DNA from: an uncultured Chlorobiaceae bacterium
Lineage (GTDB): Bacteria > Bacteroidota > Chlorobiia > Chlorobiales > Chlorobiaceae
Length of the DNA: 64,000 bases
NCBI GenBank assembly: GCA_903822595.1
Contig: CAIJPS010000057.1
Coordinates: 1-64,000 of the forward strand
Direction: 5' to 3'
Part shown: positions 1 through 64,000 of the stretch, one piece after another
Position numbering within the stretch: the first letter of the stretch is position 1
How the letters are laid out: each line of letters opens with the position of its first letter
The notes under the pieces: model-generated
Databases searched by the model: none
The model's input: the letters and a program-made list of their open reading frames with translations, nothing else
What the model was told of the DNA's origin: nothing
Program-made: the position numbers and the translations under genes

Positions 1-38
1 ATGGCTGATTAATTAACTTGTGCTAATCAGGCAGCCAT
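1..38. repeat. Inverted repeat at the left window edge
   Basis: ATGGCTG at 1-7 pairs with CAGCCAT at 32-38, and CTGATTA at 5-11 pairs with TAATCAG at 24-30, giving two overlapping alternative stems. It may be the end of a transcription terminator or a small palindromic element; the context to the left is not visible. I see no gene in 1-265. Confidence 0.3.
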
Positions 39-229
39 TGCATACGAATAATCGTCTGCATGTAATGTTTGCATAGACTTCTTTAACGAGTCCATCCATG
101 CTGAAACTCGGAGTGCAACTCCATCTTACACCTGCCCTGTCGAAAGCCTGTCATCCCCATTGTATCAAAGAACGTTCCCCAGGAAACAGAGTAGTATATA
201 TGCTTTTCTGGGTAATAGAACAACAACTA

Positions 230-251
230 TCCCGGCACGTTAATTCCGGGA
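230..251 (-). terminator. Hairpin downstream of the AlgH-family gene
   Basis: TCCCGG (230-235) and CCGGGA (246-251) form a perfect 6-bp stem with a 10-base loop, 14 bases past the stop of the minus-strand bcp-algH unit. The minus-strand sequence after it is only moderately T-rich, so this is a plausible rather than a strong intrinsic terminator. Confidence 0.4.
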
Positions 252-265
252 GGCAAAAAAGTGGT

Positions 266-829
266 TCAGTTCAGCCCCGGAAGCTCGGGAGAATTGGCGA
301 CAAGCTGGTACTCTCCTCCCTTTGAGCGCACCGTGCGGCCCCACATCCTCTCATAAGCGTCACTGAAAATAATCTCTTTAGAGGCTTGGGCTGTGTACCA
401 GGCCCCCTCTTCAAACTCTGCTTCAAGCTGTCCTGCACTCCATCCAGCATAACCAAGGAAAAAGCGAATCTCTGAGGGCAACATTACACCGGTATTGAGC
501 AGATAACTCAGCTCGTTTTTGTCACCTCCCCAGAAGAGTCCAGGAAAAATCTCAAGTGAGCCCTCAATGAGATCCCCTCTTGAATGGAGAAAATGGACCG
601 TATCAGCCTCAACAGGCCCACCCATGTGCAGACGCTCTTCCACCTCTTCAAAGCCGGATATGGCTTCACAAACCTTGAACTCCATCGGTCGATTCAGTAT
701 AAAACCCAAAGAGCCGCGCTCATTATGCTCACACATAACCAGAACAGTGCGCTTGAAACTCGATTCAAGCATATTGGCTGAGGCAAGCAGAAGTTTTCCG
801 GCTTTGAGCTTGTCAAATTCGTTTACCAT
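266..829 (-). CDS. YqgE/AlgH family protein
   Basis: A 187-residue protein matching the UPF0301 (YqgE/AlgH) family over its whole length. The family hallmarks are visible: an N-terminal block with LLLAS and the segment RTVLVMCEHNERGSLGFILN (residues about 27-46), then MGGPV and the later block FFLGYAGWSAGQLEAE. AlgH was named from alginate regulation in Pseudomonas, but a biochemical role is not established and the fold is cytosolic. The gene lies 9 bases downstream of the peroxiredoxin gene on the same strand, so the two are probably co-transcribed. The start has a weak purine-rich GAGAGAGA stretch upstream. Length is normal for the family. Confidence 0.88.
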   Translation of the reverse strand: MVNEFDKLKAGKLLLASANMLESSFKRTVLVMCEHNERGSLGFILNRPMEFKVCEAISGFEEVEERLHMGGPVEADTVHFLHSRGDLIEGSLEIFPGLFWGGDKNELSYLLNTGVMLPSEIRFFLGYAGWSAGQLEAEFEEGAWYTAQASKEIIFSDAYERMWGRTVRSKGGEYQLVANSPELPGLN

Positions 830-838
830 TTTTCTCTC

Positions 839-1309
839 TCAGGTTTTTTGCTGCAAATAGTTGAGCAACTCTTCCGCATGTTGGGCCACACCCACCTTCG
901 GCCACACATGCTCGATGACACCATCCTCATTAATCAGATAGGTCACCCTGCTGGTACCCATATACTCACGTCCCATAAACTTTTTCAGCCCCCAGACACC
1001 GTATGCTTCAACAATCTTCTTTTCGGTATCTGAAACAAGGCGGAAAGGAAGCTGATACTTCTCCGAAAACTTTTTGTGCTTGCTCTCATCATCAACACTG
1101 ACACCGAGTACTTCCACCCCTGCAATGTTAAATTTAGGGAAATTATCACGAAAAGCACAAGCCTCCTTTGTACATCCCGGAGTATCATCTTTCGGATAAA
1201 AATAGAGCACAACCTTACGACCGCGGTACTCTTCGAGCGTCACCGGGCGCCCATCCTGATCTTTTGCCGATATGGCTGGTGCAGGCACACCTACCTGAAG
1301 TATTGACAT
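839..1309 (-). CDS. bcp: Peroxiredoxin, BCP/PrxQ type (thioredoxin-dependent thiol peroxidase)
   Basis: A 156-residue thioredoxin-fold peroxiredoxin. The active-site block DDTPGCTKEACAFRD contains peroxidatic Cys46 and, five residues later, Cys51, which is the resolving cysteine in the BCP/PrxQ subclass. The conserved FYPKDDTP lead-in and the downstream R of the SDTEKK region are present. It should reduce hydrogen peroxide and organic hydroperoxides in the cytosol using thioredoxin, which suits an anaerobic phototroph meeting occasional oxygen. It is the first gene of a two-gene minus-strand unit with the AlgH-family gene, and is divergent from the Nudix gene across an 84-base gap that should hold both promoters. 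Confidence 0.93.
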   Translation of the reverse strand: MSILQVGVPAPAISAKDQDGRPVTLEEYRGRKVVLYFYPKDDTPGCTKEACAFRDNFPKFNIAGVEVLGVSVDDESKHKKFSEKYQLPFRLVSDTEKKIVEAYGVWGLKKFMGREYMGTSRVTYLINEDGVIEHVWPKVGVAQHAEELLNYLQQKT

Positions 1310-1393
1310 TGGCGTGAATGAAACTTATTCTGTTGATTAAACCGTTTTCTTTTCTAACTCAAGCGATACAGCAAAAAGTTTCTTTTTTGAACC

Positions 1394-1900
1394 ATGAAGC
1401 CATATTCCTTCTGCCCGATATGTGGCACAATGCTTGACCAGGCCATGATTGATGGCCGCGACAGGATGTTCTGCCCTTCATGCTCATGGGTGCATTATAT
1501 TAACCCACTTCCTGTTGCAGTAGCCTATACCGTCAACAACAGAAATGAACTGCTTGTCATCCGCAGAGCTCATGAACCGGCTCTCAATGAGTGGGCACTT
1601 CCGGGAGGATTTCTTGAAGCGGGCGAAGAACCGCAAGAAGGATGCCTGCGTGAACTGATGGAGGAGACCTCATTGAGCGGGAAAATCGATCGTCTTATTG
1701 GTATTTATCACCGGGAGGTTGACATGTACGGCTCGCTCCTTGTTGTCGCCTATCGTGTCGTGGTTGCTGATGACACCATAACGATCAATCATGAAATATT
1801 CGAAGCTGGTTTTTATCCGCACCACCGTATCCCGGAAGTACGCATTCCCCTGCACCTCCAGATCATCACCGATGCAGCCCTGCACGACTCCATTCAGTGA
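1394..1900 (+). CDS. Nudix hydrolase with N-terminal zinc ribbon
   Basis: A 168-residue protein. Residues 7-30 hold two CxxC pairs (C7/C10 and C27/C30), a zinc ribbon like that of NudC-type and related Nudix proteins. The Nudix box follows from about residue 71: GGFLEAGEEP, then CLRELMEETSL, with the catalytic RExxEE signature intact; the glycine usual in the EExG position is Ser here. The protein should hydrolyse a nucleoside diphosphate linked to another moiety, but the substrate cannot be told from the sequence. At 168 residues it is shorter than NudC proper. It ends 10 bases before the convergent hybrid kinase gene. Confidence 0.88.
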   Translation: MKPYSFCPICGTMLDQAMIDGRDRMFCPSCSWVHYINPLPVAVAYTVNNRNELLVIRRAHEPALNEWALPGGFLEAGEEPQEGCLRELMEETSLSGKIDRLIGIYHREVDMYGSLLVVAYRVVVADDTITINHEIFEAGFYPHHRIPEVRIPLHLQIITDAALHDSIQ

Positions 1901-1910
1901 ATCCGTTGAT

Positions 1911-4900
1911 TCATGCCAGCGGAGATGGTGAAACATGCAGTATATCGAATACTCCTTTTACCAATTCCTTTACGGAAAACGGTTTAGGGACAAGATTGAC
2001 GACCTCATCACCTCCATCCTGACTTGCATTGATATCTGCAATGTATCCCGACATAAAAAGTATCTTGATGTCCGGATAAATGGAGCGAATTTTTTTTGAA
2101 AGATTGCGGCCATTCATTTCTGGCATAATGATGTCGGTAAGCAATAAATGAATCTCTCCCTTGTGCTCTTTGGCAATCTGAATGGCTTGTAGTGGCAGGC
2201 CAGCAGTCAAGACCCGATAACCCTGTTTCTGAAGAATCATTTTACTGAGTTTGAGAATCTCATTTTCGTCGTCAACAATAAGGATCGTTTCTTCGCCAGG
2301 CTGAACAATTCCCGCAGGATTCTCGCTCATGCCTGACAGGGCATGACCCTCATATCCTGGAAAATAGACCTTAAAACAGGATCCTTTCCCCGGTTCGCTT
2401 GAGAAATTGATCAACCCATTATTCTGTTTTACGATACCATACACCATAGAAAGCCCCAGACCGGTACCCTTACCGGACTCTTTTGTCGTAAAAAACGGCT
2501 CAAAAATATGTTCTGCATCCTTCTTTTTTATACCACAACCAGTATCACTTACTGAAAGCATAACACATTCACCAGAAGAGATGTCAGCCTCATCAACCGA
2601 ATCCCGGTCATGAAGCGTCACATTTTTTGTTTCAACGACTATTTTTCCCGTCCCCGTAATGGCGTCACGTGCATTAACGCAAAGATTAACAAGAATCTGG
2701 TCAATGTGGGATGAATCCATATATACCGACGAAAGATTCTTGCCTGGATGCCAATCAAGAGTGATTTCTTCACCAATGAGCCGCCGAATCAGATTAAGCG
2801 TACCTTCAATGACAACATTAAGATCAAGAACCTTTGGAATCAAGGGTTGCTTGCGTGCAAATGCAAGTAATTGGCGGGTTAGTGCGGTAGATTTTTCTGC
2901 GGCATTGAATATTTCCTGAAGACTGACGGTGAGTGATTCGTTCAACGGATTATCGAGTAATGCCATCTCTGCGTGTCCAAGAATCACACAAAGCATATTG
3001 TTGAAATCATGAGCAATCCCTCCTGCCAGCCTTCCCACCAACTCCATTTTCTGGGCATCGACCAGCTCATTCCGAATTTTGCTTTCCGACAATTCAGCCT
3101 GCTTTCGGGCAATAATGTCCCAGGCAATACCTGCCATGGCCGATAGAAGCTTGGCATCTTCCTGGTCATAATCTTCATGTTTATTACCAATACCAATAAT
3201 AGCCGTGATCTTCTCTCCGTATATGACAGGAACAACCACCTCACGCGTTACCTCGGCATGGCCTTGCGGCATCCCTTTACGGTTTGGCAGTGTTTCGTAA
3301 CTGTTATGGATCACTGCCCTGCGTTCACGTATGGCGTCAGCCCAGACCCCGGCATCCTTCAACGGATAGTGGCCGTGCAAGCTCTTTACCTGACACATAC
3401 GCTTTTCCGTATTGGCTGACCATACCTGCAGTGAAATGTTCATCTGGTCAGCTTCAAGGAAGTGAAAAAAGCCAATAGAGCTTTCGGTCAATTTCTCTGC
3501 TTCTTCAAGAGTTATGTGCAAAACCTCTTCAATCGAACAGGAATCAGGGAGCATGAGCAGTCGGAGACGAAATTCCATAACTGCCTCATTACGCTTTCGC
3601 TCCGTAATATCATGAATCAGGCCGATAAGACCGAAAGAGTCATTTTCGTAGTAATAGTGTAGATGAACCTCCCCATAAAAAACTGAACCATTTTTTTTGC
3701 GACACCTCAATTCAAGTACCTGAAAAATCACATGATTCGACACTGAATCGTTGAAGATGGCAAGCGTTCGGGAAACGTCATCCTCAAAAAGATATTCGGT
3801 AAATAAATGGCCATGAATCTCTTGAGAGGTATACCCGAAAATTTTTTCAATCGCTGATGATGTATAGGTGATATGGCCAAAATTATTGATAACAAAAACC
3901 ACCTCAGCCATTTGTTCAGTAATAGAGCGAAACTTTTTTTCACTCTCACGCAAAGCATTTTCTGTCTGCTTTCGCTCGGTGATAACATTAAAAACTGAAA
4001 CGAAGTGGCCATATTGTCTACTGTAAACAGAGATGTCGAGCCAGATTTTCAGTGGTTCCAGATAAAACTCAAAGCGTTCCGCAATCCCGGTTTTTGCTAC
4101 TCGTCCAAAAATCTCCAAAAGCTCGGGACTGATGTTTCCAATCCCGGGAATGACCTCTGAAACGCTCCTGCCTTCAACATTTTTCAATCCAGTCAAACTT
4201 TCGAAACGCGCATTGACATGTTCATAGACGAAATCAACCGGACGTTCTTCCCTGAAAATCATCCTGCAATAGGCAATTCCATTGAGTGTGTTGCTGAAGA
4301 GGGAGCTGTAGCGCTCATTACTTTCAAAAAGCTGCTCTTCGGCCCGTTTACGCTCGGTAATGTCAATAACAATGCCAATCATCTTTAACGGCCTCCCCTC
4401 GGCATTACAAATCGCTCTCCCACGTGACATCAACCAGTGCTCGCAGCCATCATCATGCAGCACACGCCACTCAACATTCAAATCATCCCCGTTACATGCA
4501 GTTTTTTTTATCTCTTCTTCAACTCGTTCCTGGTCATCAGGATGCATGGTCTTCCGCCATACCTCAAAGGTGGGCTCACAATCGTTTGGCTCAAGACCGT
4601 AAAGCGTCCATAACTCATCTGACCAGATATTTTTTTTGGTCTGGAAGTCCCACATCCACGATCCTGATTTGGAGGACTCCAGCGCAAGGCGCTGTAGCTC
4701 TTCACTTTGCTGTAACGCCACCTCTTTTTCAGCCCTTTCAATAATGTCTGTGGTCTGAATTGCAAGCAGATTCAACAGATTCAAAACCCGGCCTTCAAAA
4801 TGGCGGGTGGTTCTGAAGTACGTGGTGAGAATGCCAAGCAGCTCTCCGCTACGATTCGCCAGTGGAGTTAACTGAAGAGCGGTTACTCCTTCAGCCAGAT

Positions 4901-5657
4901 GCATCTCACGCTCCTTTTTGCCCCAAATCAGTGGGCTTGTGGCAATATCCCCTACCGTGACCTGCTCTTTGATTTGCTGCACGTTATCGCACAGGCAGGG
5001 CCCAACAGTGGAGTCATGACAGCATTCCCGAAGAGGAGTGACAAACCCATGCTGAGCGGCGATTTTCAGGTGACCTGTTTTTGGATCGACGAGACGGATG
5101 CTTCCCATACCAGCTCCTGTAAAGGTACATGCAGCATCAATAACCTTTTCAAAAACCACAGCTACATTGCCTTCACGAACAAAAAGCCCGGAGATTTCAT
5201 GCAGTTTTGACATGGCTTGAAGATCTTCATCAAGCTCAGCTCGTGCTGCCATCAGACTCTCCTCTGTACGCTTGAGTTCCGTGATGTCCTGTGAAAAAAC
5301 AACCAACCGGTTTACTTTGCCATCCAAACCAAAAAGAGGACAAATGTGATGGATCTTCCTTCCCTGAAGTAGACTATCCCCCTCCAGATTTCCCTCAAAA
5401 GAGATCTTTTTGCCAGTGCTCAACACCTCGGCAACCTTTTTTTGTCTATGAGCAGCCACCTCAGGAGGCAACAGGTCGTATACGCTTTTGCCAATACACT
5501 CTGCCAAACGTTTCCCAAAGCGTGCAGAAAAATGACTGTTGGCTTCAAGAAGTATACCCCGGCAATCCATGAGAAACATGGCTTCAGGAATTGCATCAAA
5601 CAGGGTGCGAAGAGTCAGCTCAGTCAGCGGTGCGTTGAATTCAGCCTGTTTTTTCAT
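1911..5657 (-). CDS. PAS/GAF multi-sensor hybrid histidine kinase
   Basis: A 1248-residue cytosolic sensor kinase without clear membrane segments. Order by eye: PAS (about 15-130), GAF (about 150-310), three PAS domains with the usual DITERK linkers (about 320-690), a second GAF (about 690-860), HisKA with the phosphoacceptor in GGIAHDFNN near residue 886, HATPase with QILVNLCVNARDA, DTGCGI, IFEPFFTTK and GTGLGLS, and a C-terminal receiver with its phosphoacceptor Asp in LLLTDIIMPEMNG near residue 1176. The start codon abuts the stop of the upstream ABC gene, with GGGGAG just before it, so translation is probably coupled. No partner regulator gene is adjacent. It is paralogous to the kinase at 34983-38426, sharing HDFNNML, RQLLAFARKQ and the VYGIVKQNNG block. 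Confidence 0.92.
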   Translation of the reverse strand: MKKQAEFNAPLTELTLRTLFDAIPEAMFLMDCRGILLEANSHFSARFGKRLAECIGKSVYDLLPPEVAAHRQKKVAEVLSTGKKISFEGNLEGDSLLQGRKIHHICPLFGLDGKVNRLVVFSQDITELKRTEESLMAARAELDEDLQAMSKLHEISGLFVREGNVAVVFEKVIDAACTFTGAGMGSIRLVDPKTGHLKIAAQHGFVTPLRECCHDSTVGPCLCDNVQQIKEQVTVGDIATSPLIWGKKEREMHLAEGVTALQLTPLANRSGELLGILTTYFRTTRHFEGRVLNLLNLLAIQTTDIIERAEKEVALQQSEELQRLALESSKSGSWMWDFQTKKNIWSDELWTLYGLEPNDCEPTFEVWRKTMHPDDQERVEEEIKKTACNGDDLNVEWRVLHDDGCEHWLMSRGRAICNAEGRPLKMIGIVIDITERKRAEEQLFESNERYSSLFSNTLNGIAYCRMIFREERPVDFVYEHVNARFESLTGLKNVEGRSVSEVIPGIGNISPELLEIFGRVAKTGIAERFEFYLEPLKIWLDISVYSRQYGHFVSVFNVITERKQTENALRESEKKFRSITEQMAEVVFVINNFGHITYTSSAIEKIFGYTSQEIHGHLFTEYLFEDDVSRTLAIFNDSVSNHVIFQVLELRCRKKNGSVFYGEVHLHYYYENDSFGLIGLIHDITERKRNEAVMEFRLRLLMLPDSCSIEEVLHITLEEAEKLTESSIGFFHFLEADQMNISLQVWSANTEKRMCQVKSLHGHYPLKDAGVWADAIRERRAVIHNSYETLPNRKGMPQGHAEVTREVVVPVIYGEKITAIIGIGNKHEDYDQEDAKLLSAMAGIAWDIIARKQAELSESKIRNELVDAQKMELVGRLAGGIAHDFNNMLCVILGHAEMALLDNPLNESLTVSLQEIFNAAEKSTALTRQLLAFARKQPLIPKVLDLNVVIEGTLNLIRRLIGEEITLDWHPGKNLSSVYMDSSHIDQILVNLCVNARDAITGTGKIVVETKNVTLHDRDSVDEADISSGECVMLSVSDTGCGIKKKDAEHIFEPFFTTKESGKGTGLGLSMVYGIVKQNNGLINFSSEPGKGSCFKVYFPGYEGHALSGMSENPAGIVQPGEETILIVDDENEILKLSKMILQKQGYRVLTAGLPLQAIQIAKEHKGEIHLLLTDIIMPEMNGRNLSKKIRSIYPDIKILFMSGYIADINASQDGGDEVVNLVPKPFSVKELVKGVFDILHVSPSPLA

Positions 5658-6629
5658 TCAAAACTCCCCGACTTTCCAACAGGCCGCCTCATGGCCCGGT
5701 TCATAAGCGACCAGTTCAGGCTGTTCGCGACGGCAGTGAGTGTCGGCATGAGGACATCTTCCAACAAACCGGCACCCCTCAGGCAAATTGACTGCGCTCG
5801 GCACATTACCTTCGATGACATAAAGCCTCTCTTTTGAAGAACCGAGACGGGGAATAGAGTGCAGCAAACCTTGGGTGTAAGGGTGAAGTGGATTGTTGAA
5901 GAGTTGCTGAACAGAACCTTTCTCGACCACTCTTGATGCATACATGACCAGAACCTCTTCACAAAGCTCGGCCACAACCCCGAAATCGTGTGTAATGAGC
6001 ATCACGCTCATCCCGGTATCACCCTGAAGCTTGCCAATAAGATCAAGAATCTGGGCCTGAACGGTGACATCAAGCGCTGTGGTCGGTTCATCGGCAATAA
6101 GCAGCGCGGGATTGCAGGAGAGAGCCATGGCAATCATCACCCTCTGGCGCATACCGCCTGAAAGTTCGTGGGGATAAGAAGAAAAGCGCTCGGCAGGGTT
6201 CGGAATACCCACCAGATGGAGCAGTTCAACAGAGCGTTTTTTTGCCTCCGCATGATTGACATCGCGGTGAATAAGAATCTGCTCCATAATTTGGCTGCCG
6301 CAGGTAAAAACCGGATTGAGCGAACTCATCGGTTCCTGAAAAATCATAGCGATCTCACTGCCTCTCAACTTGCGCATTTCATCTTCCGAAAGTTTCAGAA
6401 GATCGCGCCCTTTCCAGAGAATCTCTCCTCCGGCAAAATAGCCGGGGGGCATGGGCACAAGACGCATCAGAGAGAGTGCCGTTACCGATTTTCCGCACCC
6501 CGACTCCCCGACAATCCCCAGCGTAGAGTTCCGCCCAAGAGAAAAGCTCACACCGTCAACAGCTTTTGCAACACCATTGTCGGTTGAGTAGTACGTCCTG
6601 AGATTTTTCAGTTCAAGAATTTTTTCCAT
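5658..6629 (-). CDS. Oligopeptide/dipeptide-type ABC transporter ATP-binding protein (OppD/DppD-like)
   Basis: An ABC ATPase of about 323 residues. Visible motifs are Walker A GESGCGKS, the signature LSGGMRQR, Walker [13 protein letters not shown], a switch His in LITHDF, and the C-terminal oligopeptide-transporter extension [12 protein letters not shown] followed by the cysteine cluster [14 protein letters not shown]. This is the OppD/DppD class that powers peptide or nickel importers. No permease, binding protein or OppF partner lies in the window, so it is an orphan here. Start choice: ATG at 6629 gives the family-like N terminus [10 protein letters not shown]; a TTG at 6665 has a better ribosome site (AAGGA) and would add 12 residues. 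It is divergent from mfd and coupled to the downstream hybrid kinase. Confidence 0.9.
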
Positions 6630-6692
6630 ATATATAACAATCTTTACCGCAGGCGCTGGTTTCAAAGATTTTCCTTTTTGCCGGAGTCAAGC

Positions 6693-6722
6693 ATGAAAAT
6701 ATGGTTTGTACGCTACATATGA
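6693..6722 (+). CDS. Possible 9-residue leader peptide overlapping the mfd start
   Basis: ATG at 6693 is preceded by GGAG at the usual ribosome-site distance and opens a 9-codon frame (MKIWFVRYI) whose TGA at 6720-6722 overlaps an in-frame mfd ATG at 6719 as ATGA. Such an overlap suggests translational coupling. It may equally be chance; only the spacing and overlap support it. Confidence 0.25.
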
Positions 6723-9700
6723 AAACGTTATCAGATTCAGACCAGCAAAGCACTGCCGTCACAAAAAGAAATCCCGCTCTTCTCTTTGATTCCATCAGGC
6801 AATCAAATCCGTACACCTTACTGAAAGAGAGTGTGCTTGACTGCCTGCCTGATAAAAAAGGAACCTGCACTCCGGTCGACATTTCCGGCCTGCACGGATC
6901 ACTCTCTTCGATTATTGCCGCAACGCTGTTTACCGACCAGCCCTCTTCACTCATGGTTCTGTGCGGCCAGAACAGCTTTGAGCGCTATGAAAATGATTTT
7001 GCTGCCCTTCTGCCTAAAGAGAGCATCTGCAACACCTCGGATGAGCTCTCCCTCTCAATCGGAGCACTCTCAACCGGGAAAAAATCGGTTATTCTCTCCT
7101 TTTTCGATGATCTTCAGGTCATCCTTTGCCAGCCAAACGAAGCTGAGAAGCGGATTTTTCGCCTGAAAACAGAATTTGAGGCCGGATATGAGCCACTGAA
7201 ACGCTTTCTGGCGACAAACAATTTTGAACTGAGGGAGTTTGTCGAAGATGAGGGAGAATTCTCGGTGCGCGGTTCAATCATTGACGTCTTTCCTTTCGGG
7301 GCGCAGGAACCCGTGCGGATAGAGTTTTTCGGCGATACCATCACCTCACTGCGCGTATTTGACATCAACAGTCAGCTTTCCGGCAAAACAGTGGTAACCG
7401 CCGATCTGACAGCCAGTTTTACCGATGCCCTGCACAGCACCACAGAGGCCGAAACAACCATTCTTGACTATCTTGATCCCTCAACGCTCATTATCATTGA
7501 TGACAGCACGGAATTTGCGTTACGGGATAACCATGAGAGCATGACGAGAGCGCTTTCACGCTTTCGCACTATCAGAATTGACGTTTATGCACCTTCAGCA
7601 ATCGATTTCTGTTCCAGCCCGCAGAAAAAACTGAACGCCAATTTCCGCACTCTTGCCACACTGCTCCAGCAGGAGACCGCAGAACACAAAAAGCCCCTCT
7701 TTGCAACCAGTTCACGCCGCGAAATTGCCGAGTTAACCGATTTTCTTGCCGAGGAGATATCCAGCTCAAAAAACACCGGCCAGCTTGAGGCAAGCTGGAT
7801 TCCGCTCAATCTCCACACCGGCTTTATCTTCGGTAATCTTGACCTCTATACCGAATCGGACATCTTCGGCAAGCTGCACGCCCACAAAGCACACCGGAAA
7901 AGAAAAATTCGGGGCATCTCACTCAAGGATCTCCAGAAACTCAAAGTGGGCGACTATGTTGTCCATGAGGATTACGGCATCGGAATTTTCCGCTCACTTG
8001 AAACCATAACAGCCGGAAATTCCGAGCAGGAATCTGTGCTTGTCGAATACGCAGGAGGCGATAAGCTTTTTGTCAATATCCAGAATATTCGGCTGCTCTC
8101 GAAGTATACGGCATCCGAAAGCTCTCTTCCTGCCCTCTCAAAGCTTGGAAGTTCAAAATGGGCCGCAAAAAAGGATAAAGTCCGCAAGCAGCTCCGCGAT
8201 ATTGCCATCAACCTGATCAAGGTCTATGCACAGCGGAAAATGCAGAGTGGTTTTGCCTTCGCTCCCGACTCCATTTACATGCGTGAATTCGAAGCCTCGT
8301 TTATTTTTGACGAAACGCCCGATCAGCTCAAGGCAATTCATGACGTCAAAAAAGATATGCAGGAGCCACACCCGATGGATCGGCTGATTTGTGGGGATGC
8401 CGGTTTTGGAAAAACCGAAATTGCCATGCGTGCGGCATTCAAAGCGGTTGAATCCGGCAAACAGGTTGCCGTGCTGACCCCGACAACCATCCTTGCCCAC
8501 CAGCACTCCGAATCTTTTACAAGAAGATTTGAGAATTTCCCGATCTCAATAGCCGTGCTCAGCCGTTTTGTGCCGCGCAAGGAGCAGCAGGAGATTATCA
8601 AAAGAATAGCGCAGGGAACCATTGATATTGTTATCGGGACGCATCGGCTTGTCTCGAAAGATGTGCTCTTCAAGAATCTCGGTCTGCTTGTTATTGATGA
8701 AGAACAGCACTTTGGCGTGGAGGTGAAAGAGAAGCTGCGCGAACAGTTCCCCGGGGTCGATACGCTCACCATGTCGGCCACCCCCATTCCTCGAACCCTC
8801 CAGTTTTCAATGCTTGGCGCCAGGGATCTCTCCATTGTCTCGACCCCTCCCAAAAACCGCCAGCCCGTTGAAACCCTTATCACCGATTATGACCCGGCCC
8901 TGATCCAGTCGGCTATACGCAGGGAAATAAAGCGCGAGGGACAGGTATTTTTTCTCCATAACCGCATTGCATCGCTTGATGATATCCTGACAACACTCCG
9001 CGACCTGGTCCCCTCGGCCCGGATTGTCTTTGCTCATGGTCAACTGCCACCGAGAGAGCTTGAAAAGATCATGATGGATTTCATGCAGAAGGAGGTTGAC
9101 GTGCTCATCTCTACCACCATCATCGGCTCCGGTCTCGACATCTCCAATGCCAACACCATCATCATCAACCGCGCAGACATGTTCGGGCTCTCCGATCTCT
9201 ACCAGTTACGCGGAAGAGTTGGACGGAGTGAACGGAAAGCGTACTGCTACCTCATAACACCTCCGCTGAACACACTGAAAAAGGATGCCGTTCAGCGCCT
9301 TGCCGTTATAGAAAGCTTTACGGAGCTGGGATCGGGCTTCAACATCGCCCTGCGTGACCTCGATATCCGCGGGGCAGGCAACCTGCTCGGGGCGGAACAA
9401 TCAGGATACATTCATGAACTCGGCTTCGATCTCTACCAGAAAATGCTGGAAGAGACGGTTGCCGAACTCAAATCGACCGAGTTCAGCCACATGTTTTCTG
9501 CTGAAGGCGCCAAGGCAGCAAAACCGGCAAAAGCCTGTGACCTCCTCTTCTTTTTTGACGCCCTCATTCCGGAATATTATCTCACCGCAACCCCTGAGCG
9601 CTTCGCCTTTTATGACAAAATCGCGAAAGCCTCCACAGAGCATAAAGTCGATACCCTCGAGGCAGAGCTCAAGGATCGCTTCGGCCCACTCCCCGAAGAG

Positions 9701-10030
9701 GTTATAAACCTGCTGCTGCTGACCAAACTCAAAATCACCGGATCGGCTCTCGGTCTTGAAAAAATTGACCTCCAGCCGCACTCTACCCTCCTCTTTTTGC
9801 CCGATCAGGATAACGATCATCTTGCCAACAAGGCTTTCCTCCAATACCTCTTTGTATCGGTACAGGAACCCTGGATGCAGGAGTACAAACCGGGTTTCAA
9901 GATGGATAAAAAGATGAAACTGGTACTGCACCACCCTTTCGGCAGCGACACCTCGCCAGCCGCCCTGCTGCACCGCTACACGGAACTGTTGCAAAAACTT
10001 GAGCTGGCGTCGAAAACAGAGTCAGCATGA
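6719..10030 (+). CDS. mfd: Transcription-repair coupling factor Mfd
   Basis: About 1103 residues, normal for Mfd. The N-terminal UvrB-like damage-recognition module includes the block [11 protein letters not shown]; the RNA-polymerase-interacting CarD-like domain follows with [15 protein letters not shown]; the RecG-like translocase motor has Walker [10 protein letters not shown], motif [23 protein letters not shown] and [12 protein letters not shown]; the C-terminal TRCF domain starts near [13 protein letters not shown]. Mfd displaces stalled RNA polymerase at lesions and recruits UvrA. I prefer ATG at 6719 because it overlaps a short upstream reading frame; an in-frame ATG at 6701 is the alternative. 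The last 155 codons exist again, diverged, at 11791-12258. Confidence 0.95.
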
Positions 10031-10044
10031 ATATGATTTTAGAC

Positions 10045-10269
10045 TCATGCTTGAAGAAAATCGTCAACCGCGACCTGTGCCTGTTTCAAAATGGCTCTCA
10101 ATGTTCCCTCTGGCATATCTCCCGGATGATTCGGGATGGTAGTAAAAATCTTTCTGGCAGGATGAAACCAGAGTTCATGACTCCCGGCCGCCTGTCGGTA
10201 AAATTCAAAACCGAATGTTTTCAGTTTCCTGATAATATCCCGATATGAATGATTCGCAAGCCTCCCCAT
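10045..10269 (-). CDS. hicA: HicA-type mRNA interferase toxin
   Basis: A 74-residue protein of the HicA (YcfA) family, a double-stranded-RNA-binding-like fold that cleaves mRNA. The conserved catalytic His is in GSHELWFHP (His31), and the lead-in DIIRKLKTFGFEF is typical, as is the later IPNHPGDMPEGTLR. It overlaps the end of hicB by one base (TAATG arrangement), the normal antitoxin-first order being read on the minus strand. It is convergent with mfd, 14 bases from its stop. It is likely still intact, since start, catalytic residue and length are all normal. Confidence 0.9.
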   Translation of the reverse strand: MGRLANHSYRDIIRKLKTFGFEFYRQAAGSHELWFHPARKIFTTIPNHPGDMPEGTLRAILKQAQVAVDDFLQA

Positions 10270-10493
10270 TATAACCCTACGATTAACGGGTAATCAAAAG
10301 ATTCCTGAACAAAAAAAAGCTCTTTTTCTGGTTTCTGACCCGCTTCAAGAAGTATTTTAGCTACATCACGAGCAATCTCAAGCGTTTCACTTATTGTTCT
10401 TCCCTGAGCAACAAGTCCCTGTAACGTATCGGAAGTAGCCAGATAAACCCCCTCCGGCAGTTTTTCGATGTGAATGGTAATAATGGTTTCCAT
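10269..10493 (-). CDS. hicB: HicB-type antitoxin
   Basis: A 74-residue HicB-fold antitoxin. The degenerate RNase-H-like half is recognisable: LPEGVYLATSDTLQGLVAQG, followed by a helix TISETLEIARDVAKILLEAG. A C-terminal ribbon-helix-helix or HTH DNA-binding part, found in many HicB proteins, is absent, so autoregulation may rest on another mechanism. It precedes hicA and overlaps it by one base. A 29-base stretch of this gene (10343-10371) recurs with one mismatch at 12267-12295, after the duplicated mfd tail. Confidence 0.85.
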   Translation of the reverse strand: METIITIHIEKLPEGVYLATSDTLQGLVAQGRTISETLEIARDVAKILLEAGQKPEKELFFVQESFDYPLIVGL

Positions 10494-10507
10494 ATCAGCA
10501 GGATATT

Positions 10508-10659
10508 CAAAATGTTGGTCTATGGTTTACGATACAACATGTTTCACTATTTTCATCAGCGGCGGTCCACCTTCGGTGGACATTTCTGTAGTCAGTTGTT
10601 ACCAGAACATTTTGGCGTGCGGTGGTTCGTCCCTCACCTCCGCTCACCAAAATGTTGGT
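10508..10659. repeat. Cluster of inverted and direct repeats between hicB and an IS110 remnant
   Basis: CAAAATGTTGGT occurs at 10508-10519 and again at 10648-10659; an inverted, slightly longer version (ACCAGAACATTTTGG) lies at 10601-10615. Between them GTCCACC TTC GGTGGAC (10565-10581) makes a perfect 7-bp hairpin. The stretch lies downstream of the IS110-type transposase tail and may be part of that element or of a second mobile end. No gene is seen in 10494-10705. Confidence 0.5.
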
Positions 10660-10705
10660 ACTGCCCTCTCGCTTTCCATGAACAAGTATAGTAATTTTCT
10701 TTATT

Positions 10706-10939
10706 TCAAACTGTTACAGGTATTGGAGAAACGGTTTGACCAAGCTCTCTGGCTAACCTGCGAAGGCTTCTTTTCTTGCCTTCGAGGAACTTGGCTTCAT
10801 AAGCAGCCAGTCCTTCCTCGACAAACTCCGTCCCTTTAACCATGACTCGCCAAAACAATACCGCAAGCTTGCGAGCCAGGGCAATATTGGCAATCAATCC
10901 TCCTCGTCGTGCCGCCAGACGACGGTAAAAGCCGCCCAA
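10706..10939 (-). pseudogene. C-terminal remnant of an IS110-family transposase
   Basis: The reading frame encodes 77 residues beginning GGFYRRLAARRGG and containing ARKLAVLFWRVMVKG, which matches the C-terminal end of IS110-type (DEDD/transposase_20) transposases. The N-terminal DEDD domain and most of the C-terminal domain are missing: homology stops abruptly at about 10939, where a headless Rpn-type nuclease begins on the opposite strand. The apparent TTG start at 10939 is simply the first possible codon after the break. It is a non-functional tail left by a rearrangement. Confidence 0.65.
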
Positions 10940-10940
10940 C

Positions 10941-11561
10941 GCGATAGAGCTTGATTACCTGCAACGGATGCTCTACGGCACATCACGAGTCATCACCGAA
11001 CATCAGAACGAGGGCGAAGCCTATGCAACACTGGTCAAGGTCATCTCCGTCAATATCCTTTTCTTTGATCTTGGCCACGGCACCGACTATATCTATCACG
11101 GTACCACAACCTTCAAGGGTGTCCATGACCACGACAAACTGGCGCTCAATATCCGGCAACAGAAGCAGTTCGGCAAGAGTCCGATAAACCATATCTACCC
11201 TGAATACTACCTGATCAGGATCAACAACTTTAACCGCGTGGCAACAACGTCACTTGACGAATGGATCTACTTTCTCAAGAACGAAGAGATAAAGGATGAG
11301 TTCAAAGCCAAAGGAATTCAGAAAGCAAAACAATCCTTTTCCCTCATGAGTATGCCGGAAGAGGAGCAGTTGGCATACGCCCGTTATCAGGATGACTTGC
11401 GCTATGAGGCCAGTCTGATAGAGTCCAACTATGGACTTGGTCGTATGGAGGGCAAGGAGGAGGGAAAACTTGAAGTTGCCAAGCGACTGGTAGAAACGGA
11501 AATGAGTGCTGAAGAAGCTGCTGCAATTGCTGGAATAGATGCAGAGTTGCTACGCCATTGA
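10941..11561 (+). pseudogene. Rpn-family (PD-(D/E)XK) nuclease/putative transposase, 5'-truncated
   Basis: From the junction at about 10941 the frame reads AIELDYLQRMLYGTSRVITE and continues for about 200 codons with the family blocks LVKVISVNILFFDLG and YPEYYLIRINNF, a charged linker with GRMEGKEEGKLEVA repeats and a C-terminal helix pair ending MSAEEAAAIAGIDAELLRH. Full Rpn proteins (recombination-promoting nuclease, also labelled PD-(D/E)XK family transposase) are about 280-320 residues and carry their catalytic Asp, Glu and Lys in the missing N-terminal third. The first Met (10968) is internal to the family alignment. It therefore looks broken by the event that left the IS110 tail next to it. 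Confidence 0.7.
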
Positions 11562-11684
11562 ACCCATCTTTTCATCTCTTTTGACGACGAACTCACTTGC
11601 CGGAGTCCCCATACTCCTTGCTCTCAATGTGCAGCATGTTGGGCAACAGTTTCCTTAACCTTTTTCCCCGGATTTCGGCAAACC

Positions 11685-11802
11685 TCGAACGTAAAATCCG
11701 CTGAACATCGAACACTTATTCCGGGAAAAGCCGAACAGTAATTCCGCAAAAGATCGAACACTTTTTTGCCCTGACCGGAAAAGGTGTTCGATGTTGCCGG
11801 AA
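11685..11802. repeat. Four 23-bp tandem repeats plus an inverted copy: IS21-type element end
   Basis: Four contiguous 23-bp units start at 11685, 11708, 11731 and 11754, each opening with (T/C)CGAAC and most carrying TTCCG or TCCG about 12 bases in. An inverted copy, GTGTTCGATGTTGCCGGAAT, follows at 11784-11803. Arrays of this kind are characteristic of the termini of IS21-family elements, where they bind the transposase. No istA or istB reading frame is present, so this would be a solo end. The duplicated mfd fragment begins at its edge. The only reading frame across it (minus, 11624-11809) looks non-coding. Confidence 0.55.
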
Positions 11803-12258
11803 TATGCAATCACAGCCACCTCTGAGCACTTTACATTTTATGATATAATTTCAAAGGCCTCATCAGAGCATAAGGTCGACAGCCTGTCCGCAGAACTCCG
11901 TGACCAGTTCGGCCCCCTCCCCGAAGAGGTTGCAAACCTGCTGCAACTGACCAAACTCAAAATCACATACTCCGCTCTCGGCCTCGAAAAAATTGACCTC
12001 CAGCCGCAAAACGCCATCCTCTTTCTGCCCGATCAGGATAACGAACATCTTGCCGACAAGGCGTTCCTGCAATACCTCTTTGTATCGGCGCAGGAGCCCT
12101 GGATGACGGAGTATAAACCTGGATTCAAGATGAATAAAAAGATGAAACCGGTTCTCCACCACCCCGCCGGCAGCGACACAACGCCCGCCGGACTGCTGCA
12201 CCGTTACACCGAACTGCTGCAGAAACCTGAGCTGGCGTCAAAAGCGGAGTTGGCATGA
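11791..12258 (+). pseudogene. Duplicated 3' fragment of mfd
   Basis: Encodes 155 residues that align end to end with the C-terminal TRCF domain of the complete Mfd upstream (residues from [13 protein letters not shown] to the stop), with roughly 79% identity by hand count and no gaps. Shared blocks include [37 protein letters not shown] and [11 protein letters not shown]. It lacks the motor and the UvrB-like part, so it cannot act as Mfd. The apparent ATG at 11791 lies inside the adjoining IS21-like end. Divergence of about one residue in five argues against a recent duplication; import from a related strain or an old duplication are both possible. Confidence 0.85.
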
Positions 12259-12266
12259 TAACCCTC

Positions 12267-12295
12267 CTTCAAGAAGTATTTTAGCTGCATCACGA
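12267..12295 (-). pseudogene. Scrap of hicB after the duplicated mfd tail
   Basis: These 29 bases match 10343-10371, inside hicB, with a single mismatch, in the same orientation and again downstream of an mfd 3' end. The rest of the toxin-antitoxin module is missing here. It shows that the duplicated block once held mfd followed by hicA-hicB. The following bases to 12342 hold nothing recognisable. Confidence 0.7.
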
Positions 12296-12342
12296 AACAA
12301 TTGGATGTTGAATGACATTGGCTTCGATATAAAAAAGAGTTT

Positions 12343-12684
12343 TTGAGCAAAAAAATATTGATTACTTTTCTCTCAGTTAGATTTAGCAAATCAGAAGAGC
12401 GTAGCTTTTGCATGAAATTTTTTGATTCTATGAATATGCAAGCCATCCAAAAGCCAACCCGTGACAAAACATGTTCAATTGCAAAGGCAAAGAGCACCAA
12501 CAAGAATAGTCCCTCTGGTTGCAAAACGTTAAGCCGACCGTTCCGTTCTGACCCACCTGATGCGCCGAGGCAATCGGTGCAGACCGAACTCGACTTACCC
12601 ATTCTCCGAAAAATGTCGGTGAACATTCGACTCTCGGAACCCATTCGGTTTGAGTCTGTTGAGGATAAAAACGGATTCATCTGA
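12343..12684 (+). CDS. Uncertain small gene directly upstream of the 188-aa unknown protein
   Basis: A 113-residue frame with a TTG start whose stop codon directly abuts the ATG of the next gene (TGAATG). The product is basic and Lys/Ser-rich in the first two thirds, then has the segment QTELDLPILRKMSVNIRLSEP. I do not recognise it. The tight junction hints that it is translated with the downstream gene, but the atypical start and low-complexity sequence leave real doubt; a shorter gene starting within it is possible. A 217-residue frame on the opposite strand covers the same region and looks less protein-like. Confidence 0.35.
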   Translation: MSKKILITFLSVRFSKSEERSFCMKFFDSMNMQAIQKPTRDKTCSIAKAKSTNKNSPSGCKTLSRPFRSDPPDAPRQSVQTELDLPILRKMSVNIRLSEPIRFESVEDKNGFI

Positions 12685-13251
12685 ATGCGCGACTTTGCAT
12701 GGTATTCGGAGTTATCATCTTCAAGCGATCTTACGCAAGGAGACCTCTTGGTACAGTGCCCGATTCCGTTTCCAAACGCTTCGATGTACAAGGCAATTCT
12801 TGAAAATGAAGCCACCGTAGAGGAACCTATCGATATCAAGCCGGGAAATTTAGTCATCCTCTCTCAAGCTTGCGACCTTGCCAATGAAAAATTGGACACC
12901 GTGGTGCTCTGTGCATACTGGCCACTGACTGAGATTATGAAAACCAGTGAATACTTCAAAAGCAAGAACGGAAAAGAGAGTCTGCGGCAAGGCAAGGAGC
13001 CAGCATACCATCTCTTGAACCGATACATATCCAGTGAAATTGCGATCGATTATTCAGTAGTGGATTTTCATCGAATATACACCCTTCCAAAAGATTACTT
13101 AAAAGCGTTTACTATCACGCAGCCCCACCGGCTCAGGCTGCTTCCTCCATATCGCGAACATTTATCCCAGGCATTTGCGCGTTACTTTATGCGTGTAGGA
13201 TTGCCTGTTGATATTGACAGAGAGGAAATCAAAAAAATAGCCTTGTCCTGA
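12685..13251 (+). CDS. Conserved protein of unknown function (188 aa)
   Basis: A soluble 188-residue protein with well-formed motif blocks: LTQGDLLVQCPIP near the N terminus, VILSQACDLANEKLDTVVLC in the middle, VVDFHRIYTLP, and a C-terminal RLRLLPPYREHLSQAFARYF followed by MRVGLP. The pattern resembles uncharacterised proteins I associate with mobile or phage-adjacent loci, but I cannot name the family or a reaction. The pairing of Cys and Asp in SQACDL and the conserved Arg/His block near the C terminus could be functional sites (inference). It sits in a segment full of mobile-element scars, which fits acquired DNA. Confidence 0.7.
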   Translation: MRDFAWYSELSSSSDLTQGDLLVQCPIPFPNASMYKAILENEATVEEPIDIKPGNLVILSQACDLANEKLDTVVLCAYWPLTEIMKTSEYFKSKNGKESLRQGKEPAYHLLNRYISSEIAIDYSVVDFHRIYTLPKDYLKAFTITQPHRLRLLPPYREHLSQAFARYFMRVGLPVDIDREEIKKIALS

Positions 13252-13355
13252 ACCCTGTACGAAAAGCAACCAGCGATAGTGGAAAAAATTAGCGCCTGCT
13301 TTTTCGAACGCTGCGTAAATGCTTTTTTAGGAATGATTTTATAGGCTGAGCACAC

Positions 13356-14234
13356 ATGCGCAAATCAATAGTACCACTACAGCTCCTCTTATGCCTTTTG
13401 GGTTGTGGGTCACCGCTGGCAATTGCCTCTCAGCCAAAATCTTGGGCTCCAATACAGTTCTTTAAAGGCCAAATTGATTTGGGGGGCATCCAGTGGATGG
13501 AAAGTCAAGCCGATGAAAGAGGCGTTACCGCAGGTTTGCATAGAATCTCAGCTTTAAGCAAAAATGTTGCATTCCTCCTGGGCGATATCAATGTATCAGG
13601 TGGCACTCTTCGTTCCATACTTCTCAGAACAGGAGACGGTGGCAAGCATTGGGTAGAGGTCATGAATCCTGTCGTAGGCAGCAGCCTGCAACAAGTAACC
13701 TTTGTCGATCGCGGGGAAGGATGGGCTCTGGTGATGTGGACCGTTGAGGGCCCAGGCTTGGTCACTCTGTATCACACGACGGATTATGGCCTGACATGGT
13801 GTCAATGGTCAGAAATACCGAAATGGGCTTGGTATGGTCGCCCCATAACAATGCAATTCACTGATAACCGTCACGGCCAGATCGACATGGTGTATGATAT
13901 GGACTTACCTCCAAACAACCGAATAGCACACTTAACCACTGCAGATGGTGGCCTGACATGGAAAGAAACCAGCAGTTTCGTACCAGGGAATGGAAGTCAA
14001 GAAGCCATTGCAACTGCAATCACAACCTCTTGCGAGGGCTCGACCTCCGACACCAGTACGTCAACCGGTTCTGATAAGAGCCAATGGAAAACAAGCGATG
14101 GAAGTTATGAAACAACTCAAATAACAATCAGTCGACGCTTGATCACCGAAAACAACTGGACGGTAGTCAGTATTATTCCAAAATCCTTGAAATATTCTGT
14201 TGGCCACCTTCAGATCAGCTCTCTGCCAAAGTGA
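13356..14234 (+). CDS. Predicted lipoprotein with BNR/Asp-box repeats
   Basis: A 292-residue exported protein. The N terminus has a hydrophobic stretch ending LLCLLGC, a good lipobox with Cys17, so it is probably lipid-anchored. Three Asp-box (BNR) units are visible: RTGDGGKHW, HTTDYGLTW and TTADGGLTW, the S/T-x-D-x-G-x-x-W signature of sialidase-like and YCF48-like beta-propellers. A serine/threonine-rich stretch follows near residues 225-245. Three propeller blades are few for a closed propeller, so the protein may be shortened or the other blades degenerate. Enzymatic activity cannot be inferred, since Asp boxes are structural. It stands alone between two accessory remnants. Confidence 0.75.
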   Translation: MRKSIVPLQLLLCLLGCGSPLAIASQPKSWAPIQFFKGQIDLGGIQWMESQADERGVTAGLHRISALSKNVAFLLGDINVSGGTLRSILLRTGDGGKHWVEVMNPVVGSSLQQVTFVDRGEGWALVMWTVEGPGLVTLYHTTDYGLTWCQWSEIPKWAWYGRPITMQFTDNRHGQIDMVYDMDLPPNNRIAHLTTADGGLTWKETSSFVPGNGSQEAIATAITTSCEGSTSDTSTSTGSDKSQWKTSDGSYETTQITISRRLITENNWTVVSIIPKSLKYSVGHLQISSLPK

Positions 14235-14317
14235 TCTCTTCTCCGCCAATGCCGTGCCTTGCTGCTATACACACTGCAAAAAAAACGGCAGCATGAGTGC
14301 AAAGCCGCAAGGGCGCG

Positions 14318-14431
14318 GCAACCTCCCATTTTACAACACTTTTACCTGTGGTTGCAAGACTTCAGAGCCGCTTCACTATCAAGAGCTTTTATATTGTGGC
14401 TGATCGTGGTATGTCGCTTTTGCGCGGCTGA
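14318..14431 (+). pseudogene. Short relic of an IS1634/IS4-type DDE transposase
   Basis: One frame reads TTLLPVVARLQSRFTIKSFY (about 14333-14392) and then IVADRGMSLLRG before a stop at 14429. The VADRGM block after a basic LxxRF helix is the hallmark of the second catalytic region of IS1634-like transposases. Nothing else of the element survives between 14235 and 14592, so this is a fossil only. The rest of that gap shows no gene. Confidence 0.45.
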
Positions 14432-14592
14432 CATCACACTTGATCAATGTATAAAAACGAACGTTCTCCCCGGATTTCAGGAAAACCCCGCATGAATCAG
14501 TTCACAAACGCAACTTTTGCAACGGCAAGCATGTTATCAATAACAGGACAACATTTGTCTTGTTATTTTCAGAATCATAACATCAAAGTATT

Positions 14593-15114
14593 ATGCAAAT
14601 CACGATCAATAATCACCAGTATGAGGCAAAACAGGGTGACAGGCTGCTTGAGGTTGCCCGGATCAATCACGAACATATAGGCTACTTCTGCGGCGGAAAC
14701 ACCATCTGTCAGACCTGCTATGTCAAAGTGCTTGAAGGGGCGGAACTTCTCTCTCCGCTGAGTGAAGAGGAGAAGGCCATCCTCTCAGAGAACCTTCTGA
14801 AAGCAGGAACGAGAATGGCCTGCCAGGCATCTGTTGAAAAACCGGGCATCATAAGGGTTATTTCGGCAGTTGAAGAGGTAAGAAACCTGCTCGAAACAAA
14901 TCCGTTGCAGTTAGGTGGCTATGCCGCAACCATGGGATGGGAGGCGCTTGTCAAGGTGCCCGACACGCTGCGTCTGCAAGCGGGAAGGGAGTTTGATCTC
15001 TGGCAACTGCTAACGGACGTTATCGGTGGAATAGGCGATGCGTGGCAGCTCGTTATCAGATCGTTTTCCTCTTGCTGTTCATGCAAAGAGCAAAATGAAA
15101 CAAAGGTGTGTTAA
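14593..15114 (+). CDS. Chlorosome envelope [2Fe-2S] protein (CsmI/J/X-like)
   Basis: A 173-residue protein with an N-terminal adrenodoxin-type ferredoxin domain: ligands Cys33, Cys39, Cys42 (CGGNTICQTC) and Cys77 (GTRMACQ). The part after residue 95, with GGYAATMGWEAL and FDLWQLLTDVIGGIGDAW, resembles the C-terminal region of green-sulfur-bacterial chlorosome envelope proteins CsmI, CsmJ and CsmX. Those proteins sit in the chlorosome envelope and their Fe-S centres are thought to control redox quenching of energy transfer. This one is shorter than those relatives (about 220-245 residues) and ends with a Cys-rich tail (SCCSCK). It directly precedes the alanine dehydrogenase gene. Which paralogue it is cannot be decided by eye. 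Confidence 0.8.
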   Translation: MQITINNHQYEAKQGDRLLEVARINHEHIGYFCGGNTICQTCYVKVLEGAELLSPLSEEEKAILSENLLKAGTRMACQASVEKPGIIRVISAVEEVRNLLETNPLQLGGYAATMGWEALVKVPDTLRLQAGREFDLWQLLTDVIGGIGDAWQLVIRSFSSCCSCKEQNETKVC

Positions 15115-15183
15115 TTGAGGTGGCTTGGGGCGGCCACGAAATTGACTATATTTTGTTTTTGTCTTTCAACCGTTGAACTGCCG

Positions 15184-16404
15184 ATGGGGTACGCTTCTGA
15201 TATTGGGGATGTCGAGTTTGAACTTGGCGCAAAAACCCTTGAACGCTGGCTGATAAAGCCTGAAAAAACAATGGAGATTGTTCTTGGCATTCCGAGAGAG
15301 CGGGCCCAGGATGAACGCCGGGTGGCCATTTCCCCGCCCGGCGTCCAGATTCTTGTTGAGCAGGGAATCAAGGTGATTATCGAGAAATCTGCTGGCAACT
15401 TCTGCAACTTCTCCGATCTCGCATACGGCGAAGCCGGTGCAACCATTACCGAGTCACCTGAAGAGCTCTACCAGCAGTCCAACGTCATCGTAAAGGTCTC
15501 TCCCCCGCAGCTTGAAGAGCTTCCGCTCTTTATGCCTGGCCAACTGCTCATCTCGGCACTCCATCTTGGAACAGTGACTCCCGGTCTGATAAAGACGCTG
15601 ATTGAGAAGAACATTACGGCTCTCGGATTTGAATTTATCGAAACGCGGGATGGAGAGCTGCCAATCGTCAGGACACTGAGCGAAATCGCCGGTTCTCTTG
15701 CCATACAGACCGCGGCCAAATACCTTGAAACCGGATATGGCGGCAGTGGCATCCTCCTTGGAGGTATTGCCGGTGTTCCGCCTGCGTGGGTAACCATTAT
15801 CGGCGCAGGTACCGTCGGGCTTTTTGCCGCCCAGGATGCACTCGGCCTTGGTGCACAGGTCACCGTTATCGACAAGGAGATCAACCGGCTGCGGCGCTTC
15901 GAGGCATTTTTCAACCGCCACCTTGTCACGGCAATCGCCAATGATCATTACATTGCGGAGATTGCGAAGATGTCTGACGTCCTGATCGGCGCCCTGAGCC
16001 CGCGACAAAAAATCATCAAGCCACTCGTCAGCGAACAGGTGGTAAAATCGATGAAACCCGGATCGGTGATTATTGACGTATCGATTGATCAAGGCGCCTG
16101 CTTTGCCACCAGCCGCCATACCTCGCATACCAATCCGATCTATGTGAAGCACGGTGTTACCCATTACTGCGTCCCGAACATCCCTTCAGCCGTTGCAAAA
16201 ACGGCCTCTTTCGCCCTGACCAATACCCTCCTCCCCTTTCTTCTGAAACTGACGGGACATGAGACCATTTCGGATATTCTCTGGAAAAGCCACAGTTTGA
16301 GAAAGGGAACCTACATTTTCAAGGGATACGTCACCAAAAAAATTCTTGCTGATCTGACCGACGTTCCCTTCAGGGAGATTGATATGCTGCTTGCCGCATC
16401 CTGA
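15184..16404 (+). CDS. ald: Alanine dehydrogenase
   Basis: About 406 residues of the alanine dehydrogenase/PNT family. The N-terminal catalytic domain has GIPRERAQDERRVAISP, with the substrate-binding Arg and a downstream Lys in VIVKVSPP; the Rossmann domain has IIGAGTVGLFAAQDALGLGA and the conserved VIDVSIDQGACF block. It catalyses the NAD-dependent interconversion of L-alanine and pyruvate plus ammonium. A TTG at 15115 would give 429 residues and an N terminus directly abutting the ferredoxin-like gene; I chose the first ATG (15184) because the extension is hydrophobic and unlike the family. The segment before MEIVLGIP is still about 35 residues longer than typical Ald. Convergent with crtH. 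Confidence 0.88.
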   Translation: MGYASDIGDVEFELGAKTLERWLIKPEKTMEIVLGIPRERAQDERRVAISPPGVQILVEQGIKVIIEKSAGNFCNFSDLAYGEAGATITESPEELYQQSNVIVKVSPPQLEELPLFMPGQLLISALHLGTVTPGLIKTLIEKNITALGFEFIETRDGELPIVRTLSEIAGSLAIQTAAKYLETGYGGSGILLGGIAGVPPAWVTIIGAGTVGLFAAQDALGLGAQVTVIDKEINRLRRFEAFFNRHLVTAIANDHYIAEIAKMSDVLIGALSPRQKIIKPLVSEQVVKSMKPGSVIIDVSIDQGACFATSRHTSHTNPIYVKHGVTHYCVPNIPSAVAKTASFALTNTLLPFLLKLTGHETISDILWKSHSLRKGTYIFKGYVTKKILADLTDVPFREIDMLLAAS

Positions 16405-16413
16405 AACACCGGA

Positions 16414-17940
16414 CTACAGAAGTTCATCAAGCGGCTTGCCAAATTTTCTTGCAATATAAGAGGCACACGACACCCCGGAATAGGTAACGGCTATGACGCC
16501 CTGCCCTGGGAAGGTACTGTCGCCTGCGGCAAACAGATTTTTTATCGGTGTGGTATTCTGGGGTTTCTGGAGAATATTCTGCCCCGGTTTCAGCAGGGGC
16601 CCGTAGGATCCTTTAAAGCGGTTGAGATAGCGCTCATGGGTCAGCGGCGTGGCAAGCACTTTTAACTCAACAGCCTTTGATAGTCCGGGCAGAATTCTTT
16701 CCGTACGGGAAATGATCCCTGCGGCAACATCTTCCTTGGCTGCAAGGTAGGCACTGCTTCCCCTCTCGTACTGCTGCCACTGCTCGACCTCACCGGTGAC
16801 GAAGGCATGGACAATGTGCTTGCCGGGAGGTGCCAGGGACGGGTCAAGAATGGTTGGAGCGGAAAAATAGATGGTTCCACCAGGCTGATTATAGTTCTTC
16901 CAATCATCAACAAGGATATGGTGTACATAAAATCCTTTGGGAATCAGGGAGGCATCAACGCCAAGGAAAAGCTGAAACCAACTCGGCGCCCTGAGAAATC
17001 TCGTTTCATCCACCCTGTATCGTGAATCGGTGACAAGCCGATTAAAGGTATCCCACACGGTAGCATTGCTGATTACCGCCTTTGCATAGTGCTTCGAGCC
17101 ATCGGCCAGCCTGATGCCACGAGCCTCCCCGTTTTCGACCAGAATCTCTGCAACCTCAGAGCGATAGCAGATTCGTCCACCAAACTTCTCAATACCTTTG
17201 CACAATGCTTCGGGAATGGCACCAGAACCGCCAACCGGGTAGTTGATGCCGCCGAAATGGCGATCAGCAAGGCATATCCCGGCATTGACGAGTGGTGTTG
17301 CAACAGCATCCTGCACAGCCCAGGAGTAGGCCTCAATATCAATAAAGCGGAGCAACTCTTCATCATGGATATACCTCCTGGCGGTTTTACCCATTGAACG
17401 AAAGCTTTTCAGGGCAAGCGCAACAGTCTTGAGTGGATTTGCCACACCAACTGAAAGCAGATGCGTCACATCCTCAAGCGATCCGGCAGGCATGGCACTG
17501 AGAATTTCATAAACTTCATCAAGTTCACGGTAAAAGTGTTGTATCCCTTCGGCTTCATGCGGAAAACGGGCAGCAAGTGCGTCAAAAAAAGCATGACGGT
17601 CATAAAAAGCCGGTATAGAAAAACCGTTGGGCAGGTGATAATGAATCTGAACGGGATCTGCAATTGTGCAAACCTCAACGCCAAGCTTCCTGAAAATTCT
17701 TGTGTGCAAGTTCAGGGTACCACTCGTGCTGTTCTCACCAAAACCGTAAAAAACCGATGCACCGCAGTCAAATCGGTAACCCTCACGCTGGAATGAAGAA
17801 CAGCTTCCCCCGGCATAACGATTTTTTTCAAAAACAAGCGTTGAAATACCCCGCTCCTGAAGCAGTGCCGCAGCAGTAAGCCCTCCAATTCCTGAACCAA
17901 CAACAATGACATCAGCAGAAAATGCGACAGATTCATTCAT
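16414..17940 (-). CDS. crtH: Carotenoid cis-trans isomerase (CrtH/CRTISO type)
   Basis: A 508-residue FAD enzyme of the phytoene-desaturase superfamily. The N-terminal dinucleotide-binding motif is [19 protein letters not shown], then [11 protein letters not shown]; the C-terminal flavin motif is [40 protein letters not shown] and the [11 protein letters not shown] block fit the isomerase branch (CrtH of cyanobacteria and green sulfur bacteria, plant CRTISO) better than CrtI or CrtP desaturases. In green sulfur bacteria CrtP, CrtQ and CrtH together make all-trans lycopene from phytoene on the path to chlorobactene or isorenieratene. The gene stands alone, divergent from an ECF sigma gene. Confidence 0.86.
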
Positions 17941-18016
17941 GAGAGGTCTACGTTTTGATTTTGTTGGTGAAGTTCAGAAAAGCCTTAAAATATATTGCTT
18001 TAAATTAATTATTTTA

Positions 18017-18031
18017 TGGAAACGTTTTCCT
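18017..18031. promoter_or_regulatory. Palindrome in the crtH-sigma intergenic region
   Basis: TGGAAACGTTTTCCT contains arms GGAAA and TTTCC around a CG centre, like a LacI-family operator half-site pair. It lies in the 133-base gap between divergent crtH and the ECF sigma gene, so it could serve either. No regulator is known for it. Confidence 0.25.
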
Positions 18032-18073
18032 GAATGCAAAACAACGTTATTTGAACCCGGAAGATTTCAGCTC

Positions 18074-18703
18074 ATGGATAAAACCGATCCAACTCGTCAC
18101 ACAAAAAGCAAGACAAAAAAAGAGTCACTTTCCCGTGAAGAGCGCCATAAGCAACTTGAGTTTCAAAATGAAGCGGTGGTTCATCTCAATGCGCTCTACA
18201 ACTATGCACTTCACCTGACCATGAATCCGAGTGATGCGGAAGATTTGGTACAGGAGACCTATCTCAAGGCATATCGATTTTTTAATTCTTTCGAGCGGGG
18301 AACAAACTGTAAGGCATGGCTGTTTAAAATTCTGAAAAATAACTATATCAACCGCTTCAGGAAAAATTCAAAAGAGCCTGGCAAGGTTGATTACGATCTC
18401 ATAAAAGATTTTTATCATTCGATCAAGGATACTCGGAGCGATACCAGTGAATCAGAAAGTGATTATTTCCATTCATTGCTGCATGAAGAGGTCTATCAGG
18501 CGCTTCACTCGTTGCCCGAGGAGTTCAGGGAAGTGATTCAGTTATGTGATATTGAAGGATTTACCTATGAAGAGATTGCCAATATGGTAGAAAGTCCCAT
18601 TGGAACAGTACGATCAAGGTTATACCGAGGCAGAAAACTGCTTCGTGCTCAGCTTGAGGGATATGCAAAGAAATACGGCTTCAACACCGATAACATTCAA
18701 TAA
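18074..18703 (+). CDS. ECF-type RNA polymerase sigma factor (sigma-70 region 2/4)
   Basis: A 209-residue ECF sigma factor. Region 2 is at about residues 40-105 ([20 protein letters not shown] with the following [18 protein letters not shown]) and region 4 at about 145-195 ([43 protein letters not shown], the last being the helix-turn-helix). Region 3 is absent as expected. ATG at 18074 gives the normal length; the open frame extends upstream into unlikely sequence. An anti-sigma gene follows after 26 bases, suggesting that the pair responds to a redox or envelope signal through zinc-thiol chemistry. It is divergent from crtH. Confidence 0.92.
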
Positions 18704-18729
18704 TTCAAGACGCACAAACTTTTTTTACT

Positions 18730-18987
18730 ATGAACTGCAAAAAAGCTGGCGTACTTATGAGTGCCTCTGTGGATGGCGAGCTTTCGTTTGGTGAAGAGCA
18801 GGAGTTTCTTCTGCACCTTTCGGAATGCAAAGAGTGCAGAGCGGAGTTTGAGGATGCAAAAAAAACCAAGCTGATCATCAAGGAAAAAATTATCCAGTTC
18901 AAAGCACCTCAGGCACTGATAATTTCGATCATGCAACTGACCAGTTTCAATACAAAAGAGCGCGAAGACACACTCCTTTATGAATAG
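18730..18987 (+). CDS. Zinc-finger (ZAS-type) anti-sigma factor
   Basis: An 85-residue protein. Its N-terminal half carries the zf-HC2/ZAS motif His29-x3-Cys33-x2-Cys36 (HLSECKEC) with Cys3 upstream as the likely fourth ligand. It has no membrane segment, so it is a soluble anti-sigma factor like RsrA rather than a membrane-anchored one. Its place directly after the ECF sigma gene points to a cognate pair. Zinc-bound thiols in this class often act as the redox switch that frees the sigma factor, but that is family knowledge and untested for this protein. Confidence 0.85.
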   Translation: MNCKKAGVLMSASVDGELSFGEEQEFLLHLSECKECRAEFEDAKKTKLIIKEKIIQFKAPQALIISIMQLTSFNTKEREDTLLYE

Positions 18988-19022
18988 CTCTCTCCACAAA
19001 TAGAATTTGTCCTGACCAAAGG

Positions 19023-19047
19023 ATTCAACCCCTTTCGGGGTTTGAAT
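19023..19047 (+). terminator. Hairpin after the sigma/anti-sigma operon
   Basis: ATTC-AACCCC pairs with GGGGTT-GAAT around a TTTC loop, with a single bulged T. It lies 36 bases after the anti-sigma stop. There is no clear T tract after it, so the terminator call rests on position and stem strength. Confidence 0.4.
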
Positions 19048-19144
19048 TGGATAAATTAATGGTTATAGTAGGCGTCCAGTCTAAAAAACGCCGTATCAAT
19101 CACAAAACGGAGATAACAACTCTCTGGCAGTAACCGGGTTTGTC

Positions 19145-19516
19145 ATGAACAAGATTGTCACCATCACAGAGGAAGAGATAAAAACATGGCATCTCAATAT
19201 GCCAGACGAAATGCTTGAAGCGATTTCCAATCGATTTAAACTGCTCTCCGAGCCTATGAGACTGAAAATATTGCGTGCTCTTTGTGAGCAGGAACGCACG
19301 GTTAATGAAATCGTCATTGAAGTCAATGCAAGCCAGGCAAATATCTCCAAACATCTGGCACTTATGCTTGATAATGGTGTTGTAAAGCGCAGAAAAGATG
19401 GATTAAAATGCTTTTACCGCATTTCCGACGAGAGTGTTATCTACTCTTGTTATCTGAGTTCAAAAAGTGTTGTTGACAACCTTCAGGAACGCCTCTGCCT
19501 TGTGCAGAACGTCTAA
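19145..19516 (+). CDS. ArsR/SmtB-family transcriptional regulator
   Basis: A 123-residue winged-helix regulator. The helix-turn-helix covers [20 protein letters not shown] and [20 protein letters not shown], followed by the beta-wing [16 protein letters not shown]. No CxC metal-binding motif is present in the recognition helix, and only one Cys precedes it, so it may sense something other than arsenite or use C-terminal cysteines (YSCYL). The frame opens shortly after a CAT-rich leader; ATG at 19145 places [11 protein letters not shown] first. It is monocistronic, between the sigma pair and hsp20. In 19517-19785 I see no gene, only the promoter features described separately. Confidence 0.88.
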
Positions 19517-19695
19517 GTCCAATCTCCGCAATTAACCTTTTTTCCTTTCGAGGCATCATTCGGCCAGTATCCTCCTTCGATCATGGCACCCACTGTCTGA
19601 CATTTTTTTCATACCGACACCAATAGTGCGACACAATTGCTATCGATGCGTCATTTTTGACACCATCAGTGCCGCAAAAATAAGCATAACCATCA

Positions 19696-19711
19696 TGGCA
19701 TGGTATTTGCT
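19696..19711 (+). promoter_or_regulatory. Candidate sigma-54 (-24/-12) promoter for hsp20
   Basis: TGGCATGGTATTTGCT has GG at 19697-19698 and GC at 19709-19710 with exactly ten bases between, and matches TGGCA and TTGCT of the RpoN consensus. It would start transcription about 60 bases before the hsp20 ATG. Upstream, two related blocks containing GACACCAATAGTGC (19616-19629) and GACACCATCAGTGC (19660-19673) form a direct repeat that could bind an enhancer-type activator. Confidence 0.5.
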
Positions 19712-19785
19712 GATTATTGGGATGAAGTCGTTCATAACAATCAATTACTGTAAGCATAACCAACAAGAGTGAAAAGGAGAATATC

Positions 19786-20184
19786 ATGCTGGTACAATTA
19801 TCGAAAAATCCTCTAAAACTGTTTGATGATATCTGGTCAGGGACACAGCAACCTTTGGCTCCGGCCTTCAAGGTTGATATTTCGGAAGATGAGACTGGAT
19901 TTCATATTGATGCAGAACTCCCCGGTATTGCAAAAGAGGGTGTTACGCTCAATATTGAGGATGATGTGCTGACCATCAGCGCGGAAAGAAAGCTTGAAAC
20001 AGAAGAGAGCAAAAAAAATTACCACCGTATTGAGAGAAGCTCCGGAAGTTTTTCGAGAAGCTTTAATCTTGGTGAGATGATTGATCAGGAGAACATAGCT
20101 GCCGATTTCAAGAACGGTGTGCTTCATGTAACTCTCCCAAAGGCTGTACCGGTAAAGAAAAAGAAGGAAATTTCAATCAGTTAG
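19786..20184 (+). CDS. Small heat-shock protein Hsp20 (alpha-crystallin domain)
   Basis: A 132-residue small heat-shock protein. The alpha-crystallin domain runs from about residue 25 to 120: [20 protein letters not shown], then [14 protein letters not shown], and the closing strand [13 protein letters not shown]; the C-terminal IxI/V-like tail is KEISIS. It holds unfolding proteins for DnaK to refold. A strong ribosome site (AAAAGGAG) precedes the ATG. Its gene lies directly upstream of dnaK, so the holdase and refolding chaperone are neighbours; the 82-base gap may carry a separate control element. Confidence 0.93.
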
Positions 20185-20185
20185 A

Positions 20186-20209
20186 AGCACTCTGAATCAA
20201 GGGTGTGCT
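20186..20209. promoter_or_regulatory. CIRCE-like inverted repeat between hsp20 and dnaK
   Basis: AGCACTC at 20186-20192 faces GTGTGCT at 20203-20209 with ten bases between. The HrcA operator CIRCE has AGCACTC and GAGTGCT nine bases apart, so this is one mismatch and one base of spacing away. It lies 58 bases before dnaK. It could be a decayed operator or a plain hairpin. Confidence 0.3.
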
Positions 20210-20254
20210 CTCTGGAATCTTGAGTAAAGCAGTTTTATATCACGTTCAAAATAA

Positions 20255-22189
<1,935 letters not shown>

Positions 22190-22226
22190 ATGGTATAAAC
22201 AGCAAGATCTCATGATGTTGAGCAGG

Positions 22227-22256
22227 GGGATTCGTTGTGAATCCCTTTGTTTATTT
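22227..22256 (+). terminator. Rho-independent terminator of dnaK
   Basis: GGGATTC (22227-22233), a five-base loop and GAATCCC (22239-22245) form a perfect 7-bp stem followed by TTTGTTTATTT, 38 bases after the dnaK stop. Confidence 0.8.
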
Positions 22257-22337
22257 AATCGGGTTTTGCTAATTTGATCCCTGTTGAAGGAAGAACACCG
22301 GAGTGTTTTGTATTTGCAAATTTTAACCGTGCAAACA

Positions 22338-22772
22338 ATGCAATCTCAGCTCAGCCGTCCGAACACCGCCAAAAACCAGGTCAGGGTCAGTACATCAGGG
22401 CCTTGGTCGGGTAATGCCGCGCATAAAGCAGAAAAGTATTATATCACTTCCGCAAAAAGGGATGAGCGTGGTGCGCTTCGTGTCCAGATAAGCCCAAGCT
22501 CTGGACGCAGAAAATTGTCGCCAACCACGGAGATGATCAATAAAATTATTGCGGAGGAAATTGAACTCTTTGTTCTGTCAACACAGCCGGATATCGGTAT
22601 TGACCTGAAAAAGAAAATGGTTGACAACGAGAACCGTTACGTTATCGATTTTGATAACCGTGGCGTAAAGTGGACTATGAGGGATATTCCGGTCTTTTAT
22701 AGTTCACTTCAGAGCCAGCTTTGTGTCGAAATTGACCGGCGCACCTACACGCTGGATGAGTTTTTCAAATAA
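22338..22772 (+). CDS. Conserved hypothetical protein (about 144 aa)
   Basis: A soluble protein of 144 residues if read from ATG at 22338; an upstream frame to 22284 would add 18 residues. It has a basic N-terminal third ([20 protein letters not shown]), then a helix [17 protein letters not shown] and a C-terminal half with [18 protein letters not shown] do not recognise a domain. It is not obviously part of an operon, following the dnaK terminator and facing the convergent cpoB gene. It looks like a genuine gene by length and amino-acid make-up, possibly specific to this phylum. Confidence 0.65.
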
Positions 22773-22879
22773 ACGTCCGTGCAGCACGGGAGGTCGTTTG
22801 TTTGTGAAGCCCTGAATAACCCCGGCGTAAACCGGGGCTATGGTTTCGTAATCCTTTACCAGCCCCATATCAGACGACT

Positions 22880-23647
22880 CTACTTTAGTTTTTTGCGCGC
22901 CAGGGAAGCTTGAGGAGATGCCGGGTAAACTTTCACCAAATCCCCGAACCTTGCTTTTGCGTTGACCTGGTCACCTATCAACTCAAAAGAGATGGCCTGT
23001 TTGTAGAGCGCTGCAGGTCGTTTGCTGCTTTTAGTATACTTCGCAATAACGGCCTGGTATTCAAGAATGGCTTTTTCATACCATTTCTCGTCGAAATAGC
23101 TTTCTGCTGTATAAAACTGTGCCTCATCGACAAGAGTTGATGGCGGAGTCGCCTGTAAAAGCAAACCAAAACTCTCTCTTGCAGCGGCATAGCTTTTGTT
23201 CTTGAGTCTCTCCAACCCCTCGCGAAGCAGTGCCGTATCAGTCTGGGGAAGCGGCTTTTTAGTACCATCCACTGCATCATTCTGCTTCAACGGCACCGCT
23301 GGCGCAAGACTCTCCTGTTTGGCGAGAAGGATATACTGCTCAATTTTCTGCAGCCTCGATTCGAGCTCATCTACCTTGTGTACCAACAGGGAATCCTCCA
23401 TACCAAGGCGACCAAAATTCTGACGGCTATTATGGGAAATCTCCTCAATACTCCCCTGTAACCGCGAAACCTCGTCGCGAACCTGCTGAACATCTGAATA
23501 GGAAACAGCCGACTGGGATTTAATGGTTTCAGACTCTGTCTTCAGCTTTCTCACATTATCTTCAACAACAAGAAGATCCTGTTTTGAAGCACAGGCCGAT
23601 AGAGCGAGAACCGGAAAAAAAAGAAACGGTTTAATCTTGTTATGCAT
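22880..23647 (-). CDS. cpoB: Tol-Pal system periplasmic protein CpoB/YbgF
   Basis: A 255-residue exported protein. The N terminus ends with the lipobox LALSAC, so unlike E. coli CpoB it is a predicted lipoprotein (Cys19). Residues about 25-110 are a trimerising-type coiled coil (VEDNVRKLKTESETIKSQ and similar heptads). From about 140 on there are TPR units (LREGLERLKNKSYAAARESF, FYTAESYFDEKWYEKAILEY, LYKQAISFELIGD). CpoB links the Tol machine to peptidoglycan synthesis during division. It is the last gene of the minus-strand tol cluster, 38 bases after a pal gene. Confidence 0.88.
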   Translation of the reverse strand: MHNKIKPFLFFPVLALSACASKQDLLVVEDNVRKLKTESETIKSQSAVSYSDVQQVRDEVSRLQGSIEEISHNSRQNFGRLGMEDSLLVHKVDELESRLQKIEQYILLAKQESLAPAVPLKQNDAVDGTKKPLPQTDTALLREGLERLKNKSYAAARESFGLLLQATPPSTLVDEAQFYTAESYFDEKWYEKAILEYQAVIAKYTKSSKRPAALYKQAISFELIGDQVNAKARFGDLVKVYPASPQASLARKKLK

Positions 23648-23685
23648 AAGTCAGCAAGGGTTTCTGCAAGGATTTCTTTTTACTG

Positions 23686-24201
23686 TTATTTTACAACAAA
23701 GTGAGCCCGACGGTTTTTTGCCCAGGACTCTTCATTTTGACCCTGGTCAAATGGACGCTCTTCACCATAGCTGACCGTTTCAAGACGGGATGGAGCCACA
23801 CCGAACCTGACCAGATACTCTTTTGCACTTGCTGCCCTGCGATCGCCAAGTGCAAGATTATATTCAGAAGTCCCCCTCTCATCACAGTGACCCTCAATAA
23901 GAGCGCCTTTGGGAGCATGATTTCCCATCCATTCCCCATTTTGCTTCAACTGATCCTGGGCTTCCGTGCTCAGCGTTGCGCTATCAAAATCAAAGAACAC
24001 ATCACCGAGCGGTCCCGTCTGCCACTGATCAAATCCATAACCGGACGGTAACGATGATTGCGACGATGGTTGCGATGACAACGAGGGAGAGGTATAGACC
24101 GGGCCTGTCGTACTTTCAGCAGGGGTTACCGCGCTTTTTGATGAACATCCGGCAGTCACCATTAACGAGAAAACAACGATAGCATTTATTTTTTTTTTCA
24201 T
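23686..24201 (-). CDS. pal: Peptidoglycan-associated lipoprotein Pal (copy 2)
   Basis: A 171-residue OmpA-C-domain lipoprotein. Signal peptide with lipobox VTAGC (Cys19), a low-complexity Ser/Gln/Pro linker to about residue 60, then the OmpA domain: [35 protein letters not shown] and the peptidoglycan-contacting Asp and Arg of that motif. Pal tethers the outer membrane to peptidoglycan and is handled by TolB. It is a close paralogue of the next upstream gene, sharing the central block almost word for word. An intrinsic terminator between the two means this copy and cpoB may have their own promoter. Confidence 0.9.
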
Positions 24202-24225
24202 GGATTCGGAGTTTATGTAAACTTT

Positions 24226-24261
24226 AATAAAAAAGGGGCAGCCGTAAAAGGTGCCTGCCCC
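24226..24261 (-). terminator. Rho-independent terminator between the two pal genes
   Basis: Read on the minus strand, GGGGCAG (24261-24255) pairs with CTGCCCC (24241-24235) and is followed by TTTTTTATT. It ends the tolQ-to-pal transcript 27 bases after the first pal stop and isolates the second pal and cpoB. Confidence 0.75.
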
Positions 24262-24287
24262 TTGCTTGTTTTCAACGAAACCTTGTC

Positions 24288-24749
24288 TTATTCAGCAACA
24301 AAGCGAGCTCTTCTGTTCTGAGCCCAAGCCTCCTCGTTGTGGCCGTCAGCAAATGGTTTTTCCTCGCCATAACTGACAGTCTTCAAACGAACGGGAGCCA
24401 CACCAAGATTTACAATATAATCTCTGGCACTGTTAGCACGGCGCTCACCAAGAGCAAGATTATACTCACTCGTGCCTCTCTCGTCGCAATGGCCTTCGAT
24501 AATGACATTGTTTGATGAATTTGCCTGTATCCAGTTGGCATTCGTCTTCAGTTGTGTGATAGCATCCGCACGAAGCTCTGATCTATCAAAATCATAGAAG
24601 ACGTCACCAAGACCAGGCAAAACAACCTTGACAGGCGGCGGCGGCGGTGGTGGTGGAGCTACGACAACTTCATTTGCGCAACAGCAGGCTCCAAGAAAGA
24701 GCATGGACGGAATAACAAGACTTCTCAACAACGGTTTCATGGTTTTCAT
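24288..24749 (-). CDS. pal: Peptidoglycan-associated lipoprotein Pal (copy 1)
   Basis: A 153-residue Pal-type lipoprotein with lipobox FLGAC (followed by two more Cys) and an unusual run of eight consecutive prolines between the signal and the OmpA domain. The domain shows [35 protein letters not shown] and a C-terminal NRRARFV. It lies 42 bases downstream of tolB, the standard tolB-pal order, so it is probably the main Pal. The polyproline linker may act as a rigid spacer across the periplasm. Confidence 0.9.
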
Positions 24750-24791
24750 TTTTCCCCCTTTTTCATTGTTATGTTCCCCAAAAGTAAGATA

Positions 24792-26108
24792 TCACCGAAA
24801 TAAAGACCAGGATGGCTGCGTCTGCTCACCATCCCCCTGCAATAAAAGCCTTTCCTTCCCCCCCTTCGAATTCATCACATACATTTTCTCCTTGCCCTGA
24901 CGATTGGAAGTAAACACAATCATCTCGCCATCAGGTGACCAGCATGGTGACTTGTTCTCCCCGCATTTTTGGGTTAATTGCACGAGCCCAGTCCCATCAG
25001 CATTTATGACAAATATATTGATTTCACCACTCTTTTCCCATGTAGTGTATGCAATTTTATCCCCGATTGGAGACCAGGAGGGCTGGGTATTGTAACGCCC
25101 ACTGAAAGTAAGTCTTTTTACTTCACCGGACTGAAGATCCTCAACAAAAATCTGGGGCAATCCATTTCTCGAAGAGACAAAGGCCATCTTGCTGCCATCG
25201 GGAGAAAATGTTGGCGAGATATCGATACTCTTGCTGTTTGTAATCCTTCGAGAGATGCTGCCATCCGTTTTTATGAGATAGATTCCCTGACTGCCATCAA
25301 AAGAAAGCGTGGCGGCAACCTCACTGTTGCTTCTCCATCCAGGGTCAATACTGACACCACTCTTGGCGACTGCAGCAATTTTCCTCTCTGCGAGATTCCT
25401 GATATAGAGTGTCGACCTGCCGGAGGTAAAATCAATATAAGCAAGATGCCTTCCATCCGGTGAGAGTGTGGGATTCATGGAAATGGATCTCGAATTGGTC
25501 AGTTGCTCAAGCTCCTGCCCGTCGAAGTCACACTCATAAATCTCCTTGCAACCGGTTTTATTGGAAACAAAAACAATTTTGCTGCCAAATACCGACCGTT
25601 TGCCCGTAAGAAGTTCAACAAGATCTGCGCAGAAAGCATGGCCGATTGAACGAAGCTCTCCCTCTTTACCGGTATAGGTCTTCTTGAACAATAATTTAGA
25701 ACCTGATGCCTCATATACCTCCATATTGAGGTTAAACAAGTTTGATTTCATCGTGACCACCCCGCCAGCATAGACCTCTGCGCCTACTGAAGTAAGTGCT
25801 CCGAAATTGATAGCAACATGCTTTCCGTCGCTGTTGTCTTTCACATTAAGCGGCGGAGAGATCAGAGAGAAAAGCCCGGTAAAATCAAGACCATCATGCA
25901 TCACGGTATCAATACCCTGTGCAAACCTGGACTCTTTTTTCCCATCTGCACCCAGCCTGTCAAGCACAAGAGCAATGTTGCCCGACCCCTCCTTACGGAT
26001 AGCGATGTACTCACCAGCCTCAACCGCAGTGAGATGCAAAGGGAAAAAAAACAGAAAGAAGAGAACAACAACAGTGCCGGGAACAACATGTCTGAAGAAT
26101 TGTATCAT
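24792..26108 (-). CDS. tolB: Tol-Pal system beta-propeller protein TolB
   Basis: A 438-residue periplasmic protein with an N-terminal hydrophobic export signal (VVLFFLFFFPLHLTAVEA). Residues about 25-165 form the TolB N-terminal domain; from about 170 on come the TolB-type propeller blades, each with a variant of SPDGxxxAFVS or SPxGDKIAYT (for example NPTLSPDGRHLAYI, SPTFSPDGSKMAFV, SPCWSPDGEMIVFT). TolB binds Pal and is released by TolA. A 215-base gap (26109-26323) separates it from tolA/tonB; I see only a small hairpin there (GGGCT CGAA AGCCC, 26277-26290). Confidence 0.9.
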   Translation of the reverse strand: MIQFFRHVVPGTVVVLFFLFFFPLHLTAVEAGEYIAIRKEGSGNIALVLDRLGADGKKESRFAQGIDTVMHDGLDFTGLFSLISPPLNVKDNSDGKHVAINFGALTSVGAEVYAGGVVTMKSNLFNLNMEVYEASGSKLLFKKTYTGKEGELRSIGHAFCADLVELLTGKRSVFGSKIVFVSNKTGCKEIYECDFDGQELEQLTNSRSISMNPTLSPDGRHLAYIDFTSGRSTLYIRNLAERKIAAVAKSGVSIDPGWRSNSEVAATLSFDGSQGIYLIKTDGSISRRITNSKSIDISPTFSPDGSKMAFVSSRNGLPQIFVEDLQSGEVKRLTFSGRYNTQPSWSPIGDKIAYTTWEKSGEINIFVINADGTGLVQLTQKCGENKSPCWSPDGEMIVFTSNRQGKEKMYVMNSKGGKERLLLQGDGEQTQPSWSLFR

Positions 26109-26323
26109 AACCCCAGAAGGCTTTAATGGTTAAGAGGTAATCTGAAAGTTTGCCTGATATTCACACAAAATCAAACTACAACAAAATAACTGCTCATATA
26201 CAACACCAGCGGCAGATAAACACCACCACCATCTCTGTCAACAGCAAATATAGGGAAAAATGTTTGTTCTACACCGGGGCTCGAAAGCCCTTATCCTCGA
26301 ATAATAAAGGGAAACATACCGAT

Positions 26324-27235
26324 TTACTCAATACCTTCCGGAGTAAACATAAATCCGATCCATATATCCCGGCCACCCTCCTCCTTCGGCAAAACAGGAA
26401 GAGGAGATGATTTCTCAAGAGCTTTTTTGACTGAATTGTTCAAATACTCGCTTGGCGCTCTTTTGTCAAAAACAATCTGGCGAATCGTCCCGTCAGCAAC
26501 AATATTGATGCGAACATAAACACTCATACCGTAACTGTTTTTGAGCAACTGCCTGGAAAACGCCCAGTTTTGCTGAATAATCGAAGCGATTTCCGCCTTG
26601 TAAGGATCTGCTGCACCCCCGCCTCCAACCCCTTTTCCAGCACTGCTTCTGCTGCCAGAAGAACTGGATCGTACACCTCCGCTCCCTGATCCAGTTTGCT
26701 GCCCATCAGATTTGACTTTCTGCTGAAGATTGGCAAGCGCCTTGTTCAAAGACGTGGCAGATGGCTGCTGTGGCTGTGTCGCCGTTTTCTTTGCAACGTT
26801 TTGCTTAAGGCGCTCAAGCACTTTGTTGAGATCAGTTGGCTTGTCAACAACCTTTGGCTTCGGTAATTCCACCGGACTTTTCTTCGGGAGTTCCACGGCA
26901 ACCGGTTTCGGGGCAACCGGCTGCGGTTTTTCTGGCAGAGGTTCCTGAACAGTCTTCTTGACAACAGGAGGGTGAGTAGTGGCGCGAGGAGGAACGGGGG
27001 GCACCGGAGTCGCTGCAGCACTACTGCCCTGCTCTTCAGAATATTGATGAGCGCTTCCTGAACCAGGCAAAGAGACAAGACTGACACTCACAATTTTCGG
27101 TTTGAGATGCTGGCTTGAATCCCACAACTGAAAATACAAGGCTAAAAAAAACACAACCGCATGCATTGCCGCAGCAGCAACAAGCCATAACGAAAACTTT
27201 TTTTCAACAGAAACAAGCTTCTGACCTTTTTTCAT
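26324..27235 (-). CDS. TolA/TonB-type energy-transducing protein
   Basis: A 303-residue protein with one N-terminal membrane anchor (LWLVAAAAMHAVVFFLALYF, about 13-32), a long Pro/Lys/Val-rich periplasm-spanning region (about 70-210, with KPQPVAPKPVAVELPKKSP-type repeats and a Gly/Ser-rich stretch) and a C-terminal TonB/TolA domain (VYVRINIVADGTIRQIVFDK). Its place between tolR and tolB makes it the TolA of this system, although the proline-rich spacer looks more like TonB. It would carry proton-motive energy from TolQR to TolB-Pal at the division site. Confidence 0.82.
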   Translation of the reverse strand: MKKGQKLVSVEKKFSLWLVAAAAMHAVVFFLALYFQLWDSSQHLKPKIVSVSLVSLPGSGSAHQYSEEQGSSAAATPVPPVPPRATTHPPVVKKTVQEPLPEKPQPVAPKPVAVELPKKSPVELPKPKVVDKPTDLNKVLERLKQNVAKKTATQPQQPSATSLNKALANLQQKVKSDGQQTGSGSGGVRSSSSGSRSSAGKGVGGGGAADPYKAEIASIIQQNWAFSRQLLKNSYGMSVYVRINIVADGTIRQIVFDKRAPSEYLNNSVKKALEKSSPLPVLPKEEGGRDIWIGFMFTPEGIE

Positions 27236-27243
27236 AAGCCCAC

Positions 27244-27666
27244 CTATCTCCCGCCTTCCTTCGAAACGGCTACCGGTTCGGTCACCATACCGATCTTTTC
27301 AATTCCTGCATCCCTGATCTGGGCCATGACATCCATCACCAACCCGTAAGGCAATGATTTATCAGCTTTAAGATAGACCTCCCCTGTCTGCTTGACATCA
27401 AGTATAGACGGAAGCCTTTCGCGCACCTCCGAAGCATTCAATTGATATTGATTGATAAAAACCCGCCTTGACGCATCAATGCTGATCACCAAAGTTTTTT
27501 CACTCACATCCATTCTCTGATGAGTGGTTTGCGGTGTTTCAACCTTCACGCCATGCGTCATCATGGGAGCAGTTACCATAAAAATGATCAGCAGCACAAG
27601 CATGACATCAACAAATGGGGTTACGTTAATGTCGCTCATCAACCTGCCTTTTCCTGATGTTATCAT
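27244..27666 (-). CDS. tolR: TolR/ExbD-family biopolymer transport protein
   Basis: A 140-residue protein with one membrane helix near the N terminus (VTPFVDVMLVLLIIFMVTAP), which holds the essential proton-channel Asp of this family (FVDV), and a periplasmic ExbD domain. It lies 8 bases upstream of tolA/tonB and 16 bases after tolQ, consistent with an operon. With TolQ it forms the proton-driven motor. Confidence 0.9.
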   Translation of the reverse strand: MITSGKGRLMSDINVTPFVDVMLVLLIIFMVTAPMMTHGVKVETPQTTHQRMDVSEKTLVISIDASRRVFINQYQLNASEVRERLPSILDVKQTGEVYLKADKSLPYGLVMDVMAQIRDAGIEKIGMVTEPVAVSKEGGR

Positions 27667-27682
27667 AACGGTGGTTTATGCC

Positions 27683-28342
27683 CTATGGCTCGTTGATAAA
27701 GGCTGCAACAAATTCAGGAGAAAACTCCTCCAAATCCCGCTCAATGATACCAATCTGCTGCGTAAAGAAGTTATAGCCAATCACAGCAGGAATAGCCGCT
27801 GCAAGACCAGCCGCAGTAGCAATAAGAGCTTCCGAAATACCGGGAGCAACTGCAGCAAGCGAAGCTGATTGGGTCTGACCGATATTATGGAATGAATTCA
27901 TGATACCCCATACCGTCCCGAAAAGACCGATAAACGGCGCGGTATTGCCAACCGTTGCCAGAAAAGGGACAAGAGTTGAAAGCCTTTTGTTTTCTGCGTT
28001 GACCTCCCGTTTGACCGCCCGTGCAACACGAGCCCTTGCCTGTCGGATATCAACCTTGTCGCCAAGCGCCCGATACTCGATGTAGCCTGAACGGAAAACC
28101 CGGGGCAGGGAGCCATGTCTGAAATTTTCGCTTTCAGTAAAGACCTTGTCGACGTTGTACACTTCAAAAAAATAGTCAAGAAACGCTTTGGACTCGCGCA
28201 AGGACTTCCTCAGATATCCAAATTTAAAGGCAATGATTGCCCACGATATGATTGAAAATGAAAGCAGCACTGAAAGCACCATCAAGACAACCGGTCCGGC
28301 ATCCGAAAGCAGGCCAAAAATCCCGAATCTGGAATCAAGCAT
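27683..28342 (-). CDS. tolQ: TolQ/ExbB/MotA-family proton channel protein
   Basis: A 219-residue inner-membrane protein with three membrane helices (about 15-40, 125-150 and 165-190). The MotA/TolQ/ExbB signature is visible in TVGNTAPFIGLFGTVWGIMN and in GISEALIATAAGLAAAIPAVIGYNFF. It is the first gene of the minus-strand tol operon and lies 25 bases downstream of the DUF92 fusion gene, so the two may share a transcript. Residues and length are normal for the family. Confidence 0.92.
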   Translation of the reverse strand: MLDSRFGIFGLLSDAGPVVLMVLSVLLSFSIISWAIIAFKFGYLRKSLRESKAFLDYFFEVYNVDKVFTESENFRHGSLPRVFRSGYIEYRALGDKVDIRQARARVARAVKREVNAENKRLSTLVPFLATVGNTAPFIGLFGTVWGIMNSFHNIGQTQSASLAAVAPGISEALIATAAGLAAAIPAVIGYNFFTQQIGIIERDLEEFSPEFVAAFINEP

Positions 28343-28367
28343 AGAGGTAAAAGCTAATTAAGGTTCA

Positions 28368-29948
28368 TTAAAACAGATGGACATTCTTGATCACCATATA
28401 CGCCAGCGCTGAACCGGAAAGAGCACAGAGCGTATTGACCAAATCATTATTAACCAGAGGAGTTCCCTTGAGAAGCCTGTTTTCAACCACAGAACCATCA
28501 GGTGCCACACTGTGTGTCCTCTCCGTCACCTTTTCCCGAATTGGATCAAAATACTGGGCCTGAACGGTTGCGCCAAAAAAGCTGTCAACCAGACTAGCCA
28601 GAAGCCCTGAAAAACCAATAAGAAGAAAAGACTGGAACACCCCAAAGTCACTTAACCACCTGACATTGAGCGCCATCGCACTGGCACAGATAAAAAGTGA
28701 ACCGAGGAAAGCTCCTGAAGTACCCGGCACAGAAACACCTCCGGACGTTCCGACAGGCACCTCCCGGAAGGTGGTTACCAGCCATGCTTTTGGATTTGGC
28801 CACATCGTACCGATTTCCGTCGCCCAAGTATCAGCCTGAACTGCCGCAAGCGTTCCAAGATAAGCAAAAAAGATTGCCGGGTCGTTGGTCAGCGAAAAAA
28901 CAATCATCAAAATCCAGGCGATCCCTCCATTGGCATAGACCTGGCCAGCATCCCGCTGAGACCCTTTTTCAAAGACAAGGTCAAATTTCGCCTTCCGCTT
29001 TTTGCCCAGTTTCGAGAGTACCGAAGAAAGGAGATAAAAAGTGAGAAGCGGTACCGTCCACTCTACACCACCGATACCGAAAATAGTCGTTCCAAGCAAA
29101 AATGTTGCCGTGGCCCCGCTGTTATTGAGAAACTTGACCTTGATCGAAAAGATAGCCAGAAGAAAAGCAAAAAGTCCACCGAGAAGAAACTGCTCAAGAT
29201 GAATGGTATGATTCATCTCAAGAACATAGAGCACGTAAGAGATTGAAACCGGTATAAAAAAATTGTCGAGCCCATGTGATAACAATGCTTCAACAGCAGT
29301 GGCAACAAGAGTGAGAAGAAGAGCCAGCGCAAGAAGCATCAACACCGACTTTCCGGCCAGACCTCCACTGAAATAGCTGCTGAACACCATGAGGCATGCG
29401 CTGAGCAGCAGAAAACCACTCAAAAACATGGTGAGCGATCCCTCGACGGTCTTTGGGTTTTTTGTCAGATGCTCAATATGCTTTTTACCAACAGAGCTGC
29501 CAACCAGAGCCGCAAGGGAGTCGCTCACACCCATGACAAGCATGGAAGTCTGCAATATCCACTTGTGCGACTCCCACAGAAAGAGCAGTTGAAAAAGAAA
29601 AACAAGAGGAAAAAGAACCGATCCATAACTTTTCACTGCGGGCGACTGTACATTCTTCTCTTCAGGAAGGGAAAGCAGAGAGCCGAACCATTTCAGCCGA
29701 ATGTTCAGCCCGTTAAAAAGCAGCACAAGAGAAGCCGCAAGAACAGGATAAAAGTTGGACTGAAAATAGGCTGGCACAAAAAAGATAACCACACCCATCG
29801 AGAGATGAACAATTTTCCTCACAACAAGAGCGCTGATACTGAATTTCCTTGTCAACAGTTCCGCAAGAAGAACAAAAAGCAGCACAAGGGAGAGTGTGAG
29901 AAAAAAGGCTGGAAAATCCTGGGGCAGGGGAGCTTGGAGATTCAGCAT
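28368..29948 (-). CDS. Phytol kinase-like / DUF92 (phytyl-phosphate kinase-like) fusion membrane protein
   Basis: A 526-residue polytopic membrane protein. The N-terminal half (about 1-240) looks like the dolichol/phytol kinase and CDP-diglyceride synthetase superfamily (RKIVHLSMGVVIFFVP, GVSDSLAALVGSSVGKK, KTVEGSLTMFLSG). The C-terminal half (about 255-525) is DUF92/TMEM19: NNSGATATFLLGTTIFGIGG, QRDAGQVYANGGIAW, QADTWATEIGTMWPN. In plants and cyanobacteria the separate relatives VTE5 and VTE6 phosphorylate phytol and then phytyl phosphate. One polypeptide could therefore turn a free prenyl alcohol released from chlorophyll into its diphosphate (inference). It precedes tolQ closely. Confidence 0.8.
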   Translation of the reverse strand: MLNLQAPLPQDFPAFFLTLSLVLLFVLLAELLTRKFSISALVVRKIVHLSMGVVIFFVPAYFQSNFYPVLAASLVLLFNGLNIRLKWFGSLLSLPEEKNVQSPAVKSYGSVLFPLVFLFQLLFLWESHKWILQTSMLVMGVSDSLAALVGSSVGKKHIEHLTKNPKTVEGSLTMFLSGFLLLSACLMVFSSYFSGGLAGKSVLMLLALALLLTLVATAVEALLSHGLDNFFIPVSISYVLYVLEMNHTIHLEQFLLGGLFAFLLAIFSIKVKFLNNSGATATFLLGTTIFGIGGVEWTVPLLTFYLLSSVLSKLGKKRKAKFDLVFEKGSQRDAGQVYANGGIAWILMIVFSLTNDPAIFFAYLGTLAAVQADTWATEIGTMWPNPKAWLVTTFREVPVGTSGGVSVPGTSGAFLGSLFICASAMALNVRWLSDFGVFQSFLLIGFSGLLASLVDSFFGATVQAQYFDPIREKVTERTHSVAPDGSVVENRLLKGTPLVNNDLVNTLCALSGSALAYMVIKNVHLF

Positions 29949-30056
29949 GAGTTCAATTGTTAATCTGGTTGTTCAAAAGTATAACGTTAACGGTACAGAA
30001 TAAACCTCAAATATCCACCAGATTATAACATTTTTAATGTTTGTTTTAATAAAAGT

Positions 30057-30272
30057 TTAAATGTAATTTGAGTCGAATTTTCGTTTAATACCGAAAAAAC
30101 CTTTTCCATAAATGTCTGCATTCAATTCACAGACCATCTTTTCTTTCTGCGGCACTGCATATCCGGCACAGGATCGTGCTCCATTTTCATGCACCAAAGC
30201 TTTGTCTTTGCTGAACTCCCCCAACTCAAGGGTCGGCATCGTGGTCACTGTGGCAGTCGCACGAGTGAACAT
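30057..30272 (-). CDS. Doubtful small ORF upstream of ilvD
   Basis: A 71-residue frame opposite the ilvD leader region, with ATG start but no clear ribosome site. The sequence (with NADIYGKGFFGIKRKF near the end) matches nothing I know. The surrounding gap (29949-30395, 447 bases) must hold the promoters of ilvD and the DUF92 gene; I see no T-box, leader peptide rich in branched-chain residues or convincing attenuator. Confidence 0.25.
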   Translation of the reverse strand: MFTRATATVTTMPTLELGEFSKDKALVHENGARSCAGYAVPQKEKMVCELNADIYGKGFFGIKRKFDSNYI

Positions 30273-30395
30273 TTCTGTGCTTTAAGCCTCAGAACCGCGC
30301 CCAAATCCATTTTTCTCTTTTCAACGTATTCTTCTGTGGCTTCGGGATCGGTGGCCCCGGGGATATTTTGTTAATAGCCAATAAATTTTACTGCC

Positions 30396-32093
30396 ATGAG
30401 ATCTGATACCGTCAAAACAGGGTTTGAAAAAGCACCGCACCGCAGCCTTCTTAAAGCAACAGGCTCTATTGTCTCCAATAATGACTTCAAAAAGCCCTTT
30501 ATCGGGATATGCAACTCCTACAACGAACTGATCCCCGGCCACTCCCATCTCCAGGAACTGGGCCGCATCGCAAAAGAGGAGGTTCGCAAGGCGGGAGGAG
30601 TTCCCTTTGAATTCAACACTATCGGCGTATGCGATGGCATTGCGATGGGCCATATCGGCATGCGCTACTCCCTTGCAAGCCGTGAACTGATTGCCGACAG
30701 CGTCGAAACCGTCGCCGAAGCCCACCGCCTCGACGGACTTGTCTGCATTCCGAACTGCGACAAAATCACACCCGGCATGATGATGGCAGCACTGCGAATC
30801 AACATCCCGGTCATCTTCGTCTCCGGCGGCCCCATGAAAGCTGGCCGCACCCCTGCAGGCAAAACCGTTGACCTGATTTCAGTCTTCGAGGCAGTCGGCC
30901 AATACAGCGCAGGAAAAATCAGCGAAGAGGAGCTCGACTCAATCGAAGAGAGCGCCTGTCCCGGTTGCGGCTCCTGTTCCGGCATGTTCACCGCCAACTC
31001 GATGAACTGCCTCAGCGAAGCACTTGGCTTTGCCCTGCCCGGCAACGGCACCATCCTTGCCATCGACCCCCGGCGCAACGAACTGGTCAAAGAGGCCTCC
31101 CGCCGCATTATCGATCTCGTAAAGCGGAATATCAAACCGCGCGATATTCTCACACGCAATTCCATGCTGAACGCTTTTGCCCTCGATTTTGCAATGGGAG
31201 GCAGTACCAATACCATTCTGCATACCCTCGCCATTGCCAACGAAGCTGAACTGGAGTTCGATTTTTCGGAGCTGAACACCCTTTCTGCCAGAACACCCTA
31301 TATCTGCAAGGTAAGCCCAGCAACGATGGCGGTCCATATCGAAGATGTCGACCGGGCTGGTGGAGTATCGGCGATCCTGAAAGAACTCAGCAAAATTGAG
31401 GGCCTTCTTGACCTCTCAGCCCTGACTGTAACCGGCAAAACACTTGGCGAAAATATTGCCGATGCAGAAGTTCTTGACCGCTCGGTTATCCGAAGCATTG
31501 AAGAGCCATACTCCGCGACAGGAGGCCTGGCCGTCCTTTTCGGAAATCTTGCCCCACAGGGAGCCGTGGTCAAAACCGGCGCAGTAGCCCCTGAAATGAT
31601 GCAGCACACCGGTCCGGCGAAAATCTACGACTGCCAGGATGACGCCATCAAAGGCATAATGGGTGATGATGTCAAGGCTGGCGACGTGGTGGTTATCCGC
31701 TACGAGGGACCAAAAGGAGGCCCCGGAATGCCGGAAATGCTCTCCCCCACCAGCGCCATCATGGGACGGGGTCTCGGAGAGTCGGTTGCACTCATTACCG
31801 ATGGACGATTCTCCGGAGGATCGAGAGGCGCCTGTATCGGTCACATCTCCCCCGAAGCTGCCGAGCGCGGCCCGATTGCCGCCCTGCAAAATGGCGACTC
31901 AATCACCATCGATATTCCCGGAAGAAGCATCTCGGTCAACCTCACTGACGCAATCATCAATGAACGACTGGCACTGCTGAAACCCTTTGAACCCAAAATA
32001 AAAAAAGGATATCTGGCCAGGTATGCACAAATGGTCACCTCGGCCAATACCGGCGCAATCCTGAAAAGCCCTGTTCTTCCTGAACCTAAATAA
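30396..32093 (+). CDS. ilvD: Dihydroxy-acid dehydratase
   Basis: A 565-residue dehydratase of the IlvD/EDD family. Fe-S cysteines are in the segments [23 protein letters not shown] and [20 protein letters not shown]. It dehydrates 2,3-dihydroxy-isovalerate and -methylvalerate to the keto acids of valine, leucine and isoleucine. It is the first gene of the branched-chain cluster, 7 bases before ilvB. Length is normal. The Fe-S cluster makes it oxygen-sensitive, in line with an anaerobic host. Confidence 0.96.
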
Positions 32094-32100
32094 CGTATCT

Positions 32101-33822
32101 ATGCAAGCATCAGGCCAAACACTCAATGGCTCAGAGATATTTTTTGAATGTCTGCGACGTGAAAACGTTGAATATATTTTCGGCTATCCAGGCGGATCGC
32201 TGCTGAAAGTTTACGAAACACTCTACGATATCGAAGACATCCAGCACATCCTTGTCCGTCATGAACAGGGCGCAACCCACATGGCCGAAGGCTATGCCCG
32301 CGCTACAGGCAAGCCGGGTGTTGTTCTGGTCACCTCTGGCCCCGGAGCGACCAACACCGTCACCGGCATTGCCAACGCCTACATGGACTCATCTCCGATG
32401 GTTGTCTTTACCGGGCAGGTACCCAGCTCACTGATCGGCAACGACGCCTTTCAGGAGGCCGATATTGTCGGAATCACCCGGCCCATAACCAAGCACAACT
32501 TTCTTGTCAAAGATGTCAAGGAGCTGGCCATAACCATCCGCAAGGCATTTTTCCTTGCAACGAACGGCCGGCCAGGCCCGGTTCTGGTTGATATGCCCAA
32601 AGATATCCTCAACGCCTCCTGTCTCTTTCAGTGGCCCGAAACGGTTGACATCCGAGGATTCAAACCAACCCTCAAATGCCACATCAACCAGGTACAAAAG
32701 GCCGCGCATAAAATTGCAGAGGCAAAACGCCCCCTTCTCTACATCGGTGGCGGGGTCATCAGCGCAGAGGCATCCGAAGAGCTCCGCGCCTTCGCCATAA
32801 AGCAAAACATACCGGTCACCATGACCCTCCAGGGACTTGGCGCCTTTCCCGGAAACCATCCGCTCAGTATGGGAATGCTGGGCATGCACGGCACCTACTG
32901 GGCCAACCAGGCGGTCAATGCCTGTGACCTCCTCATAGCCGTCGGCGCACGCTTCGACGACCGGGTCACCGGAAAAACTGCAACCTTTGCGACGCAGGCA
33001 TACAAAATCCATAACGACATTGACCCCACCAACGTCGACAAAAACATCAAGGTTGACTTGCCAATTGTCGGCGATGCAAAACACTTTCTCGCCACTCTCA
33101 TCGAAGAGATGGCGGACAGCGCTGAAGAGCGCACACCCTGGCTCACCCAGATAGACGCATGGCGCCAGAAGTGCCCGCTGACCTACAAAAACGATGACGG
33201 CAAACTCAGAACCGAATTTGTGATTGACGAGGTTTCAAAACAGACCAACGGCAACGCAGTCGTAGTCACCGATGTCGGGCAGCACCAGATGTGGACCTCA
33301 CAGTTCTACACCTTTATCAATCCCCGTTCCATCATCACCAGCGGTGGACTCGGCACCATGGGCTACGGCCTGCCAGCGGCCATCGGCGCAGCCTTCGGCA
33401 TCACCGATCGTCCGGTTCTCCTCTTCTGCGGAGACGGCGGGCTGATGATGAATATCCAGGAGCTTGTTACTGCCGTGTACGGTAAAATTCCCATCAAGAT
33501 CTTTTTGATCAACAACAGCTATCTCGGCATGGTGCGCCAGTGGCAGGAGCTCTTCCACAAAGAAAAATACTCCTTTACCGATCTTGGCGACAGCAACCCC
33601 GACTTTGTCAAAGTCGCCGAAGCCTTCGGCTGCAAGGCACTCATGGCCGACAACCCCGAAAGTGCCAAAAATGCCATCACTGAGGCGCTCGCCTGGAACG
33701 AAGGGCCGGTTCTTGTCGACTTCAGGGTAGTCAAAAAAGATATGGTCTTCCCCATGGTACCTGCGGGTGGCTCAATTTCAGACATGCTTCTTGAACGGCT
33801 GAACCCCAAAACCATGGTCTGA
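32101..33822 (+). CDS. ilvB: Acetolactate synthase, large (catalytic) subunit
   Basis: A 573-residue thiamine-diphosphate enzyme. The N-terminal pyrimidine-binding domain has GYPGGSLLKVYE and the activating Glu in RHEQGATHMAEGYAR; the middle FAD/regulatory domain has IGGGVISAEASEEL; the C-terminal cofactor domain has FCGDGGLMMNIQEL with the NNSYLGMVRQWQ lid. It condenses two pyruvates, or pyruvate and 2-oxobutyrate. In relatives the regulatory subunit gene ilvN follows at once; here it is 5.86 kb away at 39681, behind an accessory insert. Confidence 0.96.
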   Translation: MQASGQTLNGSEIFFECLRRENVEYIFGYPGGSLLKVYETLYDIEDIQHILVRHEQGATHMAEGYARATGKPGVVLVTSGPGATNTVTGIANAYMDSSPMVVFTGQVPSSLIGNDAFQEADIVGITRPITKHNFLVKDVKELAITIRKAFFLATNGRPGPVLVDMPKDILNASCLFQWPETVDIRGFKPTLKCHINQVQKAAHKIAEAKRPLLYIGGGVISAEASEELRAFAIKQNIPVTMTLQGLGAFPGNHPLSMGMLGMHGTYWANQAVNACDLLIAVGARFDDRVTGKTATFATQAYKIHNDIDPTNVDKNIKVDLPIVGDAKHFLATLIEEMADSAEERTPWLTQIDAWRQKCPLTYKNDDGKLRTEFVIDEVSKQTNGNAVVVTDVGQHQMWTSQFYTFINPRSIITSGGLGTMGYGLPAAIGAAFGITDRPVLLFCGDGGLMMNIQELVTAVYGKIPIKIFLINNSYLGMVRQWQELFHKEKYSFTDLGDSNPDFVKVAEAFGCKALMADNPESAKNAITEALAWNEGPVLVDFRVVKKDMVFPMVPAGGSISDMLLERLNPKTMV

Positions 33823-33864
33823 ACCGGAAAACCATCAACTCAGCCTTTGCACTCCCCTCTCTGG

Positions 33865-33921
33865 CCTGCAAGCCAATCACATATGCTCACCGAGGTTTCC
33901 CGGTGAGCTTGCAGGTTTTGG
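33865..33921 (+). terminator. Long interrupted hairpin after ilvB
   Basis: CCTGCAAGC (33865-33873) pairs with GCTTGCAGG (33907-33915), and inside it GCTCACCG (33885-33892) pairs with CGGTGAGC (33901-33908); TTTT follows. The two stems join into one long arm with an eleven-base bulge on one side. It lies 43 bases after the ilvB stop and marks the left edge of the insert that splits ilvB from ilvN. Nothing else is seen in 33823-34076. Confidence 0.55.
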
Positions 33922-34076
33922 CACGTTGTTGACTCCGTGTATTTACACCACAGGTTCTGCAATTCCGGTTGCTGGATTAATGAGATAGTGATTCCTCTTT
34001 GCCAATCGTTCATCACTTTGTAATTCATCATGTCACTCTCGTTATTATCATACGAAGAACATAACCAGGTGATTCG

Positions 34077-34817
34077 ATGAAAAAAAACCACTTTTTTCAG
34101 GCAAAGAGGTTCACGCTTTTTCTTCTTCTCTCCTGCCTTTTTTCAGCCTGTGCTGCCCAGAGCCCGTCGCTTTATCAGGCTGATTTGCAGAAAACCTATC
34201 ACAGTGCCATCGTTGATGCGCAAATAGCCGAACCATCAGAGATATCAAACACTCTTGTCGCTATTCTACCCTCAAACGATAAACTGGTATGGAAGAACAG
34301 GGATGATGCCCAAAATGCCATGCTGTTGGTGGTCACATGGACAAACTATAACGGTTATGATGACAAAATCGGGCAATCGCTCCAGCTTTCAAAAGAGGTT
34401 TGGGTCACAACCGCACCGGAAATCAAGAATTTTTGTAAAAAGCTGAACGGAAACAGATCGCTACGACTGGAACAGCTTTTGGGACTTCCTCCCAAGGCGG
34501 GAAAAACAAAATTTGTGGAGATGTGGGTTAAACCGGGCGATCTCTTCAGGCCAAGTGCAGATCCGGAGATCAGTGACTGTGAAGCAGAAACAGAGTTCAG
34601 GAAATCCAGTAAGTATGTGATGGTAAGTGATGACTATGTCAAATGGTTCAATGAGTTAAAAATGCAATCATACTCAGCCAATGGATATCCCTGGACCAGA
34701 CTTGGTTATACCTACGACTGGGGAAATAACCATCGTCACATCGGATTAAGTGAATTTGTTATCATGCCAGGCGCTACAGTCGAGATCAATGCGATTTCAT
34801 CGACAATGGACTATTAG
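34077..34817 (+). CDS. Predicted lipoprotein of unknown function (246 aa)
   Basis: An exported 246-residue protein with a charged N terminus, a hydrophobic core (FTLFLLLSCLFSAC) and Cys25 as the probable lipidation site. The mature part has LVWKNRDDAQNAMLLVVTW and a second half rich in Trp and Tyr (NGYPWTRLGYTYDWGNNHRH). I recognise no family. It is the first gene of the insert between ilvB and ilvN and stands 165 bases upstream of a PAS kinase, so it may be unrelated to amino-acid synthesis. Confidence 0.7.
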   Translation: MKKNHFFQAKRFTLFLLLSCLFSACAAQSPSLYQADLQKTYHSAIVDAQIAEPSEISNTLVAILPSNDKLVWKNRDDAQNAMLLVVTWTNYNGYDDKIGQSLQLSKEVWVTTAPEIKNFCKKLNGNRSLRLEQLLGLPPKAGKTKFVEMWVKPGDLFRPSADPEISDCEAETEFRKSSKYVMVSDDYVKWFNELKMQSYSANGYPWTRLGYTYDWGNNHRHIGLSEFVIMPGATVEINAISSTMDY

Positions 34818-34982
34818 CCGACCACCCGGCAACTATTACCCACCAAACAAGAGGCACTTTTGGAATTGCTTTGTCAATAATTTATAGTAAAATGGAAAAA
34901 CGAGTTACTGATTGCACTGCGGTGTAAATCAATGTTAATTTTCTGCGGTTTGCCGGTGCGTAAACTGATACTGCAAATAACA

Positions 34983-37900
34983 ATGTTCACAAAATATTTA
35001 CTTCCAGTCAGCAATCTGGCCGACGATCCGGTTTATGGATTACTGGAATCCCTCCCTGAAGAAGCCCTTCTCATCGATCCAAGTGGCATAATTCTGGTTG
35101 TTAATACTTTGTTTGCCGCACGTTTCGGCCTCTCTGCAGAGGAGTGCATCGGAGCCAGTGCCTATGATCTGGTTGCAACCGTACTGCAATTGCCGGAACT
35201 CGCAGTTCACTACAGGGAAAAGATTGCAGAAGTTCTCTGTACCGGAAAACGAATGGTTTTTGAAGATGGAAAAGAGGAGCTGATTTGGAAAATCACCATT
35301 AATCCTCTCCTGTCAACGGAAAAGACGACTTCCCGGTTGTTCATCACTATTACAGATATTTCAGAACTAAAACAGATAGAAGCCAAGCTTGATAAATACA
35401 CGGCAAGGTTTAATCAGGCATTGGAAGTTGCGCGTGCCGGTGTCTGGGAATGGGACTTGACAACAAATGAAAATATCTGGTCTGACGAGATATGGCCTTT
35501 ATACGGACTGAAGTCAAGCAACAACGAAAAACCCTCCTTCCAACTCCTGGCAAGTCTCATTCACCCTGATGATCGCGAGTCTGTCATCAACGCTTTTACT
35601 GAGGCAGCAAAAAGCGCAACCGAGTTGTACATCCAATATCGCGTCTGTTATCCCGACGATACCATCCACTGGCTGGTATCGCGCGGCAAACCCTTGCGTA
35701 ATATCAACGGCAAAACGGTACGTTACATCGGGACAATTATCGATATCACCGAACGCAAGGTGTTTCAGGAGAAGCTTGTTGCTACAAATGAACGGATGCA
35801 TTTGATTCTGGCTGCAACCAGCTCGGGTATATGGGAATATGAGATGAGCACAAATAGAATTATCTGGTCAGATGAAGTCTGGCGTCTCTGCGGACTCAAA
35901 CCATATAGCTGTGGGCTTACCCGTGAAAACTGGATAAACACCATTGTCCCCACAGACAGGGAAAAAGTTAAACAAGCCATCAGTGAAGCCTTAAAAAAAG
36001 GCAGTGAATACAGCTGTGCCTGGCGTATACATAATGCTGAGGGGACTGAACGATGGCTTCTGTCGAAAGGAACTCCATTAAAAGATTCTGATGGTAAAAT
36101 CGTTCGGTATGCAGGAATCATGATTGACATTACCGATCAAAAACAGAAGGAGGAGTCCCTCAAGGAGAGCGAAAATCGCTTCAGAATGCTGTTTGAAAAA
36201 CATTCATCTGTCATGCTTGTTATCGAGCCCGATACAGGCAGAATCATTGACGTTAATCAAGCGGCTGTAAATTTTTACAAGTGGCCTCCTGAAACGCTCA
36301 AACAGATGACGATCCAGCAGATCACAACTAACCCGTTTGATAGCAAGCAGAACCAGATCCATCATATAGCCGATGGATCAATACGCGATGTCGAAGTTTT
36401 CAGTAGTTCTATTCCATTTCATGAAAGAGAACTACTGTATTTGATTATGAACGACATCACTGAGCACAAGAAGGCAGACCAGGCATTGCTGGCAAGTGAA
36501 CGACGGTTTCGTTCTATTGCAGAACAAATTTCCGATATGGTGTTTATTACAAGTCAAGATGGAATTATACACTATGTTTCACCTGCTGTTGAGACTATTT
36601 CCGGCTATAAAACTGATGAGGTGATTGGCCATCCCTTTATTGAATTTGTGTTTGAAGAGGACATTGAGAAAGCTGTCAGCTCATTTCGGGAAGGCTTGTT
36701 GAACGCCAGGTCGGATGATGTGCTCGAACTTCGCTACAATAAAAAAGGTGGATCAATCTTTTACGCGGAAATTCAAGTGCAATATTATGAGCATCAGGGA
36801 TATATCGGATTGATACGTGATATTTCAGCGCGTAAAAATTATGAACAAGAGTTAATCGAAAGCAGACAGTTTTTGAAGAATATCTATGATGAGGTTAACT
36901 TCTCTATTTTTGTTATCGATGTACTGCTGGACGGCTCCTATTACTTTAAAGGTATTAACCCGCTTCATGAAAAACTGACCGGTATCAGGAGTGATGCGGT
37001 TATCGGGGAAAAACCGGAACATCTTTTTCCTCCTGATGTTGCAAAACAGGTTATTCGCCATTATGACGAGTGTATTCGGACGGGTAAGTCCATTCAGTAT
37101 GAAGAGTCTCTGTCGTTCAAAGGCAAGGAGTCTTTGTGGGAAACCGTGCTGAACCCTGTTCGAAATGAAAACGGAACTATTTTCAGGATTATCGGCACCA
37201 GCGTAGAGATCACGGAACGTCGTCAAATCGAGGAAGAGAGAGCGAAACTTGCAGTTCAGCTTCAGCAGTCCCAGAAAATGGAGATGGTCGGGCGACTGGC
37301 GGGAGGTATTGCTCATGATTTTAACAATATGCTGACAGTTATTCTTGGTCATTCCGAAATGGCTATGGAAGAGAGTGACCCCTCAATGAAAACCTATGCC
37401 GATTTTGATGCTATCCGTCAGGCGGCAACCCATTCTGCCAATCTGACCCGGCAACTGCTTGCTTTTGCCCGGAAGCAGATTGTCACTCCAATAATTATTG
37501 AACTGAACAGTGCGATTACAGAGATGCTTCCCATGTTGCGACGTCTCATCGGTGAAAACATCACACTGACATGGGTTCCGGAATGCCAAAATTGCTATAT
37601 CAAAATTGATCCATCGCAGATCGACCAGATTCTTGTCAATCTCTGTATCAATGCCCGTGATGCTATAATGGGTAATGGCAGAATCACTATCGCAAACAGT
37701 TGCGTCTCTCTGCCCAAAATCACCGGTGAAACCCGGAAAACTGAGTGTCTATCCGGAGTCTATGTGTCACTTTCCGTGCATGATGACGGGTGTGGTATTG
37801 AGCCAAACGATCTTCAACATATTTTTGAGCCCTTTTTCACCACAAAAGAGAGTGGCAAAGGCACTGGCCTTGGTCTTTCGACCGTGTACGGGATTGTCAA

Positions 37901-38426
37901 ACAAAACAACGGCAATATTGAATGCCTGAGCGAACCGGGAAAAGGAACAACCATCACGATTCATTTGCCCAAGCATAAGGTACAGGCAGCAGCGAACCTG
38001 GATAGACAACAAGAGCATCTACTCCAGAAAGGCCATCAGACTATCCTGCTTGTGGAGGATGAACCTGAAATTCTCAAACTCTGTAAACTCATACTTGAAC
38101 GGAACGGCTATAAGGTGCTGGCTTTTGAGAGAGCCATAGACGCCATCAAAATGGAGGAGGGGTACAATGGAACTATTGACCTGTTGGTGACCGATGTCAT
38201 GATGCCGGAAATGAATGGATCCGAGCTTTCTAAAAAACTTCTTGCCGCGCGTCCAGAGCTTAAAATACTCTTTATCTCTGGTTACACTGCTGACGTTATT
38301 GTCCACAACGCGAGACTTGACAGTCGGCTTAACTTTATACAGAAACCTTTCAGCCCCAAATCGCTGACAACAATCGTCCACAATATCCTCAATTCGGAGT
38401 CGATTCAGAAACCTGTGGCGGTTTGA
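34983..38426 (+). CDS. Multi-PAS hybrid histidine kinase with receiver domain
   Basis: About 1147 residues (ATG at 34983; an upstream ATG at 34932 would add 17 residues). Five or six PAS domains fill the first 760 residues, each closing with the linker pattern DITERK or DITDQK, and one lacks the usual PAC signature. Then HisKA with GGIAHDFNNML, HATPase with QILVNLCINARDA, DDGCGI, IFEPFFTTK and GTGLGLST, and a receiver with its Asp in LLVTDVMMPEMNG. No membrane helices, so it senses cytosolic cues, perhaps redox or light through PAS cofactors. It is a paralogue of the kinase at 1911-5657 but lacks that protein's GAF domains. It sits within the insert splitting ilvB and ilvN. Confidence 0.92.
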   Translation: MFTKYLLPVSNLADDPVYGLLESLPEEALLIDPSGIILVVNTLFAARFGLSAEECIGASAYDLVATVLQLPELAVHYREKIAEVLCTGKRMVFEDGKEELIWKITINPLLSTEKTTSRLFITITDISELKQIEAKLDKYTARFNQALEVARAGVWEWDLTTNENIWSDEIWPLYGLKSSNNEKPSFQLLASLIHPDDRESVINAFTEAAKSATELYIQYRVCYPDDTIHWLVSRGKPLRNINGKTVRYIGTIIDITERKVFQEKLVATNERMHLILAATSSGIWEYEMSTNRIIWSDEVWRLCGLKPYSCGLTRENWINTIVPTDREKVKQAISEALKKGSEYSCAWRIHNAEGTERWLLSKGTPLKDSDGKIVRYAGIMIDITDQKQKEESLKESENRFRMLFEKHSSVMLVIEPDTGRIIDVNQAAVNFYKWPPETLKQMTIQQITTNPFDSKQNQIHHIADGSIRDVEVFSSSIPFHERELLYLIMNDITEHKKADQALLASERRFRSIAEQISDMVFITSQDGIIHYVSPAVETISGYKTDEVIGHPFIEFVFEEDIEKAVSSFREGLLNARSDDVLELRYNKKGGSIFYAEIQVQYYEHQGYIGLIRDISARKNYEQELIESRQFLKNIYDEVNFSIFVIDVLLDGSYYFKGINPLHEKLTGIRSDAVIGEKPEHLFPPDVAKQVIRHYDECIRTGKSIQYEESLSFKGKESLWETVLNPVRNENGTIFRIIGTSVEITERRQIEEERAKLAVQLQQSQKMEMVGRLAGGIAHDFNNMLTVILGHSEMAMEESDPSMKTYADFDAIRQAATHSANLTRQLLAFARKQIVTPIIIELNSAITEMLPMLRRLIGENITLTWVPECQNCYIKIDPSQIDQILVNLCINARDAIMGNGRITIANSCVSLPKITGETRKTECLSGVYVSLSVHDDGCGIEPNDLQHIFEPFFTTKESGKGTGLGLSTVYGIVKQNNGNIECLSEPGKGTTITIHLPKHKVQAAANLDRQQEHLLQKGHQTILLVEDEPEILKLCKLILERNGYKVLAFERAIDAIKMEEGYNGTIDLLVTDVMMPEMNGSELSKKLLAARPELKILFISGYTADVIVHNARLDSRLNFIQKPFSPKSLTTIVHNILNSESIQKPVAV

Positions 38427-38469
38427 GCGACCATGCATCACCCGCAAAACGGTATACGCTGTAAACTGG

Positions 38470-39327
38470 CTACTCAACAAACACCAGGCGAAAACCAACA
38501 CTGCAGTAACGGAGACCGGGGACGCTGTGGCCGCGATAAGCCGACCGGCAGCGCCCGGCATTGAAACTCCAACTCCCGCCACGAATTACACGAAACGAAC
38601 CGGTTTCCGGCCCCTCAGGGTTGGCAACTCTTCCTTCCGCCTTGCATTCATCGTAATAGCTCCCTCCAAGCCAGTCATGGCACCACTCCCAGACGTTGCC
38701 GTGCATGTTGTACAGCCCCCACGCATTGGGAGCAAAACTGTCTACGGAAACCGTGTTCCCTCGAAAGCACCCTTTCTCGTTGTTGTTCCAGGAATACTTT
38801 CCATTATAGTTTGCCTCTGCAGTCGTCAGATTTTCACCTGTGTTGAACACGGTGCGGCTTCCTGCACGGCAGGCATACTCCCACTCCGCCTCAGTAGGCA
38901 ACCGGAACCGTTTTCCTGCGTTTTCTGTCATCCATTTGCAGTAGGCTACCGCATCATTCCAGCTCACATAAAGTACCGGATGGTTCTCTTCTACCTCAGG
39001 CCGCACCATGCCTGTTACTCCATGACGCCAGTTTACTCCATGTCGATCTTCCAGGTTACCGTCGATGAACATGACGCTGAAGCCTCCTTTTTCAGCATCA
39101 CTTCTGTACCCTGTAGCTTCCACAAATTCCCTGAATTCAGCAAAAGTGACGGCATATTTGCCCATAAAAAAGTCACTCACGATTACTTGATGCTCGCGTT
39201 CATTAGCCTGGACACCAAATAGCTTGTAATCATCCCGGCCAGCTTCGTCTGCCGGACTGCCCATCGTCAATTCACCTCCGCGTATCAGAATAAAGTTTGC
39301 AAGCGAAGACTCATTACACAAGTGCAT
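38470..39327 (-). CDS. Formylglycine-generating-enzyme-fold protein with DGR-like variable C terminus
   Basis: A 285-residue protein of the FGE-sulfatase (C-type-lectin-like) family. Motifs: [67 protein letters not shown] and the C-terminal [20 protein letters not shown] ending VGFRLVF. True FGE activation of sulfatases needs a Cys pair that I cannot confirm here, and many members of this family are ligand-binding display proteins. The last 40 residues follow the layout of DGR variable regions (see the separate entry). No signal peptide is seen. It has its own promoter region in 39328-39680 and is convergent with the kinase gene. Confidence 0.85.
38500..38565 (-). other. Candidate DGR variable region in the FGE-fold gene
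   Basis: Read on the minus strand, codons at the positions where DGR template repeats have AAC or AAT are here TTC, CGC, TAT, GGC, CAC, AGC, GTC, GGT, CTC, TAC, TGC and AGT: nearly all keep the final C or T while the first two bases vary. Invariant framing residues W, R, RSA, R, P, R and VGFR lie between them. This is the pattern left by adenine-specific mutagenesis. No template repeat or reverse transcriptase gene is visible in this window, so any donor would be elsewhere. Confidence 0.5.
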
Positions 39328-39405
39328 TATATGCTATGATTTGAAGCAGGTTACCAGCAAAATCTTGAGGATGAAAGCATCCGGAAGAGAGGCAATAAAA
39401 CTTAC

Positions 39406-39435
39406 TTGACCGAATTATACGAATTCTTCTTTAAT
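39406..39435 (+). promoter_or_regulatory. Weak sigma-70-like promoter candidate for the ilvN operon
   Basis: TTGACC at 39406-39411 and TTTAAT at 39430-39435 are 18 bases apart, 245 bases upstream of ilvN. The split of ilvN from ilvB requires a promoter somewhere in 39328-39680; this is the best match I see. No other feature is seen in that gap. Confidence 0.25.
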
Positions 39436-39680
39436 CTCAATTTGTTTTTCTGGTCAGCCCGCCTCACAAGAACATCGGCCCTTATCAGATCATTTGATAC
39501 TTCCCCCCTGCCCTGTCCTCTCATTTCAAAAAAAACTTTATATTGGGTTTCTTACAAAGTTATAATCCACTATGCACTTTTTTTTACCTTCGGATATTAC
39601 AGCCAGGAGTATCTGTAAATTTTTTGTAAATGGGTACTGTGACCTCTACCGTGAGTTGCAGTAAACGGGATCAATAGACT

Positions 39681-40157
39681 ATGAAACATATCATTTCAGT
39701 ACTGGTTGAAAACAAGTTCGGTTCCCTTAACCGGGTTGCGGCCATGTTCAGCGCCCGGGGTTTTAACCTCGAAAGTATCTCCATCGGTGAAACGGAGGAC
39801 ACAGAGATTTCACGCATGACCATTGTGACGAGGGGTGAAGACCAGATTATCGGCCAGGTGCTCAAGCAGTTGAACAGGCTGGTCGACACCATCAAGGTCA
39901 CCGATCTGACCCGGCAGCCGCATGTTGAGCGAGAGCTGCTCCTGATGACCCTGAAGCTCAGTAAGCCGGTGCAGCATGAGATTTTTGAGTTGATCAACGT
40001 TTTTAAAGGAAAAGTCGTGGATATAAAACAAAAATCCATTACTATTGAGGTCATCGGCTCTCCGGACAAGATCAACACAACTATCGATATCTTCAAGCCG
40101 TACGGCATAAAAGAGCTTGCCCGTTCTGGCGCGGTAGCAATACACAGGGGGGAGTAA
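39681..40157 (+). CDS. ilvN: Acetolactate synthase, small (regulatory) subunit
   Basis: A 158-residue IlvN/IlvH protein. The N-terminal ACT domain (ISVLVENKFGSLNRVAAMFS, RGFNLESISIGETED) binds valine for feedback inhibition, and the C-terminal domain (ERELLLMTLKL, GSPDKINTTIDIFKPYGIKE) completes the fold. It activates and regulates the IlvB catalytic subunit encoded 5.86 kb upstream. It opens the second block of the branched-chain operon, 42 bases before ilvC. Because IlvB and IlvN must be made together, control of the two blocks should be coordinated despite the insert. Confidence 0.95.
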   Translation: MKHIISVLVENKFGSLNRVAAMFSARGFNLESISIGETEDTEISRMTIVTRGEDQIIGQVLKQLNRLVDTIKVTDLTRQPHVERELLLMTLKLSKPVQHEIFELINVFKGKVVDIKQKSITIEVIGSPDKINTTIDIFKPYGIKELARSGAVAIHRGE

Positions 40158-40199
40158 CACTGTTTTTTACTGATTTATCAATCAAACCTATCCGAACAC

Positions 40200-41192
40200 A
40201 TGAACGTTTATTATGACCAGGATGCCGATCTCGGTTATCTGCAGGGAAAAAATATTGCAATACTCGGCTACGGCAGCCAGGGCCATGCCCATGCCCTGAA
40301 CCTCAAGGAGAGCGGTCTGAACGTCTGCGTCGGTCTTCGCCCCGAGAGCGCATCGTGTGCAAAAGCACGGGAAGCCGGCCTCGAAGTCAACACGGTTGCT
40401 GAAGCGACAAAATGGGCCGATATTGTGATGGTACTTCTCCCCGACCAGAACCAGAAAGCAATCTACGACGCAGAAATTGCTCCGAACCTTGTAGCAGGCA
40501 ATACCCTTGCCTTTGGTCACGGTTTCAATATTCATTACGGGCAGATTGTTCCTCCAGAGACAATCAACGTCATCATGATTGCGCCAAAAAGCCCCGGCCA
40601 CCTTGTACGCCGTACCTTTACCCAGGGCAATGGTGTCCCCTGTCTTATCGCCGTTCACCAGGATGCAACCGGAGAGGCCAAACAGCAGGCACTTGCATGG
40701 GCAAAAGCTCTTGGCGGTACCAAGGCGGGAGTTATTGAGACCTCTATCAAGAATGAGACTGAAACCGATCTTTTCGGTGAGCAGGCAGTACTCTGCGGCG
40801 GATCAGCCGAGCTGATCAAGGCTGGATTTGAAACCCTTGTCGAAGCCGGATACCCCGAAGAGCTTGCATACTTCGAATGTATGCATGAGCTGAAACTGAT
40901 TGTGGATCTCTATTACGAAGGTGGCCTGTCAAGAATGAACTACTCGGTCAGCGATACCGCTGAGTACGGCGGCATGACCCGCGGACCGCGCCTTATCACT
41001 CCTGCGGTAAAGGCTGAGATGAAGAAGATTCTTGAGGAGGTTCAGGATGGCCGTTTTGCCAAAGAATTTATTGACGAGTGCAATGGCGGCTACAAAAATC
41101 TGAGCAAGCTCAGGGCGGAAAACAGCGGCCATGCCATTGAAACGGTAGGCGCAAAACTTCGCAACATGATGAGCTGGCTGATCAAAAAATAA
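40200..41192 (+). CDS. ilvC: Ketol-acid reductoisomerase (class I)
   Basis: A 330-residue class I KARI. The Rossmann motif is [20 protein letters not shown], with GLRPES as the cofactor-choice loop (NADPH type); the knotted C-terminal domain has [18 protein letters not shown] and the metal-binding Glu and Asp region with [14 protein letters not shown]. It isomerises and reduces acetolactate and acetohydroxybutyrate. It is followed by leuB after 17 bases, in one transcription unit from ilvN to cimA. Confidence 0.97.
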
Positions 41193-41209
41193 TTCATTCA
41201 AAACAGAGA

Positions 41210-42268
41210 ATGTACAAGATTGTTTCAATACCGGGCGACGGTATAGGCCCGGAAGTGGTTGCAGGAGCTGTTTCCGTACTGGAGCAGCTCTCAAAAAAAC
41301 ATGGCTTTGAAATTCAAATTGAGGAGCACCCCTTTGGCGGCGCCTCTTATGAGCTGCATGGTGAAATGCTCACCCATGCGACGCTTGATGCCTGCAGGAA
41401 CTGCGATGCCGTGCTGCTTGGAGCCGTTGGCGGCCCGAAATGGGAAAGCCTGCCGCACGAGCACAAGCCGGAAGCAGCGCTGCTCAAAATCCGCAAAGAG
41501 CTTGAACTCTTTGCCAATCTCCGTCCAGCCAAAGTCTATGACGCGCTGCTTGACGCATCCTCTCTCAAGGCGGATGTGGTTCGCGGTACCGACTTTCTCG
41601 TTTTCAGAGAGCTTACCGGCGGCATCTATTTCGGCCAGCCACGCGGCTTCGATGAGAACCGGGGCTGGAACACCATGGTCTATGAACGCTATGAGGTAGA
41701 GCGCATTGCCCGTCTGGCCTTTGAAGCTGCCCGGAAGCGAAAGGGAAAAGTGATCTCGATCGACAAGGCAAACGTGCTTGAAGTTTCACAGTTCTGGCGG
41801 AATGTGGTGCATGAACTACACCAGGAGTTTGCAGATGTGGAGCTGAGCGACATGTATGTGGATAACGCTGCCATGCAGATTGTCCGCAACCCGAAACAGT
41901 TTGACGTTATCGTAACGAGCAACCTCTTTGGAGATATTCTGAGCGACATCGCGGGTATGATTACCGGAAGTCTTGGTATGCTCCCTTCGGCAAGCATCGG
42001 AACTAAACATGCGCTGTATGAACCAATCCACGGAAGCGCACCGGATATTGCAGGCCAGAACAAGGCCAACCCGATAGCCACCATCGCCTCGGTAGCCATG
42101 ATGTTTGAACACAGCTTCAATTTGCCGGAAATTGCAAAAGAGATTGAAGAGGCAATTGAGATGACCCTTGCCTCCGGATTGCGGACAGCAGACATTGCCA
42201 ACGCGGGAGATCCGGTAATTTCAACAACAGAGATGACAGAAGCAATTGTCAGGCATCTCGGTGCCTGA
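41210..42268 (+). CDS. leuB: 3-isopropylmalate dehydrogenase
   Basis: A 352-residue decarboxylating dehydrogenase. Visible: the N-terminal IPGDGIGPEVVAGAV, substrate-binding LFANLRPAKVY, the catalytic Tyr and Lys blocks (GWNTMVYERYEVERIAR; SIDKANVLEVSQFWR) and the C-terminal GSAPDIAGQNKANPIA. It oxidises 3-isopropylmalate to 2-oxoisocaproate with NAD. In citramalate-using organisms LeuB also acts on 3-methylmalate for isoleucine, which fits the cimA gene in this operon (established for other taxa, inferred here). Confidence 0.96.
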   Translation: MYKIVSIPGDGIGPEVVAGAVSVLEQLSKKHGFEIQIEEHPFGGASYELHGEMLTHATLDACRNCDAVLLGAVGGPKWESLPHEHKPEAALLKIRKELELFANLRPAKVYDALLDASSLKADVVRGTDFLVFRELTGGIYFGQPRGFDENRGWNTMVYERYEVERIARLAFEAARKRKGKVISIDKANVLEVSQFWRNVVHELHQEFADVELSDMYVDNAAMQIVRNPKQFDVIVTSNLFGDILSDIAGMITGSLGMLPSASIGTKHALYEPIHGSAPDIAGQNKANPIATIASVAMMFEHSFNLPEIAKEIEEAIEMTLASGLRTADIANAGDPVISTTEMTEAIVRHLGA

Positions 42269-42289
42269 TCAAACAAAGTCAGAGAGTGT

Positions 42290-43867
42290 GTGGTGAAAGA
42301 GAAGATTATTGTATTTGATACAACCCTGCGTGACGGAGAGCAGTCCCCTGGGGCGTCGCTCAACGTGCAGGAAAAGGTTGAGATTGCCCGGCAGCTCGAG
42401 AAGCTCGGGGTAGATGTGATTGAGGCCGGTTTTCCGGCTTCGTCACCCCTGCAGCTTGAAGCGGTTCAGCGGGTAAGTGCGGAGTCGAGAGTTGTTGTTG
42501 CCGCACTGGCAAGGGCAGTGGAAAACGACATCACCGCAGCCTGGAAGGCGCTGCAGCAGGCTCGCAAACCCCGCATTCACACCTTCATCGGCACTTCCGA
42601 CATCCATATCGCCGGAAAATTCGGCAGTGACCGCTACGGCGTCTCTCTGCAGGAAAAGCGGCAAACGGTCCTCAAGATGGCGGTCAATGCCGTCACCTTT
42701 GCCAAAACCTTTACACCCGATATAGAATTTTCGGCTGAAGATGCGGGCCGCACCGACCAGGGCTTTCTTGCTGAAATCGTCGAGGCGGTCATTGCCGCAG
42801 GTGCGACAACGGTCAACATTCCCGATACCACAGGATATACCTGGCCCTCAGAGTTTGGCCGAAAAATTGCTGATCTTTACAGTCGCGTTAAAAACATCGG
42901 CAATACCATCATCAGCGTCCACTGCCATAACGACCTCGGTCTTGCGGTGGCTAACACACTCAGTGCACTTGAACACGGTGCACGCCAGGTAGAGTGTTCC
43001 ATGAACGGCATCGGAGAGCGGGCCGGAAACGCTTCGCTTGAAGAGATCGTGATGGCCCTGAAAGTGCGCAGCGACCTGCACAACTTCTACACCGGTATTA
43101 TCACCGAAGAGCTCTACAATACGAGCCGCATGGTCTCGACCTTTACCGGCATCATTATCCAGCCCAACAAAGCCATTGTCGGCGACAACGCATTCTCGCA
43201 CGAATCGGGCATTCACCAGGACGGGATGCTGAAAAACCGGCAGACCTACGAGGTGATGACACCGGAATCGGTCGGAGTGCCACAGACGAGCATCGTGTTG
43301 GGCCGCCATTCCGGCAAGCATGGCCTCAAATCGCGTCTCTTCAGTCTCGGCTACAACCTTGACGACATCGAACTCGAAGCGGTCTACAAACGTTTTGTTG
43401 AGGTTGCCGACAAAAAGAAAGAGGTCTATGACGACGACCTGAGGGTGCTGATGGGCGATGAACGGAGCAAACCGAAAAACGCCTATGAGCTCGATTACCT
43501 CCACATCAACAGCGGAACCGCTTCAATTCCGACCGCAACCATCAGGATCCGGCACAAGGAGCAGCTCTTTGAAGAGTCCGCAACCGGTGATGGCCCTGTA
43601 GATGCCTGTTTCAGGGCTATTGAGCGTGCCCTTGGCATCGAATCAATGGTTACCTCCTACTCCGTCCGTTCCACCACTGCCGGGCGCCAGGCTCTCGGAG
43701 AGGCACTGGTTCGCATCAGGGACAAAAACGTCTCTTTTAACGGAAGAGGAGTCTCAACCGATATTATAGAGGCCAGCGCCAAAGCCTATCTGCAGGCTCT
43801 CGGCCTGCGCCAGTACCATTTTGACAACATCACTACTGAAACTGAAACCATAGAAAGCGGGGTTTAA
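42290..43867 (+). CDS. leuA: 2-isopropylmalate synthase
   Basis: A 525-residue HMGL-like enzyme. The catalytic TIM barrel starts with FDTTLRDGEQSPGASLN and has the metal-binding HCHNDLGLAVANTL; the C-terminal LeuA dimerisation domain, which binds leucine, spans about residues 390-510 (ATGDGPVDACFRAIERALG). It condenses acetyl-CoA with 2-oxoisovalerate. The start is GTG at 42290 (a second GTG follows at once). It precedes leuC by 7 bases. Its neighbour cimA, at the end of the operon, is a distant relative with different substrate motifs. Confidence 0.95.
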   Translation: MVKEKIIVFDTTLRDGEQSPGASLNVQEKVEIARQLEKLGVDVIEAGFPASSPLQLEAVQRVSAESRVVVAALARAVENDITAAWKALQQARKPRIHTFIGTSDIHIAGKFGSDRYGVSLQEKRQTVLKMAVNAVTFAKTFTPDIEFSAEDAGRTDQGFLAEIVEAVIAAGATTVNIPDTTGYTWPSEFGRKIADLYSRVKNIGNTIISVHCHNDLGLAVANTLSALEHGARQVECSMNGIGERAGNASLEEIVMALKVRSDLHNFYTGIITEELYNTSRMVSTFTGIIIQPNKAIVGDNAFSHESGIHQDGMLKNRQTYEVMTPESVGVPQTSIVLGRHSGKHGLKSRLFSLGYNLDDIELEAVYKRFVEVADKKKEVYDDDLRVLMGDERSKPKNAYELDYLHINSGTASIPTATIRIRHKEQLFEESATGDGPVDACFRAIERALGIESMVTSYSVRSTTAGRQALGEALVRIRDKNVSFNGRGVSTDIIEASAKAYLQALGLRQYHFDNITTETETIESGV

Positions 43868-43874
43868 GAATACC

Positions 43875-45170
43875 ATGGCACAAACAATAACCCAGAAGAT
43901 CCTTTCAAAAGCGGCAAACAGAAAATTTGTCGACGCTGGCGAGAGCGTCTGGCTGAATGTCGACATCCTCCTTACCCACGATGTCTGCGGTCCGCCAACT
44001 TTTGATATTTTCAAGCAGGAATTTGGCCCTGACGCAAAAGTGTGGGATCCAAAAAAAGTTGTCGTCCTGCCCGACCACTATATTTTTACCGCCAACGAGC
44101 ACGCTCATCGCAACATCGATCTGCTGCGCCAGTTTGCAAAAGAGCAGCAGCTTGAGCATTACTATGACGTTGGCACCGACCGCTACAAGGGCGTCTGCCA
44201 TGTCGCCCTGGCCGAAGAGGGATTCAATCTGCCAGGGACCGTGCTCTTCGGAACCGACTCGCACACCTGTACTTCAGGAGCATTCGGCATGTTCGGCACC
44301 GGAATCGGCAACACCGATGCCGCCTTCATTCTCGGCACCGGCAAACTCTGGGAAAAAGTCCCGGAATCGATACTCTTCACCTTTGACGGCAAGATGCCTG
44401 CATACCTTACGGCAAAAGACCTCATCCTGCAGATTCTCGGCGACATCACCACCGACGGAGCAACCTACCGCGCCATGGAGTTTGACGGTGAAGCAATTTT
44501 TTCACTCCCCATGGAGGAGAGAATGACCTTGACCAACATGGCCATCGAAGCAGGAGGCATGAACGGCATCATTGCTGCCGACAGTATCGCTGAAAGTTAT
44601 GTCAAGGCCAGAAGCCAGAAACCCTATGAACTCTTCCAGAGCGATCCGGATGCCCGATATCACAGCAAGTACCGCTACGACGTCAGCAAGCTCGAGCCTG
44701 TTGTTGCCCAACCGCACAGCCCCGACAACCGAGCCACCGTCAGAAGCGTCGAGGGCACAAAAATCACCAAGTCCTATATCGGTTCCTGCACCGGCGGCAA
44801 ACTGACTGATTTTGTGATGGCCGCCAGAATCCTGAAAGGACAGAGGGTTTCGGTTACCACCAACATCGTACCGGCCACGGTTAAAGTTGCCCGTGACCTT
44901 GAGACTGAACTCTACGATGGACAGAGTCTGAAGCAGATCTTTGAAGATGCAGGATGCACCATTGCACTCCCCTCTTGCGCTGCATGTCTGGGTGGCCCCG
45001 CCGATACTGTCGGACGTTCGGTTGACAACGACGTTGTGGTATCGACAACAAACCGCAATTTCCCCGGACGAATGGGCAGCAAACATGCGGGAGTCTACCT
45101 TGCCTCCCCGCTCACAGCAGCCGCGTCGGCAATTACGGGAAAACTCACCGATCCAAGAGATTTTCTTTGA
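43875..45170 (+). CDS. leuC: 3-isopropylmalate dehydratase, large subunit
   Basis: A 431-residue aconitase-family large subunit of the LeuC type. [4Fe-4S] ligands are in SYIGSCTGG and in SCAACLGG, with the substrate-binding TDSHTCTSGAFG. It isomerises 2- to 3-isopropylmalate together with LeuD, and probably also citramalate. It is 37 bases upstream of leuD. The size fits the shorter LeuC subclass common in archaea and many anaerobes, not the roughly 470-residue enterobacterial form. Confidence 0.95.
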   Translation: MAQTITQKILSKAANRKFVDAGESVWLNVDILLTHDVCGPPTFDIFKQEFGPDAKVWDPKKVVVLPDHYIFTANEHAHRNIDLLRQFAKEQQLEHYYDVGTDRYKGVCHVALAEEGFNLPGTVLFGTDSHTCTSGAFGMFGTGIGNTDAAFILGTGKLWEKVPESILFTFDGKMPAYLTAKDLILQILGDITTDGATYRAMEFDGEAIFSLPMEERMTLTNMAIEAGGMNGIIAADSIAESYVKARSQKPYELFQSDPDARYHSKYRYDVSKLEPVVAQPHSPDNRATVRSVEGTKITKSYIGSCTGGKLTDFVMAARILKGQRVSVTTNIVPATVKVARDLETELYDGQSLKQIFEDAGCTIALPSCAACLGGPADTVGRSVDNDVVVSTTNRNFPGRMGSKHAGVYLASPLTAAASAITGKLTDPRDFL

Positions 45171-45207
45171 TCGCACTTGAAATTCGGGAAAACAGACTCA
45201 TTACAAC

Positions 45208-45774
45208 ATGGAAACCATCATACAGGGAAAAGCCTACGTTTTAGGCAAGAATATTGATACCGACCAGATCATTCCGGCAGAACATCTGGTCTACAGCCTC
45301 TCCGATCCTGAAGAGGTGATCCTCTATGGCAAATATGCACTTTCAGGGGTTCCACCCGAACAGGGAGGCCTTCCCCAGGGCAACATCCTCTTCATCGAGG
45401 AGGGAAGCTGCCGCTCAGAGTTCTCGATCATCATTGCCGGGCCAAACTTTGGCTGCGGATCGTCGAGAGAGCACGCACCCTTTGCCCTCAAGGTTGCCGG
45501 TGTCAAAGCCATTGTCGCTGAATCGTACGCAAGAATTTTTTACCGCAACTGCGTTGATGGCGGTTTTGCCATCCCCTATGAGACGGCAGAGCCGCTCAAC
45601 CAGCTCATTAAAACCGGTGACGAACTGAAAATCGACGTCGAGGCGAACACCATCGAAAACTTGACGAGCAAGGTCACCTACAAGCTCAATCCCCTTGGCG
45701 ATGTCTTTAACATTGTTGAGGCTGGCGGTATTTTTGCCTATGCCAGACAGGAACATTTAATGCCCCAAAGCTGA
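45208..45774 (+). CDS. leuD: 3-isopropylmalate dehydratase, small subunit
   Basis: A 188-residue LeuD swivelling-domain protein. The motif GPNFGCGSSREHAPFALKVA carries the substrate-binding loop, and TDQIIPAEHLVY the N-terminal interface. It is a little longer than the roughly 165-residue archaeal forms but similar in pattern. It partners LeuC and is separated by only 3 bases from cimA. Confidence 0.95.
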   Translation: METIIQGKAYVLGKNIDTDQIIPAEHLVYSLSDPEEVILYGKYALSGVPPEQGGLPQGNILFIEEGSCRSEFSIIIAGPNFGCGSSREHAPFALKVAGVKAIVAESYARIFYRNCVDGGFAIPYETAEPLNQLIKTGDELKIDVEANTIENLTSKVTYKLNPLGDVFNIVEAGGIFAYARQEHLMPQS

Positions 45775-45777
45775 TTT

Positions 45778-47388
45778 ATGACTGTAACCAATAAAGCTAT
45801 AGAACTTTACGACACCACCCTGCGTGACGGCACACAGGGTGAGCATATCAACCTTTCCGTTCAGGACAAGCTGCTTATTGCCCAGAAGCTTGACGAATTC
45901 GGTATGGATTATATTGAGGGCGGATGGCCAAGCAGCAACCCGAAAGATGAGGAGTTTTTCATCAAGGCGCGGCAACTTGTCTTCAAACATGCGAAGCTCT
46001 CCTCCTTTGGCTCAACCGCCCGCTTTGTCAAGAGCGTTGAGGGTGACCCCAACCTGCTCGGGCTGCTCCAATCCGAAACGCCGGTCATCACCATCTTCGG
46101 CAAAACGTGGAAAGCGCACTCCGAAAAAAGTCTTGGCATTTCCGATGAAGAGAATGCCGAGTTGATTTACCGCTCGGTCAACTTCCTCAAGCAGGAGGGA
46201 CGGGAGGTCTTTTTTGATGCCGAACACTTTTTTGACGGCTACAAAAACAATCCGGACTTTGCCCTGAAAATGCTCCTTTCAGCCGTTGAGGGTGGAGCAT
46301 CAAGAATTGTGCTCTGCGATACCAACGGTGGCTCTCTCCCGCATGAGGTGACCGATATCGTCGCCCATGTTCTCGCCGTCACCGGTGTCCCCGTGGGCAT
46401 TCACAGCCACAATGACGGTGACCTGGCCGTAGCAAATTCCATCGCTGCCGTCATGGCTGGCGCAACCCACATCCAGGGAACCATCAACGGTATCGGCGAA
46501 CGGTGCGGCAACGCCAACCTGATCAGCATTATTCCCAACGTCATGCTGAAGCTGCAACGCTCATTCACCTACGCGGAGCACCTCACCCAGCTCACCTCAC
46601 TCTCGAAGTTCGTCTACGAGATTCTGAACATGCCGTCAAATACCCGGGCACCCTTTGTCGGGAAATCAGCATTTGCCCACAAAGGCGGTATCCATGTCAG
46701 CGCCGTCATGAAAGAGAGCTCACTCTACGAGCATATCGACCCCACACAGGTCGGAAACCGCCAGCGCGTTCTTGTTTCTGAACTTGCCGGCCAGAGCAAC
46801 ATCCGCTACAAGGCGCATGAACTTGGCATCACCCTGCCCGAAAAAAGCGAGCTCTTCAAAAATATTGTTCACCACATCAAGGAGCTTGAACACGAAGGGT
46901 ACCAGTTTGACGGTGCAGAGGCCTCTTTTGAACTGCTCCTGCACAAGGAACTTGGCAACTTCAACCCATTCTTTGAAGTGCTTGAAACCAAGGTGCATAT
47001 CGAGTCGGGCAAGGATGCCAAAAACGTAGACCAGGCGGTACTCAAGGTCAAGGTTGGAGAGGAGATCGAGCATATCGCCGCCGATGGTGACGGCCCGGTC
47101 AATGCCCTCGACAAGGCACTCCGCAAGGCACTGATCCACTTTTACCCCGAAATCAAAAGCATCAAGCTGGTTGACTACAAAGTGCGTGTACTCGAAGAAA
47201 AACGGGGAACCAGCGCCAAGGTGCGGGTACTGATCGAATCAAGCAATGGCCGCTACACCTGGGGAACGGTCGGCGTCTCGACCAACATTATCGAAGCAAG
47301 CCTCCACGCCCTTGAGGACAGCATGAACTACCACCTCTTCACGCTGAAAGCAGCAATGCCGAAGAGCTCAGCAACAACCCCTGCATAA
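45778..47388 (+). CDS. cimA: (R)-citramalate synthase
   Basis: A 536-residue member of the 2-isopropylmalate/homocitrate synthase family. The catalytic block is LYDTTLRDGTQGEHINLSVQ instead of the GEQSPG form of LeuA, and the metal motif is GIHSHNDGDLAVANS, both features of CimA. The C-terminal regulatory domain (ADGDGPVNALDKALRKAL) binds the end product. It makes citramalate from pyruvate and acetyl-CoA, so 2-oxobutyrate for isoleucine can come without threonine deaminase; no ilvA is in the window. Its position right after leuD implies that LeuCD and LeuB process its product. Confidence 0.9.
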   Translation: MTVTNKAIELYDTTLRDGTQGEHINLSVQDKLLIAQKLDEFGMDYIEGGWPSSNPKDEEFFIKARQLVFKHAKLSSFGSTARFVKSVEGDPNLLGLLQSETPVITIFGKTWKAHSEKSLGISDEENAELIYRSVNFLKQEGREVFFDAEHFFDGYKNNPDFALKMLLSAVEGGASRIVLCDTNGGSLPHEVTDIVAHVLAVTGVPVGIHSHNDGDLAVANSIAAVMAGATHIQGTINGIGERCGNANLISIIPNVMLKLQRSFTYAEHLTQLTSLSKFVYEILNMPSNTRAPFVGKSAFAHKGGIHVSAVMKESSLYEHIDPTQVGNRQRVLVSELAGQSNIRYKAHELGITLPEKSELFKNIVHHIKELEHEGYQFDGAEASFELLLHKELGNFNPFFEVLETKVHIESGKDAKNVDQAVLKVKVGEEIEHIAADGDGPVNALDKALRKALIHFYPEIKSIKLVDYKVRVLEEKRGTSAKVRVLIESSNGRYTWGTVGVSTNIIEASLHALEDSMNYHLFTLKAAMPKSSATTPA

Positions 47389-47401
47389 GCAATAAATTTC
47401 T

Positions 47402-47429
47402 CGGCAGCATCTTTTGAACGATACTGCCG
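47402..47429 (+). terminator. Hairpin after cimA
   Basis: CGGCAGCATC (47402-47411) and GATACTGCCG (47420-47429) form a 10-bp stem with one G-T pair, 14 bases after the cimA stop. The T tract is missing, so termination may be factor-assisted. Confidence 0.5.
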
Positions 47430-47501
47430 AAGCTTAACCTCTGTCGCTTACAACCCTGCTACGGAAACAATATCCATACCAGGACTGACAGGCTTCATAA
47501 A

Positions 47502-47753
47502 TCATATAGAACCATCCGTAACGGCTGGTTGTGCATCCTCTTTTTTCAGAATGCCATCTTCAACCATTTTGTTGATCGCCTGTGTAAGTTGCTCGTGGGT
47601 ACGAAGCAGCGCAGGCAGTGAAAGGGCCAGTGCGCCAACCTGACGAATATTGGCTTTGTCTTTTTCAAGCTGTGTGATATTGACAAGATCGAGACGGATA
47701 ATACCGTCGATCAGGGTGATGTTGGCAATTCCGTCAGCATAGATAGTCTGCAT
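47502..47753 (-). CDS. Small conserved protein of unknown function (83 aa)
   Basis: An 83-residue soluble protein with a good ribosome site (AGGAGAG, 8 bases before the ATG). It begins with a beta-rich stretch (IYADGIANITLIDGIIRLDL) and continues with an amphipathic helix region (LALSLPALLRTHEQLTQAINKMVEDG). The layout, strand-rich half then helix, resembles small accessory proteins but I cannot assign a family. It sits alone between cimA and an MFS remnant. Nothing else is seen in 47754-47893 apart from an AT-rich stretch likely to hold its promoter. Confidence 0.65.
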   Translation of the reverse strand: MQTIYADGIANITLIDGIIRLDLVNITQLEKDKANIRQVGALALSLPALLRTHEQLTQAINKMVEDGILKKEDAQPAVTDGSI

Positions 47754-47942
47754 CTTTTGTTCTCTCCTGGAAATGATTGGGGTTTCGATTCAATTTGTGT
47801 TTCGGTTCAAGTACGACAGCGAAGGCTCAATATATTAACTGCCGCATTTTTTTTATAACTAATTTGTCAAGGAACGGTGAACCCTGACTTGCATCAGAAG
47901 CAATTCATCCCCGCATCCTCGATGACGCTACTCCATTGCCCG

Positions 47943-47978
47943 ATACCCTCGGTTTGTGTCAGGGTATTGCCATTTTTT
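47943..47978 (+). terminator. Plus-strand hairpin with T tract at the MFS remnant
   Basis: ATACCCT (47943-47949) pairs with AGGGTAT (47961-47967) and TTTTTT follows at 47973-47978. It overlaps the stop of the minus-strand MFS remnant. On the plus strand the nearest gene is cimA, 550 bases away. Confidence 0.4.
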
Positions 47979-48111
47979 GAGTCTGCCCTTTGCTGTACAC
48001 AATCAGTGCCATAAAGAGGATTGTCGAGAGGGCAGCCATCGCTGTACCAAAATAAAAGGTGGCCGCAGGTGAAACTCGCTCCCAAAGCAGACCGCCAATC
48101 AAACTGGCGTG
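47959..48111 (-). pseudogene. C-terminal remnant of an MFS transporter
   Basis: About 50 codons read ASLIGGLLWERVSPAATFYF, GTAMAALSTILFMAL and a short tail. This matches the last two membrane helices and the intervening GGLLWE loop of major-facilitator permeases. Homology ends at about 48111, and the codons upstream (48112-48162) are unrelated. The remaining eleven or so helices are absent, so this is a broken gene. Confidence 0.65.
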
Positions 48112-48379
48112 CAAGGTGGCAAGCAAACTCGCTCTGTTTTCGTGGACAGGATAAGAAGTCATACCTTACCAAAAAAGGAGGTATGAAAAAATGGGAGAAA
48201 ATCAAACCGGCCGCAATGCATCATTTTTTCCACATCCAAGTGGTACAGTTTTTTGGGCTCACGTCCTTGGGGTCCACTTCATGATTCTGGTACAGGCTTA
48301 CTCGTTTCTCACAGCCAATTGCAAAAGCATTGATTGATGTACAACCCCCATTACGTCAAATGGCTGTTACAGCCAGTGC
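48112..48379. other. Intergenic scar between the MFS remnant and the large-protein operon
   Basis: The stretch begins where MFS homology stops and holds TGTTTTCGTGGACA (48135-48148) followed by an AGGAGG-ATG-like sequence at 48176-48184, a layout seen at insertion-sequence left ends. No transposase follows. It marks the downstream edge of the 15.6-kb large-protein operon. No gene is supported. Confidence 0.25.
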
Positions 48380-50197
48380 TTATTCATTGTTATTGTTTTT
48401 TGAATTCTTTATTTGATCAAATGCCAGGCCACTGCTTCCTTCGCCCCGACCGGTTTGTTTACTCATGCCTAACCATACAAAGACCTCTCCATTGATCCAG
48501 CGGGTGCGTTGAAAGGATTGTGTTACCCGTATACCCATACGGGGCACCTCTTCTTCATGGACATAAAATGCAGTGGGAACAGTTCCATCCAGTCCTTCAC
48601 GCAAAATGGAGGTCAACGGTTTTATTTTTGCTGGTGCTAAAGTGTCTCCTTCCAGTATTCGAATCATGGACGCCCGCTGTAATTGTATTTCCCTGTTATT
48701 ACCATCAAGATGCACAGGTACAAATGGTATCCAATGTTCCGGCACTTCTGTCATCGCCTGGTAATAAATTGGCGCAGCAAAAGGTTCATATTCAGGCATT
48801 TTATTACCATTCACCAGGTTTTGTTGAAATTGTCGCACTCGTAACCCGGCTTCGCCTCCTTTGTCGCCCATACCTGTAGCTAAATGAATGGTTTGTTCAA
48901 TACCCCACACCATATTGGCTACTTCATCGCGGATCATTACTATTTCTTCCAGCGGATCGCTTTCATGCACCTTGATGGCGGCAGGTGCGAGGAACAGGGT
49001 ATTATCCTGCATAGCCCCTTTCATTTTAAACATGCTCCATACATTGCCAACCTTGCCTTCCTCTTCGGTTGCTTTGATCCAGAGGGTTTCACCAAAATTA
49101 TTTTTAACCATCAAACCTTCTACGTTGGCTAATGAATCGATGGGCAACGTGTAGGGCACCATAAACCAGTCGTTGGCGAATACAAGGCCGAATTCTATCA
49201 GTAACAATTTTGAAATATCGGTAGTGGATGGTTTTACATCTCCAAAACTTGTTTTACCGTCTTCGAATTTCCACCAGCGAGTATCGGGCATGCCTTCAAA
49301 TTGCACATGGCTCGGAATAAAGGAATTAGTAAACTTATTTTTTACAGGCGCTCCGGGAGTTGGATGTTTTCTTTGTATGTCGAAGGCGTACCAATCCAAA
49401 TGACCATGATAGTATTCATTCGCAGTTAATAATTTATCTTCCCTGTCAGAAGAGGCGGTACAATCAAATTGGTATTCCAGCCTTTCAGGTAACCAGGCAT
49501 CATTATTTTCATCGTCGGGCTGGTAAAATTGGGTGGCATACCACTGCATGAAGCCGCTTCCCAAATTATTTAATGCCGTCATATCCGGATCCACATTAAT
49601 GACACTCTCTGAAGCGGATTGACCTGCCTCCAATGCTTCATAAAAAGCATATCCATCCATGCAGCGTCCACTGATGGCACTACAGGTTTTCCAAACCTCA
49701 GGGTGCGCATAAATATGATCTTCGCTTCGTGACAAGGCAGGTAAATCAAAAGGGTAGGCGTGAATAAACTCCATTTCATAAAGCAAGCCTTTGGATTTGA
49801 TAAGTTTCAACCAATACCGGCCCATCTGCAGTCGTATATCAATACTTATTTTTTTATTGATCCGGTTAAACGGAATTTTCTTTTGTTCCGCCTTTACCTC
49901 CATCGGGATATTTTTTTCATAAGTCTGCACCGGGTGTGTGGCAGCCTGGTAATGAGTAAGCTGTGAAGAGCTTATATGTATTTTAGCGAATACGGGGCTA
50001 CCCGCATCATCGCCCTGAAATTCACCCATCTGCCATTGTTTTGTCAGCATCCATAATGCATCCCTCACTTCGGCACGCATAGCCCGGTCGAAATTGTGTG
50101 TGCGGGGTCGTCCTTCCAATCGGTTCCACATGAGGGAGGTTGGAAATTTTGTCTGCAGGAGAGCCTCGCGGATATTTTCTACATGATAACTTGCCAT
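48380..50197 (-). CDS. Large-protein operon, 605-aa protein of unknown function
   Basis: A 605-residue soluble protein. Strong motif blocks: RAEVRDALWMLTKQWQMGEF at residues 41-60, continuing QGDDAGSP; TRWWKFEDGKTSFGDV near 315-330; LLLIEFGLVFANDWFMVPY after it; REIQLQRASM near 495; and a C-terminal RTRWINGEVFVWLG and TGRGEGSSGLAFD. I associate this pattern with uncharacterised proteins in other phyla, always beside other giant genes, but I cannot name a function or domain. No signal peptide or membrane helix. It is the last gene of the operon, 3 bases after the 1920-aa gene. Confidence 0.85.
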   Translation of the reverse strand: MASYHVENIREALLQTKFPTSLMWNRLEGRPRTHNFDRAMRAEVRDALWMLTKQWQMGEFQGDDAGSPVFAKIHISSSQLTHYQAATHPVQTYEKNIPMEVKAEQKKIPFNRINKKISIDIRLQMGRYWLKLIKSKGLLYEMEFIHAYPFDLPALSRSEDHIYAHPEVWKTCSAISGRCMDGYAFYEALEAGQSASESVINVDPDMTALNNLGSGFMQWYATQFYQPDDENNDAWLPERLEYQFDCTASSDREDKLLTANEYYHGHLDWYAFDIQRKHPTPGAPVKNKFTNSFIPSHVQFEGMPDTRWWKFEDGKTSFGDVKPSTTDISKLLLIEFGLVFANDWFMVPYTLPIDSLANVEGLMVKNNFGETLWIKATEEEGKVGNVWSMFKMKGAMQDNTLFLAPAAIKVHESDPLEEIVMIRDEVANMVWGIEQTIHLATGMGDKGGEAGLRVRQFQQNLVNGNKMPEYEPFAAPIYYQAMTEVPEHWIPFVPVHLDGNNREIQLQRASMIRILEGDTLAPAKIKPLTSILREGLDGTVPTAFYVHEEEVPRMGIRVTQSFQRTRWINGEVFVWLGMSKQTGRGEGSSGLAFDQIKNSKNNNNE

Positions 50198-50200
50198 CTC

Positions 50201-53200
50201 TTATGGTGCTTTTACGTAATTATAGATTTTATTATTCATGGAGAGGTTACTGGCTACCGTGATCCAATGGAGGCTGACAGCCATCATGGTACTGGGCAGG
50301 AACTGGCCATAATTGCTTCCTTCCAATTTATTGGGTTCCACTGCACGTTTCTTAGCCAACTGTAAGGTTTCATCCAATGCATCTTCAAGGTCTTTCCATT
50401 GCCAATGCCCAATATGCTGTGGTGGCGTTACCAATAACATCGTTTGCGGAGGTTCACTATTGGGTTGGTCGTAATGGAATGTTATACCCGTGGTTTCTGT
50501 TTCATTGGGGATTACTTCTGTCCAGTCGTCGATAATAATTCCGCATTGGGGATTCGCCTTATTGAAGGTTGTTGCAAAATGAGTAGAGTACAATAATTTA
50601 TCGCCGTTGATTTTAAAAGTATCAGAAGGATCCTTTTCATCACGAAACTTCAAAGCCAGCCAGCGGTCATTCGTGGCAAATGGAAATTGTAACGGAACTA
50701 TATCCAAAGAAGCTCCTGCATTAAAGGCCCGTGTTAAAAAAGATATATGCTCCCACTCATGCACTTTTGCTTTTACACGAGCAACACCACCAAGCCAGTC
50801 TTCTACCGGTAAGATGTGGTGATCTTTAGTTTTCGAGAATTGTAACAGCTCTTCGCTGATGCCGGCATTATAGGCTTTTTCAAATTCATTCCCGGTCTCT
50901 GTGTCAAGTGTAAACTGTGGTATCAATAAAGCTTCATCGCCCAGTATCAACTGGCCGGCTTTCAACAAGGCATTTATTTTATCTCTAATGTTTAACAGTG
51001 CACCCGCATCGGTTATCGCAGTGGTGCAATCTGCAATGGCTTTATTGCCTGCACCAAGGATATTGCTGAATGCAGTCATGATATCCTCTTTCAATTGTGC
51101 CAGCAAAACTTTTTCCGATGACAAGTCATTGCGCTCTTCCTTCTGATTAAATTTAATGGCGTCGAAAGTGGACAAGGTTGCCAGCGAAGTCTCTACATCC
51201 TGGATGAAATCAGTCACCTTCGTTTTGGCATTGCTGGCATGTGATTGTAGGGTAACCAGCAAATTGTCGAAAGCGGTTTTCTTTGGATCAATAACGTTGG
51301 TTTTATAGTCGGTAAAAACGGCAGGCAGTGGTGTGGTGATCCCAATGGAAATAATTTGTTCTGCCTGTTGCAATAGTTTGAACTGTTCACTGGCAATGCC
51401 GGCCGGGTTATAACCTGTCATGATCGCGGCAAAATCAGTTTGTTTTTGTACCCATCGGTCAATCACCGCCTGGCATTTATCCAAAACAGTGGTATAAACC
51501 ATTTGAACTGCCTGGTGCATAAAGCCGGTACCGGTTTGTTGGCACCTGAATAATGCTATGTCCTGGAATCGGGTGCATGCATTTTGAACCAGGCTATCAA
51601 TATTGGCCAGGTCGGCTACATAACTGTCAAGGGCATTTCCATAATCAGTTTTTAAAGCGGCAATGATAGCCGGGTTCCCAATAACGCCGAGGGTGGTTTC
51701 CAAAACCGCCAACTGGTTATTTTTTGTATCGGTTGTGTTGTCCTTTACATACGCCTTCAAATCCAGTTCCATTTGCCCCGCCAGACTGGCAAGGAAAGCT
51801 TCATCGTTGATTTGCGCCTGCACACTGCCCTTGAATGTATCGGTGAGAGAGCGGATGGAAACAGCGCCAGCCTCCAAGCCGCTGAGAATGTTTAGAGCCA
51901 GTTGCAAGGCATCTCTGCTGTCCTCTATACGCTGTTTCAATAACGCATCATTAAAAACACCCGATACGGTTTCACCGGCTGATGATAACGCCAGGTGCGA
52001 GGGCTGCAGATACCGGTTCCCGCGAAGAATTTTTCGCAGGCTTCCAACCAGCGACGATAATTCAAAGAAGGATATTTTACTCCGGTCCGCGGTATCAACG
52101 ATCTCCGTGTATTTAATAAAGACCTTTGTATCCGGGTGCATGGCCACATTGTAACGCACATAATTGACAATCCTGTCATCGACTTCACTCATGGCCTGCG
52201 CGGTATCCGTTTGCAAAACATAGAGAAGATCCATTGCATCCAGGCCAATTTCCTGCTGGGAAACGGTGATGGTTTTTTCGGGAATTACAGGCGTTGAATA
52301 GGCTACTTTACAAAGCGTGTTGGATGGTGATGGAAGATTGGCAACCAGCCATTCGCTGAGCGCAGGTTCTGCAGCGGTACGAGGATGAGCTCCAACCGGA
52401 GCGACGGCGATTGCATTCAGTTGTAATCCAACACGATGAGTAAGAGTGATACCGGTTCTTGGAGTGTCCATCACTTCCACATCAGGCGGGTAATTTCCTT
52501 TTGAGAACGCATCGGCATTTCCGGCTGCACGCGTCATGTTGCCTTTGACGGTTTGATAAACCTGTTCTGCGATCACCAGATCACTCACGGCATCATTGAT
52601 CTCTGCAATGGCCTTTAATCCATCACTGATCGCTTTTGCTTCAGCGGCGGTCGCAGCCGGTAAACCCTTGGATGCCGCCACTCCGAAAGGATAGCTCTTT
52701 ACTCCATTCTCCTGTACAAACTGTATGAATTTAAGACCGTCAATGACATTACGGGCTTCAATGGTTTCAATGCTGGCATCATCATCACTTGTATCAGCCA
52801 GTTTGTTTGCCACAAGTGGAAATACTTTGCGCAGCGGGTAAATAAATTTGTCTACTTCGCCCAGACCCAAACTATACTTATCATGCAGGCCGCGCTCAAA
52901 GTGATAACCGAGCAAAGCCGCAAGGGATTGCCCGTTACGAATCCCTTCCAGAAAACTATCAGCTATACGCACACGATCTGAACTTAAATCAAGAGCAAAG
53001 GGGTTTCCGCTTCCTGCCGATTTATTTGAATCGTATGCATTGCGTAAAATGGCTGCCGTTGCAGCCTGGTTAATGGATGGCGCATGAATAAAACCCAGAT
53101 TGGTTGAATCACTCACTAAAGAAGATCCATCACCAGGTTTGAATATGGCATCAAGTTCTGCATTTAAAAGAACGGGTTGCAACACCTTGTTTTCCGGCTT

Positions 53201-55963
53201 TACATCGAGTAACCAGCCATAAGCGCCAAGGTAAATTCCTTTCGATTTTTTGTTGCCTCCTGTTGGCGATGTTCTTCTTGATTCCTGTAATTTGAAATTT
53301 ACCAAAGCCGTGATCCAGGCGTCGAGGCGATAGTTGCAACAATCCAGATGTTCTGTAAACAACCGTTCCAATCGGGCGGTTGGCGTTTGCGCCAGAACCT
53401 TGAGGGCTTCAATCGTTTCATTTAAACGGATCGTTTCTTTTCGCAATGCCAATACTTCCGACCGGTAAATATGTTCGGCCAAAACCATAGTATTATTGCC
53501 GGTAATATCAGGGTATGCCGAGTATAAATGTTCGAACTTGCTTCTTCCCCCGGAGTTTTCTTCCACACTGATTAAATCCGGGTCAAAGTAAACCGACTTG
53601 TCTGCAATTTTCTTATTGGCGAGCAGCACCCTTGTTGCGGCATCCGATTGTGCCTGCATCAATGAATGCCTGAGCATGATGTACAGCAAGGCTGTAGGTG
53701 CATTGTTGCCGCCAAAGTTTTCAATCCTGACTGTATTCGCATCCGATACTGAAAGCCATTCAATGTAGTTCAGCCCGCTCACCGAATAATCCCTGACGGG
53801 TGTTATTTCAGAATCAGGAACGTCGTCCACCAACGGACCATGTAATGTATTGGGTGTGCCGAAAAAGAATTTCTTTAAAATAGGAAGATCCAGACCTGCC
53901 GTATTAATGCCAAGACTTGTTAAAATAGTTTGGCCGCGTTGTGCTATGGCGTCTGCAATTAAAGCACCAAATAATGGCCCGGCGGTAAGCGCAATCTGGT
54001 TGTACAATTGCGTTATTGTTTGTGCATACCGCTGGTGATATTCTGCAGAATGTGCATGCAAACCAATCACATCCAATAATGTCTGGTGCGGATCGCCGCC
54101 AGTTTGACCTACATGCGGAACCGTGCTGATAAAAGAGTTCCATTCAGCATCCAGCTTCATGAGCAAGGTATACAGCCTTGCAATAAACGGCGACCGGGCA
54201 ACACTCACCGCCGTGTTGTTTTGTGAAAAATTCAGCCGCGAATAAACAGAAACCGGCAGTATGCCATAGGGTTGTTTCCCGATACGAATGGCAGGTATGG
54301 CTCCTCTCCCGGAAACATAGGACGCAAAAAATTGTTTGGTATCATTGATGTCGCTATCGCTGAATAGCGGGTGCATCATTTCCTCCATAAAATACCCCAT
54401 GGTGGCGGGAAACAATGCCTTATTCATGGCATTGGCTTCCAACTGGTCCGTTCCGTTGGCATTAGGAACTAATTTCAGTATGGAAGGATCTATTCCGAGG
54501 GCATCAGCGAAACGTTCGCCATCCGATTTTAATTCAAGGTTTTCCGTTTCATCAAAATTCTCACGGTGTTTGAAAATGCGCTCATAACTGTCATCGGGAT
54601 CATCAATCCATGAATAGCCTGCTGGCAGATCTTCGGTATTATTGGTCGGCGTCCCCTGTTTGAGTAAGCCAAAACCATTCTTGCTGTAGAAATGATTGGT
54701 CAACAAGGCTTCCAGTTCTGTTTTACCCTGTGTTTCATTGGCGGTAAAACGAATGCCGATCACTTTCAAACTGTCGAATCCGTTACTGTACTCCTGCGCT
54801 GACAAATGAATGATTGTTGCCATACCGGCCTGCACGGCTTTGTCAAAATCGACCATCCATTGTAAATCCTCGTTGACGATCAAATTGCCTTGGTCATCTT
54901 TCTTCACCTGCTCGGCCTCCGGTAACGAGGGATCAGGGCCTACCGGTAAATGATCCGTAACGCCATGGGCAAATAACTCCGTGCGTTTGGTGGCGCCCCT
55001 GGTCAGGATGCAAACAAATTTATCCGGCAATGATGTTGCCACGGGCGCTTCAGACCAGGAGAAAGCTTTGGGTGTATAGTCCGGTAATTGAAGCCGGTGA
55101 ACAAAAACCTTCGATTTCATCATTCCTGCCGGCACGTTATCCGTAATGTTTTCCGGGATAAAATCCTTCTTGATTTCATCTGCCAGCGAGGGGCCGACAG
55201 CAGCAATCAAATTATTTTGTGCGGCCTGAATTTTAACAACATCCTTGTTCGCCAACCAATAATCAATCCAATAATCACTTGCTGAACGAAACTGCGGATC
55301 AGTAAGAACCATATCGGATGTAATAATTAAATATTGTTCCGAATCGTCTGCTTTAACCGGTGGGTTTACGGAGGGTTTGTATTCTGTGATTAAATGAGCA
55401 GAACGTCCGCTTCCATGACTGTTCACCAAACTTGTCCATGCACCACGCTCGGCGGATTCAACGCCGCCAGCCTTCCATAACTCAATCCAGAATTGTTGCG
55501 TATTGCTGAGTTCCGATTCCGACAATAAGGTTTCCTTATGCTGAATACTGCAATCATCGGGATAAACCCTGAGCCATAACTGGTGCTGGTTATGAACGAT
55601 CTTGAATCGAATTTCAAGACGCAAGGGGAATAATAATATCGGGTAGTTATCATTGAGCTCCCCGATGGCTGTCACCGGGTTTAATTGAGGCAGGAACGAC
55701 TGTACTTGTTTTCGATAGCCGTCTCTTACATTGTTATAATGTGATTTTGCCACATCAACCTGTCCCGACAGCTCATTTCGCTGCTCTGTAAATTGCGTCT
55801 CCGCCTGACCGACCGCAGCGGCATCAATTCCGCGAGCAGTTCTATCAAAACTGCGTTCAGCGGATTTTAATTTGGCATTTGCCTGTTGCAGCATAAATTT
55901 AGCCTGCAATGCGTTGCCGTAGTACTGCTGTGCTGCCTGTTGAATTTGCTTTAAATCACTCAT
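50201..55963 (-). CDS. Large-protein operon, 1920-aa protein of unknown function
   Basis: A 1920-residue protein, among the largest in the window. Residues 1-95 are a charged, Ala/Gln-rich coiled coil. Then a mixed alpha/beta part with YPILLFPLRLEIRF near 105-120, the motif IRIGKQPYGILPVSVYSRL near residue 556, long helical stretches (about 1350-1700) and a C-terminal block with DDWTEVIP, ETTGITFHYDQPN near 1820 and RAVEPNKLEG. It has no signal peptide and few Cys. The QPYGILPV and FHYDQPN signatures recur, as far as I recall, in giant hypothetical proteins of Actinobacteria and others. Function unknown; size, coiled coil and partners suggest a structural or scaffold role (inference). Confidence 0.88.
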   Translation of the reverse strand: MSDLKQIQQAAQQYYGNALQAKFMLQQANAKLKSAERSFDRTARGIDAAAVGQAETQFTEQRNELSGQVDVAKSHYNNVRDGYRKQVQSFLPQLNPVTAIGELNDNYPILLFPLRLEIRFKIVHNQHQLWLRVYPDDCSIQHKETLLSESELSNTQQFWIELWKAGGVESAERGAWTSLVNSHGSGRSAHLITEYKPSVNPPVKADDSEQYLIITSDMVLTDPQFRSASDYWIDYWLANKDVVKIQAAQNNLIAAVGPSLADEIKKDFIPENITDNVPAGMMKSKVFVHRLQLPDYTPKAFSWSEAPVATSLPDKFVCILTRGATKRTELFAHGVTDHLPVGPDPSLPEAEQVKKDDQGNLIVNEDLQWMVDFDKAVQAGMATIIHLSAQEYSNGFDSLKVIGIRFTANETQGKTELEALLTNHFYSKNGFGLLKQGTPTNNTEDLPAGYSWIDDPDDSYERIFKHRENFDETENLELKSDGERFADALGIDPSILKLVPNANGTDQLEANAMNKALFPATMGYFMEEMMHPLFSDSDINDTKQFFASYVSGRGAIPAIRIGKQPYGILPVSVYSRLNFSQNNTAVSVARSPFIARLYTLLMKLDAEWNSFISTVPHVGQTGGDPHQTLLDVIGLHAHSAEYHQRYAQTITQLYNQIALTAGPLFGALIADAIAQRGQTILTSLGINTAGLDLPILKKFFFGTPNTLHGPLVDDVPDSEITPVRDYSVSGLNYIEWLSVSDANTVRIENFGGNNAPTALLYIMLRHSLMQAQSDAATRVLLANKKIADKSVYFDPDLISVEENSGGRSKFEHLYSAYPDITGNNTMVLAEHIYRSEVLALRKETIRLNETIEALKVLAQTPTARLERLFTEHLDCCNYRLDAWITALVNFKLQESRRTSPTGGNKKSKGIYLGAYGWLLDVKPENKVLQPVLLNAELDAIFKPGDGSSLVSDSTNLGFIHAPSINQAATAAILRNAYDSNKSAGSGNPFALDLSSDRVRIADSFLEGIRNGQSLAALLGYHFERGLHDKYSLGLGEVDKFIYPLRKVFPLVANKLADTSDDDASIETIEARNVIDGLKFIQFVQENGVKSYPFGVAASKGLPAATAAEAKAISDGLKAIAEINDAVSDLVIAEQVYQTVKGNMTRAAGNADAFSKGNYPPDVEVMDTPRTGITLTHRVGLQLNAIAVAPVGAHPRTAAEPALSEWLVANLPSPSNTLCKVAYSTPVIPEKTITVSQQEIGLDAMDLLYVLQTDTAQAMSEVDDRIVNYVRYNVAMHPDTKVFIKYTEIVDTADRSKISFFELSSLVGSLRKILRGNRYLQPSHLALSSAGETVSGVFNDALLKQRIEDSRDALQLALNILSGLEAGAVSIRSLTDTFKGSVQAQINDEAFLASLAGQMELDLKAYVKDNTTDTKNNQLAVLETTLGVIGNPAIIAALKTDYGNALDSYVADLANIDSLVQNACTRFQDIALFRCQQTGTGFMHQAVQMVYTTVLDKCQAVIDRWVQKQTDFAAIMTGYNPAGIASEQFKLLQQAEQIISIGITTPLPAVFTDYKTNVIDPKKTAFDNLLVTLQSHASNAKTKVTDFIQDVETSLATLSTFDAIKFNQKEERNDLSSEKVLLAQLKEDIMTAFSNILGAGNKAIADCTTAITDAGALLNIRDKINALLKAGQLILGDEALLIPQFTLDTETGNEFEKAYNAGISEELLQFSKTKDHHILPVEDWLGGVARVKAKVHEWEHISFLTRAFNAGASLDIVPLQFPFATNDRWLALKFRDEKDPSDTFKINGDKLLYSTHFATTFNKANPQCGIIIDDWTEVIPNETETTGITFHYDQPNSEPPQTMLLVTPPQHIGHWQWKDLEDALDETLQLAKKRAVEPNKLEGSNYGQFLPSTMMAVSLHWITVASNLSMNNKIYNYVKAP

Positions 55964-55971
55964 TGATATAT

Positions 55972-58900
55972 CTATTTAGGTAACATCCTCGATGCATGTA
56001 CGCCGACCAGAACCGGCACCTGGTAAAGTATATAGGCCAATTCAGCCGCGTTGGTGGAGGGATTCCAGTTCGCCTGTACGTCATCCTGATTGTCTTTGTT
56101 TTCCTGGTCCAGACCCGAGTTATACTTCTGGAGAACGATCGTTTTATTCATGGTGATACAAGTACCATCCTCTGTCCCGATATCCGGCCAGCTCAAATTA
56201 TTCCAGTTAATTAACCGCTCCACCCCATTTTCGTTTCTGGCTTTTTCAATATCCAGTCCAAACCGCGGTTCACCCGGTCTTTCCTTGATCACAAAAAACC
56301 ATCCCGGATCATCCGCAGTTGATGCGGGATTCAATGTCCCTCTGGCTTCCTCATCGTCCAGATCAAATCCAAAGAAGTACACATCCGGTTCCACTTTCGC
56401 TTCAAACAACGGGGTCTTTATTTTACTCGTCGGCGGGTTGAGTCCTTCCGCAGGAGTAAGCTCTGCAAATCGTCTTTCTTCTTTTATATCAGGGGTATTG
56501 CTTTTATTCAATCCCCAATCGGCTTTGTTGGCATAAATAACAGCGGTCGGGTATTTTTTCAACAATTCACCGCGAATCACTAATACCAATTGTGTTTTCC
56601 CGGTAAGGGCCCGTTGATTATGTTGTCCCAGTTCATTTTTTAAGGGTGATGCAGGGTTACCGGGATCGGACAAACTGGTATCTATTCTTGACCATGTATG
56701 AATTTTTGGAATATCTCTCAACTGTTCTTTTATATTCGCAGGAACCGGTTGAGGCGGTAAAAAGCTTTTAACATCCCAAAACTGGCGGAAGCAGGATCCC
56801 CGCTGATCGGTTGGATATTCACGCCACAAAAGTTCTCTCGACATTTCGTGGTTAATACCCACCATGTACGACTCAATGAATTTCTGGTTATTCTCCAGTA
56901 ACGTAATGCTGTTCTCAGGGATCAGTTTGATATTCGGTAAAAACAACTCCGACGACATATCTGCGAGCGGCTTGTACATCGGCACATCAATTTCAGGATA
57001 GACCATGACCGGTGCAAAGAACTCCCTGAAATTGTCTTTGATGCGGGCCGGAATATTGATCCCCGCTAATGTTCGTTTGGGAATGGTAATATTTGGATGT
57101 ATTGATTTTACCAGGGAAATAACTACATCGCTGAAATTAATTTGCTTACGAACAGGCTCATCAAAATGAATATTCGTCAACGTGAAAACATCGGTCAATG
57201 CTGCCTTGAAGCGGGTGGCTTCCGCGCTATCCGGACCGCTTCCTGTCACGAATGGCTTTGGAGCATCAGGATGGGAAATGGTAAAGTCAGGACTGTTTGG
57301 CATTTGCTGAACAGCCGCCGGTGTAAAATTATCCGGCGACAATACCGCTGCATTTTTTATTTGTTGCTTCCACTTTTTGAGCAGGTAATACAACTTGAAG
57401 CCAAGGGCGGACAATCCAAAGCATAGGAAAGCAAGAAGGATTACCGTGATAAATACCAATCCAAGAAGAAACAATAAAATAGCCAAGCCGAGCAAAAGAT
57501 AAATGAGATTATTGCTCTTTGTTAAAGAATCCCGGATATCCTGCGGAATAGTATTCGGCTGAAACTGCCCGGCGATATCAGAATAATTAATGCCTCCTTT
57601 TAGATCTGTTTTAGGAGGAACAATAATGACTTCCCCCTTGTTTATTCGTTCCGCCAGGTTAAATGGGGTGGCAGTTGCCGTAAAATTCAGTTTCCGCATA
57701 AAGCGTCCGCGTGGACGCGTAATGCTCCGGAATGCACCGCTGGCAACGGCATTTGGAATTTTACTGGTTTCAAATTGCTTATGAACGGTGAGTGCCTGGT
57801 ACATGACGCGTTTTTGAACAGGCGCCGTAAATGAATACGCTTTGTTCGTTTGCAGGGGCAGCAAATGATTTGTGTACCAGCTCAATGAAACTTCCTTTGC
57901 AACCTGTGCCCAGCGAATTTTATTATTCGCATCAATCACAGCACCCACCTGTTCCCAGGCGGCTTGCATATACTCTTCCTGGCCCTTTTGAATGACTTTG
58001 GTGCCCAGGCCCGACGCAACTCTGAACCGGGGGTCCAGATTTAATTCATGAACCCAGTTTTTGTCATGCGGGAGGTAACCACCGGAGGTATCTTTTAAAA
58101 GGCGTTCCTGCAATGCATGCCAACGTCCGTACAAGGGTGATGTGATTACAGGATCCGGATCACCGCTGACGAAATCCATTTCTGAAACAATGCCTGCATC
58201 CTTGTTGGCATCTTCGATGGACTTAAATGCTTTTGCATAATCATCTGCCAGGTTCACGCGGTTCGCCATGGCTTCTGTAAAAGGCGCCGGGTAAGGATTT
58301 TCATCCCACTGATCGTATTTGATCACCTCTTCTTTATCCGGTTCAAGCATGGTATCGAAGGGCACGCGCAAGGCGCCGCCCAGTTTCAATACACCGCCTA
58401 AATCTTCATTGGTAATGCCGGGCAGGTTTGAACCGGGATGAATGACATCGATATCACGAACACCCACTTTTTTATCCGACGGTTGCGGCTTAAGCAAATT
58501 CACCAGGTATTCAAAATCGCCCGTATTCCCGGTTCTGAAATACCAGCGGTAATAGTAAGGGAATTCACTATTGACTTCTGCACTCCAGGCGGAAGCGGTC
58601 GCAGCAGTGTCAGGAGGTATATCGTACCCTAATCCCGCCAATCTCCCCGTTTCAAAACTTGGAATCAGGAACGCGTGGTACGCTTTGTTCTCCATCAGCT
58701 TACGGGGGCATATGATCCGGGAATATGCATTATCCGGATCCTTGGAAATAACGGTATTTATTTCGTTGTTCACGCTACCTGCATCGGCCGTATTTGGTAA
58801 CGCCCCGTTGGAAAGATCTTTATTGATATGAACGTGCGCCCATGCCCACAACTCCTCCGGCTTGGGAAAAACATCCGCCACCTTTATACCATCCTTGAAT

Positions 58901-59343
58901 TTGAAATATGGAAGGGGTTTACCCTCCATATTTTTCCCGTTTTCAAATTCATCCTCACTTAATACGACCAGGGTTAACCAGGGGCGCAGACGATCGCCAT
59001 TCACTTTTGCCGGTGTATATCGCCAGGGAAAATCCTCTTCGTAAAAATCAATATAGGGCAGGTAATTGGGTTCAAAATTCGTGATCCAGTTTCGTGGTTC
59101 AACTTTCACGACCGTCTTCGAATCAATGCCTACAATATCCCCGGGACCGAATAGTTCCACATTTTGAACGACGTCTCCATCGGCGCCCGCCTTTCCGTCC
59201 AACAACGTTGGAGTTACTTTCAAATGAACGTCAATTTTAGCGCGCAGTTTAACCGCAACATCATTATCGTTCTGAGGTATGCTGTTGGATAGTCCCTGGC
59301 GTAGCCAGGGTAAAAAAGAGTAATTGGCTAATGTGTCGCTCAT
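55972..59343 (-). CDS. Large-protein operon, 1123-aa protein with central membrane segment
   Basis: A 1123-residue protein. N terminus: NYSFLPWLRQGLSN, then NFEPNYLPYIDFYEEDFPW and RLRPWLTLVVLSEDEF, EELWAWAHVHIN, a Cys-containing SRIICPRKL and YYYRWYFRTGNTGDFEYL. Around residues 612-655 there is a strongly hydrophobic stretch (LIYLLLGLAILLFLLGLVFI and the next 20 residues) that can form two membrane helices, while the rest is soluble. The C-terminal half is less distinctive. Function unknown. Its start overlaps the stop of the 1156-aa gene by 4 bases (ATGA), so the two are translationally coupled. The membrane segment suggests the assembly may dock on or insert into a membrane. Confidence 0.86.
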   Translation of the reverse strand: MSDTLANYSFLPWLRQGLSNSIPQNDNDVAVKLRAKIDVHLKVTPTLLDGKAGADGDVVQNVELFGPGDIVGIDSKTVVKVEPRNWITNFEPNYLPYIDFYEEDFPWRYTPAKVNGDRLRPWLTLVVLSEDEFENGKNMEGKPLPYFKFKDGIKVADVFPKPEELWAWAHVHINKDLSNGALPNTADAGSVNNEINTVISKDPDNAYSRIICPRKLMENKAYHAFLIPSFETGRLAGLGYDIPPDTAATASAWSAEVNSEFPYYYRWYFRTGNTGDFEYLVNLLKPQPSDKKVGVRDIDVIHPGSNLPGITNEDLGGVLKLGGALRVPFDTMLEPDKEEVIKYDQWDENPYPAPFTEAMANRVNLADDYAKAFKSIEDANKDAGIVSEMDFVSGDPDPVITSPLYGRWHALQERLLKDTSGGYLPHDKNWVHELNLDPRFRVASGLGTKVIQKGQEEYMQAAWEQVGAVIDANNKIRWAQVAKEVSLSWYTNHLLPLQTNKAYSFTAPVQKRVMYQALTVHKQFETSKIPNAVASGAFRSITRPRGRFMRKLNFTATATPFNLAERINKGEVIIVPPKTDLKGGINYSDIAGQFQPNTIPQDIRDSLTKSNNLIYLLLGLAILLFLLGLVFITVILLAFLCFGLSALGFKLYYLLKKWKQQIKNAAVLSPDNFTPAAVQQMPNSPDFTISHPDAPKPFVTGSGPDSAEATRFKAALTDVFTLTNIHFDEPVRKQINFSDVVISLVKSIHPNITIPKRTLAGINIPARIKDNFREFFAPVMVYPEIDVPMYKPLADMSSELFLPNIKLIPENSITLLENNQKFIESYMVGINHEMSRELLWREYPTDQRGSCFRQFWDVKSFLPPQPVPANIKEQLRDIPKIHTWSRIDTSLSDPGNPASPLKNELGQHNQRALTGKTQLVLVIRGELLKKYPTAVIYANKADWGLNKSNTPDIKEERRFAELTPAEGLNPPTSKIKTPLFEAKVEPDVYFFGFDLDDEEARGTLNPASTADDPGWFFVIKERPGEPRFGLDIEKARNENGVERLINWNNLSWPDIGTEDGTCITMNKTIVLQKYNSGLDQENKDNQDDVQANWNPSTNAAELAYILYQVPVLVGVHASRMLPK

Positions 59344-62300
59344 ATTGCCTGCAATTCATGGTTGGGAATAATGTGCAGATCCTTTTTCAGGTTGGGGTTG
59401 GCCTTTAGCTGCTGGTTCAAAAACGTATGGGCTTCCATTTCACTGGCAAATGTTGCGCCTGCAGTAAACGCTTTGTTGTTCGCCTGGTAGGCAACGCTAT
59501 ACCCTTCCTGTGCCACCGTCATTTTTTCGTCGAACGGTTGCATTGCAGATTGGTGGCTTTTTGAAAGAACGGATTTGGAAACACTGCCTCCCTTTAGGAA
59601 ATGGGTAAAGAGAACATGATGCGGGCGGTAGAATTTGCCTCTCTTAAACGGCTTCGTTGGTTCTTTATCGACGATGGTTATTTCATATTCAACATTCTTC
59701 CTGACCATTTTTCCATTTTGGGCTTCGTTATTGCCGGAAGAGATGCTTGCACCGCCGGGCATTTGCTCAAAGGATGGTTTGGATAATTTTTCCGCATCAC
59801 TCATTGTCTGATATTGTGCGCGGGCAAAATATTCCTTTACATCGTTCATGTGTAACTTGTTTCCATCCACATCCGCGCTGGTAATTTCAACCTTTTTGAC
59901 ATCTTCTGCCTGGTTGCTGCCTACTTTATCGAACTCCACCTTGAGCGGAATTAATTTTTGCTGAACAACCAGGGAACCGGCGGGATGCAATACAAGGTTT
60001 GTTTCATCCTCTTTTATTTTCCGCAGTGTGATATGTAAATTTTTACCGGTACTTAAGACCGTACTCCAGTTCTCCCGCTTATTCAATTCCTTGATAAAGT
60101 CCGGCAGTATTTTAACCTTTGGTAAGGATGTATTTTTAGAATCGCCCCAACTGATATCAAAGTCAGCGGATATTTCAAAGAAGAGGATCGACACACTACC
60201 GGTGCCTTTTGCCCTCCATGGAGTTGGACCCTCGAGTGACATCCTTACGTGTACCGTCAAAACATCGATACCTGCCGCACTCAGCGTAAAGTTGGCGGAT
60301 ACGGCAATAATAAAGTAGAATGGATTAAACTGGAACAGCGCATCAAAACCAATGTCTCCCTTGATGGCGCATACTGCCAGGTCGAAACTTAATTCTGCCT
60401 TCGCGCCGAATTGAACGGTATTCGATGTTATTGCCTGGTAGCATTCAACCCTGATTTTGGCAATCGAAGTGTTGAGAATATTTATGGCTAAACGCTTTAA
60501 TGCCGGCAAAGCCAATGGTGGTGGTGTGTATGAAGGATGGAAGCCGCCGATGGTTATCAGGAAATCCGGGCTGTCGCCCCATTTCAGCCGAACGGCCATG
60601 TCACCTTCCAGCGTCATGAACAGTATGAAGGAATCGTACAGGCTGGCATCGAAGGTGAGCATCTTCTTATCGAAATCCAACGTGCCTACGAATAATACCT
60701 GTATTTGTATCAGAGGAATGTGTTCTTCCGGAAGGGCTATTTTTAATATCCCCAGAATCGCAATATTGCCGGGTATTTCAATAATCACTCCAAGCGACAA
60801 GCTGATGAGCGTCGGGGTGCCCCAGCCGATCTTTGCCATTGGCCCGATCAGGAATTTTCCTTCATACGGCGGAAAAATTGCTTTCAGATCGCTGATGATA
60901 CGGGCGGCATTGGCAACCACATTTTGTGGAAACATAATGCTTGTAACCGCCCCATTGTGTACTGCGTTGCGCAACGGGTCAAGCAACATGGTCCGGTTCA
61001 GACCTAATAAACCACCTACTGCATTTAAGGTAAATCCATATCCCAGTTGGAAAGGAGGAGTAAATTCTGCCGTGATGATAATGAGCAGTGAAAAACCCTT
61101 GCTGCCGTCAGGCATTTTCGTCGTAATGAGCCCGATGGCTTTTGCGGAAATAAACCCGGCGATGGTTAATTCCAAAGCGCCGGCATATTCTTCATTGTCA
61201 AAATCAAAGAAGAGGTAACCGCCGCCCATCACTGCGCCTGCATTAATGGAAAGACCGACACCATTCGGCGGCTGGAAGCCCAGCGCGAAATTGGCCGGGC
61301 CCATATTACCGCCGCCATCGGGAAAACTCAGGGTGAGTTTAATGCCAATATTTTCAACTACCGCCTGTAACGGTCCTAATGCAATATTGAAAGTGGTAGC
61401 TGCTACCAATGGGAACGTGCCATCCACCGGGGTTAAGCGAAGCAAAAGACTCTCGATATTCAAGGGTCCCAGGCTCAAGTGCAATGGAATGGATATTTCC
61501 AATCCGCCGCTCCCCCTGAAATAAAATCCATTTTTCGAAGTAAAGCCCGCCCCGAGTTCGAACTCCATTTCCATATGAATGCCGGAAAGCAGCTTTTCAA
61601 TAAAGCCGTCGGCACCTTCTACACCAACTACTATTTTCCCATGTTTAATATCAAACTCAATACCAAAATCAGTAGCGGTTTGTTTTTTGGAGAAGAAAAC
61701 AGAGAACTCTATCCCTTTTACGGAAAGATGTGACGTAGTGGCTGAACCGAAAATGAACGTTTCGATATCCTTGCCGGCTTTCTTTTTGAGAGAAACTTTT
61801 ATTTCAAATTCGCCAGCGGAACCGGGCGCGGTAAATAAGTTCGTGATGAAATCCAAATTCAACGGCGGACGAAGGACGATACCAAGGCCGTTGTCTATAC
61901 CGGCTTTTATTTCCAATTCAATATCAAAATCTTCATTGAGGCTGAAAGGCAGTGTGGAACCGCCAACGGTATAAGGCATTAACGCCAATCCCTTTGGTTT
62001 CCCCGCGTGTGCTTCAGCTCCCGAAATCACGACGCCAAACTGGCTGAATAATTCGGGTGAGTTTCCTGCCTGGAAAACCGGTATCCGAATTTCCTTGGCG
62101 CCTGCGGCGGCATTCCCTAAACCGGTTTTTGATTTTTGATTTTGATCGTAGATGCCTCCCGGTAAAATAAAGCCGCGCAACAGTTTTTCTAAACGGGTCA
62201 GAAACAGATCGCTGTTAAAATTACTCTTCCAGTGATAAATTTCTTCCGAAAGATCCAAAGGATTATTTACATATTTGGGGAGGCGGTCCCACCATATTTT

Positions 62301-62810
62301 TCGCAGTGTAAAGTCCGGTTGAAAAATAGCGGCATTGGCTGTTTTGTCTATTTCATCAACTGCACCCACCAACAGCAGGAAATAATAAGGCCCGTTGTAA
62401 CAGGTTTCCAAATAAACGGCAACAATATAATCCAGAAGACGCCGTGGTATTTCATCGATGGGAGCGCTGGCAAAAAAGGCGGCAGTGGCTGCACCGGCGC
62501 TTTCCATTTGTTGCGCCATATCGGCAATCTCAACGCAAACCTCGGCTATTTTGGATGCCAACTGTATGACGGCTTTTAATTTGTCTTCATCAGTGCTCGC
62601 ATCGGCAAGGGAGCGAATGTCATCGGCAATGGCGGCAACCTTGCCGATCAGTGAAACCGGGATGCCGGTAAAATTTTGCGCGGCTGGCAGCGCGTAACCT
62701 AATTTCTTCATCAGGTCGGTTGCCTTGGCGGCATTAGTCACATCGGAAAGCGGGTGAATCGCTCTCGAAATTTCCAGTAACGCGCTATTCAGAAGGTTAT
62801 CGTCAGGCAT
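59340..62810 (-). CDS. Large-protein operon, 1156-aa DUF6603-like protein
   Basis: A 1156-residue protein. After a helical N-terminal part (1-230) comes a long series of alternating hydrophobic beta strands (about 330-850), for example GGGYLFFDFDNEEYAGALEL near 525, GYGFTLNAVGGLLGLNRTML, FLIGPMAKIGWGTPTLISLS and LTFDASLYDSFILFMTLEGD. The run of strands separated by Gly/Asp turns and the GWGTPT block match, from memory, the family called DUF6603; this should be checked by search. No signal peptide is seen, so it is not a standard outer-membrane barrel despite its strand pattern. The C-terminal 300 residues are charged and mixed. Function unknown. Confidence 0.85.
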   Translation of the reverse strand: MPDDNLLNSALLEISRAIHPLSDVTNAAKATDLMKKLGYALPAAQNFTGIPVSLIGKVAAIADDIRSLADASTDEDKLKAVIQLASKIAEVCVEIADMAQQMESAGAATAAFFASAPIDEIPRRLLDYIVAVYLETCYNGPYYFLLLVGAVDEIDKTANAAIFQPDFTLRKIWWDRLPKYVNNPLDLSEEIYHWKSNFNSDLFLTRLEKLLRGFILPGGIYDQNQKSKTGLGNAAAGAKEIRIPVFQAGNSPELFSQFGVVISGAEAHAGKPKGLALMPYTVGGSTLPFSLNEDFDIELEIKAGIDNGLGIVLRPPLNLDFITNLFTAPGSAGEFEIKVSLKKKAGKDIETFIFGSATTSHLSVKGIEFSVFFSKKQTATDFGIEFDIKHGKIVVGVEGADGFIEKLLSGIHMEMEFELGAGFTSKNGFYFRGSGGLEISIPLHLSLGPLNIESLLLRLTPVDGTFPLVAATTFNIALGPLQAVVENIGIKLTLSFPDGGGNMGPANFALGFQPPNGVGLSINAGAVMGGGYLFFDFDNEEYAGALELTIAGFISAKAIGLITTKMPDGSKGFSLLIIITAEFTPPFQLGYGFTLNAVGGLLGLNRTMLLDPLRNAVHNGAVTSIMFPQNVVANAARIISDLKAIFPPYEGKFLIGPMAKIGWGTPTLISLSLGVIIEIPGNIAILGILKIALPEEHIPLIQIQVLFVGTLDFDKKMLTFDASLYDSFILFMTLEGDMAVRLKWGDSPDFLITIGGFHPSYTPPPLALPALKRLAINILNTSIAKIRVECYQAITSNTVQFGAKAELSFDLAVCAIKGDIGFDALFQFNPFYFIIAVSANFTLSAAGIDVLTVHVRMSLEGPTPWRAKGTGSVSILFFEISADFDISWGDSKNTSLPKVKILPDFIKELNKRENWSTVLSTGKNLHITLRKIKEDETNLVLHPAGSLVVQQKLIPLKVEFDKVGSNQAEDVKKVEITSADVDGNKLHMNDVKEYFARAQYQTMSDAEKLSKPSFEQMPGGASISSGNNEAQNGKMVRKNVEYEITIVDKEPTKPFKRGKFYRPHHVLFTHFLKGGSVSKSVLSKSHQSAMQPFDEKMTVAQEGYSVAYQANNKAFTAGATFASEMEAHTFLNQQLKANPNLKKDLHIIPNHELQAI

Positions 62811-62813
62811 CGG

Positions 62814-64000
62814 TTAAGCCGGTTCGGTTTTAATATGAGCATGAAATTCTTCGGAAGGATTGACCGCTGTTTGTGAGTCGTTATGATCAATGGCTAAACG
62901 CGAGAATGCCAAGCCTTTTCCCAGATCGGTAAATGTGTCATCATTTGGATCTGCGGTTCCCTGGGTGTTGAGGATAATGTTGCCTGTCGGATTAATACTG
63001 TCTATTGCGGCAAGCGTTGCGGCGGGAAGCGGCCCTTCGAAATGAATTTTTTTGAATGCTTTCAATGCATTTGTTTGAAGATCAGTATAATACAATAGCC
63101 TGGTATCGCCTTCGCGGGAAGCTGGTTGAAGAATAAGGGGTAATCCAATATCAAGCATATACCTGTAACCGGCTCGGGAATCAGTCAACCTTGTTTTGAT
63201 GCTTGTAACGAGTGGTGTAATACCCGATAAGGTTACAAGCTTTTGTTTCAGTAGATCGATACATGCAGTTAAATGCGCTGTTGTGATCGGTGTCGGAGCT
63301 GGAGGTAATGGGGCAGACAAAGTGGTTGACAACGTTGTCAATGCAGTGAGTTGTGTTTGCAGCTCCGGTTGCGGAGTTGCATCGGTAAGAGGTGTAACTG
63401 CGGTTTGAATACCCGCCAGGGTTGCAATAGACGGGAATGAGTCTGTTTGAAAGGTAGTGCAATCAGCCGCTGTGGGGGTTGCTGTTTGGTCAATATGAAA
63501 AATGCTTTTTATCGTGCCTATCGCATCCGCGTAATTCTGTGTAGCCAACGCTGTAAGGCGTGCTGATTCCATGCCAATTGGAGGTAGTAAGTTTCGCCAT
63601 GACAAAGCGATCAGGTCAAAGGCATTTCCATTGAAAAGGTTGATCCAGAAAGAGATTTGAGAATTGATCCCAATACGGCCCGCCCAGGCTGAATATTCTC
63701 TTTGAACATCAATGCCTGTGAGCGGAGTGGCTGGAATACCATTCTTGAAATATCCATCCATGCCCGATTCAGCTGTGGTGGTGTAATTCCCGATGGCGCC
63801 CATTTCCTGGTACCATTCCGGCCCGCTGATTGTAGGTTCAGACCCGGGGTTGCCGAAAAAGGAGCGAAGTCCCTGCATAAAGTTCTGGTCCTGCCCAATC
63901 CTGCATCCGCGTATATCAACAAAACTGTTATCGAGCCGATTTTTTACTTTTGCCAGGTTGCTCCGGAAAGTATTATGATTTTGAAGATACACGGAGGAGA
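62814..64000 (-). CDS. Large-protein operon, first visible gene (partial at the window edge)
   Basis: At least 392 residues; the frame stays open to the right edge. A GTG at 63992 could be a start, but the eight visible bases before it contain no ribosome site, and the segment FVDIRGCRIGQDQNFMQGLR near residue 24 looks like the middle of a domain rather than an N terminus, so I treat the gene as truncated by the window. The middle (about 190-260) is a low-complexity Thr/Ala/Pro/Leu stretch; the end (RAGYRYMLDIGLPLILQP, KIHFEGPLP) is globular. Function unknown. It ends 3 bases before the 1156-aa gene. Confidence 0.75.
   Translation of the reverse strand, partial: SSVYLQNHNTFRSNLAKVKNRLDNSFVDIRGCRIGQDQNFMQGLRSFFGNPGSEPTISGPEWYQEMGAIGNYTTTAESGMDGYFKNGIPATPLTGIDVQREYSAWAGRIGINSQISFWINLFNGNAFDLIALSWRNLLPPIGMESARLTALATQNYADAIGTIKSIFHIDQTATPTAADCTTFQTDSFPSIATLAGIQTAVTPLTDATPQPELQTQLTALTTLSTTLSAPLPPAPTPITTAHLTACIDLLKQKLVTLSGITPLVTSIKTRLTDSRAGYRYMLDIGLPLILQPASREGDTRLLYYTDLQTNALKAFKKIHFEGPLPAATLAAIDSINPTGNIILNTQGTADPNDDTFTDLGKGLAFSRLAIDHNDSQTAVNPSEEFHAHIKTEPA

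Follow-up and report, generated by a model that had tools for sequence, protein, structure and literature searches.

A mobile operon of giant proteins with an exchangeable first gene, found from green sulfur bacteria to haloarchaea

Four consecutive genes for very large proteins (P2 to P5) are supported as one unit conserved across phyla, and the gene that precedes them is a variable slot filled by unrelated enzymes, often proteases, which is new here. We interpret the whole as one mobile system, a four-protein core with an exchangeable hydrolase, whose most likely role is biological conflict (anti-phage or inter-microbial); we hold this interpretation tentatively, at rather less than even odds. 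Our confidence in the core-plus-effector logic is moderate and in the specific purpose of the system low. An earlier note on the same DNA had picked out the operon, and overlooked both the exchangeable slot of the first gene and a second, reduced type of locus.

An operon of five large genes

The window, that is, the whole stretch of DNA analysed (64,000 nucleotides), comprises positions 1 to 64,000 of contig CAIJPS010000057.1, from the uncultured Chlorobiaceae bacterium assembly GCA_903822595.1. The host genome encodes the FMO antenna protein, a marker of green sulfur bacteria (Chlorobiaceae; Bacteroidota in GTDB). We named the genes in the order of their transcription: P1 (1052 aa), P2 (1156), P3 (1123), P4 (1920) and P5 (605). 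All five lie on the minus strand, and the frame lengths and spacings given in the earlier note were all borne out (P1/P2 +3, P2/P3 –4, P3/P4 +8 and P4/P5 +3 bases). Following the locus to the right, as that note had proposed, we found that the contig runs 4078 bases past the window, to 68,078, and that P1, of which the window holds only the part at 62814..64000 (minus strand), is whole there, with an ATG start (contig 62814-65972; L002:815-3973), giving the operon a length of 17.6 kb. The claim of intact frames over more than 5,000 codons holds for 5856 codons without an internal stop; since the same frames are also conserved in other phyla, at 21-68% identity, they are not chance openings.

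The core genes follow one another on the minus strand as P2 (59340..62810), P3 (55972..59343), P4 (50201..55963) and P5 (48380..50197), core genes 1 to 4; homologues of P5 are likewise last in the same operon across phyla. The motif blocks quoted earlier (GEFQGDDAGSP, QPYGILPV, FHYDQPN, FLPWLRQG and GWGTPT) were all found, and conserved alignment columns hold most of them; one block of P5, QWQMGEFQGDDAGSP (49994..50038, minus strand), is largely invariant among Chlorobiaceae, Balneolaceae, Dyadobacter and Mariniflexile. A promoter scan found sites no more numerous than in shuffled sequence.

Families and predicted structure of the core proteins

The resemblance to DUF6603 suggested earlier proved to be full membership for P2: its match to Pfam PF20248 (E = 9.8e–134; domain at 59793..61484, minus strand) scores 447 bits against a curated cut-off of 27 and spans profile positions 1-501 of 502. 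DUF6603 has no known function and went unmentioned in the open-access literature searched. It is the sole convincing family match for the operon. P3, P4, P5 and the window part of P1 had nothing credible in Pfam, NCBIfam or PHROG, leaving P3-P5 outside Pfam beside a full-length DUF6603 member; complete P1 had no Pfam family match either. In PADLOC-DB 2.0 the strongest match for any of P1-P5, to PD-T4-9_C, had E = 0.004 and was not credible, and PDB sequence searches with P5, P2 and P3 profiles returned chance-level matches only. No domain typical of NTPases, sensors, nucleases or toxins was found in the core.

The long beta-strand series described earlier does appear in P2, as a run at aa ~410-890 behind a helical N-terminal part, in the region of the DUF6603 domain, but only in an AF2 model of low confidence (mean pLDDT 46.7); the model of P5, from a four-sequence alignment, had a mean pLDDT of 29.9. 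One could take the P2 series for an AsmA/TamB-like groove handling lipid or another hydrophobic ligand, gated by P3-P5, and the hydrophobic stretch present in some P3 proteins (below) would suit such a role. We consider this improbable, given the low confidence of the P2 model and the lack of any AsmA, TamB or chorein match in Pfam, and it leaves the exchangeable hydrolase unexplained. Compared with the PDB by Foldseek, the P2 model likewise had no match at E ≤ 0.001; the hits were scattered and resembled beta-barrels, and we did not use them to infer a fold.

P2 to P5 are conserved as one unit

The proposal that these genes make one system hung on whether their homologues keep together elsewhere, and the gene-neighbourhood analysis found P2-P3-P4-P5 adjacent and in the same order across phyla and domains. 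Within Bacteroidota this order occurs in Balneolaceae (L003), Dyadobacter (L004), Mariniflexile (L007) and six further loci (L031-L033 and L035-L037), and beyond them in Chloroflexota (L068/69), Gemmatirosa of the Gemmatimonadota (L079), Paraburkholderia (L081), Nocardia (L082), Streptomyces (L041, L044 and L045) and haloarchaea (L042, L046 and L080). Rhizobium (L043) keeps the order with P3 and P4 split in two, as does a Methylococcaceae bin (L006) with P5 partly on another contig. Among the loci of this kind (type A) that we examined, the P4 family went undetected only in an orphan on a Streptomyces anthocyanicus plasmid (L040:19986-21791), where P5 occurs without the rest of the core, at 41% identity to the window P5 over 98% of its length.

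Co-occurrence was equally tight. Of 395 Bacteroidota genomes, 16 encode DUF6603; P5 is encoded by 7, every one of which is among those 16 (P = 4e–11); among 72,556 plasmid records, all 13 that carry DUF6603 are among the 14 that carry P5. Pairwise distances of P2-P5 across 19 loci correlate at r = 0.83-0.95, unmatched in 5000 permutations, supporting co-evolution of the four. Profile comparison found no domain common to the core proteins, as might be expected of unrelated genes that are adjacent by chance and share no system; we give this next to no credence, because the constancy of gene order from one phylum to another and into Archaea, the joint occurrence of the genes and the correlation of their distances refute it for P2-P5. 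Their products probably form one physical complex.

Two haloarchaeal loci (L046 and L042) have a P5 with two to three lamin tail domains and a P4 enlarged to 2300-2600 aa. P4, P5 and part of P2 also lie on a contig from human faeces (L047) that was deposited under the name 'Bacteriophage sp.', a phage label we doubt.

A reduced, second type of locus

In nine Bacteroidota loci, which we call type B (L025-L030, L034, L038 and L039), the DUF6603 protein adjoins a shorter protein that has only the N-terminal domain of P3. In the window this domain takes up about 270-290 aa (58480..59343, minus strand, with approximate borders), and it is the sole part of P3 kept in these loci, where it scores 113-169 bits over profile positions of about 23-274 (hhalign probability 95%). 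Every DUF6603 locus with a resolved neighbourhood has a protein with this domain alongside. P3 is conserved beside P2 in both locus types, and since type B loci keep only these two elements we regard DUF6603 plus the P3 N-terminal domain as the common denominator. Usually a further protein family of 1200-1400 aa (P4b) follows or accompanies them; considered as a possible relative of P4, P3 or P5, it showed no detectable relation to any.

Among the proteins in type B slots are metallo-beta-lactamase-fold proteins and a DUF4135 protein (lanthipeptide synthetase-type; L025:458-2455), and at one locus the slot position is held by a phage tail collar domain protein. Upstream of DUF6603 in another (L030:500-6917) stands a tandem duplicate of ~1060-aa proteins of no assigned family, 43% identical to each other. 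One type B locus (L034) belongs to the genus of the window and has a 1021-aa beta-propeller protein upstream, so that two versions of the system occur in one genus.

The first position of the operon is a variable slot

Where P1 lies in the window, other loci have enzymes of unrelated families. S8 subtilases stand upstream of P2 in three loci (L032, L033 and L035; E about 1e–42 to 1e–43), and in Nocardia an S8 gene lies directly downstream of P5. Trypsin-like proteases fill the slot in Dyadobacter and, two in each, in Gemmatirosa and Paraburkholderia; PhoD-like phosphatases fill it in L007, L042 and L068, with a homologue in Streptomyces L041. No slot enzyme could be recognised in L031, L037 and L043-L046. 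Inspected by eye, the S8 and trypsin-like slot proteins and most of the PhoD-like ones seem to have kept their catalytic motifs. The exception is the Streptomyces protein (L041:1648-6192), which carries a peptidoglycan-binding domain and has metal-binding motifs that look degenerate. On the core tree a minimum of 8 changes of slot type is needed for the 14 labelled loci, as many as shuffled labels require (mean 8.2), which indicates that slot genes are exchanged independently of the core.

The P1 type of slot protein occurs in the window and in the Balneolaceae and Methylococcaceae loci, which have its only homologues; no relative was found on plasmids. A two-sequence alignment shows a conserved His (IVTH) and Cys (DIRGC), and P1 is possibly a His/Cys peptidase. 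Assignment to the caspase/CHAT-type peptidases would draw on one His and one Cys in two sequences with no family match, and we treat it as a guess.

A C-terminal domain common to unrelated slot proteases

The S8 and trypsin-like slot proteases have unrelated folds and nevertheless end in the same domain of ~120 aa, with the core motif W-x-R-x-x-G-P. Its profile also matches two Gemmatirosa proteases that had been left out of profile building (72 bits), and a 128-aa stand-alone protein in the Dyadobacter locus. It was convincing in four of the 395 Bacteroidota genomes, three times within the operon and once on a stand-alone trypsin-like protease (P = 1e–5); the latter (L086:1483-2895) is in a genome without the core. 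A weak match in a further genome (G385, E = 9e–4) was dropped as chance, its reading frame resembling a CRP-type regulator. No Pfam family and no PDB entry matched the domain, and P1 of the window is without it. We infer that the domain docks the enzyme to the core; hmmsearch and hhalign found no copy of it in P2-P5, so that docking is not backed by a homotypic copy in the core.

Horizontal transfer and surroundings of the locus

The earlier suggestion that the operon is maintained by selection and was acquired by transfer is supported. The core tree cuts across taxonomy, and relatives have no operon at this site. The tree, from a concatenated alignment of 4029 columns, is a quick one with some long branches, and for that reason we used only strongly supported nearby groupings: a Chloroflexota locus pairs with a Bacteroidota locus, and Gemmatirosa and Methylococcaceae are nested among Bacteroidota. 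Many carriers of the core are plasmids. Six relatives of the same genus are 89-95% identical to the window at the neighbouring citramalate synthase gene; their similarity ends at ~47,865, 0.5 kb short of the operon, and in the flank compared they have no trace of the operon at that site. The region 47865-48380 of the window is likely the left border region of a transferred segment.

To the right of P1 lies an intact AbiEi antitoxin gene (L002:5385-5996, contig 67384-67995; PADLOC E = 1e–74), beside which its AbiEii partner is broken into two separate family fragments in different frames, as well as a doubtful remnant of an integrase core. A remnant of an MFS transporter, suspected by eye to the left of the operon, was unsupported by Pfam. 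GC content gives no foreign mark (46.0% in the operon, 48.1% elsewhere on the contig).

Cellular location

The notion of an envelope-associated machine found no support. No core protein scanned has a hydrophobic, signal-like N-terminal segment. The single membrane segment noted before corresponds to a 43-residue hydrophobic stretch of P3 (aa 610-652; 57388..57516, minus strand) that by its length could possibly form a membrane hairpin, but not all family members have it: a Kyte-Doolittle scan found it in about half of the loci, in Chlorobiaceae/Bacteroidota-like members, and not in Mariniflexile, Dyadobacter, Streptomyces or haloarchaea. With signal segments lacking, and the P3 stretch absent from Streptomyces and from the haloarchaeal carriers, a machine bound to outer membrane or peptidoglycan is unlikely as a general role.

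Some lineages have accessory domains that could point to an extracellular role: lamin tail domains in haloarchaeal P5, FG-GAP in the P3 of one Streptomyces and peptidoglycan-binding in a slot protein, each in a single lineage, and an Ig-like protein near the operon of another Streptomyces. The products might then build a surface or extracellular structure (a matrix, fibre or adhesin scaffold) with adhesion-type domains, released without a Sec signal, the slot enzymes processing the structure or its target; the phage collar domain found at a single type B locus and the secreted-type enzyme classes in the slot (S8, PhoD) fit as well. We think this unlikely, though the most plausible of the alternatives, for the accessory domains are lineage-specific, being found neither in the window nor in most members, the lack of N-terminal signals extends to every core protein scanned, and the same core is found in diderm bacteria and haloarchaea alike.

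Comparison with known systems and proposed function

Effector-associated-domain (EAD) conflict systems combine a conserved core with interchangeable effectors, caspase-like, trypsin-like or others, to which a small non-enzymatic domain is fused (eLife 2020, PMC7159879). The operon resembles them in that effectors are exchanged around a core and the S8 and trypsin-like slot proteins share their C-terminal domain. It differs in that P1-P5 have, by Pfam, no NTPase core (MoxR/vWA, GTPase or STAND) and in that the C-terminal domain is not a known Pfam EAD and has no homotypic copy in the core. Because the EAD-like pattern here comes without the defining NTPase core and homotypic copy, we propose a new kind of system. 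System 3 of the same study, in which NucA is combined with trypsin or subtilase peptidases, likewise uses trypsin-like and S8 peptidases in one kind of operon; the operon described here has no NucA nuclease, and its core is four giant proteins.

A second comparison is with protein-delivery machines. Extracellular contractile injection systems and Tc complexes are large multi-gene units with giant proteins that lack signal peptides and with exchangeable enzymatic cargo. The operon might accordingly encode a released delivery particle of this sort, whose giant structural proteins would come together in the cytosol and whose cargo would be the slot enzyme. In agreement with this, its giant proteins lack signal peptides, its enzyme gene is interchangeable, it is mobile and sporadically distributed, and at one type B locus a phage tail collar domain protein takes the slot position. 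Pfam and PHROG nevertheless gave no convincing match to sheath, tube, baseplate, AAA ATPase or Tc proteins, and a viral contig collection scanned for P5 and P3 held no relatives; we judge such a particle quite unlikely.

We return to the conflict role, which we infer for the operon as a whole. In the mechanism we propose, the four giant signal-peptide-less proteins P2-P5 are the conserved core and probably an assembly, to which the first gene would supply an exchangeable hydrolase, be it a subtilase, a trypsin-like protease, a PhoD-like phosphatase or the P1 of the window. The C-terminal domain common to the two unrelated protease types would dock the enzyme to the core, which may hold, position, restrain or trigger it, and the system would spread by transfer because it is helpful in conflict. 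Several results weigh against this reading: no NTPase, sensor, nuclease or toxin domains and no PADLOC match in the core, no homotypic copy of the C-terminal domain there, slots in which no enzyme was recognised, the degenerate motifs of the Streptomyces PhoD-like protein, P1 without a family match, and accessory domains that hint at an extracellular role. At slightly longer odds, the operon may represent an undescribed class of mobile giant-protein machine in Bacteria and Archaea, a four-protein assembly loaded through a docking domain with interchangeable hydrolases, for defence or inter-microbial attack.

That some 15-20 kb has been kept intact from haloarchaea to green sulfur bacteria, while passing between phyla and onto plasmids, argues for a strong and general selective advantage. 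For what had been a set of 'proteins of unknown function', the exchange of the slot enzyme and the domain common to its proteases offer a testable hypothesis, namely, that the core binds and controls the slot enzyme.
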